Assembly: GCA_016196065.1 (NCBI GenBank)
Contig: JACPYL010000027.1
Coordinates: forward strand, 62,001-126,000
Source: Acidobacteriota bacterium
GTDB taxonomy: Bacteria; Acidobacteriota; Terriglobia; Terriglobales; Acidobacteriaceae
Direction of reading: 5' to 3'
DNA length: 64,000 bases
Shown: positions 1 through 64,000 of the stretch, in pieces
Numbering within the stretch: position 1 is the stretch's first letter
Layout of the letters: each line of letters begins with the position of its first letter
Translations under genes and position numbers: made by a program
Notes under the pieces: generated by a model
Database searches by the model: none
Told to the model about the DNA's origin: nothing
What the model saw: the letters and a program-made list of their open reading frames with translations, nothing else

Positions 1-143
1 CGCAGAGTGCAACCGATCAGCGTGATCACGAGATACCCGGCCCAGCTGATGAGCCAGAGCAGGATTCGTTCACGAAAAGAAAAATCGCGAGTTTTCGAAT
101 TTGATTGATGCGATGGCTCGGCCGCGACAGGAGAAGAACTCAC
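1..143 (-). CDS. Probable lysophospholipid acyltransferase (DUF374-like), N-terminus only
   Basis: The gene enters from the left edge, so only about 47 residues are visible, read from a GTG at 143. After a polar Ser-rich start comes the stretch RERILLWLISWAGYLVITLI, which is hydrophobic and resembles the N-terminal membrane segment of DUF374-type lysophospholipid acyltransferases. No catalytic HxxxxD motif is in view because it would lie outside the window. There is no clear Shine-Dalgarno sequence before the GTG. The family call rests on the N-terminal flavour only. Any inner-membrane protein with a similar first segment is an alternative. Confidence 0.4.
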   Translation of the reverse strand, partial: MSSSPVAAEPSHQSNSKTRDFSFRERILLWLISWAGYLVITLIGCTL

Positions 144-184
144 GCGAGTATTTTAGTCGCGAATTGAGGAAAGGCGGGGAAGAA

Positions 185-262
185 GGTGTCAGGTGTCAGG
201 TCCCAGGAAGACAGCCGGGCACAATTGGCATTTCCTGAAACCTGACACCTGAGACCTAAGAC
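185..262. repeat. Inverted word repeat (gtgtcagg/cctgacac type)
   Basis: Two arms of 25 bases, 185-209 and 232-256, are reverse complements at 22 of 25 positions and are separated by 22 bases. Each arm is itself made of repeated words such as ggtgtcaggtgtcagg. A related stretch (gacctaacacctgagacctg) lies at 48666-48685. The hairpin sits between the end of the PilZ gene and the start of the edge gene, both on the minus strand, so it could also end or attenuate transcription. It lacks a run of T after the stem. Confidence 0.75.
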
Positions 263-270
263 CTGTCTTG

Positions 271-987
271 TTACGACTCCAGATACGCCACGACCCAATC
301 TTTCAGTCGACGGCGCCGCTCATCCGCGGGATCGAATCGAAGCCCGACAGTCTTGTTCGGCTTCTTCCAGCTGACATGCGCTCGCAAGTGGATGCGCGGC
401 AGCGTCAGCAGCGAGAAGGACACTTCCACCAACTGACCTACATCCAGCGTGGCGGTACCTTTCACGGACATGCCGCCTGCACTGATTTCCTGGCTGGTTA
501 CCATCACCTTCGAGTTGTCTCCCAAGATCACGGAGACCTCGGTCATTACGGGGATGCGAGCGTAGCGCCGGAATTCATGCAGGACCAGCGGACGAGTCGA
601 GCGCATCAGCTTCAGAGTCGCCGACCGTTCCAGCGGTTCGTGGAAGAATGCGTTGATGCAGTGCTTGGAATATCGCAACGCATCCTGCGAAGTCCCACCC
701 ACGCCGTAAATCACCAGGCGGCTGTTGGAGGCGGAACTGCGCGCCCGTTCAATGATGTGGCCGACCGACTCTCCCATGGGCAGCACGCAGGCATCGAACT
801 TCTGCCGGTGGAGGCGGTCCTGGTCGGCATCGGAAATGGGCACGGTATCGATACCAAACTGGCGGAAACACTCCGCCAACAGGGTGGCCGTGGGCTGAGG
901 CAAGTTGTACAAAGCGACCTGCGCGTTGACTTTGCGGAGAACATGCGCAGGAACGGGGGCAGGGGAGGCGCCAAATGTATTCTTCAT
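271..987 (-). CDS. REC-like/PilZ domain protein
   Basis: This is a 238-residue soluble protein with no signal peptide. Residues about 22-130 look like a degenerate response-regulator receiver fold (the segment FDACVLPMGE has Pro where the phospho-acceptor Asp would be). Residues about 138-238 form a PilZ domain. The PilZ c-di-GMP motif is visible as R140-x3-R144, followed by E167-I-S169-A-G-G172. The second motif normally starts with Asp or Asn, so Glu167 is a conservative change that may alter ligand binding. The gene is divergent from ilvA across a 227-base gap that contains stable hairpins. A role as a c-di-GMP-responsive effector is inferred from the domain alone. Confidence 0.8.
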   Translation of the reverse strand: MKNTFGASPAPVPAHVLRKVNAQVALYNLPQPTATLLAECFRQFGIDTVPISDADQDRLHRQKFDACVLPMGESVGHIIERARSSASNSRLVIYGVGGTSQDALRYSKHCINAFFHEPLERSATLKLMRSTRPLVLHEFRRYARIPVMTEVSVILGDNSKVMVTSQEISAGGMSVKGTATLDVGQLVEVSFSLLTLPRIHLRAHVSWKKPNKTVGLRFDPADERRRRLKDWVVAYLES

Positions 988-1044
988 GAGTCCCAGGGGG
1001 CTGAGCTCCTAAAAGTCCATTCTGACGGGCGGTTTGAAGGATGG

Positions 1045-1113
1045 CTAGGTTTCGAAGGGCCTAGGGGAATGCCCGCCGGAGGGCAGGTTACCGTATCGCC
1101 CCATTGGCCCTCC
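1045..1113 (-). other. Hairpin-rich leader of the PilZ gene (possible structured RNA)
   Basis: The 227 bases before the PilZ start contain several inverted repeats. These are 1078-1084 paired with 1107-1113 (ggagggc/gccctcc, 7 bp), the cctag-type stem at 1045-1064, and 1173-1178 paired with 1190-1195 (gtaaga/tcttac). On the minus strand the run CAGGCAAAC, then GAAA, then GGGCCAATGGGGCGATACGG precedes the 7-bp stem. This recalls pieces of cyclic-dinucleotide riboswitches, but the diagnostic cores are incomplete. It is listed as a possible structured 5' leader only. Confidence 0.3.
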
Positions 1114-1214
1114 CGACACCATCTTTCGTGCTGTTTGCCTGTGTAGAACACCAGGTCCTCCACCTCCATCAGGTAAGATGTTGAGATTCTCTTACGGCTT
1201 GGCTGTGGTATCCC

Positions 1215-2423
1215 ATGATCACACTGCAGGACATCCATTCGGCCCTCGGCCGGATACGCAATTCAATCTACCTCTCTCCCTGTGCGCGCTCGGAGACCTT
1301 TTCGCAATCAACCGGGAATCATGTCTATCTGAAGCTCGACAACCTGCAGCGGACGGGCGCTTTCAAGGAACGTGGAGCATTAAACAAACTCCTCTTGTTG
1401 AATGCGGAAGAACGCGCGCACGGCGTGATTGCGGCCTCGGCCGGCAACCATGCGCAAGGCGTGGCCTACCATGCCGGAAAGCTCGGCATCCGGGCGCAGA
1501 TATGCATGCCGCTGACGACGCCGCTGATTAAAGTGTCGGCCACGCGCGGCTACGGCGCCGATGTTGTCCTGCATGGCGCCAACTACGACGAGGCCTTCGA
1601 GGAAGCGCTCCGCCGCAGCAACGCGGAGAACATCACCTTCGTTCATGCGTTCAACGATGATGCAGTCATCGCGGGACAAGGCACGATCGGCCTGGAATTG
1701 ATGCAGCAACATCCCGATCTGGAAGCCGTCGTGGTCCCGATTGGCGGCGGAGGCTTGATTGGCGGTATCGCGTGCGCGTTGAAAGAAACCAATCCTAAGA
1801 TTCAGGTTTTCGGCGTGCAGCCTTCGCGGCTGCCGTCCATGAAAGTTGCGGTCGCCGAAGGCAAGCCGGTGACCTTGAACGCGGCCTCAACCATCGCCGA
1901 CGGCATCGCCGTGCGCCGTGCTGGAGAACGTACGCTGCCACTCGTCCAGAAATACGTGGACGACATCGTCACCGTAGAAGAAGAAGAAATCGCCAACGCG
2001 ATTCTGTTGTTGCTGGAGCGCGAGAAGACACTGGCGGAAGGCGCGGGCGCGGCGAGCCTTGCCGCCCTCGTCAATCGCAAGTTGCCGTTCACGGGAAAGA
2101 AAGTTGCTGTGCTGGTCTGCGGCGGCAACATCGACGTCACGTTGCTGTCGCGGATCATCGAACGCGGCCTGGTAAAAGACGGGCGACTGGTGCGCCTGCG
2201 CGTCCATCTGCCGGACTACCCCGGTGCCCTGAACCGGTTGACCATGATCCTCGCCCAGCATCGCGCCAACATCGTGGAGACTGCCTACGATCGCGCCTAC
2301 CACGGCGTAAATCTGGGCGAGACCGCGATTGAAATCACAATGGAAACGCGTGGCCCCGATCACATCGCAGAGATTATCTCGGCGTTGGGCGCGAGCGGGT
2401 ATGCGCAGGAGAGGGTGCTGTAA
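1215..2423 (+). CDS. ilvA: Threonine ammonia-lyase (threonine dehydratase)
   Basis: This is a PLP enzyme that deaminates L-threonine to 2-oxobutanoate, the first step of isoleucine synthesis; serine is a secondary substrate. The 402-residue length and layout match the single-ACT form. A fold-type II catalytic domain fills residues 1-320, with Schiff-base Lys51 in TGAFKERGA and a glycine-rich PLP phosphate loop (IGGGGLIGG, about 175-183). A C-terminal ACT-like domain follows from about 325 (VRLRVHLPDYPGALNRLTMI). The ATG has no obvious Shine-Dalgarno sequence. No other ilv gene is in the window. The ACT domain suggests allosteric control by isoleucine or valine, but the sequence does not show which. 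Confidence 0.93.
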   Translation: MITLQDIHSALGRIRNSIYLSPCARSETFSQSTGNHVYLKLDNLQRTGAFKERGALNKLLLLNAEERAHGVIAASAGNHAQGVAYHAGKLGIRAQICMPLTTPLIKVSATRGYGADVVLHGANYDEAFEEALRRSNAENITFVHAFNDDAVIAGQGTIGLELMQQHPDLEAVVVPIGGGGLIGGIACALKETNPKIQVFGVQPSRLPSMKVAVAEGKPVTLNAASTIADGIAVRRAGERTLPLVQKYVDDIVTVEEEEIANAILLLLEREKTLAEGAGAASLAALVNRKLPFTGKKVAVLVCGGNIDVTLLSRIIERGLVKDGRLVRLRVHLPDYPGALNRLTMILAQHRANIVETAYDRAYHGVNLGETAIEITMETRGPDHIAEIISALGASGYAQERVL

Positions 2424-2443
2424 AAATCCAATCGGGGTCTGTA

Positions 2444-2525
2444 TGTAGAGACGGGGCTTGCCCCGTCTCAGCAGCGCCACGCGGCCGCAGTGATGGCCGG
2501 AGACGCGGCAAGCCCCGTCTCTACA
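2444..2525. repeat. Inverted repeat of the GAGACG palindrome family
   Basis: Arms 2444-2462 and 2507-2525 are perfect 19-base reverse complements. Inside are two members of a palindrome family: 2448-2469 (gagacggggc, then ttgcc, then ccgtctc) and 2501-2522. Further copies occur at 9081-9102 and 32468-32489. The element fills most of the 121-base gap between the convergent ilvA and CPBP genes. It could terminate transcription in both directions, although no T-run follows either stem. Confidence 0.85.
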
Positions 2526-2544
2526 TTGCGCATGACGAATCGGT

Positions 2545-3216
2545 TTAATGAAGGCCGCGAGCATATGCAGCCAGGGCGGTGACGTCGAGAAACATGTGAG
2601 CCAGAATGACGGGCAAAATGCGGCGCGTGCGCACGTAATAGACCGAGAACAACAGGAAGGCCGGGACATGCGAGAGCGCGGCGGGTAGCCCCTGATAAAG
2701 ATGGTAGGAGGTCTGCAGCGTCACGCTCAGGATTACTGCCAAGGTCGTACTGCGATAGAGGCCTTGAATCTCGGTGATCAGATACGCGCGCACAAGAAGT
2801 TCTTCGTGGAAGGGATTTAGTAGCACAAACAGAATTGATAAGAAGCCTACGCTGGTTCCAAACAGCGCCGCAGAATCGTAAGTCTTGTGGGGAGCGAACT
2901 GACCCAGAGCAAAGTAAGGAATCAGACTTAGAAAAATTGCTCCAAAGAACAGCGCAAATGCGTGCCCAATTTCGAGGAGCCGTGGCTCAAGAAAAAGGCC
3001 GATATCCTTTAGCCGCCACCCTTGATATCTGAGAGCGAAGTACAGGCTCAACAGACCGACAATCTGATAGACGACTTTGAAAAAAAGACGCCCCTGCGTT
3101 GCGGGATGCAAGTGAATCTGGCCCACCAAAACGCCAACAGACCTCACAACCGGCAAGAAGAAACCGATTGCCAGCACTCCATACAAGCAGATTTGCCGAG
3201 TTCTTTGATCGTTCAT
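2545..3216 (-). CDS. CPBP-family intramembrane glutamic endopeptidase
   Basis: This is a polytopic membrane protein of 223 residues with about six hydrophobic segments. The three CPBP (CAAX/Abi) motifs are present: EExxxR at E138-E139-x3-R143, a His at H172 (SYHLYQG), and HxxxD at H207-x3-D211. Members are glutamate-type intramembrane proteases or prenyl-protein processing enzymes, and no substrate can be deduced here. The start lies 18 bases after the yceH stop on the same strand, so the two are probably co-transcribed. Confidence 0.85.
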   Translation of the reverse strand: MNDQRTRQICLYGVLAIGFFLPVVRSVGVLVGQIHLHPATQGRLFFKVVYQIVGLLSLYFALRYQGWRLKDIGLFLEPRLLEIGHAFALFFGAIFLSLIPYFALGQFAPHKTYDSAALFGTSVGFLSILFVLLNPFHEELLVRAYLITEIQGLYRSTTLAVILSVTLQTSYHLYQGLPAALSHVPAFLLFSVYYVRTRRILPVILAHMFLDVTALAAYARGLH

Positions 3217-3234
3217 TGGCGTCGAACCAGAGCC

Positions 3235-3891
3235 TCATTCAAACTGCTTGCGAAACCGCTCCATCTGATCTTTGATTTCCCCGAGTTCACGACGGAGCGC
3301 GGCGATTTCTTCTTCGACACGCGCTACACGTTCTCCGACTTCCGCGCTACCATCCGTTGCTTGCATTGCCTGATGCGTCGGCTCCGTCCCCGCAACGTCT
3401 CCCGACATCAGATGCACCCAGCGCGACTCTTTCGTCCCCGGCTGCCGCGGCAATACTTTCACGAGTGACGGATCCCGCTGCGCGAGTTTCTGCAATGCCG
3501 ACTGCACGTCATCAAGCGCCGCGAACGAATGCAGGCGTTCCGTGCGTCCTCGAAGTTCTCCGGGCGTTTGCGGTCCGCGCAGCAACAATACGCAGAGCAC
3601 CGCAATCTCAGGACGCGTGAAGTTGAAAACTTCCTGCATGCGATGTTCATATTTGGTGACGCGGCTATCCGCGCCTCCAGCGGGGCCGGCCATGCGACGA
3701 TCGTGCAGTGCTTCCAGCGCGTCACGGACGGCACTTTCGTCTAGCTGCATCACGGGATCGCGATTCGACTTCTGGTTGCACGCATTCACCAGCGCATTGA
3801 GCGAAAGCGGATAGTACTCAGGAGTCGTACTGTCTTTCTCAACGAGCGACCCGAGCACGCGGACTTCATTGGCGGAAAGTGTCAGTTCCAT
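3235..3891 (-). CDS. yceH: YceH family protein (DUF480)
   Basis: The first 170 or so residues match the YceH/DUF480 family of two tandem winged-helix domains. The start LSANEVRVLGSLVEKDSTTP, the segment YYPLSLNALVNACNQKSNRDP and the second module beginning RPEIAVLCVLLLRGPQTPGE are typical. The tail from about 185 (VGERVARVEEEIAALRRELG) is a predicted coiled coil. The molecular function of the family is unsettled, and a DNA-binding or regulatory role is an inference from the fold. A TACAAT hexamer lies about 35 bases upstream of the ATG. The gene leads a probable two-gene unit with the CPBP protease. Confidence 0.88.
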   Translation of the reverse strand: MELTLSANEVRVLGSLVEKDSTTPEYYPLSLNALVNACNQKSNRDPVMQLDESAVRDALEALHDRRMAGPAGGADSRVTKYEHRMQEVFNFTRPEIAVLCVLLLRGPQTPGELRGRTERLHSFAALDDVQSALQKLAQRDPSLVKVLPRQPGTKESRWVHLMSGDVAGTEPTHQAMQATDGSAEVGERVARVEEEIAALRRELGEIKDQMERFRKQFE

Positions 3892-3978
3892 AACGTTCGA
3901 ATTGCACCACGCGAATTGGCGTTAAGGAATTGTAGCCTGCGGTGAAGGTTGCCCGGTTCGGCAGATTCCGAAGACCGG

Positions 3979-5076
3979 TCACGGCTGCGGCCCGGTGGTT
4001 TCGGGCCGGATCAGAGACTCGAATCCCGGCCGCTTCGCGCGAATGTTTTCCGGAAACTCCGGCGTGTTGCCCAACGTGTTCGCTACCGGATTGATATACG
4101 CCCGTTCCTTCAGCTGCGCGAAAGGCAGATCGCCAGCCAGGTTGCCTCCGCGATAAAGATGCTCCGCAGCGCGACCGTTGAGCAGCACCCACCAAGCGTA
4201 GCGCGAGCTGCCCGCCGGCATCCGCCCCGTAGCGGCCATGTTGGCGAAGATGTTGGTCGTGCAATTGTTGGTCACGGCGTTGAACCATCGCGGCTTTTCA
4301 TGCAAGCGGTTCGCCTGTGCCAGGTATTGCAGAAACAGCGCTCGCGCCCACTCCGGGCTGGCTTTCATGTGAAACAGGTACACCTTCTCACCCGAGCGGT
4401 AATTGGTCCGCAGGCGGATCAGGTCGCCTTCACTGGCGAATATGTAAATGATTGTGAACTGCCGGAAAAATGAACGAACCGGTGAGTACGCCTGTCCCAT
4501 CTCGTAGCGCGCTTCCACCGACGCGGCGACATAGTCATGGTCGCCGAACTGAAAACTGATGATCGGATGCGCAATCCACGGCGACCCCCAGTAATCCACG
4601 AACAAATCCACGCCCCGCAGGTCCGCGAGAGAGACTTCCTTCGTGAGCCACTCGCACGTGAAATCTGTTTCCTTACGGTAGAAGCAGTGGCGAAAATTGT
4701 GGATCGTGATCCGGTCGCCCGCCACCTCTGCCCACGGCGTTTGCGCATCGTTCGCCTGCCAGGGGCGATCATTCGGAGGCCGCAACGCGAGCCAGCAGCT
4801 CAGTACCACGAAGAATCCCGCATGACAGATTCCAAGCCGCCACACCCTCCGCTTGACCACCGCCACCGCCGCGGCGAACGCCACCAGGTAAACGGTGGCG
4901 ACGATCAGGGCATACGCGGCTGGCGAAAGGTCGAAGTACAAAGCCGCCGCAGACCATGTCGTAAGCGCCAGCGCCCAAACCCAAGCCAGCGCGACTGCGC
5001 AATGCCGAAGGCACCGCATGCCAGCGCCTGTCGCTGTGCGCGCATCACCTCTCCAGTTTGAGTCAAGTCCTGACAT
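3979..5076 (-). CDS. DUF4105 (Lnb-like N-terminal) membrane protein
   Basis: The protein has 365 residues. Three hydrophobic segments at about 24-47, 52-73 and 79-98 are followed by a soluble, probably periplasmic, domain. That domain carries the DUF4105 signature: His170 in WIAHPIISF and Cys272 in NAVTNNCTTN, the likely nucleophile of this NlpC/P60-like fold. Family members are suspected amide or ester hydrolases of envelope or lipoprotein substrates, but the activity is not established. The ATG at 5076 follows AGGAAG at very short spacing. A downstream ATG at 5019 would remove a 19-residue polar leader and is a plausible alternative. The gene is divergent from the secreted protein at 5186. 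Confidence 0.8.
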   Translation of the reverse strand: MSGLDSNWRGDARTATGAGMRCLRHCAVALAWVWALALTTWSAAALYFDLSPAAYALIVATVYLVAFAAAVAVVKRRVWRLGICHAGFFVVLSCWLALRPPNDRPWQANDAQTPWAEVAGDRITIHNFRHCFYRKETDFTCEWLTKEVSLADLRGVDLFVDYWGSPWIAHPIISFQFGDHDYVAASVEARYEMGQAYSPVRSFFRQFTIIYIFASEGDLIRLRTNYRSGEKVYLFHMKASPEWARALFLQYLAQANRLHEKPRWFNAVTNNCTTNIFANMAATGRMPAGSSRYAWWVLLNGRAAEHLYRGGNLAGDLPFAQLKERAYINPVANTLGNTPEFPENIRAKRPGFESLIRPETTGPQP

Positions 5077-5185
5077 TTCTTCCTGATCTCGCTGTTTTCA
5101 GCGATTCCCTCTGTGGCCCTACTGCTATTCTGAGCGAAGTCGGACCCAGTTCGGCATCTCTGCAAATCACAGTACACTGAGAAAG

Positions 5186-5773
5186 ATGTTCTCTGCAGTT
5201 CTCCGTTCTTCGTTCGCATTGGCCGTCGCGATCTTGGTTGGGTCCGCGCTCGCGCAGAAATCAGCACCCCAGGATTCTGCGCTCACCGTCTACCGCAACC
5301 CCACGTTCGGCTTCCGCTATCGCATCCCCTACGGATGGGTGGATCGCACCAAGGAAATGCAGGATGGCAACGACGCGGCCAAGGGAGAAGTCCTGCTGGC
5401 CATCTTTGAGCGTCCCCCACAGGCGGCCGGGAACACGGTGAATTCCGCGGTCGTGATTGCCTCGGAAAAAGCTACTGCGTCTCCGGGACTCAAAAGAGCG
5501 GAAGACTACCTCGCGCCGTTAACGGAACTCACGACAGCACAAGGTTTCAAAGTCGAGGGCGATCCCTCGGAAGCGGAAATCAGCGGTCAACGATTGGTGC
5601 GCGTGGATTCTTCGAAAGCCCTGAACGACAAACTGACCATGCATCAGTCCACGCTCGTGCTGCTCAGCAAGGGACAAATCGTTTCGTTCACATTCATCGC
5701 AGAGAGCGTGGACGCAGTCGACGATCTGATCGACGGCCTCAGTTTTAGCGCGTTGAAATCGAAAACAAAGTGA
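5186..5773 (+). CDS. Secreted protein with PsbP-like FRYP motif, function unknown
   Basis: The 195-residue protein has a cleavable signal peptide (about 1-23, ending SALA). The mature part opens with YRNPTFGFRYRIPYGW. This motif recurs as YSDPKSGVSFRYPRKY in the protein at 22519, and similar openings occur in PsbP/Mog1-like domains. No catalytic residues are recognisable. A TACACT hexamer (5173-5178) lies only 7 bases before the ATG, so the mRNA may be nearly leaderless. The gene stands alone between a divergent DUF4105 gene and gyrB. The function is not known. Confidence 0.7.
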   Translation: MFSAVLRSSFALAVAILVGSALAQKSAPQDSALTVYRNPTFGFRYRIPYGWVDRTKEMQDGNDAAKGEVLLAIFERPPQAAGNTVNSAVVIASEKATASPGLKRAEDYLAPLTELTTAQGFKVEGDPSEAEISGQRLVRVDSSKALNDKLTMHQSTLVLLSKGQIVSFTFIAESVDAVDDLIDGLSFSALKSKTK

Positions 5774-5826
5774 GTCGCACGGCCCTGCAACGTGATGTTC
5801 ACTCGTCCCCTCTGATTACCGAAAAA

Positions 5827-5867
5827 GCACCCCTCTAAGAGCTAGAAAAAGCATGAGTTAGAGGTGC
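5827..5867 (+). other. Hairpin upstream of gyrB
   Basis: Bases 5827-5838 (gcacccctctaa) pair with 5858-5867 (ttagaggtgc), leaving a small bulge, around a 19-base loop. The hairpin lies between the end of the 5186 gene and the gyrB promoter. It may terminate the upstream transcript, although no T-run follows. Confidence 0.45.
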
Positions 5868-5896
5868 AAAACGGGCTCCGTGAGCGTGCATTTTTG

Positions 5897-5905
5897 TGCT
5901 AAAAT
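5897..5905 (+). promoter_or_regulatory. Candidate extended -10 promoter of gyrB
   Basis: TGCTAAAAT at 5897-5905 matches an extended -10 (TGnTATAAT with one change). No good -35 lies 17 bases upstream, which is normal for extended -10 promoters. It would give a 5' leader of about 110 bases before the gyrB ATG at 6022. Confidence 0.5.
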
Positions 5906-5922
5906 AGAAACATCTCTGGTGA

Positions 5923-8616
<2,694 letters not shown>

Positions 8617-8622
8617 CCGGCT

Positions 8623-9007
8623 GTGTGGGGACAGGTCTCCGACCTGTCCTCGCGGAGCAAAGCTCCGCAGCCTTGAGCTCCCGGAGGTTGCCCGCACTGC
8701 CTCTGGACGGCCGGTTGAATAGCCCGGCGTGCCGTCCCTGCCGGGAATCATTCACGATGCGCCTTACCCGGGCTTACGCCCCGGGCTTTCTTATTCCGCC
8801 GCTTCGCGGCTGTGGCTTGTTACTCCCGCATTACCTCTGTGCCCCCGTGCCCCCGTGGTTAAGGCTTTCCACGCAAGTTCCACTTCCGCCCCCGTTCTCT
8901 GATTAGACGCCGCACGCTGCGTCGTTGAATGGAACCCGTTGGCTTTCCCCGAGCCGGCGGGAACCGGGCTTTGCCCGGTTGGACGGGTCAGAGACCCGTC
9001 CCCACAC
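8623..9007. repeat. 385-base palindrome cluster with 27-base terminal inverted repeats
   Basis: The 407-base gap after gyrB holds no gene. Its ends, 8623-8649 and 8981-9007, are inverted copies (24 of 27 identical), and each is also self-palindromic (ggacaggtc/gacctgtcc; ggacgggtc/gacccgtcc). Inside lie the perfect palindrome gcggagcaaagctccgc (8652-8668), a cccggg stem near 8768, ccgccgcttcgcggc, aaccgggctttgcccggtt near 8962, and the word cctctgtgcccccgtg (8834 on). It resembles a MITE or a nest of REP-like units. No transposase is present. Confidence 0.7.
8834..8868 (+). repeat. Dispersed word repeat ending gtggttaaggcttt
   Basis: The stretch starts cctctgtgcccccgtg and ends gtggttaaggcttt. 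A second copy lies at 36318-36345 (cctccgtgcccttcgtgg, then tcaaggcttt). Both are in non-coding sequence. The unit is a small dispersed repeat of unknown role. Confidence 0.6.
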
Positions 9008-9023
9008 ATGAGGGAAAGGGACC

Positions 9024-10550
9024 ATGAATAAATTTCTGATCGCGCTGTTGAGCTTTACGATTCTTGCCTACGCACACGCGGAGACGCGGCAAGCCGCGTC
9101 TCTAACTGAGGGCGATTCAGCGCCGGCGCTCACCATCTACAACCAGAATTTCTTTGTCGCGCGCGAGTATCTTCCGCTCGACTTGAACAACGGCGTCAAC
9201 CATGTGAACTTCGCGGGGATCACTTCACACCTCGAGCCGGACTCGGTCATCCTGCGCGATCTCACTGGACGGCCCCTGCAGATTCTCGAGCAGAGTTACC
9301 GCAACGATCCCGTCTCCCAGGAATTGCTGCTGTCGTTCTACGAAGGCAAGACGATCGACTTCCTCGTGCAGCGCGGCGAGAAGTCGGAAACGATCCATGG
9401 CAAGATTGTCCGCAGCGGATACGTGCCGATCTCCTACTACCAGCAACCGAACTACGGCTACCCGCAACCCAACATCGGTCAGCCGATCATCGAAGTCGAC
9501 GGCATCCTGCGCTTCGGATTGCCCGGCCAGCCTTTGTTCCCGGCGCTGGGCGGCGACTCGATCCTGAAGCCGACATTGAGCTGGGAACTTTCCACGACCC
9601 AGTCGGGAAAGTCGCAGGCGGAAATTTCTTATGTCTCCGGCGGCATGACCTGGCAGTCGGACTACAACCTGGTCGTCGCCGACGGCCCGAAAAACAGCGG
9701 CATGAATTCACTTGACCTTGTCGGCTGGATCACCATGCGCAACCAGAGCGGCAAGACGTTCGAGAACGCCCGCCTCAAACTGCTCGCCGGCGATGTGAGC
9801 AAGATCCAGCCCGGCAACATTGCCGGAGGACTGTATTTGGCGGAGGACAAGGCGATGCGGGCAGAAGCGGCCGCGCCCGTAGTCCGCGAAAAGTCGTTCG
9901 ATGAATTCCATCTCTACACGCTCGAACGTCCAGCGACCCTGCGCGACAACGAGACCAAGCAGGTAGAGTTCGTGCGCACAAACGGCATCCAGTCCCAACG
10001 GCTCTACGTGTATGACGGCGCCCAGATCGCGCAGTACGGTTACTACAATTCCGAGCAGATCCGTAACGAACCAAGCTACGGAACGGCGTCGAACAAGAAA
10101 GTCTGGGTTCTGCAGGAGTTCAAGAATTCAGAAGCGAATCATCTTGGGATCGCGCTGCCCAAAGGACGCCTGCGCTTCTATCGCCGCGACACCGACGGCA
10201 GCCTGCAGTTCGTCGGCGAGAACACGATCGACCACACGCCCAAGGATGAAATGCTCCGCATCTACACCGGCAACGCTTTCGACATCGTCGGCGAACGCAA
10301 GCGGACGAATTATCGCGTCGATTCGAATGCGCACTGGATGGACGAGACCTTTGAAATCCGCGTGCGCAATCACAAGAAGGAATCCGCGAACGTGCGCGTG
10401 GTCGAGCACCTGTACCGCTGGACGAACTGGAAACTGACGGAGCAGTCCAGTCAATTCAAGAAACGCGATGCGCAGACGATCGAGTTCCCCGTCACCGTCG
10501 CTCCGGACGGCGAACAGGTCGTAACCTATACCGTGCACTATTCGTGGTAG
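9024..10550 (+). CDS. Secreted DUF4139 domain protein
   Basis: The protein has 508 residues with a clear signal peptide (MNKFLIALLSFTILAYAHA). The mature protein is largely beta and matches DUF4139-type proteins, with a first half resembling their N-terminal DUF4140 segment. Typical features are TLSWELSTTQSGKSQAEISYVSGGMTW-like strands (about 190-215) and the end VAPDGEQVVTYTVHYSW. No enzymatic residues are recognised. The start is supported by GAGGGAAAGGGA upstream. Residues 20-27 (ETRQAASL), just after the predicted cleavage site, are encoded by a 22-base copy of the GAGACG palindrome, so a repeat seems to have inserted in frame at the signal junction. Confidence 0.8.
   Translation: MNKFLIALLSFTILAYAHAETRQAASLTEGDSAPALTIYNQNFFVAREYLPLDLNNGVNHVNFAGITSHLEPDSVILRDLTGRPLQILEQSYRNDPVSQELLLSFYEGKTIDFLVQRGEKSETIHGKIVRSGYVPISYYQQPNYGYPQPNIGQPIIEVDGILRFGLPGQPLFPALGGDSILKPTLSWELSTTQSGKSQAEISYVSGGMTWQSDYNLVVADGPKNSGMNSLDLVGWITMRNQSGKTFENARLKLLAGDVSKIQPGNIAGGLYLAEDKAMRAEAAAPVVREKSFDEFHLYTLERPATLRDNETKQVEFVRTNGIQSQRLYVYDGAQIAQYGYYNSEQIRNEPSYGTASNKKVWVLQEFKNSEANHLGIALPKGRLRFYRRDTDGSLQFVGENTIDHTPKDEMLRIYTGNAFDIVGERKRTNYRVDSNAHWMDETFEIRVRNHKKESANVRVVEHLYRWTNWKLTEQSSQFKKRDAQTIEFPVTVAPDGEQVVTYTVHYSW
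9081..9102. repeat. GAGACG palindrome copy inside a coding sequence
   Basis: This is a 22-base palindrome starting gagacgcggc and ending gccgcgtctc. It belongs to the family also seen at 2448-2469, 2501-2522 and 32468-32489. It encodes residues 20-27 of the DUF4139 protein in frame. Confidence 0.85.
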
Positions 10551-10603
10551 GGAGTAAGTTCGGGCCGGCGCTCTGGCAGAAAATCGGGGCGCCGGTTCTG
10601 CCA

Positions 10604-11682
<1,079 letters not shown>

Positions 11683-11801
11683 AAAACTTTCTTGCGGAAA
11701 CTCTTGGGAGGGCACGCCTTCAGCCGTGCCGCCCAGCCTGCCGAAGATCGGGGCTTCCAGCCCCTGCGGCTTGCCGTTTGTCCGCCCTGCCGGAAAAGAG
11801 A

Positions 11802-11827
11802 ATAGCCCCTCTGACAAAAGGGGCTAT
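11802..11827 (-). terminator. Terminator-like hairpin after rpmA
   Basis: Perfect 9-bp arms at 11802-11810 and 11819-11827 (atagcccct/aggggctat) enclose an 8-base loop. On the minus strand the stem is followed by ttctctttt, a T-rich tract. It lies 41 bases after the rpmA stop and before obgE, so obgE may rely on read-through or on its own promoter. Confidence 0.65.
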
Positions 11828-11867
11828 GGATGCCAGCTATCGAGCCGGGTCAGAGACCCAGGCCCAC

Positions 11868-12137
11868 CTAGTTCTTTTCGACGTCGACCGGTTCGACCAT
11901 GACGAACTTGCCCATCGATCCCTTGTCGAGGAACTTGATGCGGCCGGTGACCTTGGCAAACAACGTATCGTCCTTGCCGCGGCCCACGTTCAGGCCCGGC
12001 TTCACGCGCGTGCCGCGCTGCCGAACAATGATGGTTCCGCCCGGCACCAGCTGTCCGCCGAAAGCTTTGAACCCTAGCCGCTGGGCGTTCGAGTCGCGCC
12101 CGTTTCGTGATGTTCCCTGTCCTTTTTTATGCGCCAT
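11868..12137 (-). CDS. rpmA: 50S ribosomal protein L27
   Basis: The 89-residue protein of the large subunit reaches the peptidyl-transferase centre with its N-terminus. It opens [20 protein letters not shown] and continues with the conserved [16 protein letters not shown] and [10 protein letters not shown]. No Firmicutes-type cleavable N-terminal extension is present. The gene lies between rplU and obgE in the usual order. A word repeat sharing cagttctcagtg with the ligA leader lies about 9 bases before the ATG (12147 on), and no clear Shine-Dalgarno sequence is seen. Confidence 0.97.
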
Positions 12138-12233
12138 AATTGCACCCAGTTCTCAGTGGCCGGTGGCCAGTAAATTCAATCCAAAATCATTTGTCATCCT
12201 GACCCTGAGCGAGGGGCAGGACTTGCTGCCCGC

Positions 12234-12692
12234 TTATTTCTTCTTCGGCGTCGTCTTCTTCGCAACCGCTTTCTTGGCGGATTTCTTCTTCGCCGGTTTC
12301 GCGGATCCCTTCGCCTCGGTGTGTTCCGCAGCGGCCTTCTTCACTTTCGGCGTCTTCTTGGGCAGCTCGGGAGCCTTGAACGATTGCCCGTCAAAAGCGA
12401 TCTCAGTGATGCGGACGGCGGTGTAGTCCTGCCGATGTCCGCGCAGCTTCTTGTACTGCTTTTTGCGCTTGTAGTGAAAAACGAGGATTTTCTCGCCGCG
12501 GCCTTCTTCGACCACGTCGCCGCTTACGCGCGCTTCGGCGCCCGGACGCACCACGCTGCCCGCTTCCGCGGACACCGCCAGCACGTCGGCGAACTCGACA
12601 CGGCCATCGGTGCCGTTAACCTTCTCGAACCGGACGACGTCGCCCGGGGAAACCTTATACTGCTTACCACCAGCGCGGATGACCGCGTACAT
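12234..12692 (-). CDS. rplU: 50S ribosomal protein L21 with basic C-terminal tail
   Basis: The 152-residue L21 begins MYAVIRAGGKQYKVSPGDVV at the ATG at 12692, preceded by GTGGAG. An open frame continues upstream to 12779 but has no conserved sequence. The L21 core ends near residue 103 with HRQDYTAVRITEI. About 45 further residues are Lys/Ala/Pro-rich (PKKTPKVKKAAAEH and a final TTPKKK), an extension absent from the E. coli protein and likely disordered and RNA-contacting. The gene is first of rplU-rpmA-obgE and divergent from the amidohydrolase gene. Its leader carries a perfect palindrome at 12754-12770, a site for possible attenuation. Confidence 0.96.
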   Translation of the reverse strand: MYAVIRAGGKQYKVSPGDVVRFEKVNGTDGRVEFADVLAVSAEAGSVVRPGAEARVSGDVVEEGRGEKILVFHYKRKKQYKKLRGHRQDYTAVRITEIAFDGQSFKAPELPKKTPKVKKAAAEHTEAKGSAKPAKKKSAKKAVAKKTTPKKK

Positions 12693-13140
12693 AGTTTTCT
12701 CCACGACTCGCGTCGGGGGCTTCGTCCCATTGCAACCTGCCCGGGACGGCCCAGCGGAGCAAAGCTCCGCAAATCTCAAGCATGTGCTTGCTGTTTCCCG
12801 CTGCGGCTTGTGACCGGAAAGGCGGCGCGGTCCCAGAACGGGTCCGCATGTACAGGCAAACCCAACTAGTTTATCGTGTGCTGTGGAAATCGGTCAAACG
12901 GGGGGGCGGGTAGTGGGTCAGGTTGAAACTCGAATCCCATCCCATGCAGCCCGCTGTTATGCGGCCCGGGATTGCTGATATTCAATCCATCGCAGCGAGT
13001 TCCAGAGGAACGGCTGACAATAGCCCGGCGTTTCAACGCCGGGTCGGGCTTCAATTGTCCCTCCGGGACTGTTGGGGAAAAGATCAAGCCGTATTTTTTC
13101 TATGACTTATAGCCTATCGAGCGACGAAAGAAGGAAGCCA
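12693..13140. other. Intergenic region between rplU and the amidohydrolase gene
   Basis: This 448-base region holds no gene. It contains the perfect 17-base palindrome gcggagcaaagctccgc (12754-12770, identical to 8652-8668), the putative rplU promoter near 12870-12897, and a cccggcgtt/aacgccggg hairpin at 13024-13043. The rest is unassigned. Confidence 0.7.
12870..12897 (-). promoter_or_regulatory. Candidate sigma-70 promoter for rplU
   Basis: On the minus strand TTGACC (12892-12897) and GATAAA (12870-12875) are separated by 16 bases. This gives a long leader of about 170 bases before rplU that includes the 12754-12770 palindrome. The -35 matches the consensus in five of six positions and the -10 in four. 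Confidence 0.5.
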
Positions 13141-14934
13141 ATGCCTGCAACTGCGAACAAGCTCGTCTGCGCCGCCGCAATGTGTTTCTTGTTCCTTTGC
13201 AGCCACGCGGTTCTCGCTGAAGGTCCTGCGGCTGACACTCTCCTTCTGCACGGACGCATCCTCACCGTTGACGCCCAGGATTCCATCGCGCAGGCCATTG
13301 CCATCCGCAACGGCGCGATCGTGAAAGTGGGTAGCGATGCCGAGGTCCTGAAATTTGCGGGCAATGCTCCCGGCGTCCGCATCATCGATCTCAAGGGCCG
13401 TACTGCGACTCCTGGATTGATCGATACCCATGCCCACATCGCCTATGCAGGCATGGCAGAAATCTATGGGATCCAGCTTTCGGACGCCACCTCCGTGGCC
13501 GAGATCGTGGCGCGCTTGAAAGAAAAAATCGCGCAGGTCAAGCCGGGAGAATGGGTGACTGGCGCGGGATGGGATGAAGGCAAGCTCAGCGATCACCGCT
13601 ACGTCACCGCCGCCGATCTGGATGCGGTATCTCCCCAGAACCCGGTATGGCTCACGCACACCACGGGCCATTACGGAGTGGCCAACTCGCTCGCGCTCAA
13701 GCTGGCGCACATCACGGCGGCAACTGCAGACCCGCCCGCCGGGACCATCGATCGCGACCCGAGCGGGAATCCTACCGGAGTTCTCAAAGAGGACTCCGCC
13801 ATGGATCCGATCATGGAACTGATTCCCGAGGCCACTCGCGAGGAGATCCGGCAGGGGATTTTGCACGTCCAGAAAGTACTGCTCAGCGAAGGCATGACCG
13901 CGGTCAAAGATCCCGATATCAGTCGCGTGGTTTGGGATGCCTACAAGTCCCTGCTCGACGAAGGCCAATTGAAGGAGCGCATCTGCGTGCTCTGGCACGC
14001 GGGGTCCACGTTTGCGTCGGCAAAAGAAGCGCTGGCCGAAATCAACTCCGTTCCACGCCTGCCTGCCGCTCTTGGCGACGATCATCTGCTCTCGTGCGGC
14101 GTAAAAATTTATATGGATGGCTCCGGCGGTGCCCGCACAGGATGGCTATACGACAACTGGCTGCGCGATGCGAAAACGCCGGACGCGACCGCTGCGGGAG
14201 CCCCGAATATCGGCTACCCGCAAGTGGATCCGGACGTGTATCGCGAGATGATGCGCCTGTTCCAGAAGAATGGCGTACCGGTGGGAACCCACGCCGTGGG
14301 AGACCGCTCCATGGACTGGGTTGTCGATACCTACGCTCTCGTTGAAGAAGAACTACCGCGGCCCGGATTGCGCCACAGCATCATTCACGCCAACCTGCCC
14401 ACTCCGCATGCGATTGACGTCATGCGCGCGCTGCAAAAGAAATACGACGCAGGCTACCCCGAGATGCAGCCCGGATTCATGTGGTGGATCGGCGATATCT
14501 ACGCCGGCAACTACGGACCCAAACGCGGACAACATCTCGAGCCTTTCCATACTCTGCTCGCCCAGGGCATCCTCTGGTCCGGCGGATCGGACTACGGAGT
14601 GACTCCTCTTCCCGCGCGTTACGGGCTCTGGGCCTCGGTTGTGCGCCAGACCGCGAAGGGCACGTTTGGACTCCAGCCCTTCGGCACCGCCGAAGCCATC
14701 GACATGCGCACCGCCCTGCGCAGCTATACCGCCTGGGGCGCGCGGCAAATGTTTCTGGAAAGCAAAATCGGGACCATCGAGGTGGGAAAGAAAGCCGACA
14801 TCGCGATCTGGGAGCGCGACCTTTACGAAATCCCGTCCGGCGAAATCAAAAACTTGAAATGCCTGATGACATTGATGGATGGCGTAGTGGTCTACAGCGC
14901 TCCGGAGTCGGGCATCACGAATACCATTCGATAG
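13141..14934 (+). CDS. Secreted amidohydrolase (YtcJ-like)
   Basis: The protein has 597 residues with a signal peptide (about 1-25, ending HAVLA). It matches the YtcJ-like amidohydrolase family: an N-terminal strand (DTLLLHGRILTVDA), the metal motif DTHAHIAYAG in place of HxH, and later metal-binding histidines (GTHAVGDRSMDW, HSIIHANLPTP). The C-terminal composite domain contains KKADIAIWERDLYEIP. Substrates of this group are poorly defined. The ATG at 13141 is preceded by AAGGAAG, and the in-frame codon at 13072 would add an unlikely leader. A 59-base gap leads to the VWA gene on the same strand, so co-transcription is possible. Confidence 0.88.
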   Translation: MPATANKLVCAAAMCFLFLCSHAVLAEGPAADTLLLHGRILTVDAQDSIAQAIAIRNGAIVKVGSDAEVLKFAGNAPGVRIIDLKGRTATPGLIDTHAHIAYAGMAEIYGIQLSDATSVAEIVARLKEKIAQVKPGEWVTGAGWDEGKLSDHRYVTAADLDAVSPQNPVWLTHTTGHYGVANSLALKLAHITAATADPPAGTIDRDPSGNPTGVLKEDSAMDPIMELIPEATREEIRQGILHVQKVLLSEGMTAVKDPDISRVVWDAYKSLLDEGQLKERICVLWHAGSTFASAKEALAEINSVPRLPAALGDDHLLSCGVKIYMDGSGGARTGWLYDNWLRDAKTPDATAAGAPNIGYPQVDPDVYREMMRLFQKNGVPVGTHAVGDRSMDWVVDTYALVEEELPRPGLRHSIIHANLPTPHAIDVMRALQKKYDAGYPEMQPGFMWWIGDIYAGNYGPKRGQHLEPFHTLLAQGILWSGGSDYGVTPLPARYGLWASVVRQTAKGTFGLQPFGTAEAIDMRTALRSYTAWGARQMFLESKIGTIEVGKKADIAIWERDLYEIPSGEIKNLKCLMTLMDGVVVYSAPESGITNTIR

Positions 14935-14993
14935 TTCGCGGGTCCCGGAGCGAACCGGGGAACTGCCACGTTGATTCCGTCGTATTGCTCGAT

Positions 14994-15983
14994 ATGCGTA
15001 TCCGCCGCCCTCGGTTTTCACAACTCCAGCCCGGACCAAAAGGCTGTGCTCTGATCGTTGTGCTTGCCTTGCTTTCCTGCCTTTTCGTCGCCAGCGCCTT
15101 TGCTGAGGAGCCAATCAAGGTTAACGTCAGGCTAGTGAACGTCGCCTTCTCCGCGCGCGATTCGCGAGGCGCTCTGGTTGAGAACCTGAGCAAAGACGAC
15201 GTCGAGGTCTTCGAAGACGCGGTGCAGCAAAAAGTCTCCTTCTTTGCTCACAGTGTCGATGTTCCCCTCACGCTTGGATTGGTCGTCGACTTCAGCGGCA
15301 GCCAGGATCAATTCACCAAGCAGCATGAACATGACCTGCAAGTCTTTTTGAAAGATGTCCTGGGCCCCAAGGACCGGGTATTTCTCGTCGCTTTTGGAAA
15401 TCACGTTCGGCTGGTCAGTGATTTTTCGCAATCTGGCGAGCAGGCGATGCAAAAACTCGACATGTACCGTCACAAGGACGCACATTTCCCTGAATTGGGC
15501 CCACCCGAAAGTCGCGCTCTCGGCACCGCTTTTTACGATTCCATCTTCTACTCCATTACCGAGAAACTGGTTGGTGAAACCGGCCGTCGCGCTCTGATCG
15601 TTTTCAGCGACGGAGAAGACAACTCTAGTTCCCATGACATGATGACCGCGATCGAGGCTGCCCAGAGCGCCAACGTTCTGGTTTTCACCATCCGGTACAC
15701 CGAAAAAAATCACGGTAACCTTACGGCCCGCAACAAATACGGAATCCGCGTGATGGACCGCATCGCCAAGGAGACGGGTGGCCAGCACATTGATGCGGAA
15801 GCCACCGACCCGAAAACATACTTTCGTCAGATCGCGGAAGAACTTCGATCATCGTATGAACTGGCCTACTATCCCTCGAACCCAGTCCGGGATGATACTT
15901 TCCGAAAGATCGCGATCCGACCGAAAACGGCTGGCATAACCGTGCGCTCAAGGACGGGATACTTCTCACGATCCGCAGACTGA
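14994..15983 (+). CDS. VWFA-related secreted protein (acidobacterial type)
   Basis: The 329-residue protein has a hydrophobic N-terminal segment that is probably a signal peptide (about 17-37, ending ASAFA). A short domain (VNVRLVNVAFSARDSRGALV, DDVEVFEDAVQQKVSFF) is followed by a von Willebrand A domain from about 92. The MIDAS motif is intact: D99-F-S101-G-S103, with the later segment LIVFSDGEDNSSSHD. The architecture matches the acidobacterial VWFA-related family (TIGR03436 type), of unknown cellular role but probably metal-dependent adhesion or scaffolding. The start ATG is at 14994, although the frame is open for 513 bases upstream inside the amidohydrolase gene. Confidence 0.85.
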   Translation: MRIRRPRFSQLQPGPKGCALIVVLALLSCLFVASAFAEEPIKVNVRLVNVAFSARDSRGALVENLSKDDVEVFEDAVQQKVSFFAHSVDVPLTLGLVVDFSGSQDQFTKQHEHDLQVFLKDVLGPKDRVFLVAFGNHVRLVSDFSQSGEQAMQKLDMYRHKDAHFPELGPPESRALGTAFYDSIFYSITEKLVGETGRRALIVFSDGEDNSSSHDMMTAIEAAQSANVLVFTIRYTEKNHGNLTARNKYGIRVMDRIAKETGGQHIDAEATDPKTYFRQIAEELRSSYELAYYPSNPVRDDTFRKIAIRPKTAGITVRSRTGYFSRSAD

Positions 15984-16179
15984 TTCGCAGGTGAGGACTC
16001 TGCCGCAAGCCCTAAATCGCTGACAGGTCAAAAGCTCGTCGACATTCCGCGGCCCCGCGGAATTTATTTTCATCGCCGTGTCGTCTTCTCCCCCTCATTT
16101 TCGATTACCTCTGCAGGAACACCCGGAGCCTTATGAAAGAAATCCTTACAGGTCATCCTCGAGTTGCGGCGTGGTAACG

Positions 16180-17421
16180 ATGGCGAGGCCGGTGGCGGTT
16201 GCCGCCCCCATTCCCGTTGCTCCCGTTGCCCCGCAGCAGGCTTCCAGGCTGGTCTCCGTCGACGTCTTGCGCGGAATCGTCATGATCATCATGGCGCTCG
16301 ACCACACCCGTGACTTCATGACCTATCTTCGGTTTCCCCCGGAGGACATGGCTCACACCTACGGGGCGCTCTTCATCACCCGCTTCATCACTCACTATTG
16401 CGCGCCGGTTTTCGCGCTCCTGGCGGGCACGGGAGCGTATCTCTCGACCCGCCGCGGAAAATCGATCGCGCAGGTGTCCCGATTTTTTCTGACCCGCGGA
16501 TTGTGGCTGGTGCTTCTCGAGTTGACCATTGTCGATTTCGGATGGGGCTTCGTCCCATGGGCCCAGGCTGGAGTGATCTGGATCCTGGGCTGGAGCATGG
16601 TAGCCATGGCCCTGATCGTGTTCCTTCCGCTGCGCTGGATTGCGGCTTTGGGATTGGGCATGATCGCCGCCCACAACCTGCTCGATCCAATCAATCCCGC
16701 GTGGTTCGGAAAGTTCTACTGGGTGTGGATGCTCCTGCATACGCCCGGCCGCATTCCCATCACCGATCACTTCTCATTTACCGTGAGGTACGTCCTGATC
16801 CCCTGGGTCGGTGTTATGGCCACGGGCTTTGCCTTCGGGAAACTGTTGCTTCATCCCGACCGCCGCAAATGGATTCTCACTGTCGGAATCTGCGCGACCG
16901 CGCTGTTCTTCATCCTTCGGGGATTCAATCTATACGGCAACGGCATCGCCGGACTGCATTTCGGATACCCTCGCTCCGCCGGCCCGTGGAGTCTCCAGCC
17001 GACTCTTTCGCTGAGCGTGACCTCATTCTTTAACGTGCTGAAGTATCCGCCTTCTCTCGATTACCTCCTCATCACCCTCGGACCCGCCCTCATCGCGCTC
17101 GCATTGCTGGACGGAACCAAGGGAGTGCGCGGGCTGAGTCGCATCCTGATGGTGTACGGCCGGGTGCCGCTCCTGTATTACGTTCTGCATCTTTATCTGC
17201 TGAACGTGATGGCGAGATTGGCGGCACTAGCCATGCACCAACCGGCGTGGCACGGCACCGTCATCGCAGACTTTGCGCAACGGCCTCTCGGATACGGCCA
17301 CGGTCTGCCCTTCATCTACCTCATGTGGATGCTGGCAGTTGCGATACTCTATCTGCCCTGCCGATGGTTCATGGAATTCCGCAGCCGGCATCGCGATTGG
17401 GGTTGGTTAAGCTATTTGTGA
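16180..17421 (+). CDS. HGSNAT-like membrane acyltransferase (DUF1624)
   Basis: The 413-residue polytopic membrane protein has about ten hydrophobic segments. The start of the catalytic core, RLVSVDVLRGIVMIIMALDH, matches the heparan-alpha-glucosaminide N-acetyltransferase catalytic domain family (DUF1624). The conserved Asp and His of that segment (DVLRG, LDHTRD) are present. Bacterial members are probable membrane O- or N-acetyltransferases acting on envelope glycans, and no substrate is evident. The start is uncertain: GTG 16078, GTG 16171 and ATG 16180 are in frame. The last is preferred because conserved sequence begins soon after it. A bidirectional terminator at 17506-17532 separates it from the convergent beta-propeller gene. 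Confidence 0.82.
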   Translation: MARPVAVAAPIPVAPVAPQQASRLVSVDVLRGIVMIIMALDHTRDFMTYLRFPPEDMAHTYGALFITRFITHYCAPVFALLAGTGAYLSTRRGKSIAQVSRFFLTRGLWLVLLELTIVDFGWGFVPWAQAGVIWILGWSMVAMALIVFLPLRWIAALGLGMIAAHNLLDPINPAWFGKFYWVWMLLHTPGRIPITDHFSFTVRYVLIPWVGVMATGFAFGKLLLHPDRRKWILTVGICATALFFILRGFNLYGNGIAGLHFGYPRSAGPWSLQPTLSLSVTSFFNVLKYPPSLDYLLITLGPALIALALLDGTKGVRGLSRILMVYGRVPLLYYVLHLYLLNVMARLAALAMHQPAWHGTVIADFAQRPLGYGHGLPFIYLMWMLAVAILYLPCRWFMEFRSRHRDWGWLSYL

Positions 17422-17505
17422 TGACGGCGGGTGTCGCTTTGTCATTGCGTGGTTTTGGCGGCATTACGTGGAGGCTCCGGAGTGTATCCAGATCGGCGCA
17501 GGAAA

Positions 17506-17532
17506 AAAGCCCGGGGATGGTCACCGGGCTTT
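17506..17532 (-). terminator. Bidirectional terminator between convergent genes
   Basis: Perfect 9-bp arms at 17506-17514 and 17524-17532 (aaagcccgg/ccgggcttt) have a 9-base loop. On the minus strand the stem runs into cttttttcc, a strong T-run for the beta-propeller gene. On the plus strand it is followed by gctcttcac, which is weaker. Confidence 0.8.
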
Positions 17533-17569
17533 GCTCTTCACTTCCTTTTACCCTCTTACCCTCTACCGG

Positions 17570-18454
17570 CTAGCAGCCGCCGGTCGGATAGAACAGGTAT
17601 ACGGCCTTGGTACCGTCATTGACCTGTACGGGGCTGGTTCCGTCCAGGTTGGATTTGAAAAGTGGCGCCGGGTTGGAGCAATCGTTCATGTAGTAGATGT
17701 TTGAGTTCAAGACGACGAATTCGTCCACGTCGGGAACAACCATAGTTTCACCCGTACCATCAATGTTCACACTGACGACGCCCCATGTGCCCTCGACGTA
17801 GCCCAGGAAGAAAACTTTCTTGCCGTCCGGCGCGAGCTGAGGCAGGCTGAGACCGCTCTTGGCCAAACGTGTCTCGATCAGTTTGATTCCCGTTCCATCC
17901 GTTTTAATGGTGTAAACGCCATAGCCTACCGAGGAGCCGTAACAGGCGAATACTACCTGCGAGCTGTCGGCGGAGAAACTGGCGTCGTAACACTCAGTCA
18001 CGCCCTCGGGGAGAGTCGGAGTCAAGTCAAGAACGCCGGTCCCGTCCGGATGGATCAAGACAACGTGAAACACTGTAAAGTCAAAAAAGACGATCTCTTT
18101 GCCGCTCGGCGAAATCCGTGCCCAACGCGCATTGTCCGGTCCGGGCACTTGTTGTTGACCGCTGCCATCTGATTTACTCACCCAAAGCTGGAATGCGCCG
18201 GCGTTGCGCGCGATGAACGCCACCGTCTTTCCATCTGCCGAGGTTGACAACGACCAGACGTCGGTCAGGCTGCTGGGAATTGGAGTTACATTGGTGCCGT
18301 CCAGGTTCGCGGTGAAGAGCGAGGTGGGCGGATCAACTGGTTGGGTCGATAACAACGCGATTTTAGTGAATGTGGAAGTCGTGGAATTACCGCAACCTAC
18401 GGAAGCGGCGATGGCCAGAACCAATAACGAGAGCACAATCCTATGCTTTCTCAA
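17570..18454 (-). CDS. Secreted TolB-like beta-propeller protein, TTG start
   Basis: The protein has 294 residues from a TTG at 18454. That start is chosen because AGGAGA lies five bases upstream and the protein then begins with a compact signal peptide (LRKHRIVLSLLVLAIAASVG) followed by Cys. The lipobox ASVGC is imperfect, so a lipoprotein is possible but not certain. The mature part has at least six blades, each ending in a DG-T/S-G turn (LDGTNVTPI, SDGSGQQQV, PDGTGVLDL, TDGTGIKLI, IDGTGETMV, LDGTSPVQV), typical of TolB/WD40-like propellers. No partner is identifiable. Confidence 0.8.
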   Translation of the reverse strand: MRKHRIVLSLLVLAIAASVGCGNSTTSTFTKIALLSTQPVDPPTSLFTANLDGTNVTPIPSSLTDVWSLSTSADGKTVAFIARNAGAFQLWVSKSDGSGQQQVPGPDNARWARISPSGKEIVFFDFTVFHVVLIHPDGTGVLDLTPTLPEGVTECYDASFSADSSQVVFACYGSSVGYGVYTIKTDGTGIKLIETRLAKSGLSLPQLAPDGKKVFFLGYVEGTWGVVSVNIDGTGETMVVPDVDEFVVLNSNIYYMNDCSNPAPLFKSNLDGTSPVQVNDGTKAVYLFYPTGGC

Positions 18455-18701
18455 ACTTTCTCCTAGGGAATTGGCGGCCGCTACCGGCAACGCCATTTCA
18501 TGTCCGACATTTGGGCTGGCAAACCTGGCAGGAACTGGAAGACAGGCGTGCGGAGGTCAGAGGATAAGTTGCTTGCGACACATCCACAACGGTACAAAGG
18601 TAATTCTGCGCACTAGGCTTGAGACGTGCTTTTCCGGCAGGGCGGCGCGGCGCGGAGAAAGATCAATTAAGTGAAGTCTTCCGGGCTCTGCCTCGCAGTA
18701 C

Positions 18702-20132
18702 TTACTGCGCCACCGTCATCTGTGTCCAGCTCCCGACCTCACCAGCCTTTTCTGGGGTGTAATTGGGATCATCAGTGGTGCGGTAGTTACCGAAGCCGTC
18801 GGTGAAGTGATACTGGCCGAGGTTGGAGAGTTGCGTTGTACCGCCGTTGGGATCGTTGAGTGTATCGACGCCGCGGATCACATCGTCCCAGTGGTCGGCA
18901 GCGCTGCGAGCGCCGCCATCCCGTAAGAAACTGTCGTCGACCCCGCCGCTGGAACGGAAGGCCTCTTCCTGTTTGTTGAAATTTGCCAGAAGAGAGGCCT
19001 GTTGCCTCATCGTCTGCTCGACAATCGCCTGAGCCGCACGCAGTTGATCGTAGCCTTCCTTCAGTTTCTGGTTGAAGTCGGCCACCATCTTGTCGTTGAT
19101 CGCCTTCGAAAGCCGCGTCCATTGCGGATTCACATACATCGACTTGGCGATCACGCAATACATCGGCATGCGCTTCTCGAGAGTGCCGGCTGGCGCCCGG
19201 AAACTTTGCAGGGCCTGCAATCCCCAGTTGGTCTGCTTGATCGTGCCTGCGTTCACTCCCGCGTTCGCCCCTTGCGAGAGGTAGTAAACGCCGAAGAAGG
19301 CTTCTTCTACGGGTTGTCCGTTCAGGTCGTAGCCGATCTTGATGGCCACGCCGTGCTGGTTCGGCCTGGGGTCCAGATGCAGAGCTTTCGCCAGACCCGG
19401 CAGGTCCTGCTGCCCAAGCCATTTGAAATTGGCGACGTCGGGGCGAGTCTTCTTGATGAACTTGGCCAGAGCCTGCATCGGAGGTTGCGGAGGAGAGGAA
19501 AATGCGCCAGTGGGCAGGCGCTCGCCAGGTCCAGGCTTGCGGCCTTTTTCGTATTGCCTCGATTGAGGCGGAAGTTCGGTGAAATCAAACCGCAAAAGCG
19601 GGTATTGGAAATAAGCCTCGGCGTTGTCGGGATTCTCCGCATGAGAAGAAAATGAAAGAGGGTATTCAACCCAGCCATAGTGCCACTCGATCTTGCTTTC
19701 GTAGTGCCACTTCTCGGGCAGATGGATGGTGGCGGCGCGCATTCCGCCGTGTTCTGTATCCGTGATGACGCGTTCCGCGAATTTTTCTGTCCCTTTGGCA
19801 GGGGTGCCTTTGGACGTAGCTGCTTTCGGTGCCGGAGCGCTCGGCGTGGCAGCGGAGTGCGACGAGGGAGCCGGGGAACTCGGGACGCTGGGCGAATCAC
19901 CCTTAGTCGAGTTTGCAGCCAGCCCGACGGCTTGTTTGCAGCGATCGGACAGCGAGTCCTTATGCTCCTTGAGACACGCCACGATGCGGCCTCCACCCGG
20001 TTGGACTCCCGCGCACAGTTTCTGCGCATCCGCTGTGCAGGCGGCGCGAATCGCAGCCATCGGATCTTGTGCGAGCGCAGGTTGCGCGGCCATGGCGGCG
20101 CAGACAACGAGCAATACGGTCAAACTTCTCAT
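18702..20132 (-). CDS. Secreted Cys-rich-repeat protein (GLG1/FGFR-type repeat), function unknown
   Basis: The 476-residue protein has a signal peptide (MRSLTVLLVVCAAMAAQPALA). Residues about 24-70 contain one Cys-rich repeat, ACTADAQKLCAGVQPGGGRI, then VACLKEHKDSLSDRC. This resembles the Pfam Cys_rich_FGFR repeat best known from Golgi GLG1 and found in some bacteria. A low-complexity Ser/Pro/Ala/Lys linker follows (about 77-130). The large C-terminal region (about 135-476) was not recognised. It includes an aromatic patch EKWHYESKIEWHYGWVEYP and a helical segment ending ASLLANFNKQEEAF. The frame is open upstream to 20234 but the ATG at 20132 starts the signal peptide. It is divergent from the desaturase. 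Confidence 0.75.
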   Translation of the reverse strand: MRSLTVLLVVCAAMAAQPALAQDPMAAIRAACTADAQKLCAGVQPGGGRIVACLKEHKDSLSDRCKQAVGLAANSTKGDSPSVPSSPAPSSHSAATPSAPAPKAATSKGTPAKGTEKFAERVITDTEHGGMRAATIHLPEKWHYESKIEWHYGWVEYPLSFSSHAENPDNAEAYFQYPLLRFDFTELPPQSRQYEKGRKPGPGERLPTGAFSSPPQPPMQALAKFIKKTRPDVANFKWLGQQDLPGLAKALHLDPRPNQHGVAIKIGYDLNGQPVEEAFFGVYYLSQGANAGVNAGTIKQTNWGLQALQSFRAPAGTLEKRMPMYCVIAKSMYVNPQWTRLSKAINDKMVADFNQKLKEGYDQLRAAQAIVEQTMRQQASLLANFNKQEEAFRSSGGVDDSFLRDGGARSAADHWDDVIRGVDTLNDPNGGTTQLSNLGQYHFTDGFGNYRTTDDPNYTPEKAGEVGSWTQMTVAQ

Positions 20133-20432
20133 AGCAATCCTCAACTCGCGATCGGGATCAAGAAATCGGCGGGGGACCCATTTCTTCGAGCGTAACAAGA
20201 ACGCGAGTTCTTGCAATTGCTGACACAGTAACAAATGAAGGAGCCCCTCGTCTCGTGGGTTCGAGATATGGGCGGCGAGGGGCAGGATATCGCAAACGGA
20301 GAAACGTTCACTCGCGGGCGCAGCAAAATACTCTGGCAGTTGAGTCGGGCTGGCGATTACACTTTGTCTGCTCTAAATTGTTGTTCGAAAGCAGACCCCG
20401 GTTTCTGATTGGATCATCCCACGGGAGTCACT
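20133..20432. other. Divergent intergenic region with a nested hairpin
   Basis: The 300 bases between the Cys-rich-repeat gene and the desaturase contain no gene. A nested stem at 20243-20283 pairs gcccctcg with cgaggggc, and inside it tctcg with cgaga. No clear sigma-70 pair was found. Confidence 0.55.
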
Positions 20433-21287
20433 ATGAAGATATACAACGTCACAGGGTATCTGATTATTTTGGCGTACATGCTGGCGTGTATGGTTTCCGC
20501 CCCATCTCACCTGGGACCTTGGAACGGCCTGCTAATCGGCGGCGTTTATTTTGTGTCCTGCTGGTTTCTTGCGGGCGTGTATCTGGCGGATGTTCTTCAC
20601 TTGGGAATCGCTCATCGTTCACTCGACTACAAGGAATGGTTCATGCAAGCTGTCACGGTCGTGAACAACTCCTTCGGGATTTATGTCGATCCGATCGCCT
20701 GGGTGAATCGCCATCGACTGCATCATCGACACGCGGACCATGATGGCGATCCCAATAAAATTGCGAGCGATGGTTTTTGGCGAACTCTGTATCTCTGTGT
20801 CATGCCCTATCGATGCATTGAGGATGTGGCCACCGACAAGATCTTGAAGTCCTGGCCTTTTCGCGTCACCGCGCACCCGTTGTTCGCAATCGTTGCACAG
20901 GCTGCTAGTTTTTATCTGTTGTGGAAGTTAGTTGGTTCCCTGAAGTTTGTGCTCGTGATGTGGTTTGGAATGCGGATTTTTGCGTGGTGGGTCAATATGG
21001 TGCAAAACTACTGGACCCACACTCGAACATTTGGATACCGGCGCTATCACGATGACGACAACGCCATGAATATCGGCGATTGGCTACCGGTAACCGCGAC
21101 CTTCAGCGCTTGTCTGCAAAATAATCATCACCACTATCCGGGCCTGTTGCGGTTGAGCCACGACGAATCGGAATATGACTTCGGATTTCTGACTGTCAAG
21201 ATTATGAAACAGCTTCACCTGGTGAAGGCCACTGCCAAGGGTGCAGAATTACCGAAGGACGTCCCATTGCAAGCGCTAGAGTTTTAG
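20433..21287 (+). CDS. Fatty-acid desaturase with a changed third His box
   Basis: This is a 284-residue membrane di-iron desaturase of the acyl-CoA/acyl-lipid delta-9 type. Box 1 is H56-x4-H61 (HLGIAH) and box 2 is H94-x2-H97-H98. An internal N192-x3-H196 corresponds to the extra ligand pair of stearoyl-CoA desaturases. Box 3 reads Q229-N-N-H232-H233-H234 where HNxHH is expected, so the first His ligand is Gln. Activity may be retained with altered iron coordination, or lost. The ATG at 20433 follows GGGAGT. Its last 12 bases overlap the convergent sterol-desaturase-family gene. Confidence 0.88.
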   Translation: MKIYNVTGYLIILAYMLACMVSAPSHLGPWNGLLIGGVYFVSCWFLAGVYLADVLHLGIAHRSLDYKEWFMQAVTVVNNSFGIYVDPIAWVNRHRLHHRHADHDGDPNKIASDGFWRTLYLCVMPYRCIEDVATDKILKSWPFRVTAHPLFAIVAQAASFYLLWKLVGSLKFVLVMWFGMRIFAWWVNMVQNYWTHTRTFGYRRYHDDDNAMNIGDWLPVTATFSACLQNNHHHYPGLLRLSHDESEYDFGFLTVKIMKQLHLVKATAKGAELPKDVPLQALEF

Positions 21288-22415
21288 CGTGTTCTTTGGC
21301 TGTTTCATAAATGGTTCGATCGTCTGCCTGAAAAAACCAGGCGCAATCTCTTCGCCGTCCAGGCCATAGCGCTCCGGCCATTCATCAGGATAGTAATAAG
21401 TTCCGAACAGTCTATCGATCCACGGAAAATGAATCGCGAAGTTCTTGTCGATCCCCTCTTTTTGCGAGGTATGGTGCCAATGATGATAGCGGGGCATCAC
21501 CAGAAACTCTTCAAGCCATGCGGCGTTGGGACCGAAATTGCAATGAGTCCAGGTGGCGTGCAGGGTGACGAAAATCAAATACGCCAGGATGATCGATTGC
21601 GAAAATCCAAACATGAGAGGGACAAGGATAAATCCGCGCACGAGCGTGTCGTCTACAAAGTGGGAGCGTGAGCCAGCGATCCAATCCAGCGCCTTCGAAG
21701 AATGGTGCACGGCATGAAAGCGCCACAGAAAAGGCACTTTATGCAAAGCCAGATGAATGAAGTATTCGGCGACGTCCGCCACCACAACGGCCAGAAAGAA
21801 TTGCAAAAACCAGGGCATGCGAGCAATGACTTGTTGCAAAACCGGAACACCCAAATATTTCGTGGCCTGAGTAGCGGGCAATAAAACAAGGAAAGACAGA
21901 ATTTGAATCGGGAGATGAGTGGACATGAAATAGACCACGTCCAAAGTCCACTGGTTCCGAAAAGTTCCCTGTTGTGGATACTGGGGCCAGATTCTTTCCA
22001 GTGGCACGTAGATAATCGCCATCAGGAGCATGTCAAGCAGGAACCAGTCCAGGCCGATTGCGGGCCCGCTGTGCAACGTACCGTTAATCTGCACGCTTGA
22101 TCCGCCCCATGCCGTCGCTGCGATGGCCAGCAACATTCCCGTCAATGACAGAATCTTTTTCTTGCGCTTAATGGAAGAAATAATTCCGAACAAGATGGCG
22201 CCCACGATGAGGCATTGGATCAAGACACGCAGGGTATGCAATGGATAATGCGTCCGCAGTTCAGGAGAGGTCAGGAACTGAGGGAAATGCAGGCACAACA
22301 CTGCTCCGAAGGAAAGGAATCCAAAGAAAACTGAAAGTATCCCGCTCCACCAGCCTGTTCCGAAACCAGTGGACTCGGCATCGCCAAAAAATTCGTTGAT
22401 CTTTTGCTCGATCAC
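21276..22415 (-). CDS. Sterol desaturase / fatty-acid hydroxylase superfamily protein
   Basis: This is a 379-residue membrane protein with about eight hydrophobic segments. The second half carries the histidine clusters of the ERG3/FA-hydroxylase superfamily: HLALHK, FHAVHHSSKALDW, HATWTHCNFGPN and YHHWHHTS. These would bind a di-iron centre that hydroxylates or desaturates a lipid. The first 140 residues are extra transmembrane sequence not needed for the core. The end overlaps the convergent desaturase by 12 bases, so the two lipid-modifying genes are adjacent but transcribed towards each other. The substrate is unknown. Confidence 0.86.
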   Translation of the reverse strand: MIEQKINEFFGDAESTGFGTGWWSGILSVFFGFLSFGAVLCLHFPQFLTSPELRTHYPLHTLRVLIQCLIVGAILFGIISSIKRKKKILSLTGMLLAIAATAWGGSSVQINGTLHSGPAIGLDWFLLDMLLMAIIYVPLERIWPQYPQQGTFRNQWTLDVVYFMSTHLPIQILSFLVLLPATQATKYLGVPVLQQVIARMPWFLQFFLAVVVADVAEYFIHLALHKVPFLWRFHAVHHSSKALDWIAGSRSHFVDDTLVRGFILVPLMFGFSQSIILAYLIFVTLHATWTHCNFGPNAAWLEEFLVMPRYHHWHHTSQKEGIDKNFAIHFPWIDRLFGTYYYPDEWPERYGLDGEEIAPGFFRQTIEPFMKQPKNTLKL

Positions 22416-22469
22416 GATGCCTCCTAGCTTACTTTTCTCGATTCATGCAGGCTAGTGGAAAATAGCGAA

Positions 22470-22494
22470 GGGCCACGCGATTGACGCGTGGCCC
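22470..22494 (-). terminator. Terminator-like hairpin after the 22519 gene
   Basis: Perfect 10-bp arms at 22470-22479 and 22485-22494 (gggccacgcg/cgcgtggccc) have a 5-base loop. The minus-strand stem is followed by ttcgctatttt. It lies between the stop of the 22519 gene and the start of the sterol-desaturase gene. Confidence 0.65.
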
Positions 22495-22518
22495 CAGAGT
22501 CTAGTGCGTGACATGGAC

Positions 22519-23433
22519 TTACTGTTGCGCGGCTTGCTCGGTCGTTGCTGAGGCGGTTGTAGCCGGCGTTTCTGCCTGCACGGCCGCCTGCTTCTGCTCG
22601 ACCGGCTGGATCTTCACCGTCTCCAGGATTTTTTCCAGCTTGCCGAACACTTCGTCGTGATTGACGGCGACGACATCTTCTTCGGTGCCGTAGCCCGCAG
22701 TGCCCAGGCCGAGTACGAATTCGTAGCACGCACCGCTTTCATAGCGATGGTAGTACTGCGTTTCGGACTGTTTCAGGGCGTCGCCGGAAAAGTTGGAAGT
22801 CTTTTCCATGGTGGCCGTTCCGACTTGCAACTTCTCGGCATTCATCGGCTCGCTGTCGGGATTGCTCGCATCCACGACGGCGAACTCCGAACATTCCTGC
22901 TCCGACAGGCTGCGATTCACGTTCACATGAAAGAATGCAGTCGTGAAGTCGGTGCCCTTATAGGTCTTCGCCGGCACGGCGACCATGGCGACGGACTCTC
23001 CGCCGGGCTGCACGAAGTTCATCGGTACCCCGCCGACTCCAGCAACTTCCGGCTGAATCTTGTCGCCAGAAGCCAGTTCATACTTGCGCGGGTAGCGGAA
23101 CGATACGCCCGACTTCGGATCGCTATAGGTCACGATCGCAGCCGGCCGCTTCTTCGTCGTCTTCTTCTTTTCGACCGCGACCGGGGTAACGGGCGCAGGA
23201 GTTGGCGTTAGCGATGGTGCTGGCGTTGTGCCGGCGGTTTGCGTGTCTGGGGTCGAAATGCCGACCAAGGCTTTCTTGGGCGACTGTTTCGAGCAGGCGC
23301 TGAGTGCGATCAGAATTCCCAGGATTACGAACCCGGCAATCATCGCGATCTTCTGTTGGCGCGACCAGGCGGAAAGCGTCGTACCGGAATAGTTGTTGTT
23401 GGTCTTGTGGGGGAATTTCTCAAAGTTTGTCAT
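22519..23433 (-). CDS. Membrane-anchored FRYP-motif protein, function unknown
   Basis: The 304-residue protein has a polar 29-residue N-terminus, one hydrophobic segment (about 30-46) and a lipobox-like ALSAC. It could be either an uncleaved anchor or an unusual lipoprotein. A Pro/Thr-rich and Lys-rich linker follows. Then comes a soluble domain opening YSDPKSGVSFRYPRKY, the same motif as in the protein at 5186. The tail (about 275-304) is Ala/Thr/Gln-rich and low in complexity. The start is well supported by GGAGGTGA. No function is recognisable. Confidence 0.72.
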   Translation of the reverse strand: MTNFEKFPHKTNNNYSGTTLSAWSRQQKIAMIAGFVILGILIALSACSKQSPKKALVGISTPDTQTAGTTPAPSLTPTPAPVTPVAVEKKKTTKKRPAAIVTYSDPKSGVSFRYPRKYELASGDKIQPEVAGVGGVPMNFVQPGGESVAMVAVPAKTYKGTDFTTAFFHVNVNRSLSEQECSEFAVVDASNPDSEPMNAEKLQVGTATMEKTSNFSGDALKQSETQYYHRYESGACYEFVLGLGTAGYGTEEDVVAVNHDEVFGKLEKILETVKIQPVEQKQAAVQAETPATTASATTEQAAQQ

Positions 23434-23614
23434 GGTGTCACCTCCGCTGCTGATGCAGACGCAAGTGATAGGGCAAGGGCAGTGCCAGGTGAGAATAGAT
23501 TGATTTCACGCCGGTTAGTTGCGAAGGAGTTCGTCGGAGCTGTGGGCGGCGTCACTCAGCGTGTCCCGTGAGACACACTGCGCAGGCTTTCGCGGGTCTC
23601 GTATCATGTATGGC

Positions 23615-23992
23615 ATGAAAGAGTCGCTCACGCTCTATCGTCCAGTCGGCAAAGGCGAGATGGAGCTAATCCGAGACAGCGGCTTCGCCCGGTTCCCGCC
23701 GCGGTTGGCGCAGCAACCGATTTTCTATCCAGTCCTGAACGAAGAATATGCCCGCGAGATCGCGGAAAAATGGAACGTCCGTAATGAGCAATCAGGCTAT
23801 GAAGGTTATGTAACTCGATTCGAAGTTCGGGCCGAGTTTGTGTCGCAATTCGCCGTAAAGCAGGTTGGCGATGCCGGTCATCGCGAGCTATGGATTCCGG
23901 CGGAACGGCTGGAAGAGCTCAATCAGAACATCATTGGGAAGATTGCAGTCGTCGCGGCGTTTCCATCGTCCGCAGCCAGTCATAGCCGATGA
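23615..23992 (+). CDS. Small conserved protein ('ADP-ribosylation/crystallin J1'-annotated type)
   Basis: The 125-residue soluble protein begins MKESLTLYRPVGKGEMELI and contains FPPRLAQQPIFYPVLNEEYA. It resembles short bacterial proteins often labelled 'ADP-ribosylation/crystallin J1', although it lacks that enzyme's catalytic residues and its role is unknown. TATCAT (23602-23607) lies 7 bases before the ATG, which suggests a leaderless transcript. The stop overlaps the gluQ start (ATGA), so the two genes are translationally linked. Confidence 0.7.
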   Translation: MKESLTLYRPVGKGEMELIRDSGFARFPPRLAQQPIFYPVLNEEYAREIAEKWNVRNEQSGYEGYVTRFEVRAEFVSQFAVKQVGDAGHRELWIPAERLEELNQNIIGKIAVVAAFPSSAASHSR

Positions 23993-24849
23993 CCAACATA
24001 GACTCCTATCGCGGACGCCTGGCCCCGTCGCCGACCGGCCTGCTCCACGCGGGCCATGCGCGCACCTTCTGGATTGCCGCGCAGCGCGCGACCGAACGCG
24101 AAGGCACTCTGATCCTCCGCAACGAAGATCTGGATCCACAGCGCTCCCGCTCAGACTGTGCCACTGCGATGATCGAAGACTTGCACTGGCTCGGGATCCG
24201 ATGGAGTGAAGGTCCGGATTGCGGCGGTCCGTATGGCCCGTACGCGCAGAGCCAGCGCCGCACTTTTTACCTCGCAGCGTGGCAACGGTTGCGCGACGCG
24301 GGCGTCATCTATCCGTGCACCTGTTCGCGCAAGGATCTCGCGCAAGCAACAAACGCGCCGAATGACAATGACGATGACGACGAGCCGATTTACCCCGGCC
24401 GATGCCGCAGTCGTACTGATGCTGCCGATTTCGCGCAACCGGCGGGAGTAAATTGGCGGTTTCGTGTGCCCGATGGCGAAGCGCTCTCATTCACTGATCT
24501 GAATCTCGGTGCGCAACGTTACGTTGCCGGGGATGACTTCGGAGATTTCCTGGTGTGGCGTCGCGATGATGTTCCCGCCTATCAGTTAGCCGTGGTTGTC
24601 GACGACGAGGCCATGAAGATTACGGAAGTTGTCCGCGGCGCCGATCTGCTCAAGTCGACGGCGCGGCAATTGCTCCTGATTCGCGCGCTCGCGTATTCCA
24701 CTCCTGACTATTTTCATTGTGAGTTGGTGCGTGACGCTTCCGGCGTGCGCCTGGCAAAGCGTCACGATGCCCTCAGCATCCGGCACTTGCGTGAGAGTGG
24801 GATGTCAGCCGCGCAGCTACTGGCATCGGCAACTAGCGTCTCTTCCTGA
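23989..24849 (+). CDS. gluQ: Glutamyl-queuosine tRNA(Asp) synthetase
   Basis: This 286-residue truncated GluRS paralogue activates glutamate and attaches it to queuosine at position 34 of tRNA(Asp). The Rossmann core has the HIGH-like segment APSPTGLLHAGHART and the KMSKS-like GVRLAKRHDA. The anticodon-binding domain is absent, as expected. The GluQ zinc site is visible as CTC (YPCTCSRKD) plus YPGRC. An acidic low-complexity insert (NDNDDDDEP) sits between these two halves. The start overlaps the previous stop by four bases. The 3' end overlaps the convergent TetR gene by 17 bases. Confidence 0.92.
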   Translation: MTNIDSYRGRLAPSPTGLLHAGHARTFWIAAQRATEREGTLILRNEDLDPQRSRSDCATAMIEDLHWLGIRWSEGPDCGGPYGPYAQSQRRTFYLAAWQRLRDAGVIYPCTCSRKDLAQATNAPNDNDDDDEPIYPGRCRSRTDAADFAQPAGVNWRFRVPDGEALSFTDLNLGAQRYVAGDDFGDFLVWRRDDVPAYQLAVVVDDEAMKITEVVRGADLLKSTARQLLLIRALAYSTPDYFHCELVRDASGVRLAKRHDALSIRHLRESGMSAAQLLASATSVSS

Positions 24850-25384
24850 GCCGCGCGTGATTTCGCACCAGTTCCTCGACTGCCGCCTTGAATGCGGAAC
24901 GCACGGTGGACTCATGTTCGGGAATGACGTCGTTGATCAGCAGCATGGCCGTGCCGTGCACCAGTGACCAGAGGGCGATGATCAGGGGACGATATCGTTC
25001 GCCCTCGCCGCCCAGCCACTCCCCGGCTTTTTGAACGACGTATTCGAAATTGGGCCGAGGTTTATGACTGGTGATCACGATCCGCGACGCGATCAATTCG
25101 TACTCGCGCGGATGCTTGAGGGCATAGTCCAGCAGGCAATGGCACACTTCCTGCAGGGACTGGCACCGTTGAATCAACACGGCTAGCGCGGCCTGATGCC
25201 GTTGCAGGAGCGCGCGCAACAGTGCCCGGCGGTCCTTAAAGCGGCGATAAACAGCGGGCGTGTTCGTTCCGGCCGTCTTGGCTACGGCCCGCATGGTGAG
25301 GCTCTGTTGCCCTCCGGCGGTCCAAAGCTTCTGGGCGGCTTTCAGAACTCGGTCTTCCAGTTCGGGATCAGCTTGCCTGGGCAA
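24833..25384 (-). CDS. TetR family transcriptional regulator
   Basis: The protein has 183 residues. The N-terminal helix-turn-helix domain occupies about 10-60, with the typical QSLTMRAVAKTAGTNTPAVY followed by RRFKDRRALLRAL. The C-terminal ligand and dimer domain (about 75-175) contains WSLVHGTAMLLIN, a common TetR_C pattern. The ligand is unknown. The gene is divergent from the HAF-repeat gene. A 24-base inverted repeat (25410-25433) in the shared promoter region covers the -35 of the opposite promoter and is the obvious operator candidate, giving autorepression plus control of the HAF gene. Confidence 0.88.
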   Translation of the reverse strand: MPRQADPELEDRVLKAAQKLWTAGGQQSLTMRAVAKTAGTNTPAVYRRFKDRRALLRALLQRHQAALAVLIQRCQSLQEVCHCLLDYALKHPREYELIASRIVITSHKPRPNFEYVVQKAGEWLGGEGERYRPLIIALWSLVHGTAMLLINDVIPEHESTVRSAFKAAVEELVRNHARLRKRR

Positions 25385-25409
25385 TTGCCTGCCTCCGTCT
25401 CCAGGTATT

Positions 25410-25444
25410 TTAACGTTGACACTGTTACGTTAACACTGTATACA
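25410..25444 (+). promoter_or_regulatory. Strong sigma-70 promoter overlapping a TetR operator candidate
   Basis: TTGACA (25416-25421) and TATACA (25439-25444) are separated by exactly 17 bases and read towards the HAF-repeat gene. This is the best -35/-10 pair in the window. Arms ttaacgt (25410-25416) and acgttaa (25427-25433) form a perfect 7-base inverted repeat around a 10-base spacer that overlaps the -35. On the other strand TAAAAT lies close to the TetR start. The layout fits a divergent, TetR-controlled promoter pair. Confidence 0.7.
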
Positions 25445-25597
25445 TAATGCGGTCGTTGGCGTCCTCCCCCGGTTCCATCATCCGCTGCGTTGTTAGTCTG
25501 CGCGCAGCGGCCCTTTCAGGGAACAGAGCGAACACTCTGCGATTGCACAACCGAGTTTAGCTGGCCAGCGCAAAATTCCGATATCCAAGGTGAACTT

Positions 25598-26662
25598 TTG
25601 AAAAAACAATTCTTCCTGTTTCTCGCAGTCTTCCTGTGTGTAGGGCTTTCCACCATCTCCTTTGCTAAACAGCCGCAAGGCGCGACCTTTCAGATGCTGA
25701 CTCCGCCGGTTGATACCTGGGTCAACTATGCTCTTTCCGCCGATGGCAGCGTGCTGGCGGCGAACGTGGGCGGAGAAATTTTCCGCTGGACTGCGGCGCA
25801 GGGCTACGTGGATCTGGGCGCCGGCGATCCTTTCAACTCCAGCATCGGCATTTCGGCCGATGGCTCGACCATCGCGGCCACCATCATTGGCCCGGATGGT
25901 CTCACCAATCCCGGCCGCTGGCGAGAATCAACCGGCTGGATCAGCCTCGGCCATCTTGCCAAAGGCTGCCAGATGGATGGCAATTGGGGCAGCGGTTATA
26001 GCCTGAATCACGATGGATCGATCGTCGTTGGGCTGGTCTGGTACTGCCCGGGCGCGCAGGGATTCCGCTGGACCGAAGGCAAAGGCATGGTCGGGCTCAG
26101 TCACCCCAAGGGCGCAAGCAGCCGGGCGAGCGCGATCTCGGCCGATGGTTCGACGATTGTCGGATTCTACGAACATCCCAAGCAGGGATTTCGCCGCGCT
26201 ATCCGCTGGACTCCGAAGGGTGATCTGTTCACCGGCGTCATGACCCCCGGCGAAGCAACTGCGGTCAGCGCCAACGGATCGCAGATCGTCGGTCAGGCGG
26301 TCGACGCCACTGGATTTCATGCCTTCTACTACACCGCCGCCGCCGGCGTCATTTCGCTCGGCACCACTTCTGGAATCCCTTCCGATCAAAGTGTCGCCAA
26401 CGGAGTTTCCGAGAAAGGCAAGGTCGTGGGCTGGAGCGGAGATCCATTCTTTGGCATGCCGGAAGCGTTCATCTGGAGTTCGTCGAATCCCACGGCACAG
26501 ATGCGCTCCATGGCGAAATTTCTGAAATCGGCAGGTGCAGTTATTCCGGATGGAATCTATCTCACCACCGCGCTGGCGATTTCGGCCGACGGCAAGACCA
26601 TCGTCGGCACCTGGTTGGACAACAACTTCAATCAGGGAAATTGGATCGCGCATACCCGATAA
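25598..26662 (+). CDS. Secreted HAF-repeat protein, TTG start
   Basis: The protein has 354 residues from a TTG at 25598, five bases after AAGGTGA. Starting there gives a compact signal peptide (LKKQFFLFLAVFLCVGLSTISFA). The mature part is a chain of HAF-type repeats, each with an SADG/SANG-S turn and a following IVG or IAA strand (ALSADGSVLAANV, GISADGSTIAAT, AISADGSTIVGFY, AVSANGSQIVGQA, AISADGKTIVGTW). It probably forms a beta-propeller exported to the surface. The role is unknown. It is divergent from TetR and probably controlled by it. Confidence 0.82.
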   Translation: MKKQFFLFLAVFLCVGLSTISFAKQPQGATFQMLTPPVDTWVNYALSADGSVLAANVGGEIFRWTAAQGYVDLGAGDPFNSSIGISADGSTIAATIIGPDGLTNPGRWRESTGWISLGHLAKGCQMDGNWGSGYSLNHDGSIVVGLVWYCPGAQGFRWTEGKGMVGLSHPKGASSRASAISADGSTIVGFYEHPKQGFRRAIRWTPKGDLFTGVMTPGEATAVSANGSQIVGQAVDATGFHAFYYTAAAGVISLGTTSGIPSDQSVANGVSEKGKVVGWSGDPFFGMPEAFIWSSSNPTAQMRSMAKFLKSAGAVIPDGIYLTTALAISADGKTIVGTWLDNNFNQGNWIAHTR

Positions 26663-26695
26663 CTACGAACAGCTTCTTCCTGGAGTAACACACTG

Positions 26696-26727
26696 GGCCA
26701 CGTTCGAATCTGAACGTGGTCCTTTTT
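26696..26727 (+). terminator. Rho-independent terminator after the HAF gene
   Basis: Arms 26696-26705 and 26712-26721 (ggccacgttc/gaacgtggtc, one G-U pair) enclose a 6-base loop and are followed by CTTTTT. Confidence 0.85.
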
Positions 26728-26850
26728 CGTGGCCGGAAAAGGCACTCTCTTCAGTACCAGGAGGCGAGGTACAGATGTAACTAGAGGCGGGGCAGGCCTT
26801 CCGGCTAACATCGCTACCATAGCCGCTTGCAACGGCGGGGGAGAGGAGTT

Positions 26851-27360
26851 ATGCGCCGAACTTTAGCGATAGGTATCTTGTTCGCTGTCAGCAGCGCGGC
26901 CCTGGGACAGTCGCTCGGCGATGCCGCTCGCCAGAACCGTCAAAAAGAAAAAACGAGCGCGAAGGCTCCGAAGAAAGTCATCACTAACGACGAGATCCCG
27001 GAGAGTCCGACTCCGACTTCCAATTCATCCGCGCACGAGTCAAGCGGGAAGGCAGATACCAATTCATCGTCTCCAAGTCCTTCCACTTCCCGGTCCGCAC
27101 GCGAATGGCGCAGCATCATCATCGCGCAGATGGATCGTATCGACGATCTGCAGGCCCAGATCAACAAGTTAAGCGAGTCCATTCATTTCGTGACTGCCAA
27201 CGCCTACGTCAACGGTGCCGAGTACAACCAGTACCAGGTGAAGAAGCAGCAGGAAGTCAAGAACCTGCAGAAGCAACTCGAAGAGCAACACAAGAAACTG
27301 GCTGAATTACAGGAAGCCGCCCGCAAAGACGGTATGGGCGCTGGGGTTTACGAACCTTAG
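26851..27360 (+). CDS. Secreted coiled-coil protein, function unknown
   Basis: The 169-residue protein has a short signal peptide (MRRTLAIGILFAVSSAALG). A Lys-rich segment (QNRQKEKTSAKAPKK) and a Ser/Thr/Pro-rich linker (about 50-85) are followed by a long helix from about 90 with heptad character (IIIAQMDRIDDLQAQINKL, KKQQEVKNLQKQLEEQHKKL). The ATG follows GAGAGGAG. It may be a periplasmic structural or peptidoglycan-associated protein, but nothing in the sequence proves this. Confidence 0.7.
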   Translation: MRRTLAIGILFAVSSAALGQSLGDAARQNRQKEKTSAKAPKKVITNDEIPESPTPTSNSSAHESSGKADTNSSSPSPSTSRSAREWRSIIIAQMDRIDDLQAQINKLSESIHFVTANAYVNGAEYNQYQVKKQQEVKNLQKQLEEQHKKLAELQEAARKDGMGAGVYEP

Positions 27361-27418
27361 AATCCCGCTCCGCGTAGTTTTCGATTGAATCCGTCCGTAC
27401 TTGCAGTCATTCTGATTG

Positions 27419-28153
27419 GTGGCCTCCGAGAAAGTATTTCTTACCGCGGAATGGCGTTCTCTCGCCATGCTGAACTACGAAGTAGACTCCAGCTTTCTAC
27501 TTCCTTTCGTGCCTGCCGGGACCGAACTCGATCGCTCCGACGGAAAAGTATTTGTCAGCCTCGTCGGGTTTCGCTTTCTGAAAACGCGCACTCTCGGCAT
27601 CGCGATCCCTTTCCACACAAACTTCGACGAAGTGAATCTGCGTTTCTATGTCCGCCGGAAGCACGGTGACGAAATCCGGCGCGGCGTTGTTTTCATTCGT
27701 GAGATTGTGCCTCGCTGGGCGATCGCCTTCGTGGCGCGCACTTTCTATAACGAGAACTACATCGCTCTGCCCATGGCGCATGAAATCCAACTACGGCCCG
27801 ATGGAGGCATGTCAGCCGAATATCGCTGGCGCACGCAAGCGTGGAGTGCGATCCGAATGCAGGTGCAGGGCAATCCTGAACGGGCACGCGAAGGCTCGCA
27901 TGAGCAATTCACCACCGAGCACTACTGGGGATACGCCGCTCAGCCCGATGGTGGCTGCGTGGAATATCGGGTGAACCACCCTTCATGGAAAATATGGTCG
28001 GCGACGCAGGCGGAATTCGAAGGCGATGTCGAAGGACTCTACGGACGAGAGTTAGCGGAGGTGCTGAAGAAGCATCCCGCGTCCGCTTTCCTGGCCGACG
28101 GGTCGGAAGTCACCGTGATGCGCGGCATGAAGATTGGGGCCGACACTCTTTGA
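27419..28153 (+). CDS. DUF2071 family protein (YqjF-like)
   Basis: The protein has about 244 residues from a GTG at 27419; a TTG at 27416 adds one residue. It matches DUF2071: the opening segment FLTAEWRSLAMLNYEVD, then LDRSDGKVFVSLVGFRF and NEVNLRFYVRRKHGDE-like strands, and the motif VPRWAIAFVARTFYNENY. The biochemical role of the family is unknown; the fold resembles acetoacetate decarboxylase. No Shine-Dalgarno sequence is seen. A weak -10-like CATTCT lies 5 bases before the GTG. A long inverted repeat follows the stop. Confidence 0.8.
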   Translation: MASEKVFLTAEWRSLAMLNYEVDSSFLLPFVPAGTELDRSDGKVFVSLVGFRFLKTRTLGIAIPFHTNFDEVNLRFYVRRKHGDEIRRGVVFIREIVPRWAIAFVARTFYNENYIALPMAHEIQLRPDGGMSAEYRWRTQAWSAIRMQVQGNPERAREGSHEQFTTEHYWGYAAQPDGGCVEYRVNHPSWKIWSATQAEFEGDVEGLYGRELAEVLKKHPASAFLADGSEVTVMRGMKIGADTL

Positions 28154-28174
28154 TTCTGTCATCGGCTCTTTGAT

Positions 28175-28256
28175 CTGTCATCCCGAGCGGAGCGAGGGAT
28201 CTGCAGTGTCTTGGCGCCGCACAACTGCAGATCCCTCGCTTCGCTCGGGATGACAG
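28175..28256. repeat. TGTCATCC inverted repeat, copy 1
   Basis: Arms of 33 bases, 28175-28207 and 28224-28256, are reverse complements at 32 of 33 positions around a 16-base loop. Each arm starts or ends in the word tgtcatcccgagcg. Relatives lie at 50243-50322, 34254-34331 (degenerate) and, as a half copy, near 12193. It lies between convergent genes (DUF2071 and the aldolase) and could stop transcription from both sides. Confidence 0.88.
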
Positions 28257-28289
28257 TATTCTAGAAGTATCTGTCTATCTCGCGAGTTC

Positions 28290-29135
28290 CTAGAACAGCG
28301 CGGTCGATCGGCGCTTCCAGTTCTTGCCTTTTTCTTTCGCGATATTCTCGACGTCGTTCACGTAGGCGCCCGTCTGCGTCAAGACGTGGTGCAGATCGTT
28401 GCCCAGGCTGATGAACGTGAATCCCTTGTCGAGGAATTCGCCCACGCGAGAAGTACCGAACAGGAACAGTCCCAGGATCACGTTGTTCTTGCGCGCATGA
28501 TCGATCAACTTCTGAGTCGCCGCTCCCAGTTCCGGCGACGTGTACATGTGCGGGAATTCGTATTTGTTGTAGAGACCCATCGACATGCAAAGATCGTTCT
28601 GACCCAGGAAAAGAATATCGACGCCCGGAACAGCAGCAATCTCGGCAATGTTTTCGATGCAGGAAGCAGTCTCGACCTGCAACGCGACAATCGAGTCGGT
28701 GTTCGCGCTGCCCGCGTATCCGAGAAGCCCGCCTTTATTCATGCTGCGCTGCGGAAAATAAACCGAACGCGTGCCGACCGTCGGATACTTCGTGCAACTG
28801 ATCGCCTGGCGCGCTTCTTCCGCCGTGTTGATGTATGGAACGAGCACTCCCCCTGCGCCGAGATCGAGCGCCTGCTGGATGCCGGGACGATCGTCATATC
28901 CGCCTACGCGCACCATCGACTGCGCGCCGCCGTTCGAAATGCCGCTCAACATCGCAGAAAGTTTTTCGTAATTCATCGGACCGTGCTGGGTGTCGACCAG
29001 CAACCAGTCGTATCCGCTGTGTGCGAGTTGCTCGGCGACGGTCGGGCTGTGCGAGTTTACGAACAGGCCAAGTTTGGGCGTTCCTGCCCGTAGCTGTTTC
29101 TTGAATTCTCCACCACTCAGTGCCGCGTCGGGCAT
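28290..29135 (-). CDS. HpcH/HpaI aldolase family protein
   Basis: The 281-residue class II aldolase-like TIM barrel cleaves or forms carbon-carbon bonds next to pyruvate-type enolates. Family landmarks are VDTQHGPMNYEKL (catalytic His region), the metal-binding Glu in LQVETASCIENI and Asp in FLGQNDLCMSMGL. The last has Gln-Asn where GPxD is usual. The second ATG (29135) is chosen because AGGAGG directly abuts the first ATG at 29141 and gives a normal spacing to the second. The true substrate (2-oxo-3-deoxy acids, 4-hydroxy-2-oxoheptanedioate or citramalyl-type) cannot be told. Confidence 0.85.
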   Translation of the reverse strand: MPDAALSGGEFKKQLRAGTPKLGLFVNSHSPTVAEQLAHSGYDWLLVDTQHGPMNYEKLSAMLSGISNGGAQSMVRVGGYDDRPGIQQALDLGAGGVLVPYINTAEEARQAISCTKYPTVGTRSVYFPQRSMNKGGLLGYAGSANTDSIVALQVETASCIENIAEIAAVPGVDILFLGQNDLCMSMGLYNKYEFPHMYTSPELGAATQKLIDHARKNNVILGLFLFGTSRVGEFLDKGFTFISLGNDLHHVLTQTGAYVNDVENIAKEKGKNWKRRSTALF

Positions 29136-29599
29136 AAACATCCTCCTGAATTCTTTGCTGATTTCCCTGAAAAATGCCGGAAAAACGGAGATTCAGTGTA
29201 ACGAACCGGGCCTGCTCGCGGCTAGTTGTGGACAAATATTTTTGTCGAGGACGTGACCGACAGGCAGAACGAGTGCGCTTTGAAGTGCTAATCCAGCTAG
29301 AGCGGGAACCTTAGTAGAAGAGCGTGGCTCAACTTTTCTTCCAGCAAAATTCGGACGCGACATTCGCGATTCCCATTTTTGTAATGTGCTGAGGATCACG
29401 TCCAACTGTGATAAAAACTGGCGATTTTGCTGGTTCCGCCGCTGCCGAATCCGAAAAAGTAGTGTTTTCCGGTGTTTTTGAGGGGGTACCTCGTTGAAAA
29501 CCGCATAAAATCTGTACAAAACGCTATTTTTCCACAGCCCCAGTGCGTTAAGATGCGTGAGTTCCACAAGAAATCTTGACTGTCCCCCAAGGAGGACTC
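29136..29599. other. AT-richer intergenic region upstream of the HU gene
   Basis: This is a 464-base divergent gap with no gene. It is visibly richer in A/T than its surroundings between about 29330 and 29540. It contains a gacaaa/tttgtc hairpin near 29228-29243 and TTGAAA (29494-29499), with TAAAAT and TACAAA downstream at imperfect spacing. It also has a DnaA-box-like TTTTCCACA near 29528. It probably carries the HU promoter and upstream elements. Confidence 0.5.
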
Positions 29600-29896
29600 A
29601 TGGCATCTGGCATGACCAAGACTCAACTGACCCGTCACCTGGCAGAGAAACTCGACACCAACAACAAGACCATCGCTTCGTTCTTAGAGAACCTCGCGGA
29701 CACCGCGATCAAAGAGACCAAGAAGAATGGCGTATTCGTAGTTCCCGGCCTCGGCCGTCTCGTGAAGGCGCATCGCAAAGCCCGCATGGGACGTAATCCG
29801 CAAACCGGCGAACCCATTCAGATCAAGGCCAAGACCGTCGTGAAATTCCGCGTAGCCAAGGCCGCGAAAGATGCAATCGCCCCCAAGGGCAAGTAG
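29600..29896 (+). CDS. HU family DNA-binding protein
   Basis: The 98-residue histone-like protein binds and bends DNA as a dimer. The C-terminal arm motif GRNPQTGEPIQIKAKTVVKF is clear, preceded by the variant VVPGLGRLVKAHRKARM. The N-terminus (ASGMTKTQLTRHLAEKLDTN) is longer and less canonical than that of the second HU at 48746, so this is a divergent paralogue. The ATG at 29600 follows a strong AAGGAGGA. A good terminator follows at 29918-29943. Confidence 0.93.
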   Translation: MASGMTKTQLTRHLAEKLDTNNKTIASFLENLADTAIKETKKNGVFVVPGLGRLVKAHRKARMGRNPQTGEPIQIKAKTVVKFRVAKAAKDAIAPKGK

Positions 29897-29917
29897 TTTC
29901 GAGAATCAGCAGCAGAG

Positions 29918-29943
29918 AAGGCCGGCCATGCGCCGGCCTTTTT
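29918..29943 (+). terminator. Rho-independent terminator after the HU gene
   Basis: Perfect 9-bp arms at 29918-29926 and 29932-29940 (aaggccggc/gccggcctt) have a 5-base loop, followed by TTTCATTTT. Confidence 0.85.
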
Positions 29944-29982
29944 CATTTTGCAAAGCTGCGAGCGAGACGACGTAACTCCGCG

Positions 29983-30450
29983 CTACTCTCCAATCTCCAA
30001 CTCCATCACTTCTGCGCGAACCACACCGCCGTCAATCAATAACTTCCCCACGCTCACGGGCAGACGAAACCGCCGCGGACCGGCGCTTCCCGGGTTGAAG
30101 TAGACCACGCCCTTCTTCTCCTCAATCATCGGCCGATGACTGTGTCCGTACACGACGACGCGGAAGCCTGCTGCTTCAGGCATCAAATCGAGTTTCTGAA
30201 GTTCGTGCAGCATGTAAATCGAGACGCCTTCGATCTCGACGACTTCCGTCGCCGGCAAAACTGCGCCCACCGGGCCATGATCGACATTGCCGCGCACCGC
30301 GGTGACGGGAGCGACGTTGCGCAGCGTGTCGAGAATTTCAAGTTCTCCCACGTCGCCCGCGTGCAGGATGCGATCCACGCCGCGCAGAGCCGCTACGGCT
30401 TCGGGGCGAAGGAGTCCGTGCGTATCGGAGATGACGCCAATCACCGCCAC
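29983..30450 (-). CDS. YfcE/MJ0936-type metallophosphoesterase
   Basis: The protein has 155 residues. The calcineurin-like motifs are complete: GVISDTHG, ILHAGDVGE, VRGNVDH, and YGHSHRP for the last metal ligands. Small members of this group are phosphodiesterases active on cyclic or model phosphodiesters in vitro, and the physiological substrate is unknown. GTG at 30450 is chosen because AAGGAGG lies about seven bases upstream and the conserved sequence starts at once. The open frame to 30477 adds only unconserved residues. It is divergent from recQ. Confidence 0.9.
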   Translation of the reverse strand: MAVIGVISDTHGLLRPEAVAALRGVDRILHAGDVGELEILDTLRNVAPVTAVRGNVDHGPVGAVLPATEVVEIEGVSIYMLHELQKLDLMPEAAGFRVVVYGHSHRPMIEEKKGVVYFNPGSAGPRRFRLPVSVGKLLIDGGVVRAEVMELEIGE

Positions 30451-30531
30451 ATCGACAACCCTCCTTGAGGAAGCCAAATCATCACAATCTCACAGCGATT
30501 GTGTCACAGACACTCGGTCCGCCACATTCCA

Positions 30532-30537
30532 TATACT
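30532..30537 (+). promoter_or_regulatory. -10 hexamer placing recQ transcription start at its GTG
   Basis: TATACT is followed after six bases by the GTG at 30544. A transcript starting 6-7 bases after the hexamer would begin at the start codon. Confidence 0.5.
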
Positions 30538-30543
30538 GATCTT

Positions 30544-32448
30544 GTGCCCCCTGACATTGATTTGATGGAGACGCTTCGCCGTTATTGGGGGTATGACTCC
30601 TTTCGCCCGCGGCAGGAGAATGTCATCCGCAGCCTGCTCGCAGGGCACGACACCTGCGTGGTCATGCCGACTGGTGGAGGCAAGTCGCTCTGCTACCAAC
30701 TTCCGGCCGTGATATCCGGTAAGACTGCCATCGTCGTTTCTCCGCTGATCGCGCTCATGCAGGACCAGGCCGCGCAACTCGCGCAGATGGGAATTCCCGC
30801 AGCCGCCGTCAATAGTTTTCAAACAGCGTCCGAGTACAGCAAGGTGATGGTCCATGCGAAGCGCGGCGACTATCGCCTGATTTATCTTTCGCCCGAACGT
30901 CTCGCGCGGCCCGACACGTTTGATTGGTTAAGCCAGGTGCCGGTCGGATTCTTCGCGGTCGACGAAGCGCATTGCATTTCCGAATGGGGCCACGAGTTTC
31001 GCCCGGATTACCGCCAGCTCAGCCGCCTGCGCACGAGTTTTCCCAAGATACCGATTGCGGGCTTCACTGCCAGCGCCACCAAGCAGGTCCGTCACGACAT
31101 CCTCAAGCAATTGCAGTTGCGCAATCCCGACCTTTATATCGCCAGCTTTCATCGGGAGAATCTGCGCTACATTACGCGTGAAACCGATTCGCAGACCCAA
31201 CTGGATTTGCTGCTTCGTGGCCTGCGCCACTACACCGAGGGTAGCGTCATCGTCTATGCACCGACAATTGCTCGCGTGCAGGAGACTGTCGAGCGGCTTG
31301 AAGACGAGGGTATCGCGGCGATTCCCTATCACGCAAAGATGGAAGCATCGCTGCGCCGCCAGAATCAGGAGCGCTGGATGTCGGACGAAGTCCGCGTGCT
31401 GGTCGGCACGATTGCCTTCGGCCTCGGCATCAACAAGCCCGGCGTGCGTGCGGTGATCCACCTGTCGTTGCCGAAGTCGATCGAACAGTATTACCAGGAG
31501 GCCGGACGCGCCGGACGCGATGGCCGGCAGGCAGACTGCGTTCTGCTCTGGCAAAAGCGCGATCACATTCTGCTGGAATACTTCATCAAACAAATTTCTG
31601 ACGAAGCAGAACGCGAGCGCTCCTGGGATCGGAAGCGTGTTCTGTCGCGCTTCGTGGATTCACCGAGCTGCCGCCACCGGCAAATCTGCGTGCACTTCGG
31701 CGAAACTCCCAAATGGGACCGCTGTGGCACTTGCGACAATTGCGGAGCCGATCCGGAATGGCTCACCGAAAGATCAACTCTGCTCAGAGCGCCGGCGCGT
31801 CCGCAAAGAAAGAAAAGGATCGTACTGCCGCGACCCGAGCCAGATATCTTCGGCGAACCATTGCCAGTTGTTCCGTACGATCCAGCGCTCGCAGAAAACC
31901 TGCGCGAATGGCGCCGGGACAAATCTCGCGAACAAAAAGTGCCCGCCTACGTCGTGCTCCATGACAGCACGCTCGAAGAGCTCTGCAGGCAGCGCCCTTC
32001 CAGCATCGCCGCACTGCGCCACACCCCCGGCATCGGAGAGCGCAAGGCGGAAGTGTACGGCGGCGAAATTCTGCAAGTGCTCCGTGAATTCGATGGCGGC
32101 AAGCGCGCCGCTGCACCCGCGGGCAAGGAACAATCGGCTGCAGAACACACGCTCGCTCTTTTGAATGAGGGCGCGAGCTTCGAAGAAATCGCGCGAGCGC
32201 GCGACCGTCAGGTTTCAACGATCGTCTGCACAGTGGCCAACCTCGTCGAAAGTAGCCGCGTGGAATTGCGTCCAGAGTGGATCTCGCCCGGCGCTCAACC
32301 GCACATTGAAGAAGCATGCGGCAAAGTCGGAGTAGAACGTCTAGCGGATATCAAAGCCGCCGTGCCTCTCTTCGTCAGCTACGACGATGTGCGGTTAGTC
32401 GTAGCCCACATACGCGCACGGCGACGACTCGAAGAAAAAAGCGCGTAG
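30544..32448 (+). CDS. recQ: ATP-dependent DNA helicase RecQ
   Basis: The 634-residue 3'-5' superfamily 2 helicase acts in recombination and fork repair. Visible features are RPRQENVIRSLLAGHD (motif 0), MPTGGGKSLCYQLPA (Walker A) and VDEAHCISEWGHEFRP (DEAH and aromatic loop). Motifs V-VI (GLGINKPGVRAVIHL, QEAGRAGRDG) follow. The RQC zinc cysteines (CRHRQICVHF, RCGTCDNCG) and an HRDC domain (REQKVPAYVVLHDSTLEELC) come after that. A helical module similar to the C-terminal HTH of some RecQs ends the protein. GTG 30544 is preferred because a TATACT lies six bases upstream. ATG 30565 is an alternative seven codons later. Confidence 0.95.
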   Translation: MPPDIDLMETLRRYWGYDSFRPRQENVIRSLLAGHDTCVVMPTGGGKSLCYQLPAVISGKTAIVVSPLIALMQDQAAQLAQMGIPAAAVNSFQTASEYSKVMVHAKRGDYRLIYLSPERLARPDTFDWLSQVPVGFFAVDEAHCISEWGHEFRPDYRQLSRLRTSFPKIPIAGFTASATKQVRHDILKQLQLRNPDLYIASFHRENLRYITRETDSQTQLDLLLRGLRHYTEGSVIVYAPTIARVQETVERLEDEGIAAIPYHAKMEASLRRQNQERWMSDEVRVLVGTIAFGLGINKPGVRAVIHLSLPKSIEQYYQEAGRAGRDGRQADCVLLWQKRDHILLEYFIKQISDEAERERSWDRKRVLSRFVDSPSCRHRQICVHFGETPKWDRCGTCDNCGADPEWLTERSTLLRAPARPQRKKRIVLPRPEPDIFGEPLPVVPYDPALAENLREWRRDKSREQKVPAYVVLHDSTLEELCRQRPSSIAALRHTPGIGERKAEVYGGEILQVLREFDGGKRAAAPAGKEQSAAEHTLALLNEGASFEEIARARDRQVSTIVCTVANLVESSRVELRPEWISPGAQPHIEEACGKVGVERLADIKAAVPLFVSYDDVRLVVAHIRARRRLEEKSA

Positions 32449-32467
32449 GTGTTCGAGGAGCAGAGCA

Positions 32468-32489
32468 GAGACGCGGCTGGCCGCGTCTC
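32468..32489. repeat. GAGACG palindrome copy downstream of recQ
   Basis: This 22-base palindrome starts gagacgcggc and ends gccgcgtctc. A degraded second copy follows to about 32526. It is the same family as 2448-2522 and 9081-9102. Confidence 0.8.
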
Positions 32490-32561
32490 CCCTCCGCCGC
32501 CGAGACAGGCCAAGCCCCATCTCGGCGAAACGCTTCTTTTCATTCAAACCTGAACAACAGA

Positions 32562-32588
32562 AGGCCTCGTTGATCGAGCACGAGGCCT
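32562..32588 (-). terminator. Terminator-like hairpin after the dihaem oxidoreductase gene
   Basis: Perfect 9-bp arms at 32562-32570 and 32580-32588 (aggcctcgt/acgaggcct) have a 9-base loop. The minus-strand tail is tctgttgttc, with no strong T-run. It lies between convergent recQ and the oxidoreductase gene. Confidence 0.6.
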
Positions 32589-32620
32589 CCTCGGAATTAA
32601 GAGCAATCCCTGCTCGCCTC

Positions 32621-33886
32621 CTACAGCGAATTCAGGAAAGTGATCAGTTGCGCTTTTTGCTGAGCGTTGAGAGCGGCGAATTTGTTCTTCGTGGCAGAGG
32701 CCTCCCCTTTGTGGCGGAGGATAGCCTGCTCGTGAGTAGCAGATGCGCCATCGTGCATCAACCGATCGCGAGTTCGCAGCCCCCACAAGGGAGCAGTTCG
32801 CACTTTGTTCATGGTGTCGGGAGGGCCGTTCTGTACGATGCCATCGCCGGTTCCGACGTCGTGCAGCAGAAAGTCGCCATAGGGGTGGATGACCTTGCTG
32901 CCCAGTGCGTCCGGAATGGTGAACGCTCCCCCGTTGATCTGGGTGCCGGTGGGAGCTGTGGTGATGGAAGCGACGTGGCAAGTGGCGCAGCCAATTTGCG
33001 TGAAGAGTTGTTGTCCAGCCTGCGCGTCAGGAGTGGCGAGCAATACGGTGTCGATCGGCGGAACCTTAGTGGCGCGGATGAAGGTGGCGAACTGGTCGAT
33101 ATCGTTGTCCACGTCTTCGGGATCGGTTGTGGTCTTGCAGAGTTGTGTCGTATCGATGGGGTTGAGGCGGCTGGTGATGCCTTGCTCGTTGAGATAGGCA
33201 TCGGCAGCGAAGGAGAGCAGGCTGGCATGCTGGTTCTTCCAGCCGAATCGTCCAGCGCGCAGGACGCCCGCTTCCAACACCGGCACCTGGATTACTTCGC
33301 CGTGGATCTTGCCCTTGCTTAATGCCGACTGTTGCGCAGCGATATTCTGCAAGGTGGAATCGTCAATCGCTTCGACGAAGCCATCTCCCAGAATCCCCAG
33401 CGACATGCGGAATGTGCGGATGTTCTCCGACGCCGGGACGCGTTCCTGGGCTTGGGCACAAATCGAACGGTCATTGGCAAGGGAGCGGTTGGGAACGGAG
33501 TCTTGTCCGTTGTTGATCATCAGCGTCGGACTGACGAAGTTCCCCGCGTTGTCGAGGTGCCCGACACGGAACTCCGCCACCTGGCTGCCTCCCCCGGTGA
33601 CAGGGTTCTGATGGCAGTCGGCGCAGGAGCGGGCGTTATACAGCGGGCCAAGTCCCTTGTCGACGCCGTCGGATTCCTCGAAGACAGCTTGCGCGGCGCC
33701 AAAGGTAGCATCGTCGACAAGACCGTTGCCATGGCTCTGGCTGCCGGGATTCTCACTGAGTGTAGGAGTTTCAAATCCAGAAGGAGCTTCGTTTCCTGGT
33801 TGTGAAGAGAGTCGGGTTACGGCGGCAGGCAAGATGATGAGCCCTGCTGCCAGCAATGGGGCAGTCCATACTTTCCAGGTTTTCAT
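32621..33886 (-). CDS. Dihaem oxidoreductase (DUF1111/DHOR)
   Basis: The 421-residue secreted protein has a hydrophobic N-terminal segment (about 8-23). There are two c-type haem sites: CADCH in YNARSCADCHQNPVTGGG and CATCH in FTQIGCATCHVAS. A further Cys lies in SLANDRSICAQAQERV. This matches the DUF1111 'thiol oxidoreductase' family (DHOR), a periplasmic electron-transfer protein or peroxidase-like enzyme often linked to iron or peroxide chemistry. The ATG at 33886 follows GGAGAG. The frame is open for another 312 bases upstream, but that part has no signal or known domain. No partner cytochrome or MbnH-type gene is adjacent. Confidence 0.9.
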   Translation of the reverse strand: MKTWKVWTAPLLAAGLIILPAAVTRLSSQPGNEAPSGFETPTLSENPGSQSHGNGLVDDATFGAAQAVFEESDGVDKGLGPLYNARSCADCHQNPVTGGGSQVAEFRVGHLDNAGNFVSPTLMINNGQDSVPNRSLANDRSICAQAQERVPASENIRTFRMSLGILGDGFVEAIDDSTLQNIAAQQSALSKGKIHGEVIQVPVLEAGVLRAGRFGWKNQHASLLSFAADAYLNEQGITSRLNPIDTTQLCKTTTDPEDVDNDIDQFATFIRATKVPPIDTVLLATPDAQAGQQLFTQIGCATCHVASITTAPTGTQINGGAFTIPDALGSKVIHPYGDFLLHDVGTGDGIVQNGPPDTMNKVRTAPLWGLRTRDRLMHDGASATHEQAILRHKGEASATKNKFAALNAQQKAQLITFLNSL

Positions 33887-34361
33887 TTTTCTCTCCAAGC
33901 AGGGGACGGCCAGGCCCCAGAAAAACGTACGTTGCACGGACGGGTCGGCAGCAACCGCTTCCTTCCCACTTGTTCGGCCAGCGTCAGCGAATTGGGAAAA
34001 CGCGTCCCACGGATGGGAGTCAGCTTTGTGGCGGGCCCATCCGCACGTTTTGCCTGTTTTGGATTTCGCTAGAAGCTCCCGGCACTTTACGCACAGTCGA
34101 TGCAGGACACAAGAAGGAAGAAGTACATCGGGGGAATGAGAAGGGCACAATGTCGCACACCTGACCAACCGGGCAACGAGGCCTGCGAAATCGGCCACTG
34201 GCGCGGTGTCTGGGGCGCGAATCGATTTAGTTGGAGATTGTCGAACTGGGAGTTGTCATCCTGAGCAAAACGAAGGACCTGCTGTCTTCAGCAGCAGATT
34301 AATCAGGCCCTCCGCCTCGCTCAATGCCGACAATTCATAAGTGCGCGCGGTGCAAGATTCG
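33887..34361. other. Intergenic region with a degenerate TGTCATCC repeat
   Basis: The gap of 475 bases between two minus-strand genes contains no convincing gene. A degraded copy of the TGTCATCC inverted repeat lies at 34254-34331 (tgtcatcctgagcaaaacg, then cctcgctcaatgccgaca). The rest is unassigned. Confidence 0.6.
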
Positions 34362-34871
34362 TTACGTAACCTTGCGGCGATTCCCGCCGTGTCCGCCGCA
34401 TTCCTGCTTGTGCTGCGCTTCCAGAGAGCGGCGCTGCTCGTTCAACTGGTGAGCCTGGTGCTCGATTTGCTCACGCTGTTTCGAGATCTCGTCCGCCTGG
34501 CGTTCGAGTCCGACGCGCCGCTGCTCTTCAGCTTTCGCTTGCTCCTCAGCACCGCGGCTTTTCGTGCCACGGTGAGAGCGCTCCAGGGCCACGCGCTGCG
34601 CTTCGATCCCCTTGGCTTGTTTGCGGAGTGATACGGCCTGGGCTTCCTGCTGCTTGGCCTGCTGATGCAACTGCCGTTCCTGCGCTTGCAGCTGCTTGGC
34701 TTGCGCTTCCAGTCCCTTGCAGGCGCCCGTATCATGGGCCCCGTTCTTGTCGGGCACTCCCAGTGGTTTTTGGCGACGGTGAGGGTTCCGGCCGACTGCC
34801 TGCGAAAATGCCATGCCGCTCAAACTGACTGCCAAGAGCGCAGCCAGCAACCAGTGATTGTTTCGTGACAT
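34362..34871 (-). CDS. Secreted Gln/Glu-rich coiled-coil protein, function unknown
   Basis: The 169-residue protein has a signal peptide (NNHWLLAALLAVSLSGMAFS). A basic linker with a lone Cys (DTGACKGLE) is followed by about 100 residues of nearly continuous coiled coil rich in Gln, Glu, Lys and Ala (LQAQERQLHQQAKQQEAQAV, ISKQREQIEHQAHQLNEQRR). The end is Gly/His-rich (CGGHGGNRRK). The start follows AGGAGAG. It is probably a periplasmic structural protein, and no family was recognised. Confidence 0.72.
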   Translation of the reverse strand: MSRNNHWLLAALLAVSLSGMAFSQAVGRNPHRRQKPLGVPDKNGAHDTGACKGLEAQAKQLQAQERQLHQQAKQQEAQAVSLRKQAKGIEAQRVALERSHRGTKSRGAEEQAKAEEQRRVGLERQADEISKQREQIEHQAHQLNEQRRSLEAQHKQECGGHGGNRRKVT

Positions 34872-34973
34872 TGAATCTCTCCTAATTGTTCAGTCGGACG
34901 AAGGCTTAAACAGAAAACCCAATGGACCTGGAAAAGTTACGCGAAGAGATTGAAAAACATGCGCGCCGGAAAA

Positions 34974-36209
34974 TCATTCGTAACGCAGGCTCTCCACCGG
35001 ATCGAGATCGGCGGCTCGACTGGCGGGCAGAGTTCCAAAAACGATTCCCACCAGCGACGACACGACAATCGCAATAATCGCCGACAGGCCGGAGATGGGG
35101 ATCCGGTACTCCGTAAAGAAGCGGACGGAAAATGGAATGGCGAGTCCAATCAGGATTCCGATCAACCCGCCGATCAGAGAGATCAGCACTGCCTCTGACA
35201 AGAACTGAAATCGAATCTCGCGATTGGTCGCGCCAATTGCTTTCCGTATCCCGATCTCGCGGATGCGCTGGCTGACCGTGGCGAGCATGATGTTCATGAT
35301 CCCGATCCCACTTACCAGCAGCACGATCAACGCAACCGCCAGCAGAACCATGGTGAGAGCGTTCGCAGTCTTGTCAGCAACGGCGACGAGTTGGGTCAGG
35401 TTTTCCACCTTGTACACCGACTCCGGACGATGGCGCGCCTGGATCACGCGCTGAATCTGGGCGGTCACGGGGACCACCATGGAAGCATCCGTGGTCGAAA
35501 AATAAATCTGCTTTACGGTTGGCGTGTCCTGAAAATAACGAATTACGGAGTAGGGAATCAGCATGGTATTGTCGCTGACTTCCGATTGCCCAAATGTATC
35601 GACACGTTCCCGGAAAATTCCAACAATCGTAAACGGCAGGCCGCTTAGCTTTACTGTTTTTCCGAGAGCAGCTTCCTGCGTGACGTAAAGTTGCTCTGCC
35701 AGTTTCTGCGTGACGATGCCGACTTTGTTGTGCGCCTGCGAATCCTGCTTATCGAAGAAACGTCCAGATAGCACGACCAGGTTCCGTACCTGCAAGTACT
35801 CCGGATACACGCCAAGAACCTGCAGATCCCGCTCTTTACCATTGCCGACTGGAACTCGTTCGCTCAACGGAACTACCGGGGAAGCAGCGGCAATGCCCGA
35901 GACCTGGGTTTGCGCGGCCAGCATGTCATCGATCGTCAGTGCGTCATTGCCCGTGTTCGTGATGCGCTGCCCGCCGCTTTCATACTCTGCATAAATCAAA
36001 TTCGCGCCGATCGCCTGGATCTGATTCAAGATGTACTGTTTGCCGGTCAAGCCGATGGTCGTCACCAGAATCAGCGACGCGGTGCCAATCACCATGCCGA
36101 GCGCGGTCAGCGCGAATCGCACCTTGTTGCTGATAAAGGTCTCATACGCGAAACTGAAAATCTCCCCAATTGCCAGCGGGTTGCGACGGTTTACGACGGT
36201 GTCAGTCAT
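34974..36209 (-). CDS. ABC transporter permease (MacB/FtsX type)
   Basis: The 411-residue permease has one transmembrane helix near 34-56 and a large periplasmic MacB_PCD domain (about 60-255). Three C-terminal helices form the FtsX module, with the signature GIMNIMLATVSQRIREIGIRK and the coupling-helix region KAIGATNREI. Such proteins work with a MacB-like ATPase, and often an MFP adaptor, in mechanotransmission to export peptides, lipoproteins or drugs. Neither partner is next to it, so the ATPase must be encoded elsewhere. The ATG has GGAG at short spacing. Confidence 0.9.
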   Translation of the reverse strand: MTDTVVNRRNPLAIGEIFSFAYETFISNKVRFALTALGMVIGTASLILVTTIGLTGKQYILNQIQAIGANLIYAEYESGGQRITNTGNDALTIDDMLAAQTQVSGIAAASPVVPLSERVPVGNGKERDLQVLGVYPEYLQVRNLVVLSGRFFDKQDSQAHNKVGIVTQKLAEQLYVTQEAALGKTVKLSGLPFTIVGIFRERVDTFGQSEVSDNTMLIPYSVIRYFQDTPTVKQIYFSTTDASMVVPVTAQIQRVIQARHRPESVYKVENLTQLVAVADKTANALTMVLLAVALIVLLVSGIGIMNIMLATVSQRIREIGIRKAIGATNREIRFQFLSEAVLISLIGGLIGILIGLAIPFSVRFFTEYRIPISGLSAIIAIVVSSLVGIVFGTLPASRAADLDPVESLRYE

Positions 36210-36317
36210 CTCTCCACTTAGATGCTACGGACAGTTGGCGGAGCCTGCAAGCCTCTGCAAGGTTCCGGGGCAAACCAGTCTCTGGCGAAGCGGTCTCCTT
36301 CGTGATCCTTCGTGAAA

Positions 36318-36345
36318 CCTCCGTGCCCTTCGTGGTCAAGGCTTT
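36318..36345 (+). repeat. Dispersed word repeat, second copy
   Basis: The stretch starts cctccgtgcccttcgtgg and ends tcaaggcttt. It is related to 8834-8868 and preceded by further cttcgtga words. It lies in the divergent gap between the permease and the membrane protein genes. Confidence 0.55.
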
Positions 36346-36468
36346 GTATTGTTGCCGCCGAGATTGAACCCCATCGTTGACCCGGGATTCACGCGGCAGG
36401 TATGCTCCGTGGTTCGCACACAGTCGCAGCACTCTTTAGAACCAAAGTAGGAAGAGGTGTTTTCTACC

Positions 36469-37908
36469 ATGAAACGGATCGTCGGCATGCTGATCATCAC
36501 GGCGCTGGCATTGCTGATTCATGGCTATCACCCCTACGCCGAGGACGCCGAAATCTATGTTCCGGGCGTGTTGAAAATCCTCAACCCCAGCCTCTTCCCG
36601 GTGAATGCAGAATTCTTTTCCGAACATGCCGGGCACACTCTGTATCCAAACCTGATTGCCACATCGGCGCGGCTCAGCCACCTCCCGCTCACCTGGGTGA
36701 TGTTCCTATGGCAGATCGCAGCTATCATCTTGTTTCTGGCCGCAACCTTGCGCCTGGCCGAGACTCTCTTCGAGGACAAGCGCGCTCATTGGGCCGCCGT
36801 CGCTTTGATGGCCGCCCTGTTCACGCTGCCGGTTGCGGGAACGGCGCTCTACATCTTCGATCAATATCTGAACCCGCGGAATCTGGCAGCGTTTGCGGGC
36901 TTGTTTGCGATTGCGGAAGTGTTGCGTCGGAAATATTGGATCTCCGCGTTGTGGTTGGTGTTCGCGGCGACTGTCCATCCTCTCATGTCGAGCTTCGCGA
37001 TCATGTTCTGCCTGTGGCTCGTGTTGCTCGATCGTTTTCCACCGCGCGTCCTGGGATTCGCGGCGCTGCTACCCTTCGGACTCACTCTCGATCCGCCGCC
37101 TGCCGCATACCACCAGGTCGCTCTCCGCCAGCCTTCGCATTACATCTTGCGTTGGGAATGGTACGAGTGGCTGGGAGTGATCGCGCCGGTGCTGTTGTTC
37201 TGGTGGATCGCGCGTCTCGCGAATCGCCGCAAGATGCGCAACCTGGAATTAATCTCACGGGCGATGATCCCGTTCATTCTGATCGCGCTCGCCGCCTCGT
37301 TTGTGCTGTCCGTGCCGCCGCGCTTTGAAGCCTTGGCACGCCTGCAGCCGCTGCGCTGCCTCGCTCTCGGCTACATGCTGCTGGTCATCGCGGGAGCAGG
37401 GTTGCTGGGACAGTTTGTCCTCAAAAATCACTGGTGGCGATGGCTGGTTCTCTTCGTTCCCCTCGGTGTCGGCATGTTTGCAGCGCAAAAGCAGTTGTTT
37501 CCAGCCAGCGCTCATATCGAATGGCCGGGAGCCACGCCCCGCAATCCGTGGGAGCAGGCGTTTGCGTGGATTCGCTTGAACACGCCGTCTGACGCACTGT
37601 TTGCCCTTGATCCCAAGCACATGGATTTGCCCGGAGAGGATGAAGCCGGCTTTCGCGCCTGCGCCGAGCGCAGCATGCTGGCCGACTCTGTGAAAGACAA
37701 GGGAGCGACCACCATGTTTCCACCCTTAGCAGTGAAATGGCTGGAGCAGGTGGACGACGAGAAAAATTGGAAGCAATTTCAGAAAGAAGATTTCGAGCGC
37801 CTGCGACAGAAATATGGCGTCAGTTGGATCGTGCTGCAGCAGCCCGGTCCGCCTGGATTTGATTGCCCTTACTCAAATTCGACAGTGCGCGTGTGTCGAC
37901 TGGACTAA
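36469..37908 (+). CDS. Polytopic membrane protein, GT-C-like, function unknown
   Basis: The 479-residue protein has about eleven hydrophobic helices and a soluble C-terminal domain. Soon after the first helix comes HGYHPYAEDAEIYVPGVLK, an acidic loop reminiscent of GT-C glycosyltransferases and related uncharacterised membrane proteins. The C-terminal part (about 360-479) contains AFAWIRLNTPSDALFALDP and YGVSWIVLQQP, which resemble the soluble tail of such enzymes. The ATG at 36469 is preferred; a GTG at 36457 is too close to AGGAAGAG. It ends seven bases from the convergent GT2 gene. A glycan role is an inference. Confidence 0.65.
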   Translation: MKRIVGMLIITALALLIHGYHPYAEDAEIYVPGVLKILNPSLFPVNAEFFSEHAGHTLYPNLIATSARLSHLPLTWVMFLWQIAAIILFLAATLRLAETLFEDKRAHWAAVALMAALFTLPVAGTALYIFDQYLNPRNLAAFAGLFAIAEVLRRKYWISALWLVFAATVHPLMSSFAIMFCLWLVLLDRFPPRVLGFAALLPFGLTLDPPPAAYHQVALRQPSHYILRWEWYEWLGVIAPVLLFWWIARLANRRKMRNLELISRAMIPFILIALAASFVLSVPPRFEALARLQPLRCLALGYMLLVIAGAGLLGQFVLKNHWWRWLVLFVPLGVGMFAAQKQLFPASAHIEWPGATPRNPWEQAFAWIRLNTPSDALFALDPKHMDLPGEDEAGFRACAERSMLADSVKDKGATTMFPPLAVKWLEQVDDEKNWKQFQKEDFERLRQKYGVSWIVLQQPGPPGFDCPYSNSTVRVCRLD

Positions 37909-37915
37909 TGCTGAC

Positions 37916-38725
37916 TCAGGCGCGCGGCGTGGTCGCCGGAACTCCGCTGTTGTAATAGACCTCGGGGCTGTCTTCCAACGTCTTCCCCTGCTTGTTGAAG
38001 ATTGCGCTGTGCAGGATCCCCGCACGTTGCAGCGCGAAGCGAAGAGTCGTGCCCACCACGCCCAATCCGTATTGCACGCTTCTACGGAAATTGATCGAGG
38101 AGGCTTCCTCGAAATATTTGGTGGGGCAGGATACCTCGCCAATGCGGAACCCGAAGTACGCACACTGCGCCAGCATCTGGTTATCGAAGACGAAGTCGTC
38201 GCTATTTTCCGCCAGCGGCAGTCGTGTGAGAACTTCGCGGCTGAATGCGCGATAGCCCGTGTGATATTCCGACAGCTTGATCCTCAAGAAAAGATTTTCA
38301 AACGCCGTCAGCAGGCGGTTGGAAATGTATTTGTAGATCGGCATGCCTCCGCGTATTGCCGTCCCGCCGATGATGCGCGAGCCCAGCACCACATCGTAGA
38401 CGCCATAGGCGATCATGCTCGCCAGCGCCGTTACCAGCAAAGGAGTGTACTGATAATCCGGATGCACCATGATCACGATGTCCGCGCCGGCCGACAAAGC
38501 TTCGCGATAGCAGGTTTGCTGGTTGCGCCCGTAGCCGTAGTTGCGGTTGTGGACAAAGCACTGTAATCCCAGCTGGTGCGCCACTTCGACGGTCCGGTCG
38601 GAACTGTTGTCATCCACCAGGATGCGGATGTCCACCAGTTCGGGCAATTCCCGAACTGTCGCTTCCAGCGTTTTTTCCGCGTTATACGCGGGTAACACGA
38701 CGGCGATACGCTTGCCGTTGATCAT
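37916..38725 (-). CDS. Glycosyltransferase family 2 (DPM1-like)
   Basis: The 269-residue GT-A fold enzyme begins [20 protein letters not shown], with the nucleotide-binding Asp pair in [11 protein letters not shown] and the metal/acceptor segment [10 protein letters not shown]. The pattern is that of dolichyl-phosphate-mannose-synthase-like enzymes, which transfer sugar to a polyprenyl phosphate or envelope glycan. The tail (about 215-269) has a hydrophobic stretch and may lie on the membrane. The start is supported by CAAGGAAA and an upstream TATGAT. It is convergent with the GT-C-like protein. Confidence 0.88.
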
Positions 38726-38812
38726 GAAATTTTCCTTGTCTGTTCTTTAGATCATAAACGGGGCGAGCCCAGTCTCCAAACGCAAGTGGCCCATCCGAGC
38801 GCGGAGCACTGA

Positions 38813-38818
38813 TAAAAT
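38813..38818 (+). promoter_or_regulatory. Candidate -10 for leuC
   Basis: TAAAAT lies 13 bases before the left arm of the leuC leader hairpin. No convincing -35 was found. Transcription from it would place the whole inverted repeat in the mRNA leader. Confidence 0.4.
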
Positions 38819-38831
38819 AATAGGTAAGGTC

Positions 38832-38962
38832 AGAGGTTAGAGGTGAGATTGCAGAAAAAAGGCTTCGAGCCGCAAGTCACGAGCTTTGCGCGAGCACAGG
38901 ATGCTCGAAGCGCGCAGCTCGAAGCTCGGAGCCTTATTTCTGCAATCTCACCTCTAACCTCT
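38832..38962 (+). repeat. leuC: Long inverted repeat in the leuC leader
   Basis: Arms of 32 bases, 38832-38863 and 38931-38962, match as reverse complements at 31 of 32 positions. The 67-base spacer has further stems (gcttcgagc/gctcgaagc). The right arm ends 12 bases before the leuC ATG. The arm word (ttctgcaatctcac, then ctctaacctctg) recurs at 53906-53940 and, inverted, at 55480-55521. If transcribed it forms a stem of over 30 bp covering nearly the entire leader. Confidence 0.9.
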
Positions 38963-38974
38963 GCAATCTCCTTC

Positions 38975-40384
38975 ATGGCCCCTCGTACTCTATTTGAAAA
39001 CGTCTGGGACGCTCATCTGGTCACGTCGCCGGAAGGGCAGTCGCCACTGCTCTATATCGATCTGCACCTGGTGCATGAAGTGACCTCGCCACAGGCGTTC
39101 GATGGCCTGCGCGCCAATGGACGCCGCGTCCGTCAGCCCCTGCGTACCGTTGCCACCGTTGACCACAACATCCCGACTACTCCGCGCGGCTTGCCGATTC
39201 TTGATCCGATTGCCGGCAAGCAGATCGAAGCCCTGCAAAAAAATTGCCGCGAGTTTGGCGTCCCACTGTTCGATATGGATTCGCCCGATCAGGGAATCGT
39301 GCACGTGATCGGCCCGGAACTGGGCATCACGCAGCCCGGGATGACTATTGTCTGTGGCGACAGCCACACTTCGACCCATGGCGCTTTTGGATCGCTGGCC
39401 TTTGGCATCGGCACTTCCGAAGTCGAGCATGTTCTTGCGACGCAGTGTCTGCCGCAGAAGAAGCCGCAGACGATGCAGATTGATGTCCGAGGCAAATTGC
39501 CGGAAGGCGTGACTGCAAAAGATATTGCGCTTGGCATCATCGGACAGATCGGCACCGACGGCGCCACTGGACACGTCATCGAATACACCGGCGAAGCCGT
39601 CCGCAGCCTTTCCATGGAAGGCCGCATGACGCTCTGCAACATGAGCATTGAAGCCGGAGCGCGCGCCGGAATGATTGCGCCCGATGACACCACATTCGCC
39701 TACGTCAAAGGGCGCCGGTTCGCGCCCAAGGGAAAAGCCTGGGACGACGCGGTCGCAGCCTGGCGCAACCTTACGACCGATGCCGGAGCAAAGTACGACC
39801 GCGTGATCCAGATGGATGCGGCCCAGCTCGCGCCGTTTGTAACCTGGGGAACGAATCCCGGCATGGTTGTGCCCGTGACCGCGCGTGTGCCCGAACTTGG
39901 CACGTTCGTTGAAAACGGGGATCGCCGGGCCGCCGAGCAGGCCCTTGCCTACATGGACTTGCAGCCCGGCACTCTGATCGAGCAGATTGCAGTCGATCGC
40001 GTCTTCATCGGCTCCTGCACGAATTCGCGCATCGAAGACTTACGCGCTGCCGCCCGCGTGGCCCGGGGACATCACGTCGATAAGAACGTGCGTGCCATGG
40101 TGGTTCCCGGATCGCAGGCCATCAAGCTCGCAGCCGAGCAGGAAGGGCTGCACCGGATCTTCCAGGAAGCTGGATTTGAGTGGCGCGAATCAGGATGCTC
40201 GATGTGCCTGGGAATGAATCCCGACATCCTGCAACCCGGCGAACGCTGCGCGTCCACCAGCAATCGAAATTTTGAAGGACGCCAGGGCCGCGGCGGACGC
40301 ACGCATCTGGTGAGTCCGATGATGGCAGCGGCGGCAGCGATTGCCGGGCACTTTACCGATATTCGGCATTGGAAGTTTGAGTAG
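38975..40384 (+). CDS. leuC: 3-isopropylmalate dehydratase large subunit
   Basis: The 469-residue aconitase-fold enzyme of leucine synthesis isomerises 2- to 3-isopropylmalate with LeuD. The [4Fe-4S] ligands are visible in [13 protein letters not shown] and in [12 protein letters not shown]. Other landmarks are [21 protein letters not shown] and the closing [19 protein letters not shown]. The ATG at 38975 starts the conserved [14 protein letters not shown]. The frame is open to 38843 because it runs through the inverted repeat. No Shine-Dalgarno sequence is present; the hairpin arm and its words lie directly upstream. leuD follows after 93 bases. Confidence 0.96.
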
Positions 40385-40387
40385 GGG

Positions 40388-40447
40388 GTCGTTGGTCGTT
40401 CGTCCTTCGTCGTTCGCAACAACCTTGCTTAACGAACGACCAACGAC
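40388..40447 (+). repeat. Inverted word repeat between leuC and leuD
   Basis: Perfect 16-base arms, 40388-40403 (gtcgttggtcgttcgt) and 40432-40447, are joined by 28 bases that repeat the same words (ccttcgtcgttcg). The repeat fills most of the 93-base gap and lies about 30 bases before the leuD start. Confidence 0.85.
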
Positions 40448-40477
40448 GATCGACAAACGACGCGTTTGAACAAAACC

Positions 40478-41101
40478 ATGCAGCCTTTTCGAAAACATAC
40501 CGGCCTTGTTGTTCCGCTCGACCGGGTCAACGTCGACACTGACCAGATCATCCCCAAGCAATTCTTGAAACGTATCGAGCGCACTGGATTTGGGCAATTC
40601 CTTTTCTATGACTGGCGTTTCGACGGGAATGGAATAACGAAGCCGGACTTTGTTTTGCACGAGGCTCGCTACAAAAACGCGACGGTTCTAGTTGCAGGCA
40701 AAAATTTCGGCTGCGGATCATCCCGCGAACATGCCGTGTGGGCGCTGGCCGATTATGGATTCCGCGTCGTGATCGCGTCCTCCTTTGCCGACATTTTTGC
40801 CAACAACAGTCTGAAGAACGGTCTGCTCACGGTGACGCTCCCCGAGGAACAGGTCGCTGAAATCCTCCGCAATGCGAAGCAAAAAGAAAGCTACCAGCTG
40901 TCGATCGACTTGGAAAAGCTGAGCGTCGAAGACGAGCAAGGATTCTCGGCGAAATTCACGATGGACGACTTCTCACGCCACTGCCTGCTGAACGGTCTCG
41001 ACGACATTGGCCTCACTCTTCAGCACGAATCCGACATCACTGCCTATGAGGCGACACACCCTGTGGCGGCGGAGATGGCGGCAATTTTGCATTCCCGCTA
41101 G
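40478..41101 (+). CDS. leuD: 3-isopropylmalate dehydratase small subunit
   Basis: The 207-residue swivel-domain subunit completes the active site of LeuCD. Typical segments are [47 protein letters not shown] and [18 protein letters not shown]. The ATG at 40478 begins the conserved MQPF; a TTG at 40466 would add four residues. No Shine-Dalgarno sequence is seen. It lies directly after leuC and is surely part of the same enzyme. leuA and leuB are not in the window. Confidence 0.96.
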
Positions 41102-41434
41102 CAGTGAAGCTCGTTGACTGATGTCGCAGGACCAATCGCAAACGATCTCCCGAACAGCGCCTCAGCCGCGAAGCGGCGGAACAGGAAGGCACGGCACGGC
41201 GGCACCGTTGCCGGGAGTATCGTCCCTTACGGGACTCGGTTCATGAGTCGCACCTTACCCGGCACTGCCGAGCCGGGCTGTCCTGTTCCGCCCTTCGGGC
41301 TCTGTCGGTAGTGGTGCAGTTTGAACCGGGATAACTGCACCACTACCGCTCTGTCGGGAATATTCTCGCGAACCGACATCAGCCTTTATACTTGTCCACC
41401 TAGTGCTGGCTAGATCTACCAACCGGAGCTGTTC
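41102..41434. repeat. Palindrome nest between leuD and the S9 peptidase gene
   Basis: The 333-base gap has no gene. Perfect 12-base arms 41175-41186 and 41281-41292 (ggcggaacagga/tcctgttccgcc) enclose smaller stems (ccgcgaagcgg, cccttacggg, cccggcactgccgagccggg). A separate perfect 15-base hairpin pairs 41307-41321 with 41333-41347 (ggtagtggtgcagtt/aactgcaccactacc). The ccgcgaagcggcgg unit also occurs near 55568 and, inverted, near 8800. TATACT at 41387-41392 may serve the peptidase gene. Confidence 0.8.
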
Positions 41435-43696
41435 GTGAAGAAGCCACTTCTCATCCTTGCCTGTCTTGCCCTGCTCGCCACGCTTTCCGCTCAAACCGCC
41501 GCCCCTTCGAAGCAGCTTACGATTGAAGCCATCTTCGCCGACGGCGGCATCACCGGCCGCGCCCCGGAGACCATCAAGTGGAGTCCCGACGGGACCAAGG
41601 TTTCGTTCGTGCAGCGCGACGACTCCGGCGAGCACGGAGAGCTTTGGTATGTCGACACCACCACCGGCGAGAAGAAGATCCTGGTGAGCGAGAGCAAGCT
41701 GGCGCAACTTTCGCCGCCGCTCAGCAAGATCAAGGACGAGCGCGAAAAAGAGCGTGTCACGCGCTATCACGTCGCCGCCTACCTGTGGTCGCCCGACTCC
41801 AAGCACCTACTATTCGACTCGCAGGGACAACTCTGGTATTTCAATCTCGACACCGGCACCGGCGTTCAGCTCACGTCAGCAGCTGATTCCAGCGACGATC
41901 CCAAGTTTTCTCCCGACGGAAAACGCCTCGCCTACGTTCGCAAACACAACCTGTACATCCATCCCGTTTCGGACGAACTCGGCGAATACCAACTGACTCG
42001 CGACGACAGCAAGGACAAGGAGAAAGATAAAAATAAGAAGGCCGACAGTGAAGACAATATCCTGAATGGCGAAGTCGACTGGGTCTACGCCGAAGAGCTC
42101 GCCGTGCGGAGCAATTTTTTCTGGTCTCCCGAAGGACACGACATTCTCTTCCTGCAGATGGACGAGACGCGCGTCCCCACCTACCCCATCACCGACTGGA
42201 TCCCGACTCATCCTCATCTCGATCAGGAAAGGTATCCCAAGGCCGGCGATCCAAACCCGGTCGTGAAGCTGGGAGTGGTGAACAGTACTGGCGGCAAGCC
42301 GCGCTGGATCAAGCTCACCGACGACGAAGACACCTACGTTCCGCGCTTCGGCTGGATTCGCGAAGGATGGGCATGGGCCGAGGTCCTCAACCGCAAGCAA
42401 GACACGATGGATCTTTACTTCATCGAAACGAAATCGGGCCGCACTCACAAAATGCTGACCGAATCGGCTCCCGATGCATGGGTGAACGTCAACGACGATT
42501 TCCGCATCCTGAAATCCGGCAACCAATTTCTCTGGACCAGCTGGCACGACGGCCACACTCACATTTATCTCTACAGCTTCAATGGGCAGGATCCGCTCGG
42601 GGCCGATGCGAAGCTCGAGCGCCAGGTCGAAAGCGGAGACTACGAAGTACTCGAAATCAGCGCCGTGGACGAAGTCTCCAGCACCGTCTTCTTTACCGCG
42701 AACAAGGGCGATGCGCGGCGCGAGCAATTGTTCTCCGCCAAGCTCGATGGCTCATCGATGCAAGCGCTTTCCACCGAAGACGGCAGCACCACCGGAGATT
42801 TCGCGGACGATGCCAAGCACTATGTCGAACGCCGCTCCAACAACTTGCAGCCGCCGCGGCTTTCGGTCTGTGCGACGAGCGCGGCCTGCCAAAAGATCTG
42901 GGAAGCTCGCAGCGTTGATGAATACGGATCCGTCGCTCCCAAGTATCTCGAGTTCAAAGCCGACGACGGCACCACCCTGTATGGTTCGCTGCTGCTGCCA
43001 CCGAATGCGGATGCGAATCAGAAACTTCCATTGATCATTTACGTTTACGGCGGCCCTGCCGGCCAAACCGTAAATAGATCCTGGGGCGGAACCACTGCGC
43101 TGTTCCACCAGATGCTCGTCAAGGATGGTTTTGCGATCTTCTCGCTTGACAACCGCGGTAGCCCGAATCGGGGCAAGAAATTTTCTACCGCTCTGCGCAA
43201 TCAATTTGGCGGGGTCGAATTGAAAGATCAACTCACCGCGCTCGACCAGTTGCAGTCGCAATATCCGCAACTGGATCCCGCGCGCACCGCGATCTGGGGC
43301 TGGTCGAACGGCGGCTCCATGACTCTCTATTCACTGACCCATTCCCAACGCTTCAAAGCCGGGATTTCAGTAGCGCCCGTGACCAGCCAGCGCAATTACG
43401 ACTCGATCTACACCGAGCGCTACATGGGATTGCCCAAGGACAACTCCAAGGGCTACGACGATTCCATCGTGAGCGCTGCCGGAAACCTGCATGGGTCGCT
43501 CTTCCTCGTGCACGGCACGAGCGACGACAACGTACATTTTCAGAACACCATCCAGATGACCGACGCGCTGATCAAAGCCGGCAAGCCATTCCGCCTGATG
43601 GTGTATCCAAACAAAACGCACGGCATCTCCGGAGCCGATGCCCGGTCCCACCTGTTTCACATGATGGAAGATTTTTGGAATAAGGAATTGAAATAG
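41435..43696 (+). CDS. Secreted S9 peptidase (dipeptidyl-peptidase IV type)
   Basis: The 753-residue protein has a signal peptide (MKKPLLILACLALLATLSAQT, GTG start). The beta-propeller domain (about 40-480) includes the DPP-IV Glu-Glu motif region DWVYAEELAVRSNFFWSPEG, which binds the free N-terminus of substrates. A highly charged Lys/Asp insert (SKDKEKDKNKKADSED) lies just before it. The alpha/beta-hydrolase domain has the triad Ser624 (GWSNGGS), Asp697 (GTSDDN) and His729 (KTHG). The residue after the nucleophile is Asn, where DPP-IV has Tyr. It probably removes X-Pro or X-Ala dipeptides in the periplasm. Confidence 0.92.
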   Translation: MKKPLLILACLALLATLSAQTAAPSKQLTIEAIFADGGITGRAPETIKWSPDGTKVSFVQRDDSGEHGELWYVDTTTGEKKILVSESKLAQLSPPLSKIKDEREKERVTRYHVAAYLWSPDSKHLLFDSQGQLWYFNLDTGTGVQLTSAADSSDDPKFSPDGKRLAYVRKHNLYIHPVSDELGEYQLTRDDSKDKEKDKNKKADSEDNILNGEVDWVYAEELAVRSNFFWSPEGHDILFLQMDETRVPTYPITDWIPTHPHLDQERYPKAGDPNPVVKLGVVNSTGGKPRWIKLTDDEDTYVPRFGWIREGWAWAEVLNRKQDTMDLYFIETKSGRTHKMLTESAPDAWVNVNDDFRILKSGNQFLWTSWHDGHTHIYLYSFNGQDPLGADAKLERQVESGDYEVLEISAVDEVSSTVFFTANKGDARREQLFSAKLDGSSMQALSTEDGSTTGDFADDAKHYVERRSNNLQPPRLSVCATSAACQKIWEARSVDEYGSVAPKYLEFKADDGTTLYGSLLLPPNADANQKLPLIIYVYGGPAGQTVNRSWGGTTALFHQMLVKDGFAIFSLDNRGSPNRGKKFSTALRNQFGGVELKDQLTALDQLQSQYPQLDPARTAIWGWSNGGSMTLYSLTHSQRFKAGISVAPVTSQRNYDSIYTERYMGLPKDNSKGYDDSIVSAAGNLHGSLFLVHGTSDDNVHFQNTIQMTDALIKAGKPFRLMVYPNKTHGISGADARSHLFHMMEDFWNKELK

Positions 43697-43762
43697 AAGC
43701 AGCTGTGAGCGCACAGCACCGGCGGTTCGCACCAGTTCGGCAAGCCGGCTTTCACGGAGAAC

Positions 43763-43795
43763 AAGCTAGAAGCTAAGAGCTAGCAGCTAGAAGCT
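43763..43795 (+). repeat. Word repeat (agctagaagct) before the MBL gene
   Basis: The units agctagaagcta, agagctagc and agctagaagct repeat up to five bases before the ATG at 43801. They occupy the ribosome-binding-site position, and no Shine-Dalgarno sequence is present. Confidence 0.75.
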
Positions 43796-43800
43796 GATTT

Positions 43801-44640
43801 ATGCACCGCACCACTCTCGGCGATTTCGAATTAACGGTTGTCTCTGATGGGACATATTCGTCCGATGGTGGCGCATTCTTTGGCGTGGTTCCGAAGACGA
43901 TGTGGTCGAAGAAGGTCGTGGCCGACGATCAGAACCGCATTGTCGTCGGACTGAATTCACTGCTCGTCCGCACCGGCAAAAAGAACATCCTCATCGAGAC
44001 CGGCATCGGCAACAAACTTTCGGACAAACTGATCGCCGTCTACGGACAGCCTGCAAAGCTGCTCGACAATCTGCATGCTGCCGGCATCGCCCCCGAAGAC
44101 ATCGACATTGTCATCAACACGCACCTGCACTTCGATCACTGTGGATGGAATACGGTGCAACGCGGAGACAAATTTGTCGCCACCTTCCCCAACGCCAAGT
44201 ACTACGTGCAGGAAAAAGAGTGGGACCACAGCCGCCTGCAACTCGAACGCGACGCGATCAGCTACATGAGCCCGAACTACGATCCACTCCTCGAAAACGG
44301 ACAGATGGTACTCCTCAGCGGCAATCTCGAACTGTTGCCTGGAATCTCGGTGAAAGTTTTTCCCGGCCACACTGCAAATATGCAGGCGGTGATCGTCGAA
44401 AGCGGTGGCAAGAAGGCCTGCTATATCTCAGATTTGATCCCCACCAGCGCGCATCTTCATCCCACATGGGTGATGGCTTTTGATCTGTATCCACTCCAGA
44501 CGATCGAAAGCCGCAAGAAGTATTACGAGGAAGCAATCCCGGAAAAATGGCTGACGGTGTTTACCCATGATCCGCAGACGCCTTGGGGATATGTCAAGCG
44601 CGACGAAAAAGGAAAGCTGGGACTGGCTAAGCTGGCGTGA
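43801..44640 (+). CDS. MBL-fold metallo-hydrolase (lactonase-like)
   Basis: The protein has 279 residues. The metal motif is H108-x-H110-x-D112-H113 (INTHLHFDHCG), with the later His in PGHTANMQ and Asp in CYISDLIPTSAH. The layout, with KNILIETGIGNK before the motif, is that of YtnP/AHL-lactonase-like enzymes, but the natural substrate could be any ester, lactone or thioester. The ATG abuts a word repeat and has no Shine-Dalgarno sequence. The 3' end overlaps convergent dusB by 14 bases. Confidence 0.87.
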   Translation: MHRTTLGDFELTVVSDGTYSSDGGAFFGVVPKTMWSKKVVADDQNRIVVGLNSLLVRTGKKNILIETGIGNKLSDKLIAVYGQPAKLLDNLHAAGIAPEDIDIVINTHLHFDHCGWNTVQRGDKFVATFPNAKYYVQEKEWDHSRLQLERDAISYMSPNYDPLLENGQMVLLSGNLELLPGISVKVFPGHTANMQAVIVESGGKKACYISDLIPTSAHLHPTWVMAFDLYPLQTIESRKKYYEEAIPEKWLTVFTHDPQTPWGYVKRDEKGKLGLAKLA

Positions 44641-45691
44641 CTTGGGCGTGTAGCCGCTTCTCGAAGAATTCATCCACGTTTTGCAGGATCTCCGCCGCGC
44701 TCTTGGCCTCGTAGATCGCCTTCCGCAGCGCCGCTCCGCCGGGGACGCCGTGCGTGAACCAGGAGGCAAACTGTTTCATCTTGCCTTCCGATCCATGAAT
44801 TTCTTCTTCCACCAGCATCTGGAAATAGGTGCGGATCATCTGGTAGCGATCGGCTTCGCTGGGCTCAACATAGGAACCGGAGCGCGCATACTCCTCGATC
44901 TGCCGGAAGATCCACGGATTCGCCGGAGCCATGCGCCCGATCATCACCGCGTCGCATCCCGTCTGCGCGACCATCGCACACGCATCTTCAGGCGACCGGA
45001 TATCGCCGTTGCCGATCACCGGAATCTTCACTGCCTGTTTCACGGACGCGATCCACTCCCATCGTGCCGTGCCGCTGTAGCCCTGTTCGCGAGTGCGCGC
45101 GTGCAATGCCACTGCGCATAGGCCGCACTCTTCAGCGAGTCGAGCCAGTTCCACGCAGACGATTTCCTCATCGTTCCATCCCGCGCGGAACTTCACGGTA
45201 AACGGAATCTTCACCGCCGTCCGCACCGATTCGAAAATCTTCCGGATCAGCGGCAAGTCGCGGAGCAGGCCCGAACCGCCATTGCATTTGACGACTTTCT
45301 TCGCCGGGCATCCGAGGTTGAGGTCGATCAGATCAAAGCCCAGGCCTTCGACCATTCGTGCCGCCTCCGAAAGTACTCGCGGATCGCTTCCGAAAAGTTG
45401 TGCCGAAACCGGATGCTCGTCCTCGTAGAAATGCAGATACCGTCCCCGAATCGTGTGGTCTCGGAGTAACCCGTCCGCGGAAGTGAATTCGGTCATGATC
45501 AGCCCGCATCCGCCCAGGTTCTTGATGAACCGGCGAAAGACCGTGTCGGTGACACCCGCCATGGGGGCGAGCACGGTAGCCGGGGCGATCCTGACGCCGC
45601 CGATCTGGAAGCTGCTGGGAAACACTCCCGGTGATGCGGAGTGGCCGCCCTCGCCCGCTGCACTCGCCGGACTGTCCCAGTACTTGCTCAC
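44627..45691 (-). CDS. dusB: tRNA-dihydrouridine synthase B
   Basis: The 354-residue FMN-dependent TIM-barrel enzyme reduces specific tRNA uridines to dihydrouridine. Key features are LAPMAGVTDTVFRR, the catalytic Cys in NLGCPAKKVVKCNGGSGLL, HARTREQGYSGTARWEWI, and the FMN-phosphate loop VIGNGDIRSPEDA with MIGRMAPANPWIF. The N-terminus has a 30-residue Ser/Gly-rich leader before the conserved IGGVRIAPATVLAPM. The GTG start has TAGAAT six bases upstream and no Shine-Dalgarno sequence, so the mRNA is probably leaderless. It overlaps the MBL gene tail to tail. Confidence 0.94.
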   Translation of the reverse strand: MSKYWDSPASAAGEGGHSASPGVFPSSFQIGGVRIAPATVLAPMAGVTDTVFRRFIKNLGGCGLIMTEFTSADGLLRDHTIRGRYLHFYEDEHPVSAQLFGSDPRVLSEAARMVEGLGFDLIDLNLGCPAKKVVKCNGGSGLLRDLPLIRKIFESVRTAVKIPFTVKFRAGWNDEEIVCVELARLAEECGLCAVALHARTREQGYSGTARWEWIASVKQAVKIPVIGNGDIRSPEDACAMVAQTGCDAVMIGRMAPANPWIFRQIEEYARSGSYVEPSEADRYQMIRTYFQMLVEEEIHGSEGKMKQFASWFTHGVPGGAALRKAIYEAKSAAEILQNVDEFFEKRLHAQVTPA

Positions 45692-45697
45692 GGTTCT

Positions 45698-45703
45698 ATT
45701 CTA
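45698..45703 (-). promoter_or_regulatory. -10 hexamer placing dusB transcription start at its GTG
   Basis: On the minus strand TAGAAT is followed after six bases by the GTG at 45691. The preceding GC is compatible with a promoter but no -35 is clear. Confidence 0.5.
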
Positions 45704-45720
45704 GCTGGAGAGCAAAATCA

Positions 45721-45744
45721 AAGGCCCCCGCCGAGGCGGGGGCC
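45721..45744 (-). terminator. Terminator between rpmE and dusB
   Basis: Perfect 10-bp arms at 45721-45730 and 45735-45744 (aggcccccgc/gcgggggcct) have a CGAG loop. On the minus strand it is followed by TTGATTTTG, so it ends rpmE transcription. On the plus strand GATTTTGC follows. Confidence 0.85.
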
Positions 45745-45842
45745 TGATTTTGCAGGTCGGACACTCTTGTCCGACGTTGTTGCAGTTGGTCTTCAGCCAA
45801 ACCCAGAGTCAACTGTGGCGGGCAAGGGTGCCCGCCCCACAT

Positions 45843-46091
45843 TTACTTCTTCGCCGCCTCAACCTTGGCTGTTTCGGCCTTGCCGGCATCGCTTTTGGCA
45901 TATTTGCGGCGGAAACGCTCGATGCGGCCGGCGGTATCCAGCAGCTTCTGCTTGCCCGTAAAGAACGGGTGGCAGGCCGAGCAAATTTCTACGCTGATGT
46001 CGCCCTTGTGGGCGGATCGGGTTACAAACGCATTTCCACAGGCGCAGTGTACGCGCACTTCGGTGTAGTTGGGATGGATCGCTGCTTTCAT
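45843..46091 (-). CDS. rpmE: 50S ribosomal protein L31, zinc-binding form
   Basis: The 82-residue protein opens [20 protein letters not shown] and has the four zinc Cys of the C+ type (CACG and ICSACH). [20 protein letters not shown] completes the family signature. A Lys/Ala-rich tail of about 15 residues follows ([17 protein letters not shown]), paralleling the basic tail on L21 in this genome. AAAGGAA precedes the ATG and TAGAAT lies about 35 bases upstream. Confidence 0.96.
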
Positions 46092-46170
46092 ATACGGTTC
46101 CTTTGGCTCTAGTCGAAACTTAGATTCTACTGGAGTTGGTAAGGATTCAGCAAGCCCGCAAGCCCTTTGC

Positions 46171-48150
46171 TTACTGTGTTTTCCCTGCCTCCGGCTTCAA
46201 AAAGCGGTTGAACCATGCGGTCAGGCGATCCCCAATATCCTGGCGGTGCTCAGGATTTTGGATCGCATGCCCCTCATTCGGATAGACCACGAACTGCGTT
46301 TCCACTCCCAAGGTCTTGAGTGCATGCCAGTATTCCCGCGACTGCGGCGCCGGGACTTCGCCATCCCGCTCGCCGACCACAATCAGCGTGGGCGTCTTCA
46401 CGTTCTTGATGAAGGTCATCGGCGAGCTTCTGGCATAAACCGCCGGATCGTCGTACACCGACGCTCCGAAATACGGGATCATCCACTGGTCAATGTCGTT
46501 TTGTCCGTAATAGCTCTGGAAATTCGAGAGTCCTGCCCCCGACACAGCCGCCTTGAAACGGTTCGTCTGCGTGATCGCCCACATGGTCATGTAGCCGCCG
46601 TAGCTCCATCCCGTGATGCCGATGCGGTCGTTGTCGATAGGCAGCGTTTTGACGACGGAGTCGACGCCAGTCAGAATGTCGCGCAGATCACCGTAGCCGA
46701 AGTCTTTCACGTTGCCCGCCGTGAATGCTTCGCCTTGTCCGAAGCTTCCGCGCGGATTCGGAAACAGAACGAAGTAGCCTTGTCTCGTGAGGCCGTAAAG
46801 CTGAGAGGAGAAGAAAGAACCCGGCCAGCCGGAGCCCGCTGCTCCCGCCGGTCCGCCATGAACAACGACCACCATCGGATAACGATTCTTGGGATCGGGA
46901 TGATTCGGATCAAAGCCCACCGGGCAGGCGAGCCATCCCTGGATCGTCATTCCGTCGCTGACCCAGTGGACGCTCTTGACCTCTCCCCATTCTGGCCGGA
47001 CAGCGTCGTTGACGTGGGTAGTCTGTCGCCATGCTCCCGTGGCGCCAGCCCAGACCTCAGGAGGCTTCGCGGCCGAATGCCGGACTACAGCCGAGCGCGT
47101 GCCGTCAGCCGACATTGAGATCGCCTCGTCTTTCAGGATGGATTCGGGGCCTCTCCAGACCTGGGTGATTTCCCCTGACCCAACTGCAACGCTGCCTATC
47201 CCGGAATCACCATCGATGCGGCCTGCAAGCAGGATTTTGTCCGCGGACTCCCAGGTAAGCCAACTGGGCGAGGCGGGAATCGCAGGTGTGAGGTTACGGG
47301 CGAGTCCGCCCGTGGCAGAGACCACAAAGACGTCGCCACCCGTCGATCCTTCGTCACTCATGATCCCGGCAATGAACGCGATGTTCTTCCCGTCAGGAGA
47401 CCAACGCGGCACCGCGATCTGCAAGGGCGGTTTATACACGGGAGCAAGCGCTCCTCCCGATGCCGCCAGCCGGTAGAGTTGCGCCGAGTACCAGTTGGCA
47501 TCGCCTTCTCCCGGAGCGGCGGTGACGGCAAACTGTTTTCCGTCCGGCGACCAGTCGAATTCGTACACATACATATCCGCCGGTGAAATCTGTTGCACGG
47601 CGCCGGTGCCAACATCCACGACAGCCAGGCGTTGCTCGTAAATTTTCGATTCGATCACGCCCACTTCTGGCGTCATCGCCTCCAGCGGCCCCGGTTTGCG
47701 CGGAGCATTCTCAGTAAAGAGGAATGCAACTTTCTTCCCGTCGGGCGAGAACACGGGATTCGCGAGCGCACCCTTCACGCCGGTGAGCTTGCGAAGCGAC
47801 TTTCCATCCGGGCTGGCGATGCAGACTTGCATCTGTTCGGCAGCCTGGCACAGGAACGTAAGCATCTTGCTGTCCGCCGACCACGCCACTCCCTCGGTTG
47901 CAGATTTCGCGAAATCACCAGTGTTGATTCGAACCGGGTTCGCCCCGGACTTTTCGAGTTCCTGCACGTACAGGCCGGCGCCCGCATCCGGAGAGGAGTC
48001 ACGGTCCGCCGGGCCGATCCAGGCCACGCGCTTGCCGTCGGGCGAGATGGCGGCCTGATCGAAGTTGCGAACCTTAGTTTCGGCCGCGGTGGGAATCGCA
48101 AAAACTACGGAAAGAAGTACGGGGAGGAGGAGCTTGCATCTCGGAGTCAT
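46171..48150 (-). CDS. Secreted S9 peptidase (acylaminoacyl-peptidase/POP type)
   Basis: The 659-residue protein has a signal peptide ending IPTAA. The TolB-like propeller domain (about 28-390) contains repeated SPDGK turns ([36 protein letters not shown]). The hydrolase domain has GHG-type [10 protein letters not shown], the nucleophile loop GWSYGGYMT, Asp in VGERDGEVP and His in PNEGHAI. It probably degrades peptides in the periplasm. The start is 29 bases from the end of the small membrane protein gene on the same strand, so the two may share a transcript. Confidence 0.92.
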
Positions 48151-48179
48151 CTGCCCGAGAAGATATCACTAGGAACGAT

Positions 48180-48590
48180 TCATCGGCTAGCCGAGGGCAG
48201 AGCCGACTTGGCGTGCGCCGCCGATTTCTTCCATTGGCTGAAGCCATACCAAACTCCGACGATCAAAAAACCGGCAGCTTGCACTGCGAATATATTCCAA
48301 TGATAGGGAAATTGATTAATGTAGTGATCGGTGAAGTAGTCGAACGCGGTAATTGCAGCGAGCCAAGGACAGGCAAACAGCAAGTACCCAGAAACGAGGA
48401 TGTACTCCCCTGCCGTTCTCCCCTCAAGCGCCATACGTAACTCCCGTTCCCTTCGAGGGAAGAAATGAAAGGGGAACGAAATGGGGAGTGAAATACCAAA
48501 TGGTCGCAGGATGGCTATCATCGCCAACTGCCAAAGGAAGTAGACTCCAGGCAAACTGAGGAACACTGCGGTGCCAAGGAGGGATCTCAT
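48180..48590 (-). CDS. Small membrane protein, function unknown
   Basis: The 136-residue protein has three hydrophobic segments (about 5-30, 66-86 and 98-116) and a basic loop PFHFFPRRERELRMALEGRT between the first two. The C-terminus is Lys/Ala/Ser-rich. No family was recognised. TAAAAT lies about 25 bases before the ATG. It sits just upstream of the S9 peptidase gene and may be in its operon. Confidence 0.65.
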   Translation of the reverse strand: MRSLLGTAVFLSLPGVYFLWQLAMIAILRPFGISLPISFPFHFFPRRERELRMALEGRTAGEYILVSGYLLFACPWLAAITAFDYFTDHYINQFPYHWNIFAVQAAGFLIVGVWYGFSQWKKSAAHAKSALPSASR

Positions 48591-48695
48591 CTCATGACCA
48601 CATTCAGTGGGATTTTAGGCCTTTGAGGCTCGGTTTGACAAAGCCACGCCGTCCTGCCCCCTTAAGACCTAACACCTGAGACCTGCTGTTAAAAA

Positions 48696-48719
48696 ACGGC
48701 AGGACCGACCTCCTGCCGT
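48696..48719 (-). terminator. Rho-independent terminator after the second HU gene
   Basis: Arms 48696-48704 and 48711-48719 (acggcagga/tcctgccgt, 9 bp) have a 6-base loop. On the minus strand they are followed by TTTTT. Confidence 0.88.
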
Positions 48720-48745
48720 CTCACACGCGCGAAATTACGGGGCCC

Positions 48746-49027
48746 TTACTTGCCTTTGTTGACTGCTTTCTTGAGTTCGTTTCCAGGGGTGAACTTTGCA
48801 ACTCTGCGAGCGGCGATCTTAATGGTCGCTCCGGTTTGCGGGTTCCGGCCATTACGTGCCTTGCGTTGCGAGACGGAAAACGTACCGAATCCGATCAAGG
48901 CTACCCGGTCCCCTTTCTTAAGGGCAGCGGTTACGCTGTCCACGGCGGTATCGATCGCGGTCGTGGCCGTTGCTTTCGAAATACTGCAGGCCCCGGCGAT
49001 ACGGTCAACCAGATCAGCTTTATTCAT
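48746..49027 (-). CDS. hup: HU family DNA-binding protein
   Basis: The 93-residue canonical HU opens MNKADLVDRIAGACSISKAT and continues with GDRVALIGFGTFSVSQRKAR and the arm GRNPQTGATIKIAARRVAKF. It is closer to the E. coli and Bacillus proteins than the 29.6-kb paralogue. AGGAGAG precedes the ATG, and a strong terminator follows. It is divergent from a DnaC-like ATPase across 406 bases. Confidence 0.95.
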   Translation of the reverse strand: MNKADLVDRIAGACSISKATATTAIDTAVDSVTAALKKGDRVALIGFGTFSVSQRKARNGRNPQTGATIKIAARRVAKFTPGNELKKAVNKGK

Positions 49028-49433
49028 GCTCTCTCCTGACGAAGTGTTTCCGTTCCGGCATCAGACACCGGGGAAGTCAGGCATCTGTTTTTGGAACGCG
49101 GGAGCCATTCTCTACCCTATTGGTTGAATGTCAATGGCAAACACGTGCCAGATGCCGCGTTTCGCGAATCCTTGAACCTTGGTTATAACCTCAGCCGATC
49201 GATCAAAGTCACTTTTTTCCGACGTTCTCCACAATCCTTTCCTCTCCTCCACAGGTTCTACACAGGTAAAGACCTTATTAACGTTGTCGTCACGGTCGAG
49301 TCCGTTGCACAGTAAAAGAAGCGAGAACCAAACAGGCACGCCAGCAGGGAATCAATGAGTCCGCACCTTGGCTCACACAACCGGAAAGCTTAAGATCAAG
49401 AGATCAGAGATTGAAAGAGAAGTTGCCCGTCCC
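49028..49433. other. Intergenic region between HU and the DnaC-like gene
   Basis: The 406 bases contain no gene. Three DnaA-box-like 9-mers lie in one orientation within 40 bases: TTCTCCACA (49225-49233), TCCTCCACA (49245-49253) and TTCTACACA (49256-49264). A polypyrimidine tract precedes them. Each departs from TTATNCACA by one or two bases, so the resemblance may be chance. Confidence 0.4.
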
Positions 49434-50192
49434 ATGAAATCCGTCATCGAAGTTTGTCCCAAATGCGCTGGCTCCGGATGGAAGGTCGTCCCCGACGATC
49501 CTGAACACGGCGTCACGCGCTGCGATTGCCAGCTGCGCGCTCGCGCCGATGCCATGGTCTCCGCGGCCCGCATCCCGAAACGCTATGAACATTGCGAACT
49601 CTCGAACTTCGAGTTTGAAGGATCGCAACTTCACCTCGCGCCCGCCCGCATGGCCGCATGCCGCTTCGTCGAGGAGTATCCGGTCGACAAAACAGGACTC
49701 ATGCTGGTTGGCACGATCGGCACCGGGAAAACGCATCTGGCCGTTGGGATCGCGAAAGCGTTGATCCGCGAAAAGGGCATTGCCTGCCTCTTCTACGACT
49801 ATCGCGAGTTGCTCAAGGAAATTCAGAATTCCTACAACGCGTCGGTGCAAACCACCGAACTCGCGCTGTTGCGTCCCGTGTTTGAGGCCGAAGTGCTCAT
49901 CCTGGACGAACTCGGCGCCGTTCGCCCCACCGAATGGGTTTGGGATACGGTGAGCCTGATCCTGAACACTCGCTACAACGACAATCGTACGACCATCATC
50001 ACCACCAACTTCTCTGACGATCCTGCCGCTGCTGTGGCCCGTACTCTGTCACCCGCCCGTGCCAACCGCGACGAAACTCTCGGTGACCGTATCGGAGAAC
50101 GCATGCGCTCCCGCCTGCACGAAATGTGCCGCATCGTCCGCATGGACGGCGCCGATTTCCGCCAGAAGTTGCGCAGCGCCAGCTTCGGATGA
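49434..50192 (+). CDS. DnaC/IstB-like AAA+ ATPase
   Basis: The 252-residue protein has an N-terminal zinc-finger-like module (C8, C11, C30, C32 in CPKCAGSGW and RCDC) and an AAA+ domain. Walker A is G93-x4-G98-K99-T100 (GTIGTGKT) and Walker B is LILDELG with Asp158 and Glu159. The segment IITTNFSDDP is sensor-1-like and an Arg-rich C-terminus follows (IGERMRSRLHEMC). This is the layout of DnaC/DnaI helicase loaders and IstB-like proteins. No transposase is adjacent, which favours a helicase-loader role. ATG 49434 is chosen; a TTG at 49368 would add 22 residues. Confidence 0.85.
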   Translation: MKSVIEVCPKCAGSGWKVVPDDPEHGVTRCDCQLRARADAMVSAARIPKRYEHCELSNFEFEGSQLHLAPARMAACRFVEEYPVDKTGLMLVGTIGTGKTHLAVGIAKALIREKGIACLFYDYRELLKEIQNSYNASVQTTELALLRPVFEAEVLILDELGAVRPTEWVWDTVSLILNTRYNDNRTTIITTNFSDDPAAAVARTLSPARANRDETLGDRIGERMRSRLHEMCRIVRMDGADFRQKLRSASFG

Positions 50193-50242
50193 ACGTGGCA
50201 CCAGTTACAGTGCCAGCTGTGTGCACAGCACTCCCAATAAAT

Positions 50243-50322
50243 TGTCATCCTGAGCGAAGCGAAGGACCTGCTGTTCTTTCCCTGCACAGGCCAACAGATC
50301 CCTCGCTTCGCTCGGGATGACA
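50243..50322. repeat. TGTCATCC inverted repeat, copy 2
   Basis: The left arm 50243-50275 starts tgtcatcctgagcgaagcg. The right arm 50293-50322 is the inverted form, starting aacagatccctcgcttcg. The two are imperfect complements around a 17-base loop. It lies between the DnaC-like gene and the UvrC-like gene. Compare 28175-28256. Confidence 0.85.
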
Positions 50323-50368
50323 GTTTGAAAAAGTGGCCGTCTGACTTCTGCCTTCTGCAATTCCACTC

Positions 50369-50374
50369 TACAAT
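50369..50374 (+). promoter_or_regulatory. -10 hexamer at the UvrC-like gene start
   Basis: TACAAT is followed after six bases by the GTG at 50381. Upstream are words ttctgcc, ttctgcaat related to the leuC leader repeat. No Shine-Dalgarno sequence is present. Confidence 0.5.
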
Positions 50375-50380
50375 CGGCTG

Positions 50381-51571
50381 GTGCTGACGGAGCGCCTCGA
50401 CTTCCATCCCGAGCATGATGCGGAACTGTTTGCGTCCGTCCCCGCATCCCCTGCCGTATTTATGCTCCACGGCGTCGAGGGCACCGAGCCGTATGTCAGC
50501 AAGACCGCCAATCTGCGCCGTCGCTTGCAGCGTTTACTCTCCGCTCCCGAAGAGCGCACCAAGCGCCTGAACCTGCGCGATCGTGTTCGCTCGATCGAAT
50601 ACAGTCCCACCGGATCGGATTTCGAATCCGGGTTCCTGCTTTATCGAGTGCTGCGCACTGCGTTCCCCAAGACCTACGAAAACCGGCTCAGGCTGCGTTT
50701 CCCCCCACTGGTCAAACTGCATCTCGAAAACGAATACCCGCGAGCCTCGATCACGACCCGCCTTGGCCGTCTGCCCGGCAAGAATGTCTATTACGGTCCA
50801 TTTTTCTCACGAGTGGCGGCAGAAAAATTTCTAAACGATGCGCTCGACTTTTTCAAGATGCGCCGCTGTGTCGACGATCTGAATCCTGATCCGAAGTTTC
50901 CCGGCTGCGTGTATTCCGAGATGAAGATGTGCCTTGCCCCCTGCTTCAAGGGCTGCACGGATGATGAGTACCGCGCCGAAGTGGTGCAGGTAGAAACTTT
51001 TCTGGATTCGCAAGGCGAATCCCTGAAGCGACAGCTCGGCATTGAGCGCGACGAGGCGTCAACCAGGCTGGAGTTCGAAGGCGCCGCTGCTTTGCATGCC
51101 CGCCTCGACAAGCTGACACCTGTGCTGCAGCAATTGCCCGAAGCGGTTCGACGCATCGACCAGATGCACGCCCTGATCGTGCAGCGTTCGTTCCAGCCTG
51201 AGAGTGTCACGTTTTTTCGAGTGGACGCAGGCGCGATCGCAGGACCGCTTGAGTTTGCGATTTCCTCTGCCGAGCACACCAAATCACAATCCATGGAAGC
51301 GCGTATTCAATCCGCACTCGCCACCTTACCGATGGCAGAACTGGACAGCGTCACCGAACGCATGGAACATCTCGCGATCCTGAAGCGCTGGTATTACCGG
51401 GGCAGCCGCGTGGGCGAGATATTCTTCGCCGACGCGAATCACGATCTGCCCATGCGCCGGATCGTCCGCGGAATCGCACGCGTGTATCGCGGTGAAGCGC
51501 CGGAAGTCCCCACTCTTGCAACGCCAGCCGTTCCCGCTCAATCTAATAGCAACAGCAAAGAGGAATCATGA
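50381..51571 (+). CDS. UvrC/Cho-like protein with degenerate GIY-YIG domain
   Basis: The 396-residue protein has the N-terminal half of UvrC. The GIY-YIG fold region (about 24-105) has AVF at 25-27 for GVY, YVS at 38-40 for YVG/YIG, and Tyr88 where the metal-binding Glu of the ILEANLI-type helix is expected. Nuclease activity is therefore doubtful. The four Cys of the UvrC iron-sulphur site are intact (C163-x12-C176-x7-C184-x3-C188). A UvrB-binding UVR-like helix pair follows (RDEASTRLEFEGAAALHARL). The RNase-H and HhH domains are absent, as in Cho. The gene overlaps a DinB-fold gene (ATGA). The role is unknown; a UvrB-binding regulator is one possibility. Confidence 0.78.
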   Translation: MLTERLDFHPEHDAELFASVPASPAVFMLHGVEGTEPYVSKTANLRRRLQRLLSAPEERTKRLNLRDRVRSIEYSPTGSDFESGFLLYRVLRTAFPKTYENRLRLRFPPLVKLHLENEYPRASITTRLGRLPGKNVYYGPFFSRVAAEKFLNDALDFFKMRRCVDDLNPDPKFPGCVYSEMKMCLAPCFKGCTDDEYRAEVVQVETFLDSQGESLKRQLGIERDEASTRLEFEGAAALHARLDKLTPVLQQLPEAVRRIDQMHALIVQRSFQPESVTFFRVDAGAIAGPLEFAISSAEHTKSQSMEARIQSALATLPMAELDSVTERMEHLAILKRWYYRGSRVGEIFFADANHDLPMRRIVRGIARVYRGEAPEVPTLATPAVPAQSNSNSKEES

Positions 51572-52119
51572 AGAAGAAAACTGCTCTGAAGAAGATGAAG
51601 ACCAACGCCAAGAAAAAAGTTGCCGCGCGGAAGGTTTTGAAGCCGTCGGATACACGCGATCACGCCCTGCGCGCTCACCTTCTCTACCTGCTTCGCGACG
51701 GTGGTGCGCATGCCGGATTCGATGCCACCATGGGTGATTGGCCCGCGCAGCTGGCGGGCGTGAAAGTGGCGAACTTCCCGCACACCGCGTGGATGCTGCT
51801 CGAACACATGCGCATCGCGCAACATGACATCCTGGAATTCAGCCGCACTGCCAAGCATGTCTCGCCACCGTGGCCCGAGGGATATTGGCCCACGGCCGAA
51901 GCGCCGCCCAGCGAAAAGGCCTGGCAGGAAAGCATGGCCGCCTTCAAGAAGGATCTGCGGGCTGTCGAATTGCTGGTCGCGAATCCAAAGACAGACTTGT
52001 ACGCGAAGCTACCGTGGGGCGACGGGCAAACCGTACTTCGGGAAGCGCTGCTGGTTGCCGATCACAATGCCTATCACCTCGGACAACTCGTGATGCTGCG
52101 AAAAAGCATTGGAATCTGA
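51568..52119 (+). CDS. DinB-fold protein with basic N-terminal tail
   Basis: The 183-residue four-helix-bundle protein of the DinB/DUF664 superfamily carries candidate metal-binding His residues: one of H72 or H80 in PHTAWMLLEHM, plus H166 and H170 in ADHNAYHLGQLV. Members are divalent-metal proteins, some being thiol transferases (bacillithiol or mycothiol S-transferases), and the substrate here is unknown. The first 25 residues are extremely Lys-rich (KKKTALKKMKTNAKKKVAARK), suggesting nucleic-acid or polyanion contact. It starts within the stop of the UvrC-like gene (4-base overlap), so translation is coupled. Confidence 0.82.
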   Translation: MKKKTALKKMKTNAKKKVAARKVLKPSDTRDHALRAHLLYLLRDGGAHAGFDATMGDWPAQLAGVKVANFPHTAWMLLEHMRIAQHDILEFSRTAKHVSPPWPEGYWPTAEAPPSEKAWQESMAAFKKDLRAVELLVANPKTDLYAKLPWGDGQTVLREALLVADHNAYHLGQLVMLRKSIGI

Positions 52120-52188
52120 GAAACGTACGCGGGTTGGCGCGAGTCTGACCTCAGCGGCTTAAGCCGGATCACACGTAAGACTGTTACC

Positions 52189-52206
52189 GCAGCGGTGAAC
52201 CGCTGC
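52189..52206. other. Short hairpin between convergent genes
   Basis: 8-bp arms gcagcggt (52189-52196) and accgctgc (52199-52206) lie between the DinB-fold gene and the convergent PD-(D/E)XK gene. The loop is only two bases and there is no T-run in the plus direction. Confidence 0.4.
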
Positions 52207-52226
52207 GCCACCCAAAAACAACGAGG

Positions 52227-53783
52227 TCAAGCGCTCCGCTGCGCATCGATTTCGTCTCGTCCGCGGTCGCTCGCGCGCTTGCGAAACACGACGCGGACGC
52301 CATCCCGCCAGTGCTCGTCGATGCCAAACAATTCCCACTCAATCTCCGGTGACAGGTAGCGCAGGATCGTGTCCGTTGCCGGATGCACATGGAGCGCGGG
52401 AGCAACCATGAACAGCAGCGGTTTCCGGTCGGATATTTCAACGCCGGGGAAGTATCCGAACTTGCGAAATTCTCCGCGTTCCTGATGCCACGCGACGCGC
52501 GACCAGTAGTCCACGCCCTGCAAGGGCAGATGAACATCTTCATCGGCCTTCAGTTCCACCACCGCCAGCCGGTTCTCGCGAGTCAGCCCGAGGACATCGA
52601 TCATGGCGCGGTCCGCCGCCGAGAATGCGGGCACCTGGGAATAGACACAGTCCGTTCGCAGGCGCCCATCCAGCGTTTCCAGCTTGTTGAACACCAGCGA
52701 CTCCAGCCAGCGCTCCGGATGCATCCGCCACAGCGGGTGCGGCTTCGGCCCATCTTTGTGCCGGATCGACGCAGCCAGCCGCAACAGTTCAACGAACTGC
52801 GCTTCGTTGTTTTCATCAAGAACGCGTTCTTCCGCTCCGATCCCAAACGCAATTTCCTGTCTACTTTGAAACGTTCGTGGATCATGCGCCACCCGCGCCT
52901 GGGCAAACTCCAGTCCTCGCAAACGAAACGAAATCAGTGCAGAGGAGAGCACTGCCACATCGCATTGCGGAAGAATGCCGCGTATCCGGGCGATGGACTC
53001 GGCAAAACGTTCGCGCGGTGCCTGGTCGTCGGTCGCGCGTACGAGCCGGGTCGCTAGATTGCCGCTCGCAGTGACCTCTGCCTGGTTTAGCGCATCCTCG
53101 CGCTCGTCGAATTCATACAACTGCCACTTCGCGGCCGCGGGATGCAAGTGAGCCATCCGCTGCTGCGTCAAGACCGCTGTCCCCTTCGGTAGGATGATCA
53201 CCAGTCCCTCGACCACTCGCCGATCCTGTTGCGCGATCCGGCAATAGTCGAGCCAGAGCAAGCCACAGGTCAGAGCGCCATCGATCGTCGTCTGCGTCTC
53301 CTGCGCATTGACTCCCACAACCGCCAGGGCACTTTGCCCTTGCTGCAAGACTCCGCGGAGATACGCCGGACCGAAAGAACGATGCAGATCCATGTTGGTG
53401 GTGAGCCGGGCCACCTTCCAGGCAGGAAAATTCCGTTCCAGCGCACGCTGCACGACCGCAGCGTACGCTACCCGCGCTGTCTGGCGCGCCGCCGTGGAGC
53501 GCTGATCGCGGTCGCGATAGAAATCGAGCTTGGTGGGACGGCTCTGCCCAATGCGCTGTACTTGCAGCCGCAAGGTCGTTCCCTTCAACTCCGCGTCCAG
53601 CACCCGCCGCACGACGTTGCGTTCGTTCGACCACAAATGCAGCAGACATTTGTTGTGTTCGCCGGAGATGGAATATTTCGAATTCGCCAGATCGAAAGCG
53701 ACGGCCCCGTCTTCGATCACCAACGCGGCCTGCGCTCCAGCCAGAAAATCGGAAACCATTTTGCCCAGTGACTCAGGGGTCAT
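52227..53783 (-). CDS. Uncharacterised protein with C-terminal PD-(D/E)XK nuclease motifs
   Basis: The 518-residue soluble protein was not recognised as a whole. The region about 350-470 has the full motif set of RecB/Cas4-like PD-(D/E)XK nucleases: Glu361 (HPERWLESLV), Asp396 (DRAMIDVLG), E410-L-K412 (AVVELKADED) and Q422-x3-Y426 (QGVDYW). The N-terminal 340 residues are mixed alpha/beta with no known motif, and an internal segment GALTCGLLWLDYCRI was not assigned. A CACAAT lies eight bases before the ATG and no Shine-Dalgarno sequence is close. It stands alone on the minus strand between DinB and tldD. A DNA-processing or defence role is an inference from the motifs. Confidence 0.68.
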   Translation of the reverse strand: MTPESLGKMVSDFLAGAQAALVIEDGAVAFDLANSKYSISGEHNKCLLHLWSNERNVVRRVLDAELKGTTLRLQVQRIGQSRPTKLDFYRDRDQRSTAARQTARVAYAAVVQRALERNFPAWKVARLTTNMDLHRSFGPAYLRGVLQQGQSALAVVGVNAQETQTTIDGALTCGLLWLDYCRIAQQDRRVVEGLVIILPKGTAVLTQQRMAHLHPAAAKWQLYEFDEREDALNQAEVTASGNLATRLVRATDDQAPRERFAESIARIRGILPQCDVAVLSSALISFRLRGLEFAQARVAHDPRTFQSRQEIAFGIGAEERVLDENNEAQFVELLRLAASIRHKDGPKPHPLWRMHPERWLESLVFNKLETLDGRLRTDCVYSQVPAFSAADRAMIDVLGLTRENRLAVVELKADEDVHLPLQGVDYWSRVAWHQERGEFRKFGYFPGVEISDRKPLLFMVAPALHVHPATDTILRYLSPEIEWELFGIDEHWRDGVRVVFRKRASDRGRDEIDAQRSA

Positions 53784-53905
53784 GACGCCCGATTGTGAAT
53801 GCCTCCCGCGCTCCCGTCTGTGATTAGTGAACTGTCCGATTGGTCGAATCGAGGATGCTCCAGGAGTCTTTGAAGATAACGAGGTGCCGTTTCGGGACTG
53901 GGTTA

Positions 53906-53940
53906 CTTCTGCAATCTCACTTTTGACTCTGCAATCTCGC
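53906..53940 (+). repeat. Word repeat (ctgcaatctcac family) upstream of tldD
   Basis: The sequence begins cttctgcaatctcac and ends ctctgcaatctcgc. It is nearly the same as the right arm and flank of the leuC leader repeat (38938-38971). It lies just before a GATAAT hexamer (53956-53961) that may drive tldD. Confidence 0.75.
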
Positions 53941-54010
53941 TCCCTCCCCTCGTGGGATAATGGATTAGCGCTGGCCGAGTCCTTTCCCGGCAGAGGGGCA
54001 TCAAAACTAC

Positions 54011-55468
54011 GTGACGGAAAATAAGAAACATTTCTTCTTCGAACATTACGGCCTTTCGAATCAAGACCTTGAAAAGTATCTGGCAGCCGCCCTCTCGGCT
54101 GGCGGCGACTACGCCGACATCTATTTCGAATACCTGTCCTCCACTTCCTTGAGCGTGGACGAGTCCATGGTCAAGTCGGCCTCGCAGGGAATTTCGGCGG
54201 GTTGCGGCGTCCGTGTCGTTTCCGGTGAGCGCACCGGATATGCCTACACCGACGATCTGACTCCCGCGCGAATTTTGCACGCCGCTCGCACTGCCGCACT
54301 GATCGCGAGCGCGCCCGCGAAAACGACCGTGACCGGATTCCAGCAGAAGCCCGCGCGCAGCCTGTATCCCGTAACGCTGCCTTCGGTCGACGCAGAGATT
54401 ACCGCGAAGGTTGAATTACTCATGCGCGCAGACCGCACCGCTCGCGCATTTGATTCGCGCATTAAGGAAGTACGCGCCAGCTACGCAGACGAACTCCGCA
54501 CGATTTTGATCGTTGGCTCTGACGGGACGTTTGCCGAAGACTCGCAGCCGCTCGCGCGCATGAACGTTTCCTGTATCGCAAAGACCGAAACCGTTTCCGG
54601 GCGCGGCACTTCCGGCGGTGGCGGGCGCATTGCCCTCGACTTCTTCATGGGCGAAAAGAATCCCGAGCACTTCGCGAAAGAAGCGTCGCGCCAGGCGATT
54701 CTCCAACTCGATGCCCGCGAAGCTCCTGCCGGAGACATGGAAGTCGTCCTCGGTCCGGGATGGCCCGGCGTCCTGTTGCATGAAGCTGTAGGCCACGGTC
54801 TGGAAGCCGACTTCAATCGCAAGAAGACATCAGCGTTCGCTGGATTGATCGGCAAACGCGTCGCCAGCGAGAAATGCACCGTCGTCGATAACGGCACCAT
54901 GCCCTGGCGTCGTGGATCGCTCAATGTCGACGATGAAGGCCAGCCCACGCAGGAAACCGTGCTCATCGAAAACGGAATACTGAAGGGCTACCTGAGCGAC
55001 AAGCTTTCCTCGAAGCTAATGGGGCTCGCCGACACCGGTAATGGACGGCGCGAGAGTTACGCTCACATCCCCATGCCCCGCATGACCAACACCTACATGC
55101 TGGCTGGACAGGACAATCCCGAAGACATCATCCGCTCGGTGAAGAACGGCATTTACGCGGTGAACTTCGGCGGCGGCCAGGTGGATATCACCAACGGCAA
55201 GTTCGTATTTTCCGCATCGGAAGCCTATCTGATTGAAAACGGCCAGGTCACTGCGCCCATTAAAGGTGCAACTCTGATCGGCAACGGCCCCGATGTTCTC
55301 ACTCGCGTTTCGATGGTCGGCAACGATCTGAAACTCGACGAAGGCGTCGGCACCTGCGGTAAAGATGGACAGGCGGTGCCGGTAGGCGTCGGCATTCCGA
55401 CCTTAAAGGTAGATCGCCTTACCGTTGGCGGAACCGCGCGCCGCGAAACCGGCGGCTACATGCAGTAG
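54011..55468 (+). CDS. tldD: Metallopeptidase TldD
   Basis: The 485-residue catalytic subunit of the TldD/TldE heterodimeric metalloprotease degrades unfolded peptides and, in some bacteria, matures microcins or removes leaders from modified peptides. The zinc motif is H257-E-x3-H262 (LLHEAVGHGLEADF). Other landmarks are GDYADIYFEY near the start, SGRGTSGGGGRIALDF and the closing VGIPTLKVDRLTVGGTARR. It starts with GTG, with no clear ribosome site. pmbA follows 205 bases later on the same strand across a repeat cluster. No modified-peptide precursor gene is evident nearby. Confidence 0.95.
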   Translation: MTENKKHFFFEHYGLSNQDLEKYLAAALSAGGDYADIYFEYLSSTSLSVDESMVKSASQGISAGCGVRVVSGERTGYAYTDDLTPARILHAARTAALIASAPAKTTVTGFQQKPARSLYPVTLPSVDAEITAKVELLMRADRTARAFDSRIKEVRASYADELRTILIVGSDGTFAEDSQPLARMNVSCIAKTETVSGRGTSGGGGRIALDFFMGEKNPEHFAKEASRQAILQLDAREAPAGDMEVVLGPGWPGVLLHEAVGHGLEADFNRKKTSAFAGLIGKRVASEKCTVVDNGTMPWRRGSLNVDDEGQPTQETVLIENGILKGYLSDKLSSKLMGLADTGNGRRESYAHIPMPRMTNTYMLAGQDNPEDIIRSVKNGIYAVNFGGGQVDITNGKFVFSASEAYLIENGQVTAPIKGATLIGNGPDVLTRVSMVGNDLKLDEGVGTCGKDGQAVPVGVGIPTLKVDRLTVGGTARRETGGYMQ

Positions 55469-55479
55469 GGCTATTAAGG

Positions 55480-55672
55480 CTAGAGGTCAGATTTCAGAGG
55501 TTAAGATCTCAGATTGCAGAACTTGGAAGGCAGATCGACGAAACAGAACCTTCCTGCGACAACGAAGCAGCCGCGAAGCGGCGGTATGTGAAAGCCCGGC
55601 ACGGTAGTGCCGGGTAGTTCAGCCATGAAATAGAGTCCCGACAGGGACGGTACGATTCGGATTTCCCCATAC
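55480..55672. repeat. Repeat cluster between tldD and pmbA
   Basis: 55480-55521 is an inverted copy of the ctgcaatct word repeat. Near 55565-55582 lies ccgcgaagcggcgg, then the stem cccggcac/gtgccggg (about 55593-55613) and gtcccgacagggac (about 55635-55648). The same unit order (ccgcgaagcggcgg, then a cggcac stem, then a gtccc stem) occurs at 41165-41230. It separates two genes that normally function as a pair. Confidence 0.75.
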
Positions 55673-57052
55673 ATGACAACGACGTTAGGAACAACGCAAC
55701 AAGCCACCGATCTCAAATCCCTCGCGACCGATGTGGTTCGCCGCGCTATGCAAGGCGGCGCTACGGCCGCAGAGTGTGTAGCCCGCGAGGGCGATGAATT
55801 CTCCACCGTCGTCCGCCTCGGCCAGGTAGAGACTCTCAAGGAAGCGGGATCCCGATCCGTCGGCGTGCGTGTCTTCTTCGGACAACGCGCTGCCTCGACC
55901 TACTCCAGCGATTTCTCGCCCGCCGGCATTGAGCGCATGTTGAAGTCGGCTCTCGAACTGGCAAAGATCACTTCCGAGGATCCATTCTCGGGCATTCCCG
56001 AAGCTGGCAAACTCGGATCACTCCCCGGCGACCTCGATCTCTATCACGAAGATGTCTACTCACTCGCCGGCGCCGAACGCATCGACTATGCCCGCCGCGC
56101 TGAAAAGGCCGCGCTCGATAGCGATCCACGAATCAAGAATTCCGAGGGCGGATCCTTCGACGCCGCCACCGGACGAAAGGTCCTCGCGAACTCGCACGGC
56201 TTCGTCGGCGAGTATCAGCGGTCCTATTGCTCCGTCTCCGCCGTGCCTATTGCACAGGACGACGCCGGCAACATGCAGCGCGACTACTGGTACTCCGTGG
56301 CACGCAGCCTCGCGAAACTCGATCCCGCCGAGCAGGTCGGAAAAGAAGCGGCCCGCCGGACTCTCCGCAGACTGGGGGCTCGCAAGGCCAAGACCGCGCA
56401 CGTCCCTGTCATTCTCGACCCGATGGTGGCGACCTCGATGTTGGAACACATCTTTGAAGGCGTGAACGGGGATTCCGTCTACCGCGGCGCATCGTTTCTA
56501 GCCGGAAAGCTCGGCGAGCAGATCGCCGGCGGCAACATCACCGTCATCGACGACGGCACCATTGTCGGCGGCTTTGGAACCTCGCCCTTCGATGGCGAAG
56601 GTATTCCCACGCGCCGCACTGTCGTCATTGAAAACGGAATTCTGAAGTCCTACTTGCTGAACACCTACACCGCCAAGAAACTCGGCCTGGAGACGACTGC
56701 GAACGCGTCCCGTGGACTCGCCGGCACGCCCGGCATCGGCCCCGGCAACTATTTTCTGCAGGCGGGAAAAAAATCACCGGAGCAGATCATCGGCGACATC
56801 AAAGACGGTCTCTATGTCACCGAATTCCTCGGCATGGGAGTGAACCTGGTCACCGGCGACTACTCGCGCGGCGCGTCCGGCCAGTGGATCGTCAACGGCG
56901 AACTCGCCTATCCCGTCGAAGAGATTACCGTCGCGGGAAATTTGAAAGACATCTTCAAGAACATCTCGGAGATCGGCAGCGACCTGGAATTCCGCGGCAG
57001 CGTGGCCTCACCGACAATCCGCATCGACGGCCTGACTGTGGGCGGAGAGTAG
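55673..57052 (+). CDS. pmbA: TldE/PmbA subunit
   Basis: The 459-residue paralogue of TldD lacks the HExxxH motif, as expected for the non-catalytic partner that completes the peptidase chamber. Typical segments are AAECVAREGDEFSTVVRLGQ, a FGTSPFDGEGIPTRRTVV loop, NASRGLAGTPGIGPGNYFL and the end SPTIRIDGLTVGGE. The ATG at 55673 has no strong Shine-Dalgarno sequence. It ends 12 bases from the convergent 57065 gene. Confidence 0.95.
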   Translation: MTTTLGTTQQATDLKSLATDVVRRAMQGGATAAECVAREGDEFSTVVRLGQVETLKEAGSRSVGVRVFFGQRAASTYSSDFSPAGIERMLKSALELAKITSEDPFSGIPEAGKLGSLPGDLDLYHEDVYSLAGAERIDYARRAEKAALDSDPRIKNSEGGSFDAATGRKVLANSHGFVGEYQRSYCSVSAVPIAQDDAGNMQRDYWYSVARSLAKLDPAEQVGKEAARRTLRRLGARKAKTAHVPVILDPMVATSMLEHIFEGVNGDSVYRGASFLAGKLGEQIAGGNITVIDDGTIVGGFGTSPFDGEGIPTRRTVVIENGILKSYLLNTYTAKKLGLETTANASRGLAGTPGIGPGNYFLQAGKKSPEQIIGDIKDGLYVTEFLGMGVNLVTGDYSRGASGQWIVNGELAYPVEEITVAGNLKDIFKNISEIGSDLEFRGSVASPTIRIDGLTVGGE

Positions 57053-57064
57053 GCGCCTTGGTTT

Positions 57065-57808
57065 CTACGGAAGCAAAATAGCAGCGTCAAACAATTCATT
57101 TCCGAAGGGCATATTGCTCCATTTTTCCAGAGAGGCTGCCAGTTTGCTCTTGACCTCGGGTTTTCTAAGCCATTCGACGAGCTGTCGCCATTGTTCTTTC
57201 CGGCCGGCCCAATAGCCACCATCAGGCCGCGGCGCATTCGGAACACCGTCCCACACGATCATCCGAGCCAGATTCCGATGCGCATTCTCCGATGGAGCGA
57301 TCAGCCAATGATCAAGATAGACTGACAAGTCATTTTCTGCCTGAGCAAAAGCCCCGAGCCAGCGGTACGGACCGTCCGTTAGTTCTTCCGGGGCGGTTTC
57401 TAACACGGCATTCCATACGGCGCATGTGTAGCTCGAAATCGCATTTTGTTCACATTGCGGCCACGTGCGCCAACTAGTAGAACCGCAGGACACATAGACT
57501 AACTTGACGAATACGCTCTCCGGATCGACAAAATCTCTCCGCGATTCGTCCGCCTTGGTTAGCAAATCAAGTATGCGTGGCAGAAAATGCTTGAAACCAT
57601 TTTCGTCCCCCCAAGTGTACAAAGCATCCATCGAATACCTGAACAGGTCTTCGGAACTGAGTTTGCGGAGCAACTTGGAACGAAGGCGCTGATCATCTTG
57701 CGATGAATGGCAACAGGGACAAGGCTGAGTGCCGGACTGGAGCCGGTAGCTCTCGAACACCCGGTAAAGATTCTCGATTGCAGTAGAGAGTTCCGGAGTT
57801 TGCAGCAT
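57065..57808 (-). CDS. Cys-containing soluble protein, function unknown
   Basis: The 247-residue protein is mainly helical, with no signal peptide. Near the start is a possible metal site CPCCHSSQDD (about 29-38), and later Cys occur in YVSCGSTSW and QCEQNAISSYTC. Aromatic-rich segments such as LYTWGDENGFKHFLP, YRWLGAFAQAENDL and GGYWAGRKEQWRQL give it a distinct look. It was not matched to a family. GATAAT (57817-57822, minus strand) lies eight bases before the ATG, suggesting a leaderless mRNA. It is convergent with pmbA. Confidence 0.65.
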   Translation of the reverse strand: MLQTPELSTAIENLYRVFESYRLQSGTQPCPCCHSSQDDQRLRSKLLRKLSSEDLFRYSMDALYTWGDENGFKHFLPRILDLLTKADESRRDFVDPESVFVKLVYVSCGSTSWRTWPQCEQNAISSYTCAVWNAVLETAPEELTDGPYRWLGAFAQAENDLSVYLDHWLIAPSENAHRNLARMIVWDGVPNAPRPDGGYWAGRKEQWRQLVEWLRKPEVKSKLAASLEKWSNMPFGNELFDAAILLP

Positions 57809-57852
57809 TCGACTATATTATCTGCTCGTCTGACGCTTTCGAATGCCGACAG

Positions 57853-59241
57853 TCAGTTCACCAACTGCACGACCACGTTCGAGATTTTGGGATTGAACTT
57901 TGCATTCCCCATGTAACTCGCCGTGACATTGTGGCTGCCCTTCGCGAGTGCTGACGTTGTCAAGGACGCTTGTCCTTGGCTGAGCTTCACGCGGCCCAGT
58001 GTGGTACTTCCATCCTTGAACACGACCGTTCCGGCAGGCAGGGGCGTCTGTACGACGCTGCCTTGCACGGAAACCGTGAAGGTTACCGAATCACCGGAAT
58101 TCGACGGATTCTTGGAACTGTTCAGCACTACCAGTGTCCCTGCAGCGTTCAACAGGACGCTGACCGTACCATCGCCAAAGTTAGCGACCGCCAAATCGGG
58201 CGCGTCATCCCGATTGAAATCCGTCACCGCTACCTGGGCGGGTTGACCGCCAGCCACGAAGCTTTTGGCTGCGCGGAAGTGTCCTTTCCCGTCGCCAGGA
58301 AATGCGCTGACAGCATTGGAGCCGAACTGGGATACCGCCAGGTCGGTTTTCTTGTCTGCGTTGAAGTCCGCAGTCACCAATGCATCGGGCGCAACAAGGT
58401 TGAATAGCAATGAGCCATCGGCAAATGTTCCATCACCATTTCCAATTAGAATCTTTACGAAACTGCCCAATCCATCGGAAACGGCCAGGTCAAGCTTCTG
58501 GTCACCATTGAAGTCGCTCGCCACGATCCCAATCGGCTGGTTGAATCCACTATAGATTTGGGGCGCCTGAAACGTTCCGTTGCCGTTGCCGAGCAGCACG
58601 GCGACGGATGGCCCGAAGGGAACGGTCACAGCCACGTCAAGGTTATGGTCCCCATTGAAATCGCCCACTGCAACGCTGAAACCGCTCGCGGGCTCTAACT
58701 CGCCATCAACAAATTTGCCTTTGCCGTCGCCGGTCAAGACTTCGCCGTTACCATTTCCGCCCGCGTAGATATCAAGATTGCCGTCTTTATTGAAATCCCC
58801 GACGCCCGGAAAAATCGAACTTCCCGCAGCCTCGGTTTTGAAGTAGACCGGATTCTTGAAAGTACCATCGCTTTTTCCCAGTAATAGCGCGAGACCATTG
58901 CCATTGGTATCTCCACCCACGATGGCCAAATCCAGTTTGCCGTCCTTATTGAAATCGGCGGCGGCGATAAAGCCGCTCACATAAAAAGTCAGCGTGTAGA
59001 TTTTCGGATCGCCAAACCTTCCGTCTCCCGCTCCAAGAAAGACGGCCACGGTGTTGAAGTTATTCCCAACCGCGAGATCGGGAAAACCGTCGCCATTGAA
59101 ATCCCCGGTTGCAATATGACCGGACTGCGTCATCCCGCTGGGGAAGGTATGAGCGGAAGCGAACTTGATGGGTCGCGCAAACGAAGTTACCGCAAGTGGA
59201 ACGACTAGAAGGGTTACCAGGAGTAAGTGGCGATCACGCAT
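57853..59241 (-). CDS. Secreted FG-GAP/VCBS repeat protein with Ig-like domain
   Basis: The 462-residue protein has a signal peptide (MRDRHLLLVTLLVVPLAVTS). Seven DFN-x-D-x4-DLA calcium-loop repeats are visible (DFNGDGFPDLAVG, DFNKDGKLDLAIV, DFNKDGNLDIYAG, DFNGDHNLDVAVT, DFNGDQKLDLAVS, DFNADKKTDLAVS, DFNRDDAPDLAVA). Together they should form an integrin-alpha-like propeller. A C-terminal bacterial Ig-like domain (about 375-462; GDSVTFTVSV, GTVVFKDGSTTLGRVKL) follows. GGAGGTAG precedes the ATG at 59241. It is likely a surface or secreted adhesin-like protein, and the ligand is unknown. Confidence 0.87.
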   Translation of the reverse strand: MRDRHLLLVTLLVVPLAVTSFARPIKFASAHTFPSGMTQSGHIATGDFNGDGFPDLAVGNNFNTVAVFLGAGDGRFGDPKIYTLTFYVSGFIAAADFNKDGKLDLAIVGGDTNGNGLALLLGKSDGTFKNPVYFKTEAAGSSIFPGVGDFNKDGNLDIYAGGNGNGEVLTGDGKGKFVDGELEPASGFSVAVGDFNGDHNLDVAVTVPFGPSVAVLLGNGNGTFQAPQIYSGFNQPIGIVASDFNGDQKLDLAVSDGLGSFVKILIGNGDGTFADGSLLFNLVAPDALVTADFNADKKTDLAVSQFGSNAVSAFPGDGKGHFRAAKSFVAGGQPAQVAVTDFNRDDAPDLAVANFGDGTVSVLLNAAGTLVVLNSSKNPSNSGDSVTFTVSVQGSVVQTPLPAGTVVFKDGSTTLGRVKLSQGQASLTTSALAKGSHNVTASYMGNAKFNPKISNVVVQLVN

Positions 59242-59333
59242 AACTACCTCCACGAATCGGGTAACTAGAGTATCTCTAACCGTTCGCGGAAGCAATTACA
59301 CCTTGGAGCTGAGGAATTGCGAAGGCCCGCGCC

Positions 59334-60755
59334 TTACTCTATCGACTCCAGGGCCGTGGCAATCGATGCGTCTTGATGCGGGAACACGGTTCGCAAATCG
59401 AGCAAGACGCGACCCTCTTCCACGCGGGCGATAATTGGTGGATCATAAGCTCGCAGGCGCGCGCAGAGTTCGTCCGCGCTCAGCTTGGAATGCGTGATTG
59501 AGAGCAGGCGCGTTGGTAGAACGGCCGATGGCGCAGCGCCTCCACCGATGATCGACTCCCCGTCGCGAGTCTCCACGTTGAGGGTCGACGTTTGGATCGC
59601 AGCTTTTAGCGCATCGGCTCGCCGGGCAATCTCATCCTTCGAGAGACGCATCATGCGCAGAGCGGGCACACTGTCGTGATCATGTTTGACGTACGCCAGC
59701 AAAGTTGTTTCGAGCGCTGCGTAAGTAAGCTTATCGACACGCAGTGCACGGAACAGCGAATTCGACCTCATGCGAGCGACTAAATCGGCACGGCCGCTAA
59801 TCAGGCCTGCCTGGGGACCTCCCAGCAACTTATCTCCGCTGTAGGTGATGACATCGACGCCGGCGCGCAGGCTGTCCAGCACGCCTGGTTCGCCGGTGAC
59901 GCCGACCGAACGCAAGTCGAAGAGCGCGCCGCTGCCAAGGTCTTCCAACAGGGGAATATTCTTGCGGCGAGCGAGGGCCACCAATTCTTCAAGTGCAGGT
60001 TGTTCGGTGAAGCCTGAGATTTCAAAATTCGATCGGTGAACGCGGAGCAGGACCCGAGTGCGGTCGTTGATGGCGCGTTCGTAGTCGGCAACGCGCGTGC
60101 GGTTGGTGGTGCCAACCTCGCGCAAAGTCGCCAGCGATTTCGACATGACATCGGGAATACGGAATGATCCGCCGATTTCGACCAGTTCGCCGCGCGACAC
60201 GATTACCTCGCCGCCTTCCGCCAGCGAATTCAGCGCCAGCAGGACCGCGGCGGCATTGTTGTTGACGACGATGGTCGATACTGGGGCGACCATTGCTTCC
60301 CCGACATTTTCTGCCAGAAGTTTTTGAAAGAGCCGCTCGACGTGGACATCGCGTTTGCCTCGCTCGCCGGTAGCAAGTTCAAATTCCAGATTTGAGTATG
60401 AAGAGGCCGTTTCGCGGATGTGATCGAATACGGAAGACGCAAGCGGAGCGCGTCCAAGATTTGTATGCAGAATGACGCCCGTGGCATTGATCACGGGACG
60501 CAGGGAATATCCCAGCGATTGCCGGATCTGGGACTCGATCGCTGCGTAAAGTCCGCCCAGAGCCAGGTCGAGCGATTTTTCATCCAGCCGCTGCGCTCCA
60601 ATTTCCTGGCGCAGACGGGCAAGCACGGCGCGGATACTTTCCGTGACGGCGGTGTGGCCATCCCGTTCTGCCAGGGCCAGAATTCGCTGGTCACGAAGGA
60701 GTTCGTCCGTCGAGGGGAGCTTCTGAAACAGGGCCGAGTTTAGAGTTGGGGACAC
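59334..60755 (-). CDS. selA: L-seryl-tRNA(Sec) selenium transferase
   Basis: The 473-residue PLP enzyme converts seryl-tRNA(Sec) to selenocysteinyl-tRNA(Sec) using selenophosphate. PLP Lys309 lies in TYSGDKLLGGPQAG. Other landmarks are RPVINATGVILHTNLGRAPL, FELATGERGKRD and VVNNNAAAVLLAL. Full length argues for a working enzyme. selB, selD and a tRNA(Sec) are not in the window, so the pathway must be completed elsewhere or be incomplete. CATAAT with an upstream TG (60764-60769, minus strand) lies eight bases before the GTG, suggesting a leaderless mRNA. Confidence 0.93.
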   Translation of the reverse strand: MSPTLNSALFQKLPSTDELLRDQRILALAERDGHTAVTESIRAVLARLRQEIGAQRLDEKSLDLALGGLYAAIESQIRQSLGYSLRPVINATGVILHTNLGRAPLASSVFDHIRETASSYSNLEFELATGERGKRDVHVERLFQKLLAENVGEAMVAPVSTIVVNNNAAAVLLALNSLAEGGEVIVSRGELVEIGGSFRIPDVMSKSLATLREVGTTNRTRVADYERAINDRTRVLLRVHRSNFEISGFTEQPALEELVALARRKNIPLLEDLGSGALFDLRSVGVTGEPGVLDSLRAGVDVITYSGDKLLGGPQAGLISGRADLVARMRSNSLFRALRVDKLTYAALETTLLAYVKHDHDSVPALRMMRLSKDEIARRADALKAAIQTSTLNVETRDGESIIGGGAAPSAVLPTRLLSITHSKLSADELCARLRAYDPPIIARVEEGRVLLDLRTVFPHQDASIATALESIE

Positions 60756-60763
60756 TGAGGGCG

Positions 60764-60769
60764 ATTATG
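60764..60769 (-). promoter_or_regulatory. -10 hexamer at the selA start
   Basis: On the minus strand TGGCATAAT forms an extended -10. The GTG start follows after eight bases and no Shine-Dalgarno sequence lies between. Confidence 0.5.
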
Positions 60770-60832
60770 CCACACGCAGCGGCTCTTCTGACCGCCGGCC
60801 GCCAGCGGGCGGGGGCGCCCGCTCCACACTGG

Positions 60833-61210
60833 CTACAGGGTGTGCATGTAGGCGAGTAAGTCCTTGAGTTGCTGATCACTCATGACGCGGCCAAAGCCTT
60901 CCATCTTGCTGCGGCCGAATTTGACGATGTCGCTTACGCGGTCATCGTTCGCAGGCAGTCCGCTGAGCGGCAGATATTGCTGCTTGAAGACGCCTTTTAA
61001 GGGAGGGCCTTTCTTGCCGCGCGAGGAATAAGGCTCGTGGCAGCGGTCGCAGTAGTTGTCATAGATCTTGCGACCCTCGGCCTGTTGCGGATTGAGCCCG
61101 AGTTCGGCATCGGACTTGCGCCGCTCGGCATCACACGCGGTCAGGATCGAGAGGCCCAGAAAAATCAGGCCAGCACACACGCACAGAATAGAGCGATGGA
61201 TGAAAGTCAT
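60833..61210 (-). CDS. Monohaem cytochrome c lipoprotein
   Basis: The protein has 125 residues from the ATG at 61210. The signal ends in the lipobox LSILTAC, with Cys26 as the lipidation site. The single haem motif is C54-D-R-C57-H58 (YDNYCDRCHEPYS), and the likely distal Met lies in GFGRVMSDQQL. It is a class I cytochrome c anchored in the periplasm, acting in electron transfer. No oxidase or reductase gene is adjacent. The frame is open upstream to 61249, but the later ATG gives a normal signal peptide. Confidence 0.88.
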   Translation of the reverse strand: MTFIHRSILCVCAGLIFLGLSILTACDAERRKSDAELGLNPQQAEGRKIYDNYCDRCHEPYSSRGKKGPPLKGVFKQQYLPLSGLPANDDRVSDIVKFGRSKMEGFGRVMSDQQLKDLLAYMHTL

Positions 61211-61270
61211 AAGGATCGAAACCTGAAGCCGCACGCGAATCGCGGTCAAAAGTAGGATAATACGGATGCT

Positions 61271-61696
61271 ATGCCAGTGGCCGTGAAACGTGTTTACGAA
61301 GCGCCGGCTGCGTCCGATGGAGTGCGCATCCTGGTCGATCGCCTCTGGCCCCGCGGTCTGACCAAAGATGCCGCCGCGGTCAAACTCTGGCTACGCGACC
61401 TCGCCCCTTCGACGGAATTGCGCGAGTGGTTTCATGCGAATCCTGAAGCGTGGCGAATGTTCCGCCGGCGGTACCTCAAAGAACTGGTTTCGGAGGAAGC
61501 TGGGGCAGCGCTGGATAAACTCTACGCGGCCGCAACTTCCGCGAAAAAACTGACGCTCGTCTATGCATCCCGGAATGAAGAACGCAACAACGCGACCGTA
61601 CTGAAAGAACTTCTGGAGGGCGGACGGAAACCTCCATCCAGCGTCGGTCCTGCTGCGGCGGGACGTGGCCGGATTCGGAAGGCAAAAAAGCAGTAG
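61271..61696 (+). CDS. DUF488 family protein
   Basis: The 141-residue protein matches the short DUF488 (YeaO-like) family: VKRVYEAPAASDGVRILVDR, LWPRGLTKDAAAVKLWLRDL, AP-S-x-LREWFHANPEAW and LVYASRNEERNNATVL. The function is unknown. The C-terminal 25 residues are basic (GRGRIRKAKKQ). GATAAT (61256-61261) lies nine bases before the ATG. It is divergent from the cytochrome c gene. Confidence 0.85.
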   Translation: MPVAVKRVYEAPAASDGVRILVDRLWPRGLTKDAAAVKLWLRDLAPSTELREWFHANPEAWRMFRRRYLKELVSEEAGAALDKLYAAATSAKKLTLVYASRNEERNNATVLKELLEGGRKPPSSVGPAAAGRGRIRKAKKQ

Positions 61697-61698
61697 AC

Positions 61699-61783
61699 CA
61701 GTTCTCAGTTCCCGGTTCTCAGTTCTCAGTGATACAAGATCGTGTCCTTGGACGCTGTGCCTACGCCGCCAGTGAGAACTGAC
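61699..61783 (+). repeat. Word repeat (cagttctcagt) upstream of ligA
   Basis: ccagttctcagtt, cccggttctcagttctcagtg (61699-61731) are followed by the inverted unit cagtgagaactgac (61770-61783). The inverted unit runs into the TATAAT of ligA. The word cagttctcagtg also occurs before rpmA (12147-12158). Confidence 0.75.
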
Positions 61784-63828
<2,045 letters not shown>

Positions 63829-63833
63829 GAAAT

Positions 63834-63850
63834 GCCGGCGAGTCGCCGGC
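63834..63850. other. Short hairpin between ligA and the edge gene
   Basis: gccggcg (63834-63840) and cgccggc (63844-63850) form a 7-bp stem with a 3-base loop between two convergent genes. Neither direction has a strong T-run. Confidence 0.45.
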
Positions 63851-63857
63851 GCTACGT

Positions 63858-64000
63858 TTACTTCTTGGCCGACGGCGGTGTGACGCCGTTCAGGCGCAGG
63901 TACATGGCCTGTGCGCCGTAGTGATCCGACCAACTGCTGGCCAGGCCGAGGGCCACCCGCGCATGCGTGACTTTTTGACCGAAGGCTTCGGTCATGTCAC
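63858..64000 (-). CDS. C-terminus of a probable DinB-fold protein, partial
   Basis: The stop (TAA on the minus strand) is at 63858-63860 and the frame stays open to the right edge, giving the last 47 or so residues. The segment SSWSDHYGAQAMYLRLNGVT, followed by PPSAKK, is typical of the end of DinB-superfamily proteins, where a metal-binding His occurs in the D-H-Y-G context and the chain closes with YLRLNGIVPP-like sequence. The rest lies beyond the window, so the assignment is provisional. Confidence 0.5.
   Translation of the reverse strand, partial: DMTEAFGQKVTHARVALGLASSWSDHYGAQAMYLRLNGVTPPSAKK

Follow-up and report, generated by a model that had tools for sequence, protein, structure and literature searches.

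An acidobacterial nuclease of the NucS type that appears to carry a second, inactive PD-(D/E)XK domain

The 64,000-nucleotide stretch of acidobacterial DNA analysed here, hereafter the window, encodes a 518-residue protein, P0001 (58.6 kDa), whose C-terminal part is, as its conserved motifs and predicted fold show, a nuclease of the NucS/EndoMS type, and whose N-terminal part most likely holds a second, inactive PD-(D/E)XK domain. The P0001 family appears to be a variant of the NucS-type nucleases, not a new kind, and its link to a published enzyme is probable but unproven. The gene is most likely a genome-maintenance (housekeeping) gene, which fits the DNA-maintenance role that an earlier reading of the sequence alone (hereafter the sequence-only reading) had offered as one of two possibilities.

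As that reading described, the open reading frame of 518 codons stands alone on the strand opposite its neighbours. It starts with an ATG, and its first residue is also the alignment start for many homologues. On one side, plus-strand genes for a DinB-like and a UvrC-like protein stop short of it; on the other, tldD is transcribed divergently. The gene is not part of a repair or CRISPR operon. The protein has no match in Pfam or NCBIfam, and a search of its own 5.5-Mb genome with P0001 gave one match. The features of the protein are collected in Table 1.

Table 1. Window positions of the P0001 gene, its predicted domains and the motif residues of its nuclease domain
Feature	Positions	Strand	Residues or conservation
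P0001, NucS-type nuclease with extra, apparently inactive PD-(D/E)XK domain	52227..53783	-	518 aa
Beta-rich N-terminal domain; best chain YojF, Z 7.0, within noise range	53505..53783	-	residues 1-93
Predicted second fold resembling PD-(D/E)XK, catalytic residues absent	53073..53495	-	residues 97-237
Beta-rich region with conserved GLEFAR and FGxG stretches	52809..53033	-	residues 251-325
NucS/EndoMS-type PD-(D/E)XK nuclease domain (predicted), motifs intact	52269..52763	-	residues 341-505
E357, motif I, NucS E127 equivalent	52713..52715	-	104/104
D396, NucS D160 equivalent	52596..52598	-	104/104
E410-L411-K412, NucS E174 and K176 equivalents	52548..52556	-	E and K 104/104
Q422-x3-Y426; NucS Q187 aligned, Y191 by spacing	52506..52520	-	104/104

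Conservation was assessed in 104 homologues with an open reading frame of at least 380 aa, out of 109 fetched (five shorter ones were dropped). Its members were collected for their similarity, close relatives are among them and some species may be represented twice, so that the conserved residues are not independent tests. E357, D396, E410, K412, Q422, Y426, R341 and Q383 are identical in every member, and the pattern D-x(8-20)-E-x-K occurs in the active domain of all 104. The motif set D396, E410-x-K412 and Q422-x3-Y426 proposed by the sequence-only reading is therefore kept throughout, with no homologue in the set departing from it. The 39 distant members alone, 38 of which sit in the alignment A2 with 22-36% identity to P0001, show the same full conservation of D396, E410, K412, Q422 and Y426. 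The motif-I residue had been placed at Glu361, which is kept in 102 of the 104. A profile of 48 members, compared with the sequences of solved structures, aligns in register with NucS of P. abyssi (2vld) at E 0.0021, setting E357, D396, E410, K412 and Q422 opposite NucS E127, D160, E174, K176 and Q187, and because E357 lies opposite E127 we take E357 as the motif-I glutamate. According to the accessible part of PMC7343888, the RecB-like motif of NucS consists of E127, D160, E174, K176, Q187 and Y191.

Structure prediction leads to the same family. The nuclease domain modelled alone (residues 318-507, 40 sequences) reached a pLDDT of 81.8 and has a PD-(D/E)XK fold whose best solved match is 2vld, with Z 12.9 and an rmsd of 2.0 Å over 107 residues, followed by 5gke (Z 12.8) and 5gkj (Z 11.3); the next group after NucS/EndoMS stands at Z 9.8. 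In Foldseek, the domain model matched NucS/EndoMS at E 3.7e-4 to 7.5e-4, with SduA (Shedu) close behind (E 9.1e-4; Z 8.7). In the model, D396 lies on the second core strand, E410 and K412 at the end of the third and Q422 and Y426 in the next helix, a predicted arrangement that is the canonical active-site layout. The full-length model gave a single Foldseek match at E <= 0.001, EndoMS 5gkj, with a poor superposition (rmsd 16.8), and a viral structure library gave none at that limit. By analogy with its family, the nuclease would be metal-dependent.

The assignment to a RecB/AddB/Cas4 type holds in part: the PD-(D/E)XK core and the QxxxY motif after ExK are present as in those enzymes, but the nearest nuclease is NucS/EndoMS, by both profile and fold. 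The helicase fusion or the recombination or CRISPR operon in which RecB, AddB and Cas4 occur is also absent, as P0001 stands alone and has no other domain match.

The 340 residues before the nuclease domain had been described as matching nothing. This is borne out by sequence searches but not by the predicted fold, which shows a second PD-(D/E)XK-like domain at residues 97-237. In the full-length model, which is of moderate confidence only (pLDDT 72.1, pTM 0.50), this segment matches PaqCI (Z 9.8), two XisH proteins (Z 9.3 and 8.9) and the nuclease domain of EndoMS (Z 9.1). A Z of 7-8 is the typical best score in the absence of a clear relative; residues 97-237 score above this, not far above. 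PaqCI, a restriction enzyme, and both XisH proteins carry PD-(D/E)XK folds; they match both P0001 domains at the level of the fold, with no shared architecture seen. The lower fold matches of the N-terminal part, at Z 5 to 7, mix nucleases with RNA polymerase subunits and acetyl-CoA carboxylase. Within the models, the main elements of residues 97-237 and of the active domain follow the same order, H E E E H E H E, and a weak profile alignment of the two domains falls in the same register.

At the positions of the catalytic D, E and K, the second domain has R143, G157 and N159; G157 and N159 lie inside the profile alignment and R143 was placed by a gapless extension of three residues. These replacements are themselves conserved, with R143 in 97, G or A at 157 in 99 and N159 in 69 of the 104 homologues, and the pattern [DE]-x(8-20)-[DE]xK occurs in the second domain of one homologue only. 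Taken together with the predicted fold, this conservation suggests that residues 97-237 are most likely an inactive PD-(D/E)XK domain. Sequence proof of an internal duplication was sought and set aside as marginal: the hhalign score between the two domains was reached by 1/60 and 5/60 block-permuted controls, and a further comparison gave P 0.085. A profile of residues 95-242 found nothing meaningful among solved sequences (best E 0.55), and neither of the two remaining N-terminal segments was convincingly similar to any part, with controls reaching their scores in 5/30 and 2/30 cases at best.

P0001 shares the C-terminal nuclease fold and motif residues with NucS/EndoMS (2vld from P. abyssi; 5gke and 5gkj from T. 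kodakarensis), but the remainder differs. At 518 aa, as opposed to the 226-251 residues of the solved chains, and with an added domain, it does not fit the two-domain NucS size of about 230-250 residues; its N-terminal part has no match there, and the inactive nuclease-like fold is extra. With PF01939 (cut-off 24 bits), neither P0001 nor its own genome gave a match. Among 48 members, the same model matched 4 at E <= 0.1 (best 0.03) and NCBIfam NucS matched 17 (best 2.2e-4 at that limit), and when 19 members of a distant branch of the family, f22, were searched together with P0001, NucS_C (PF01939) matched 12 of the 20 at E <= 1 (best 0.0026). These 20 sequences also gave weak matches to MmcB-like (7/20, best 0.0018) and PDDEXK_1 (4/20, best 0.012) models, and six of the 48 members matched an Rpn-nuclease model (best 2.0e-4). 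The NucS C-terminal region is also found in proteins with other added domains, as noted in the available part of PMC5290159.

The family has a likely relative that has been characterised. The accessible sections of PMC10140301 describe 'Cluster 2' NucS-like proteins from Antarctic Dry Valley soil metagenomes, 115 sequences of which some exceed 500 aa, with the last 200 residues resembling the EndoMS nuclease and an N-terminal part that is poorly alignable. One of them, DV-NucS (58.8 kDa; gene Ga0136640_100017415), cut duplexes with uracil and abasic sites as well as single-stranded DNA in vitro, an activity that required incubation for 18 h; the same sections call for active-site mutants as confirmation (PMC10140301). 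P0001 is similar in mass and in being over 500 aa with a NucS-like end and a poorly matched N-terminal part. A putative lysophospholipase gene lies directly upstream of all four Cluster 2 genes examined there (PMC10140301).

In f22, a GDSL-lipase gene lies directly upstream of the nuclease gene on the same strand in 19 of the 27 nuclease-bearing genomes of our phylum sample, with match ends -7 to +95 bases apart and PF13472 found in the two tested. GDSL lipases are often annotated as lysophospholipase, and the DV-NucS neighbour thus resembles that of the distant f22 branch, not that of P0001's branch: the window locus has no lipase neighbour and instead has TldD, DinB-like and UvrC-like genes. 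The lipase loci are L095, L109, L115-L117 and L119-L132, and the lipase gene sometimes overlaps the nuclease gene. Five of the eight f22 genomes without the lipase have a thiolase-type gene upstream; the other three have no lipase match, two of these loci ending at a contig edge within about 0.5-0.8 kb of the gene.

Against the link stand the lipase-free window locus and two features of Cluster 2: its Pfam NucS match of 3.5e-6, better than the best obtained here (0.0026), and its composition of Dry Valley sequences only, with no UniRef node (PMC10140301). The consulted sections of the paper mention no inactive nuclease domain (PMC10140301). Compared by published description, not by sequence, DV-NucS is a likely relative of the P0001 family, on circumstantial grounds. 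We recognised no paper that names this acidobacterial family; in the literature as far as it was accessible, only PMC10140301 describes a likely relative. The label of an undescribed nuclease given by the sequence-only reading may not fully apply, since a probable relative has been produced and assayed (PMC10140301, in the sections available).

A scan of one genome per species with P0001 peptides found 40 loci with relatives, all in records titled as Acidobacteriota. In a phylum sample, 117 of 396 genomes matched at E <= 0.001, or 116 after removal of one (G042) with a stray 89-residue piece; one of these 116 (G267) holds the nuclease domain only, in a frame of under 190 codons. A profile search of the same sample matched 137 genomes. 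The 21 extra genomes had best E values of 9e-10 to 8e-4 and, at the places shown, short nuclease-motif matches, so the count is again 116. At the level of the order, the gene was matched in 196 of 200 genomes; the four misses were two genomes of the same family that are 98-99% complete and two that are 73-82% complete. One match was found in 169 of the 196 and two to four in 27, and at the three places inspected (G130, G273 and G352) a single gene accounts for the pieces.

In members of genus g7, including G130 and G273, the nuclease matches fall into two pieces, which in G130 and G273 both lie within one longer open frame (643-682 aa), a pattern that suggests extra sequence inserted ahead of the nuclease domain or within its beginning. 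At G352:C1:924788-926334, the homologue is divided between two open frames close to where the nuclease domain starts, which could be a frameshift or two genes. Searches of plasmids and phages with P0001, of plasmids with two distant members and of viral contigs with the family profile gave no match.

Of the 40 loci, 35 have a TldD homologue on the strand opposite to the nuclease and 36 a DinB-like or UvrC-like gene, as counted in the flanking sequence fetched, which contig edges cut short at some loci. At loci where both genes are long enough to compare, identity between pairs of nucleases rises and falls with that between pairs of TldD (r 0.69, 36 sequences), UvrC-like (r 0.93, 29), DinB-like (r 0.62, 24) and TldE (r 0.86, 27) proteins; in each case none of 500 permutations reached as high a correlation. 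The nuclease changes faster than TldD, with a mean identity of 0.63 versus 0.87. Among the 39 distant loci, no operon partner is conserved phylum-wide. The neighbours there are lineage-specific and mostly metabolic or informational genes, including SelB-, Ffh- and TruB-like genes (by eye) and genes for thiolase, enoyl-CoA hydratase and GDSL lipase.

We regard it as an even call that P0001 is a chromosomal housekeeping DNA endonuclease of Acidobacteriota in which the inactive half serves the active one. The inactive half would act as a platform for holding DNA or for pairing with the active half, so that a single chain might resemble a dimeric repair nuclease in which one half is live and the other dead. 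EndoMS, as described in the accessible part of PMC6829318, is a homodimer that cuts both strands in a mismatch-dependent manner, and by analogy an asymmetric single chain could nick. Damaged or distorted DNA, for instance with deaminated bases or abasic sites, might then be cut on one strand, and the product might feed ordinary base or nucleotide excision repair. The fuller proposal, that an entire lineage of Acidobacteriota depends on a single-chain, asymmetric NucS-type live/dead nuclease to nick damaged DNA beside MutL-type mismatch repair, is tentative, a possibility and no favourite; such an enzyme would be a bacterial counterpart, in one polypeptide, of live/dead nuclease pairs such as MUS81-EME1 and XPF-ERCC1.

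Several other readings have to be set against this one. A nuclease that acts on RNA or single-stranded DNA intermediates, binding them through a platform formed by its N-terminal domains, would agree with the degradation of single-stranded DNA by DV-NucS (PMC10140301, in the sections available), but EndoMS, the nearest solved relative, was solved on duplex DNA (5gke), and we consider this reading doubtful. That residues 97-237 are an unrelated alpha/beta domain over-read by structure comparison, not a dead nuclease, would account for the marginal sequence similarity of the two domains and the poor profile result for this part; against it, the four best solved chains, at Z 8.9 to 9.8, are PaqCI, the XisH pair and the nuclease domain of EndoMS, and the weak alignment falls in the register of the shared element order, which makes it unlikely. 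If P0001 were instead a NucS orthologue performing mismatch repair in place of MutS/MutL, its closest fold and profile and the NCBIfam NucS matches of 17 members would be expected, but not the missing Pfam or NCBIfam NucS match of P0001 itself or its different and much longer N-terminal part, and a search for MutL_C (of MutS and MutL, only the latter was covered) gave such a gene in its genome; such an orthologue is quite unlikely.

The sequence-only reading had also suggested a single-gene defence factor. The PADLOC candidate PDC-S11, to which such an anti-phage nuclease would be related, shares the nuclease motif region: PDC-S11 models match P0001 (best E 1.3e-4) and 46 of the 48 A2 members (best 6.4e-12), and one of the folds that the nuclease domain resembles is that of SduA, the defence nuclease of Shedu. 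The P0001 match, however, is limited to the nuclease motifs and spans only part of the domain, residues 344-430 at most, corresponding to positions 12-94 of a 358-position model, and is not full-length (the PDC-S11 models have 347-379 positions). Among the ten neighbouring window genes, the only PADLOC match is that of the DnaC-like ATPase, to ATPase models. Defence genes are expected to be patchy and mobile, whereas P0001 is a core gene; its presence in 196 of 200 order genomes, the tracking of its neighbours and the fact that no relative was found in plasmids, phages or viral contigs argue against a defence role, which we consider very unlikely. As the PADLOC match illustrates, a housekeeping gene may be taken for a defence candidate on the strength of a nuclease motif that both have.

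Almost all sampled genomes of a major order of soil bacteria keep this unannotated gene, which therefore likely has a basic function. If the arrangement of a live and a dead half is true, the family offers a system for studying how a family of double-strand-breaking nucleases becomes a single-strand cutter, and an orphan metagenomic damage-cutting enzyme would have a probable home in the core genome of Acidobacteriota. Replacement of mismatch repair or of AddAB by P0001 was considered and set aside. Searches of the genome (of MutS and MutL, only for the latter) gave a MutL_C gene and, with PDDEXK_1, one gene whose open frame of 1017 codons is AddB-like in length, both elsewhere than P0001; with these genes present and no PF01939 match, P0001 is probably no stand-in for those systems.

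Some further observations concern the surroundings of the gene and of the family. The UvrC-like protein, the neighbour that the nuclease tracks most closely (r 0.93), has 396 aa (window 50381-51571, plus strand) and no Pfam match at E <= 0.001; in NCBIfam it matches, always below the cut-off, UvrC over the N-terminal half and PRK07883 proteins over their UvrC-like part. Upstream of it is a gene for a DnaC/DnaI/IstB-like ATPase (49368-50192, plus strand). For a 247-aa protein (57065-57808, minus strand), neither Pfam nor NCBIfam gave a match at the limits applied. In 39 of the 396 phylum genomes, NucS_C matches over the cut-off occur at places other than the P0001-family genes, in open frames of 131-515 codons.
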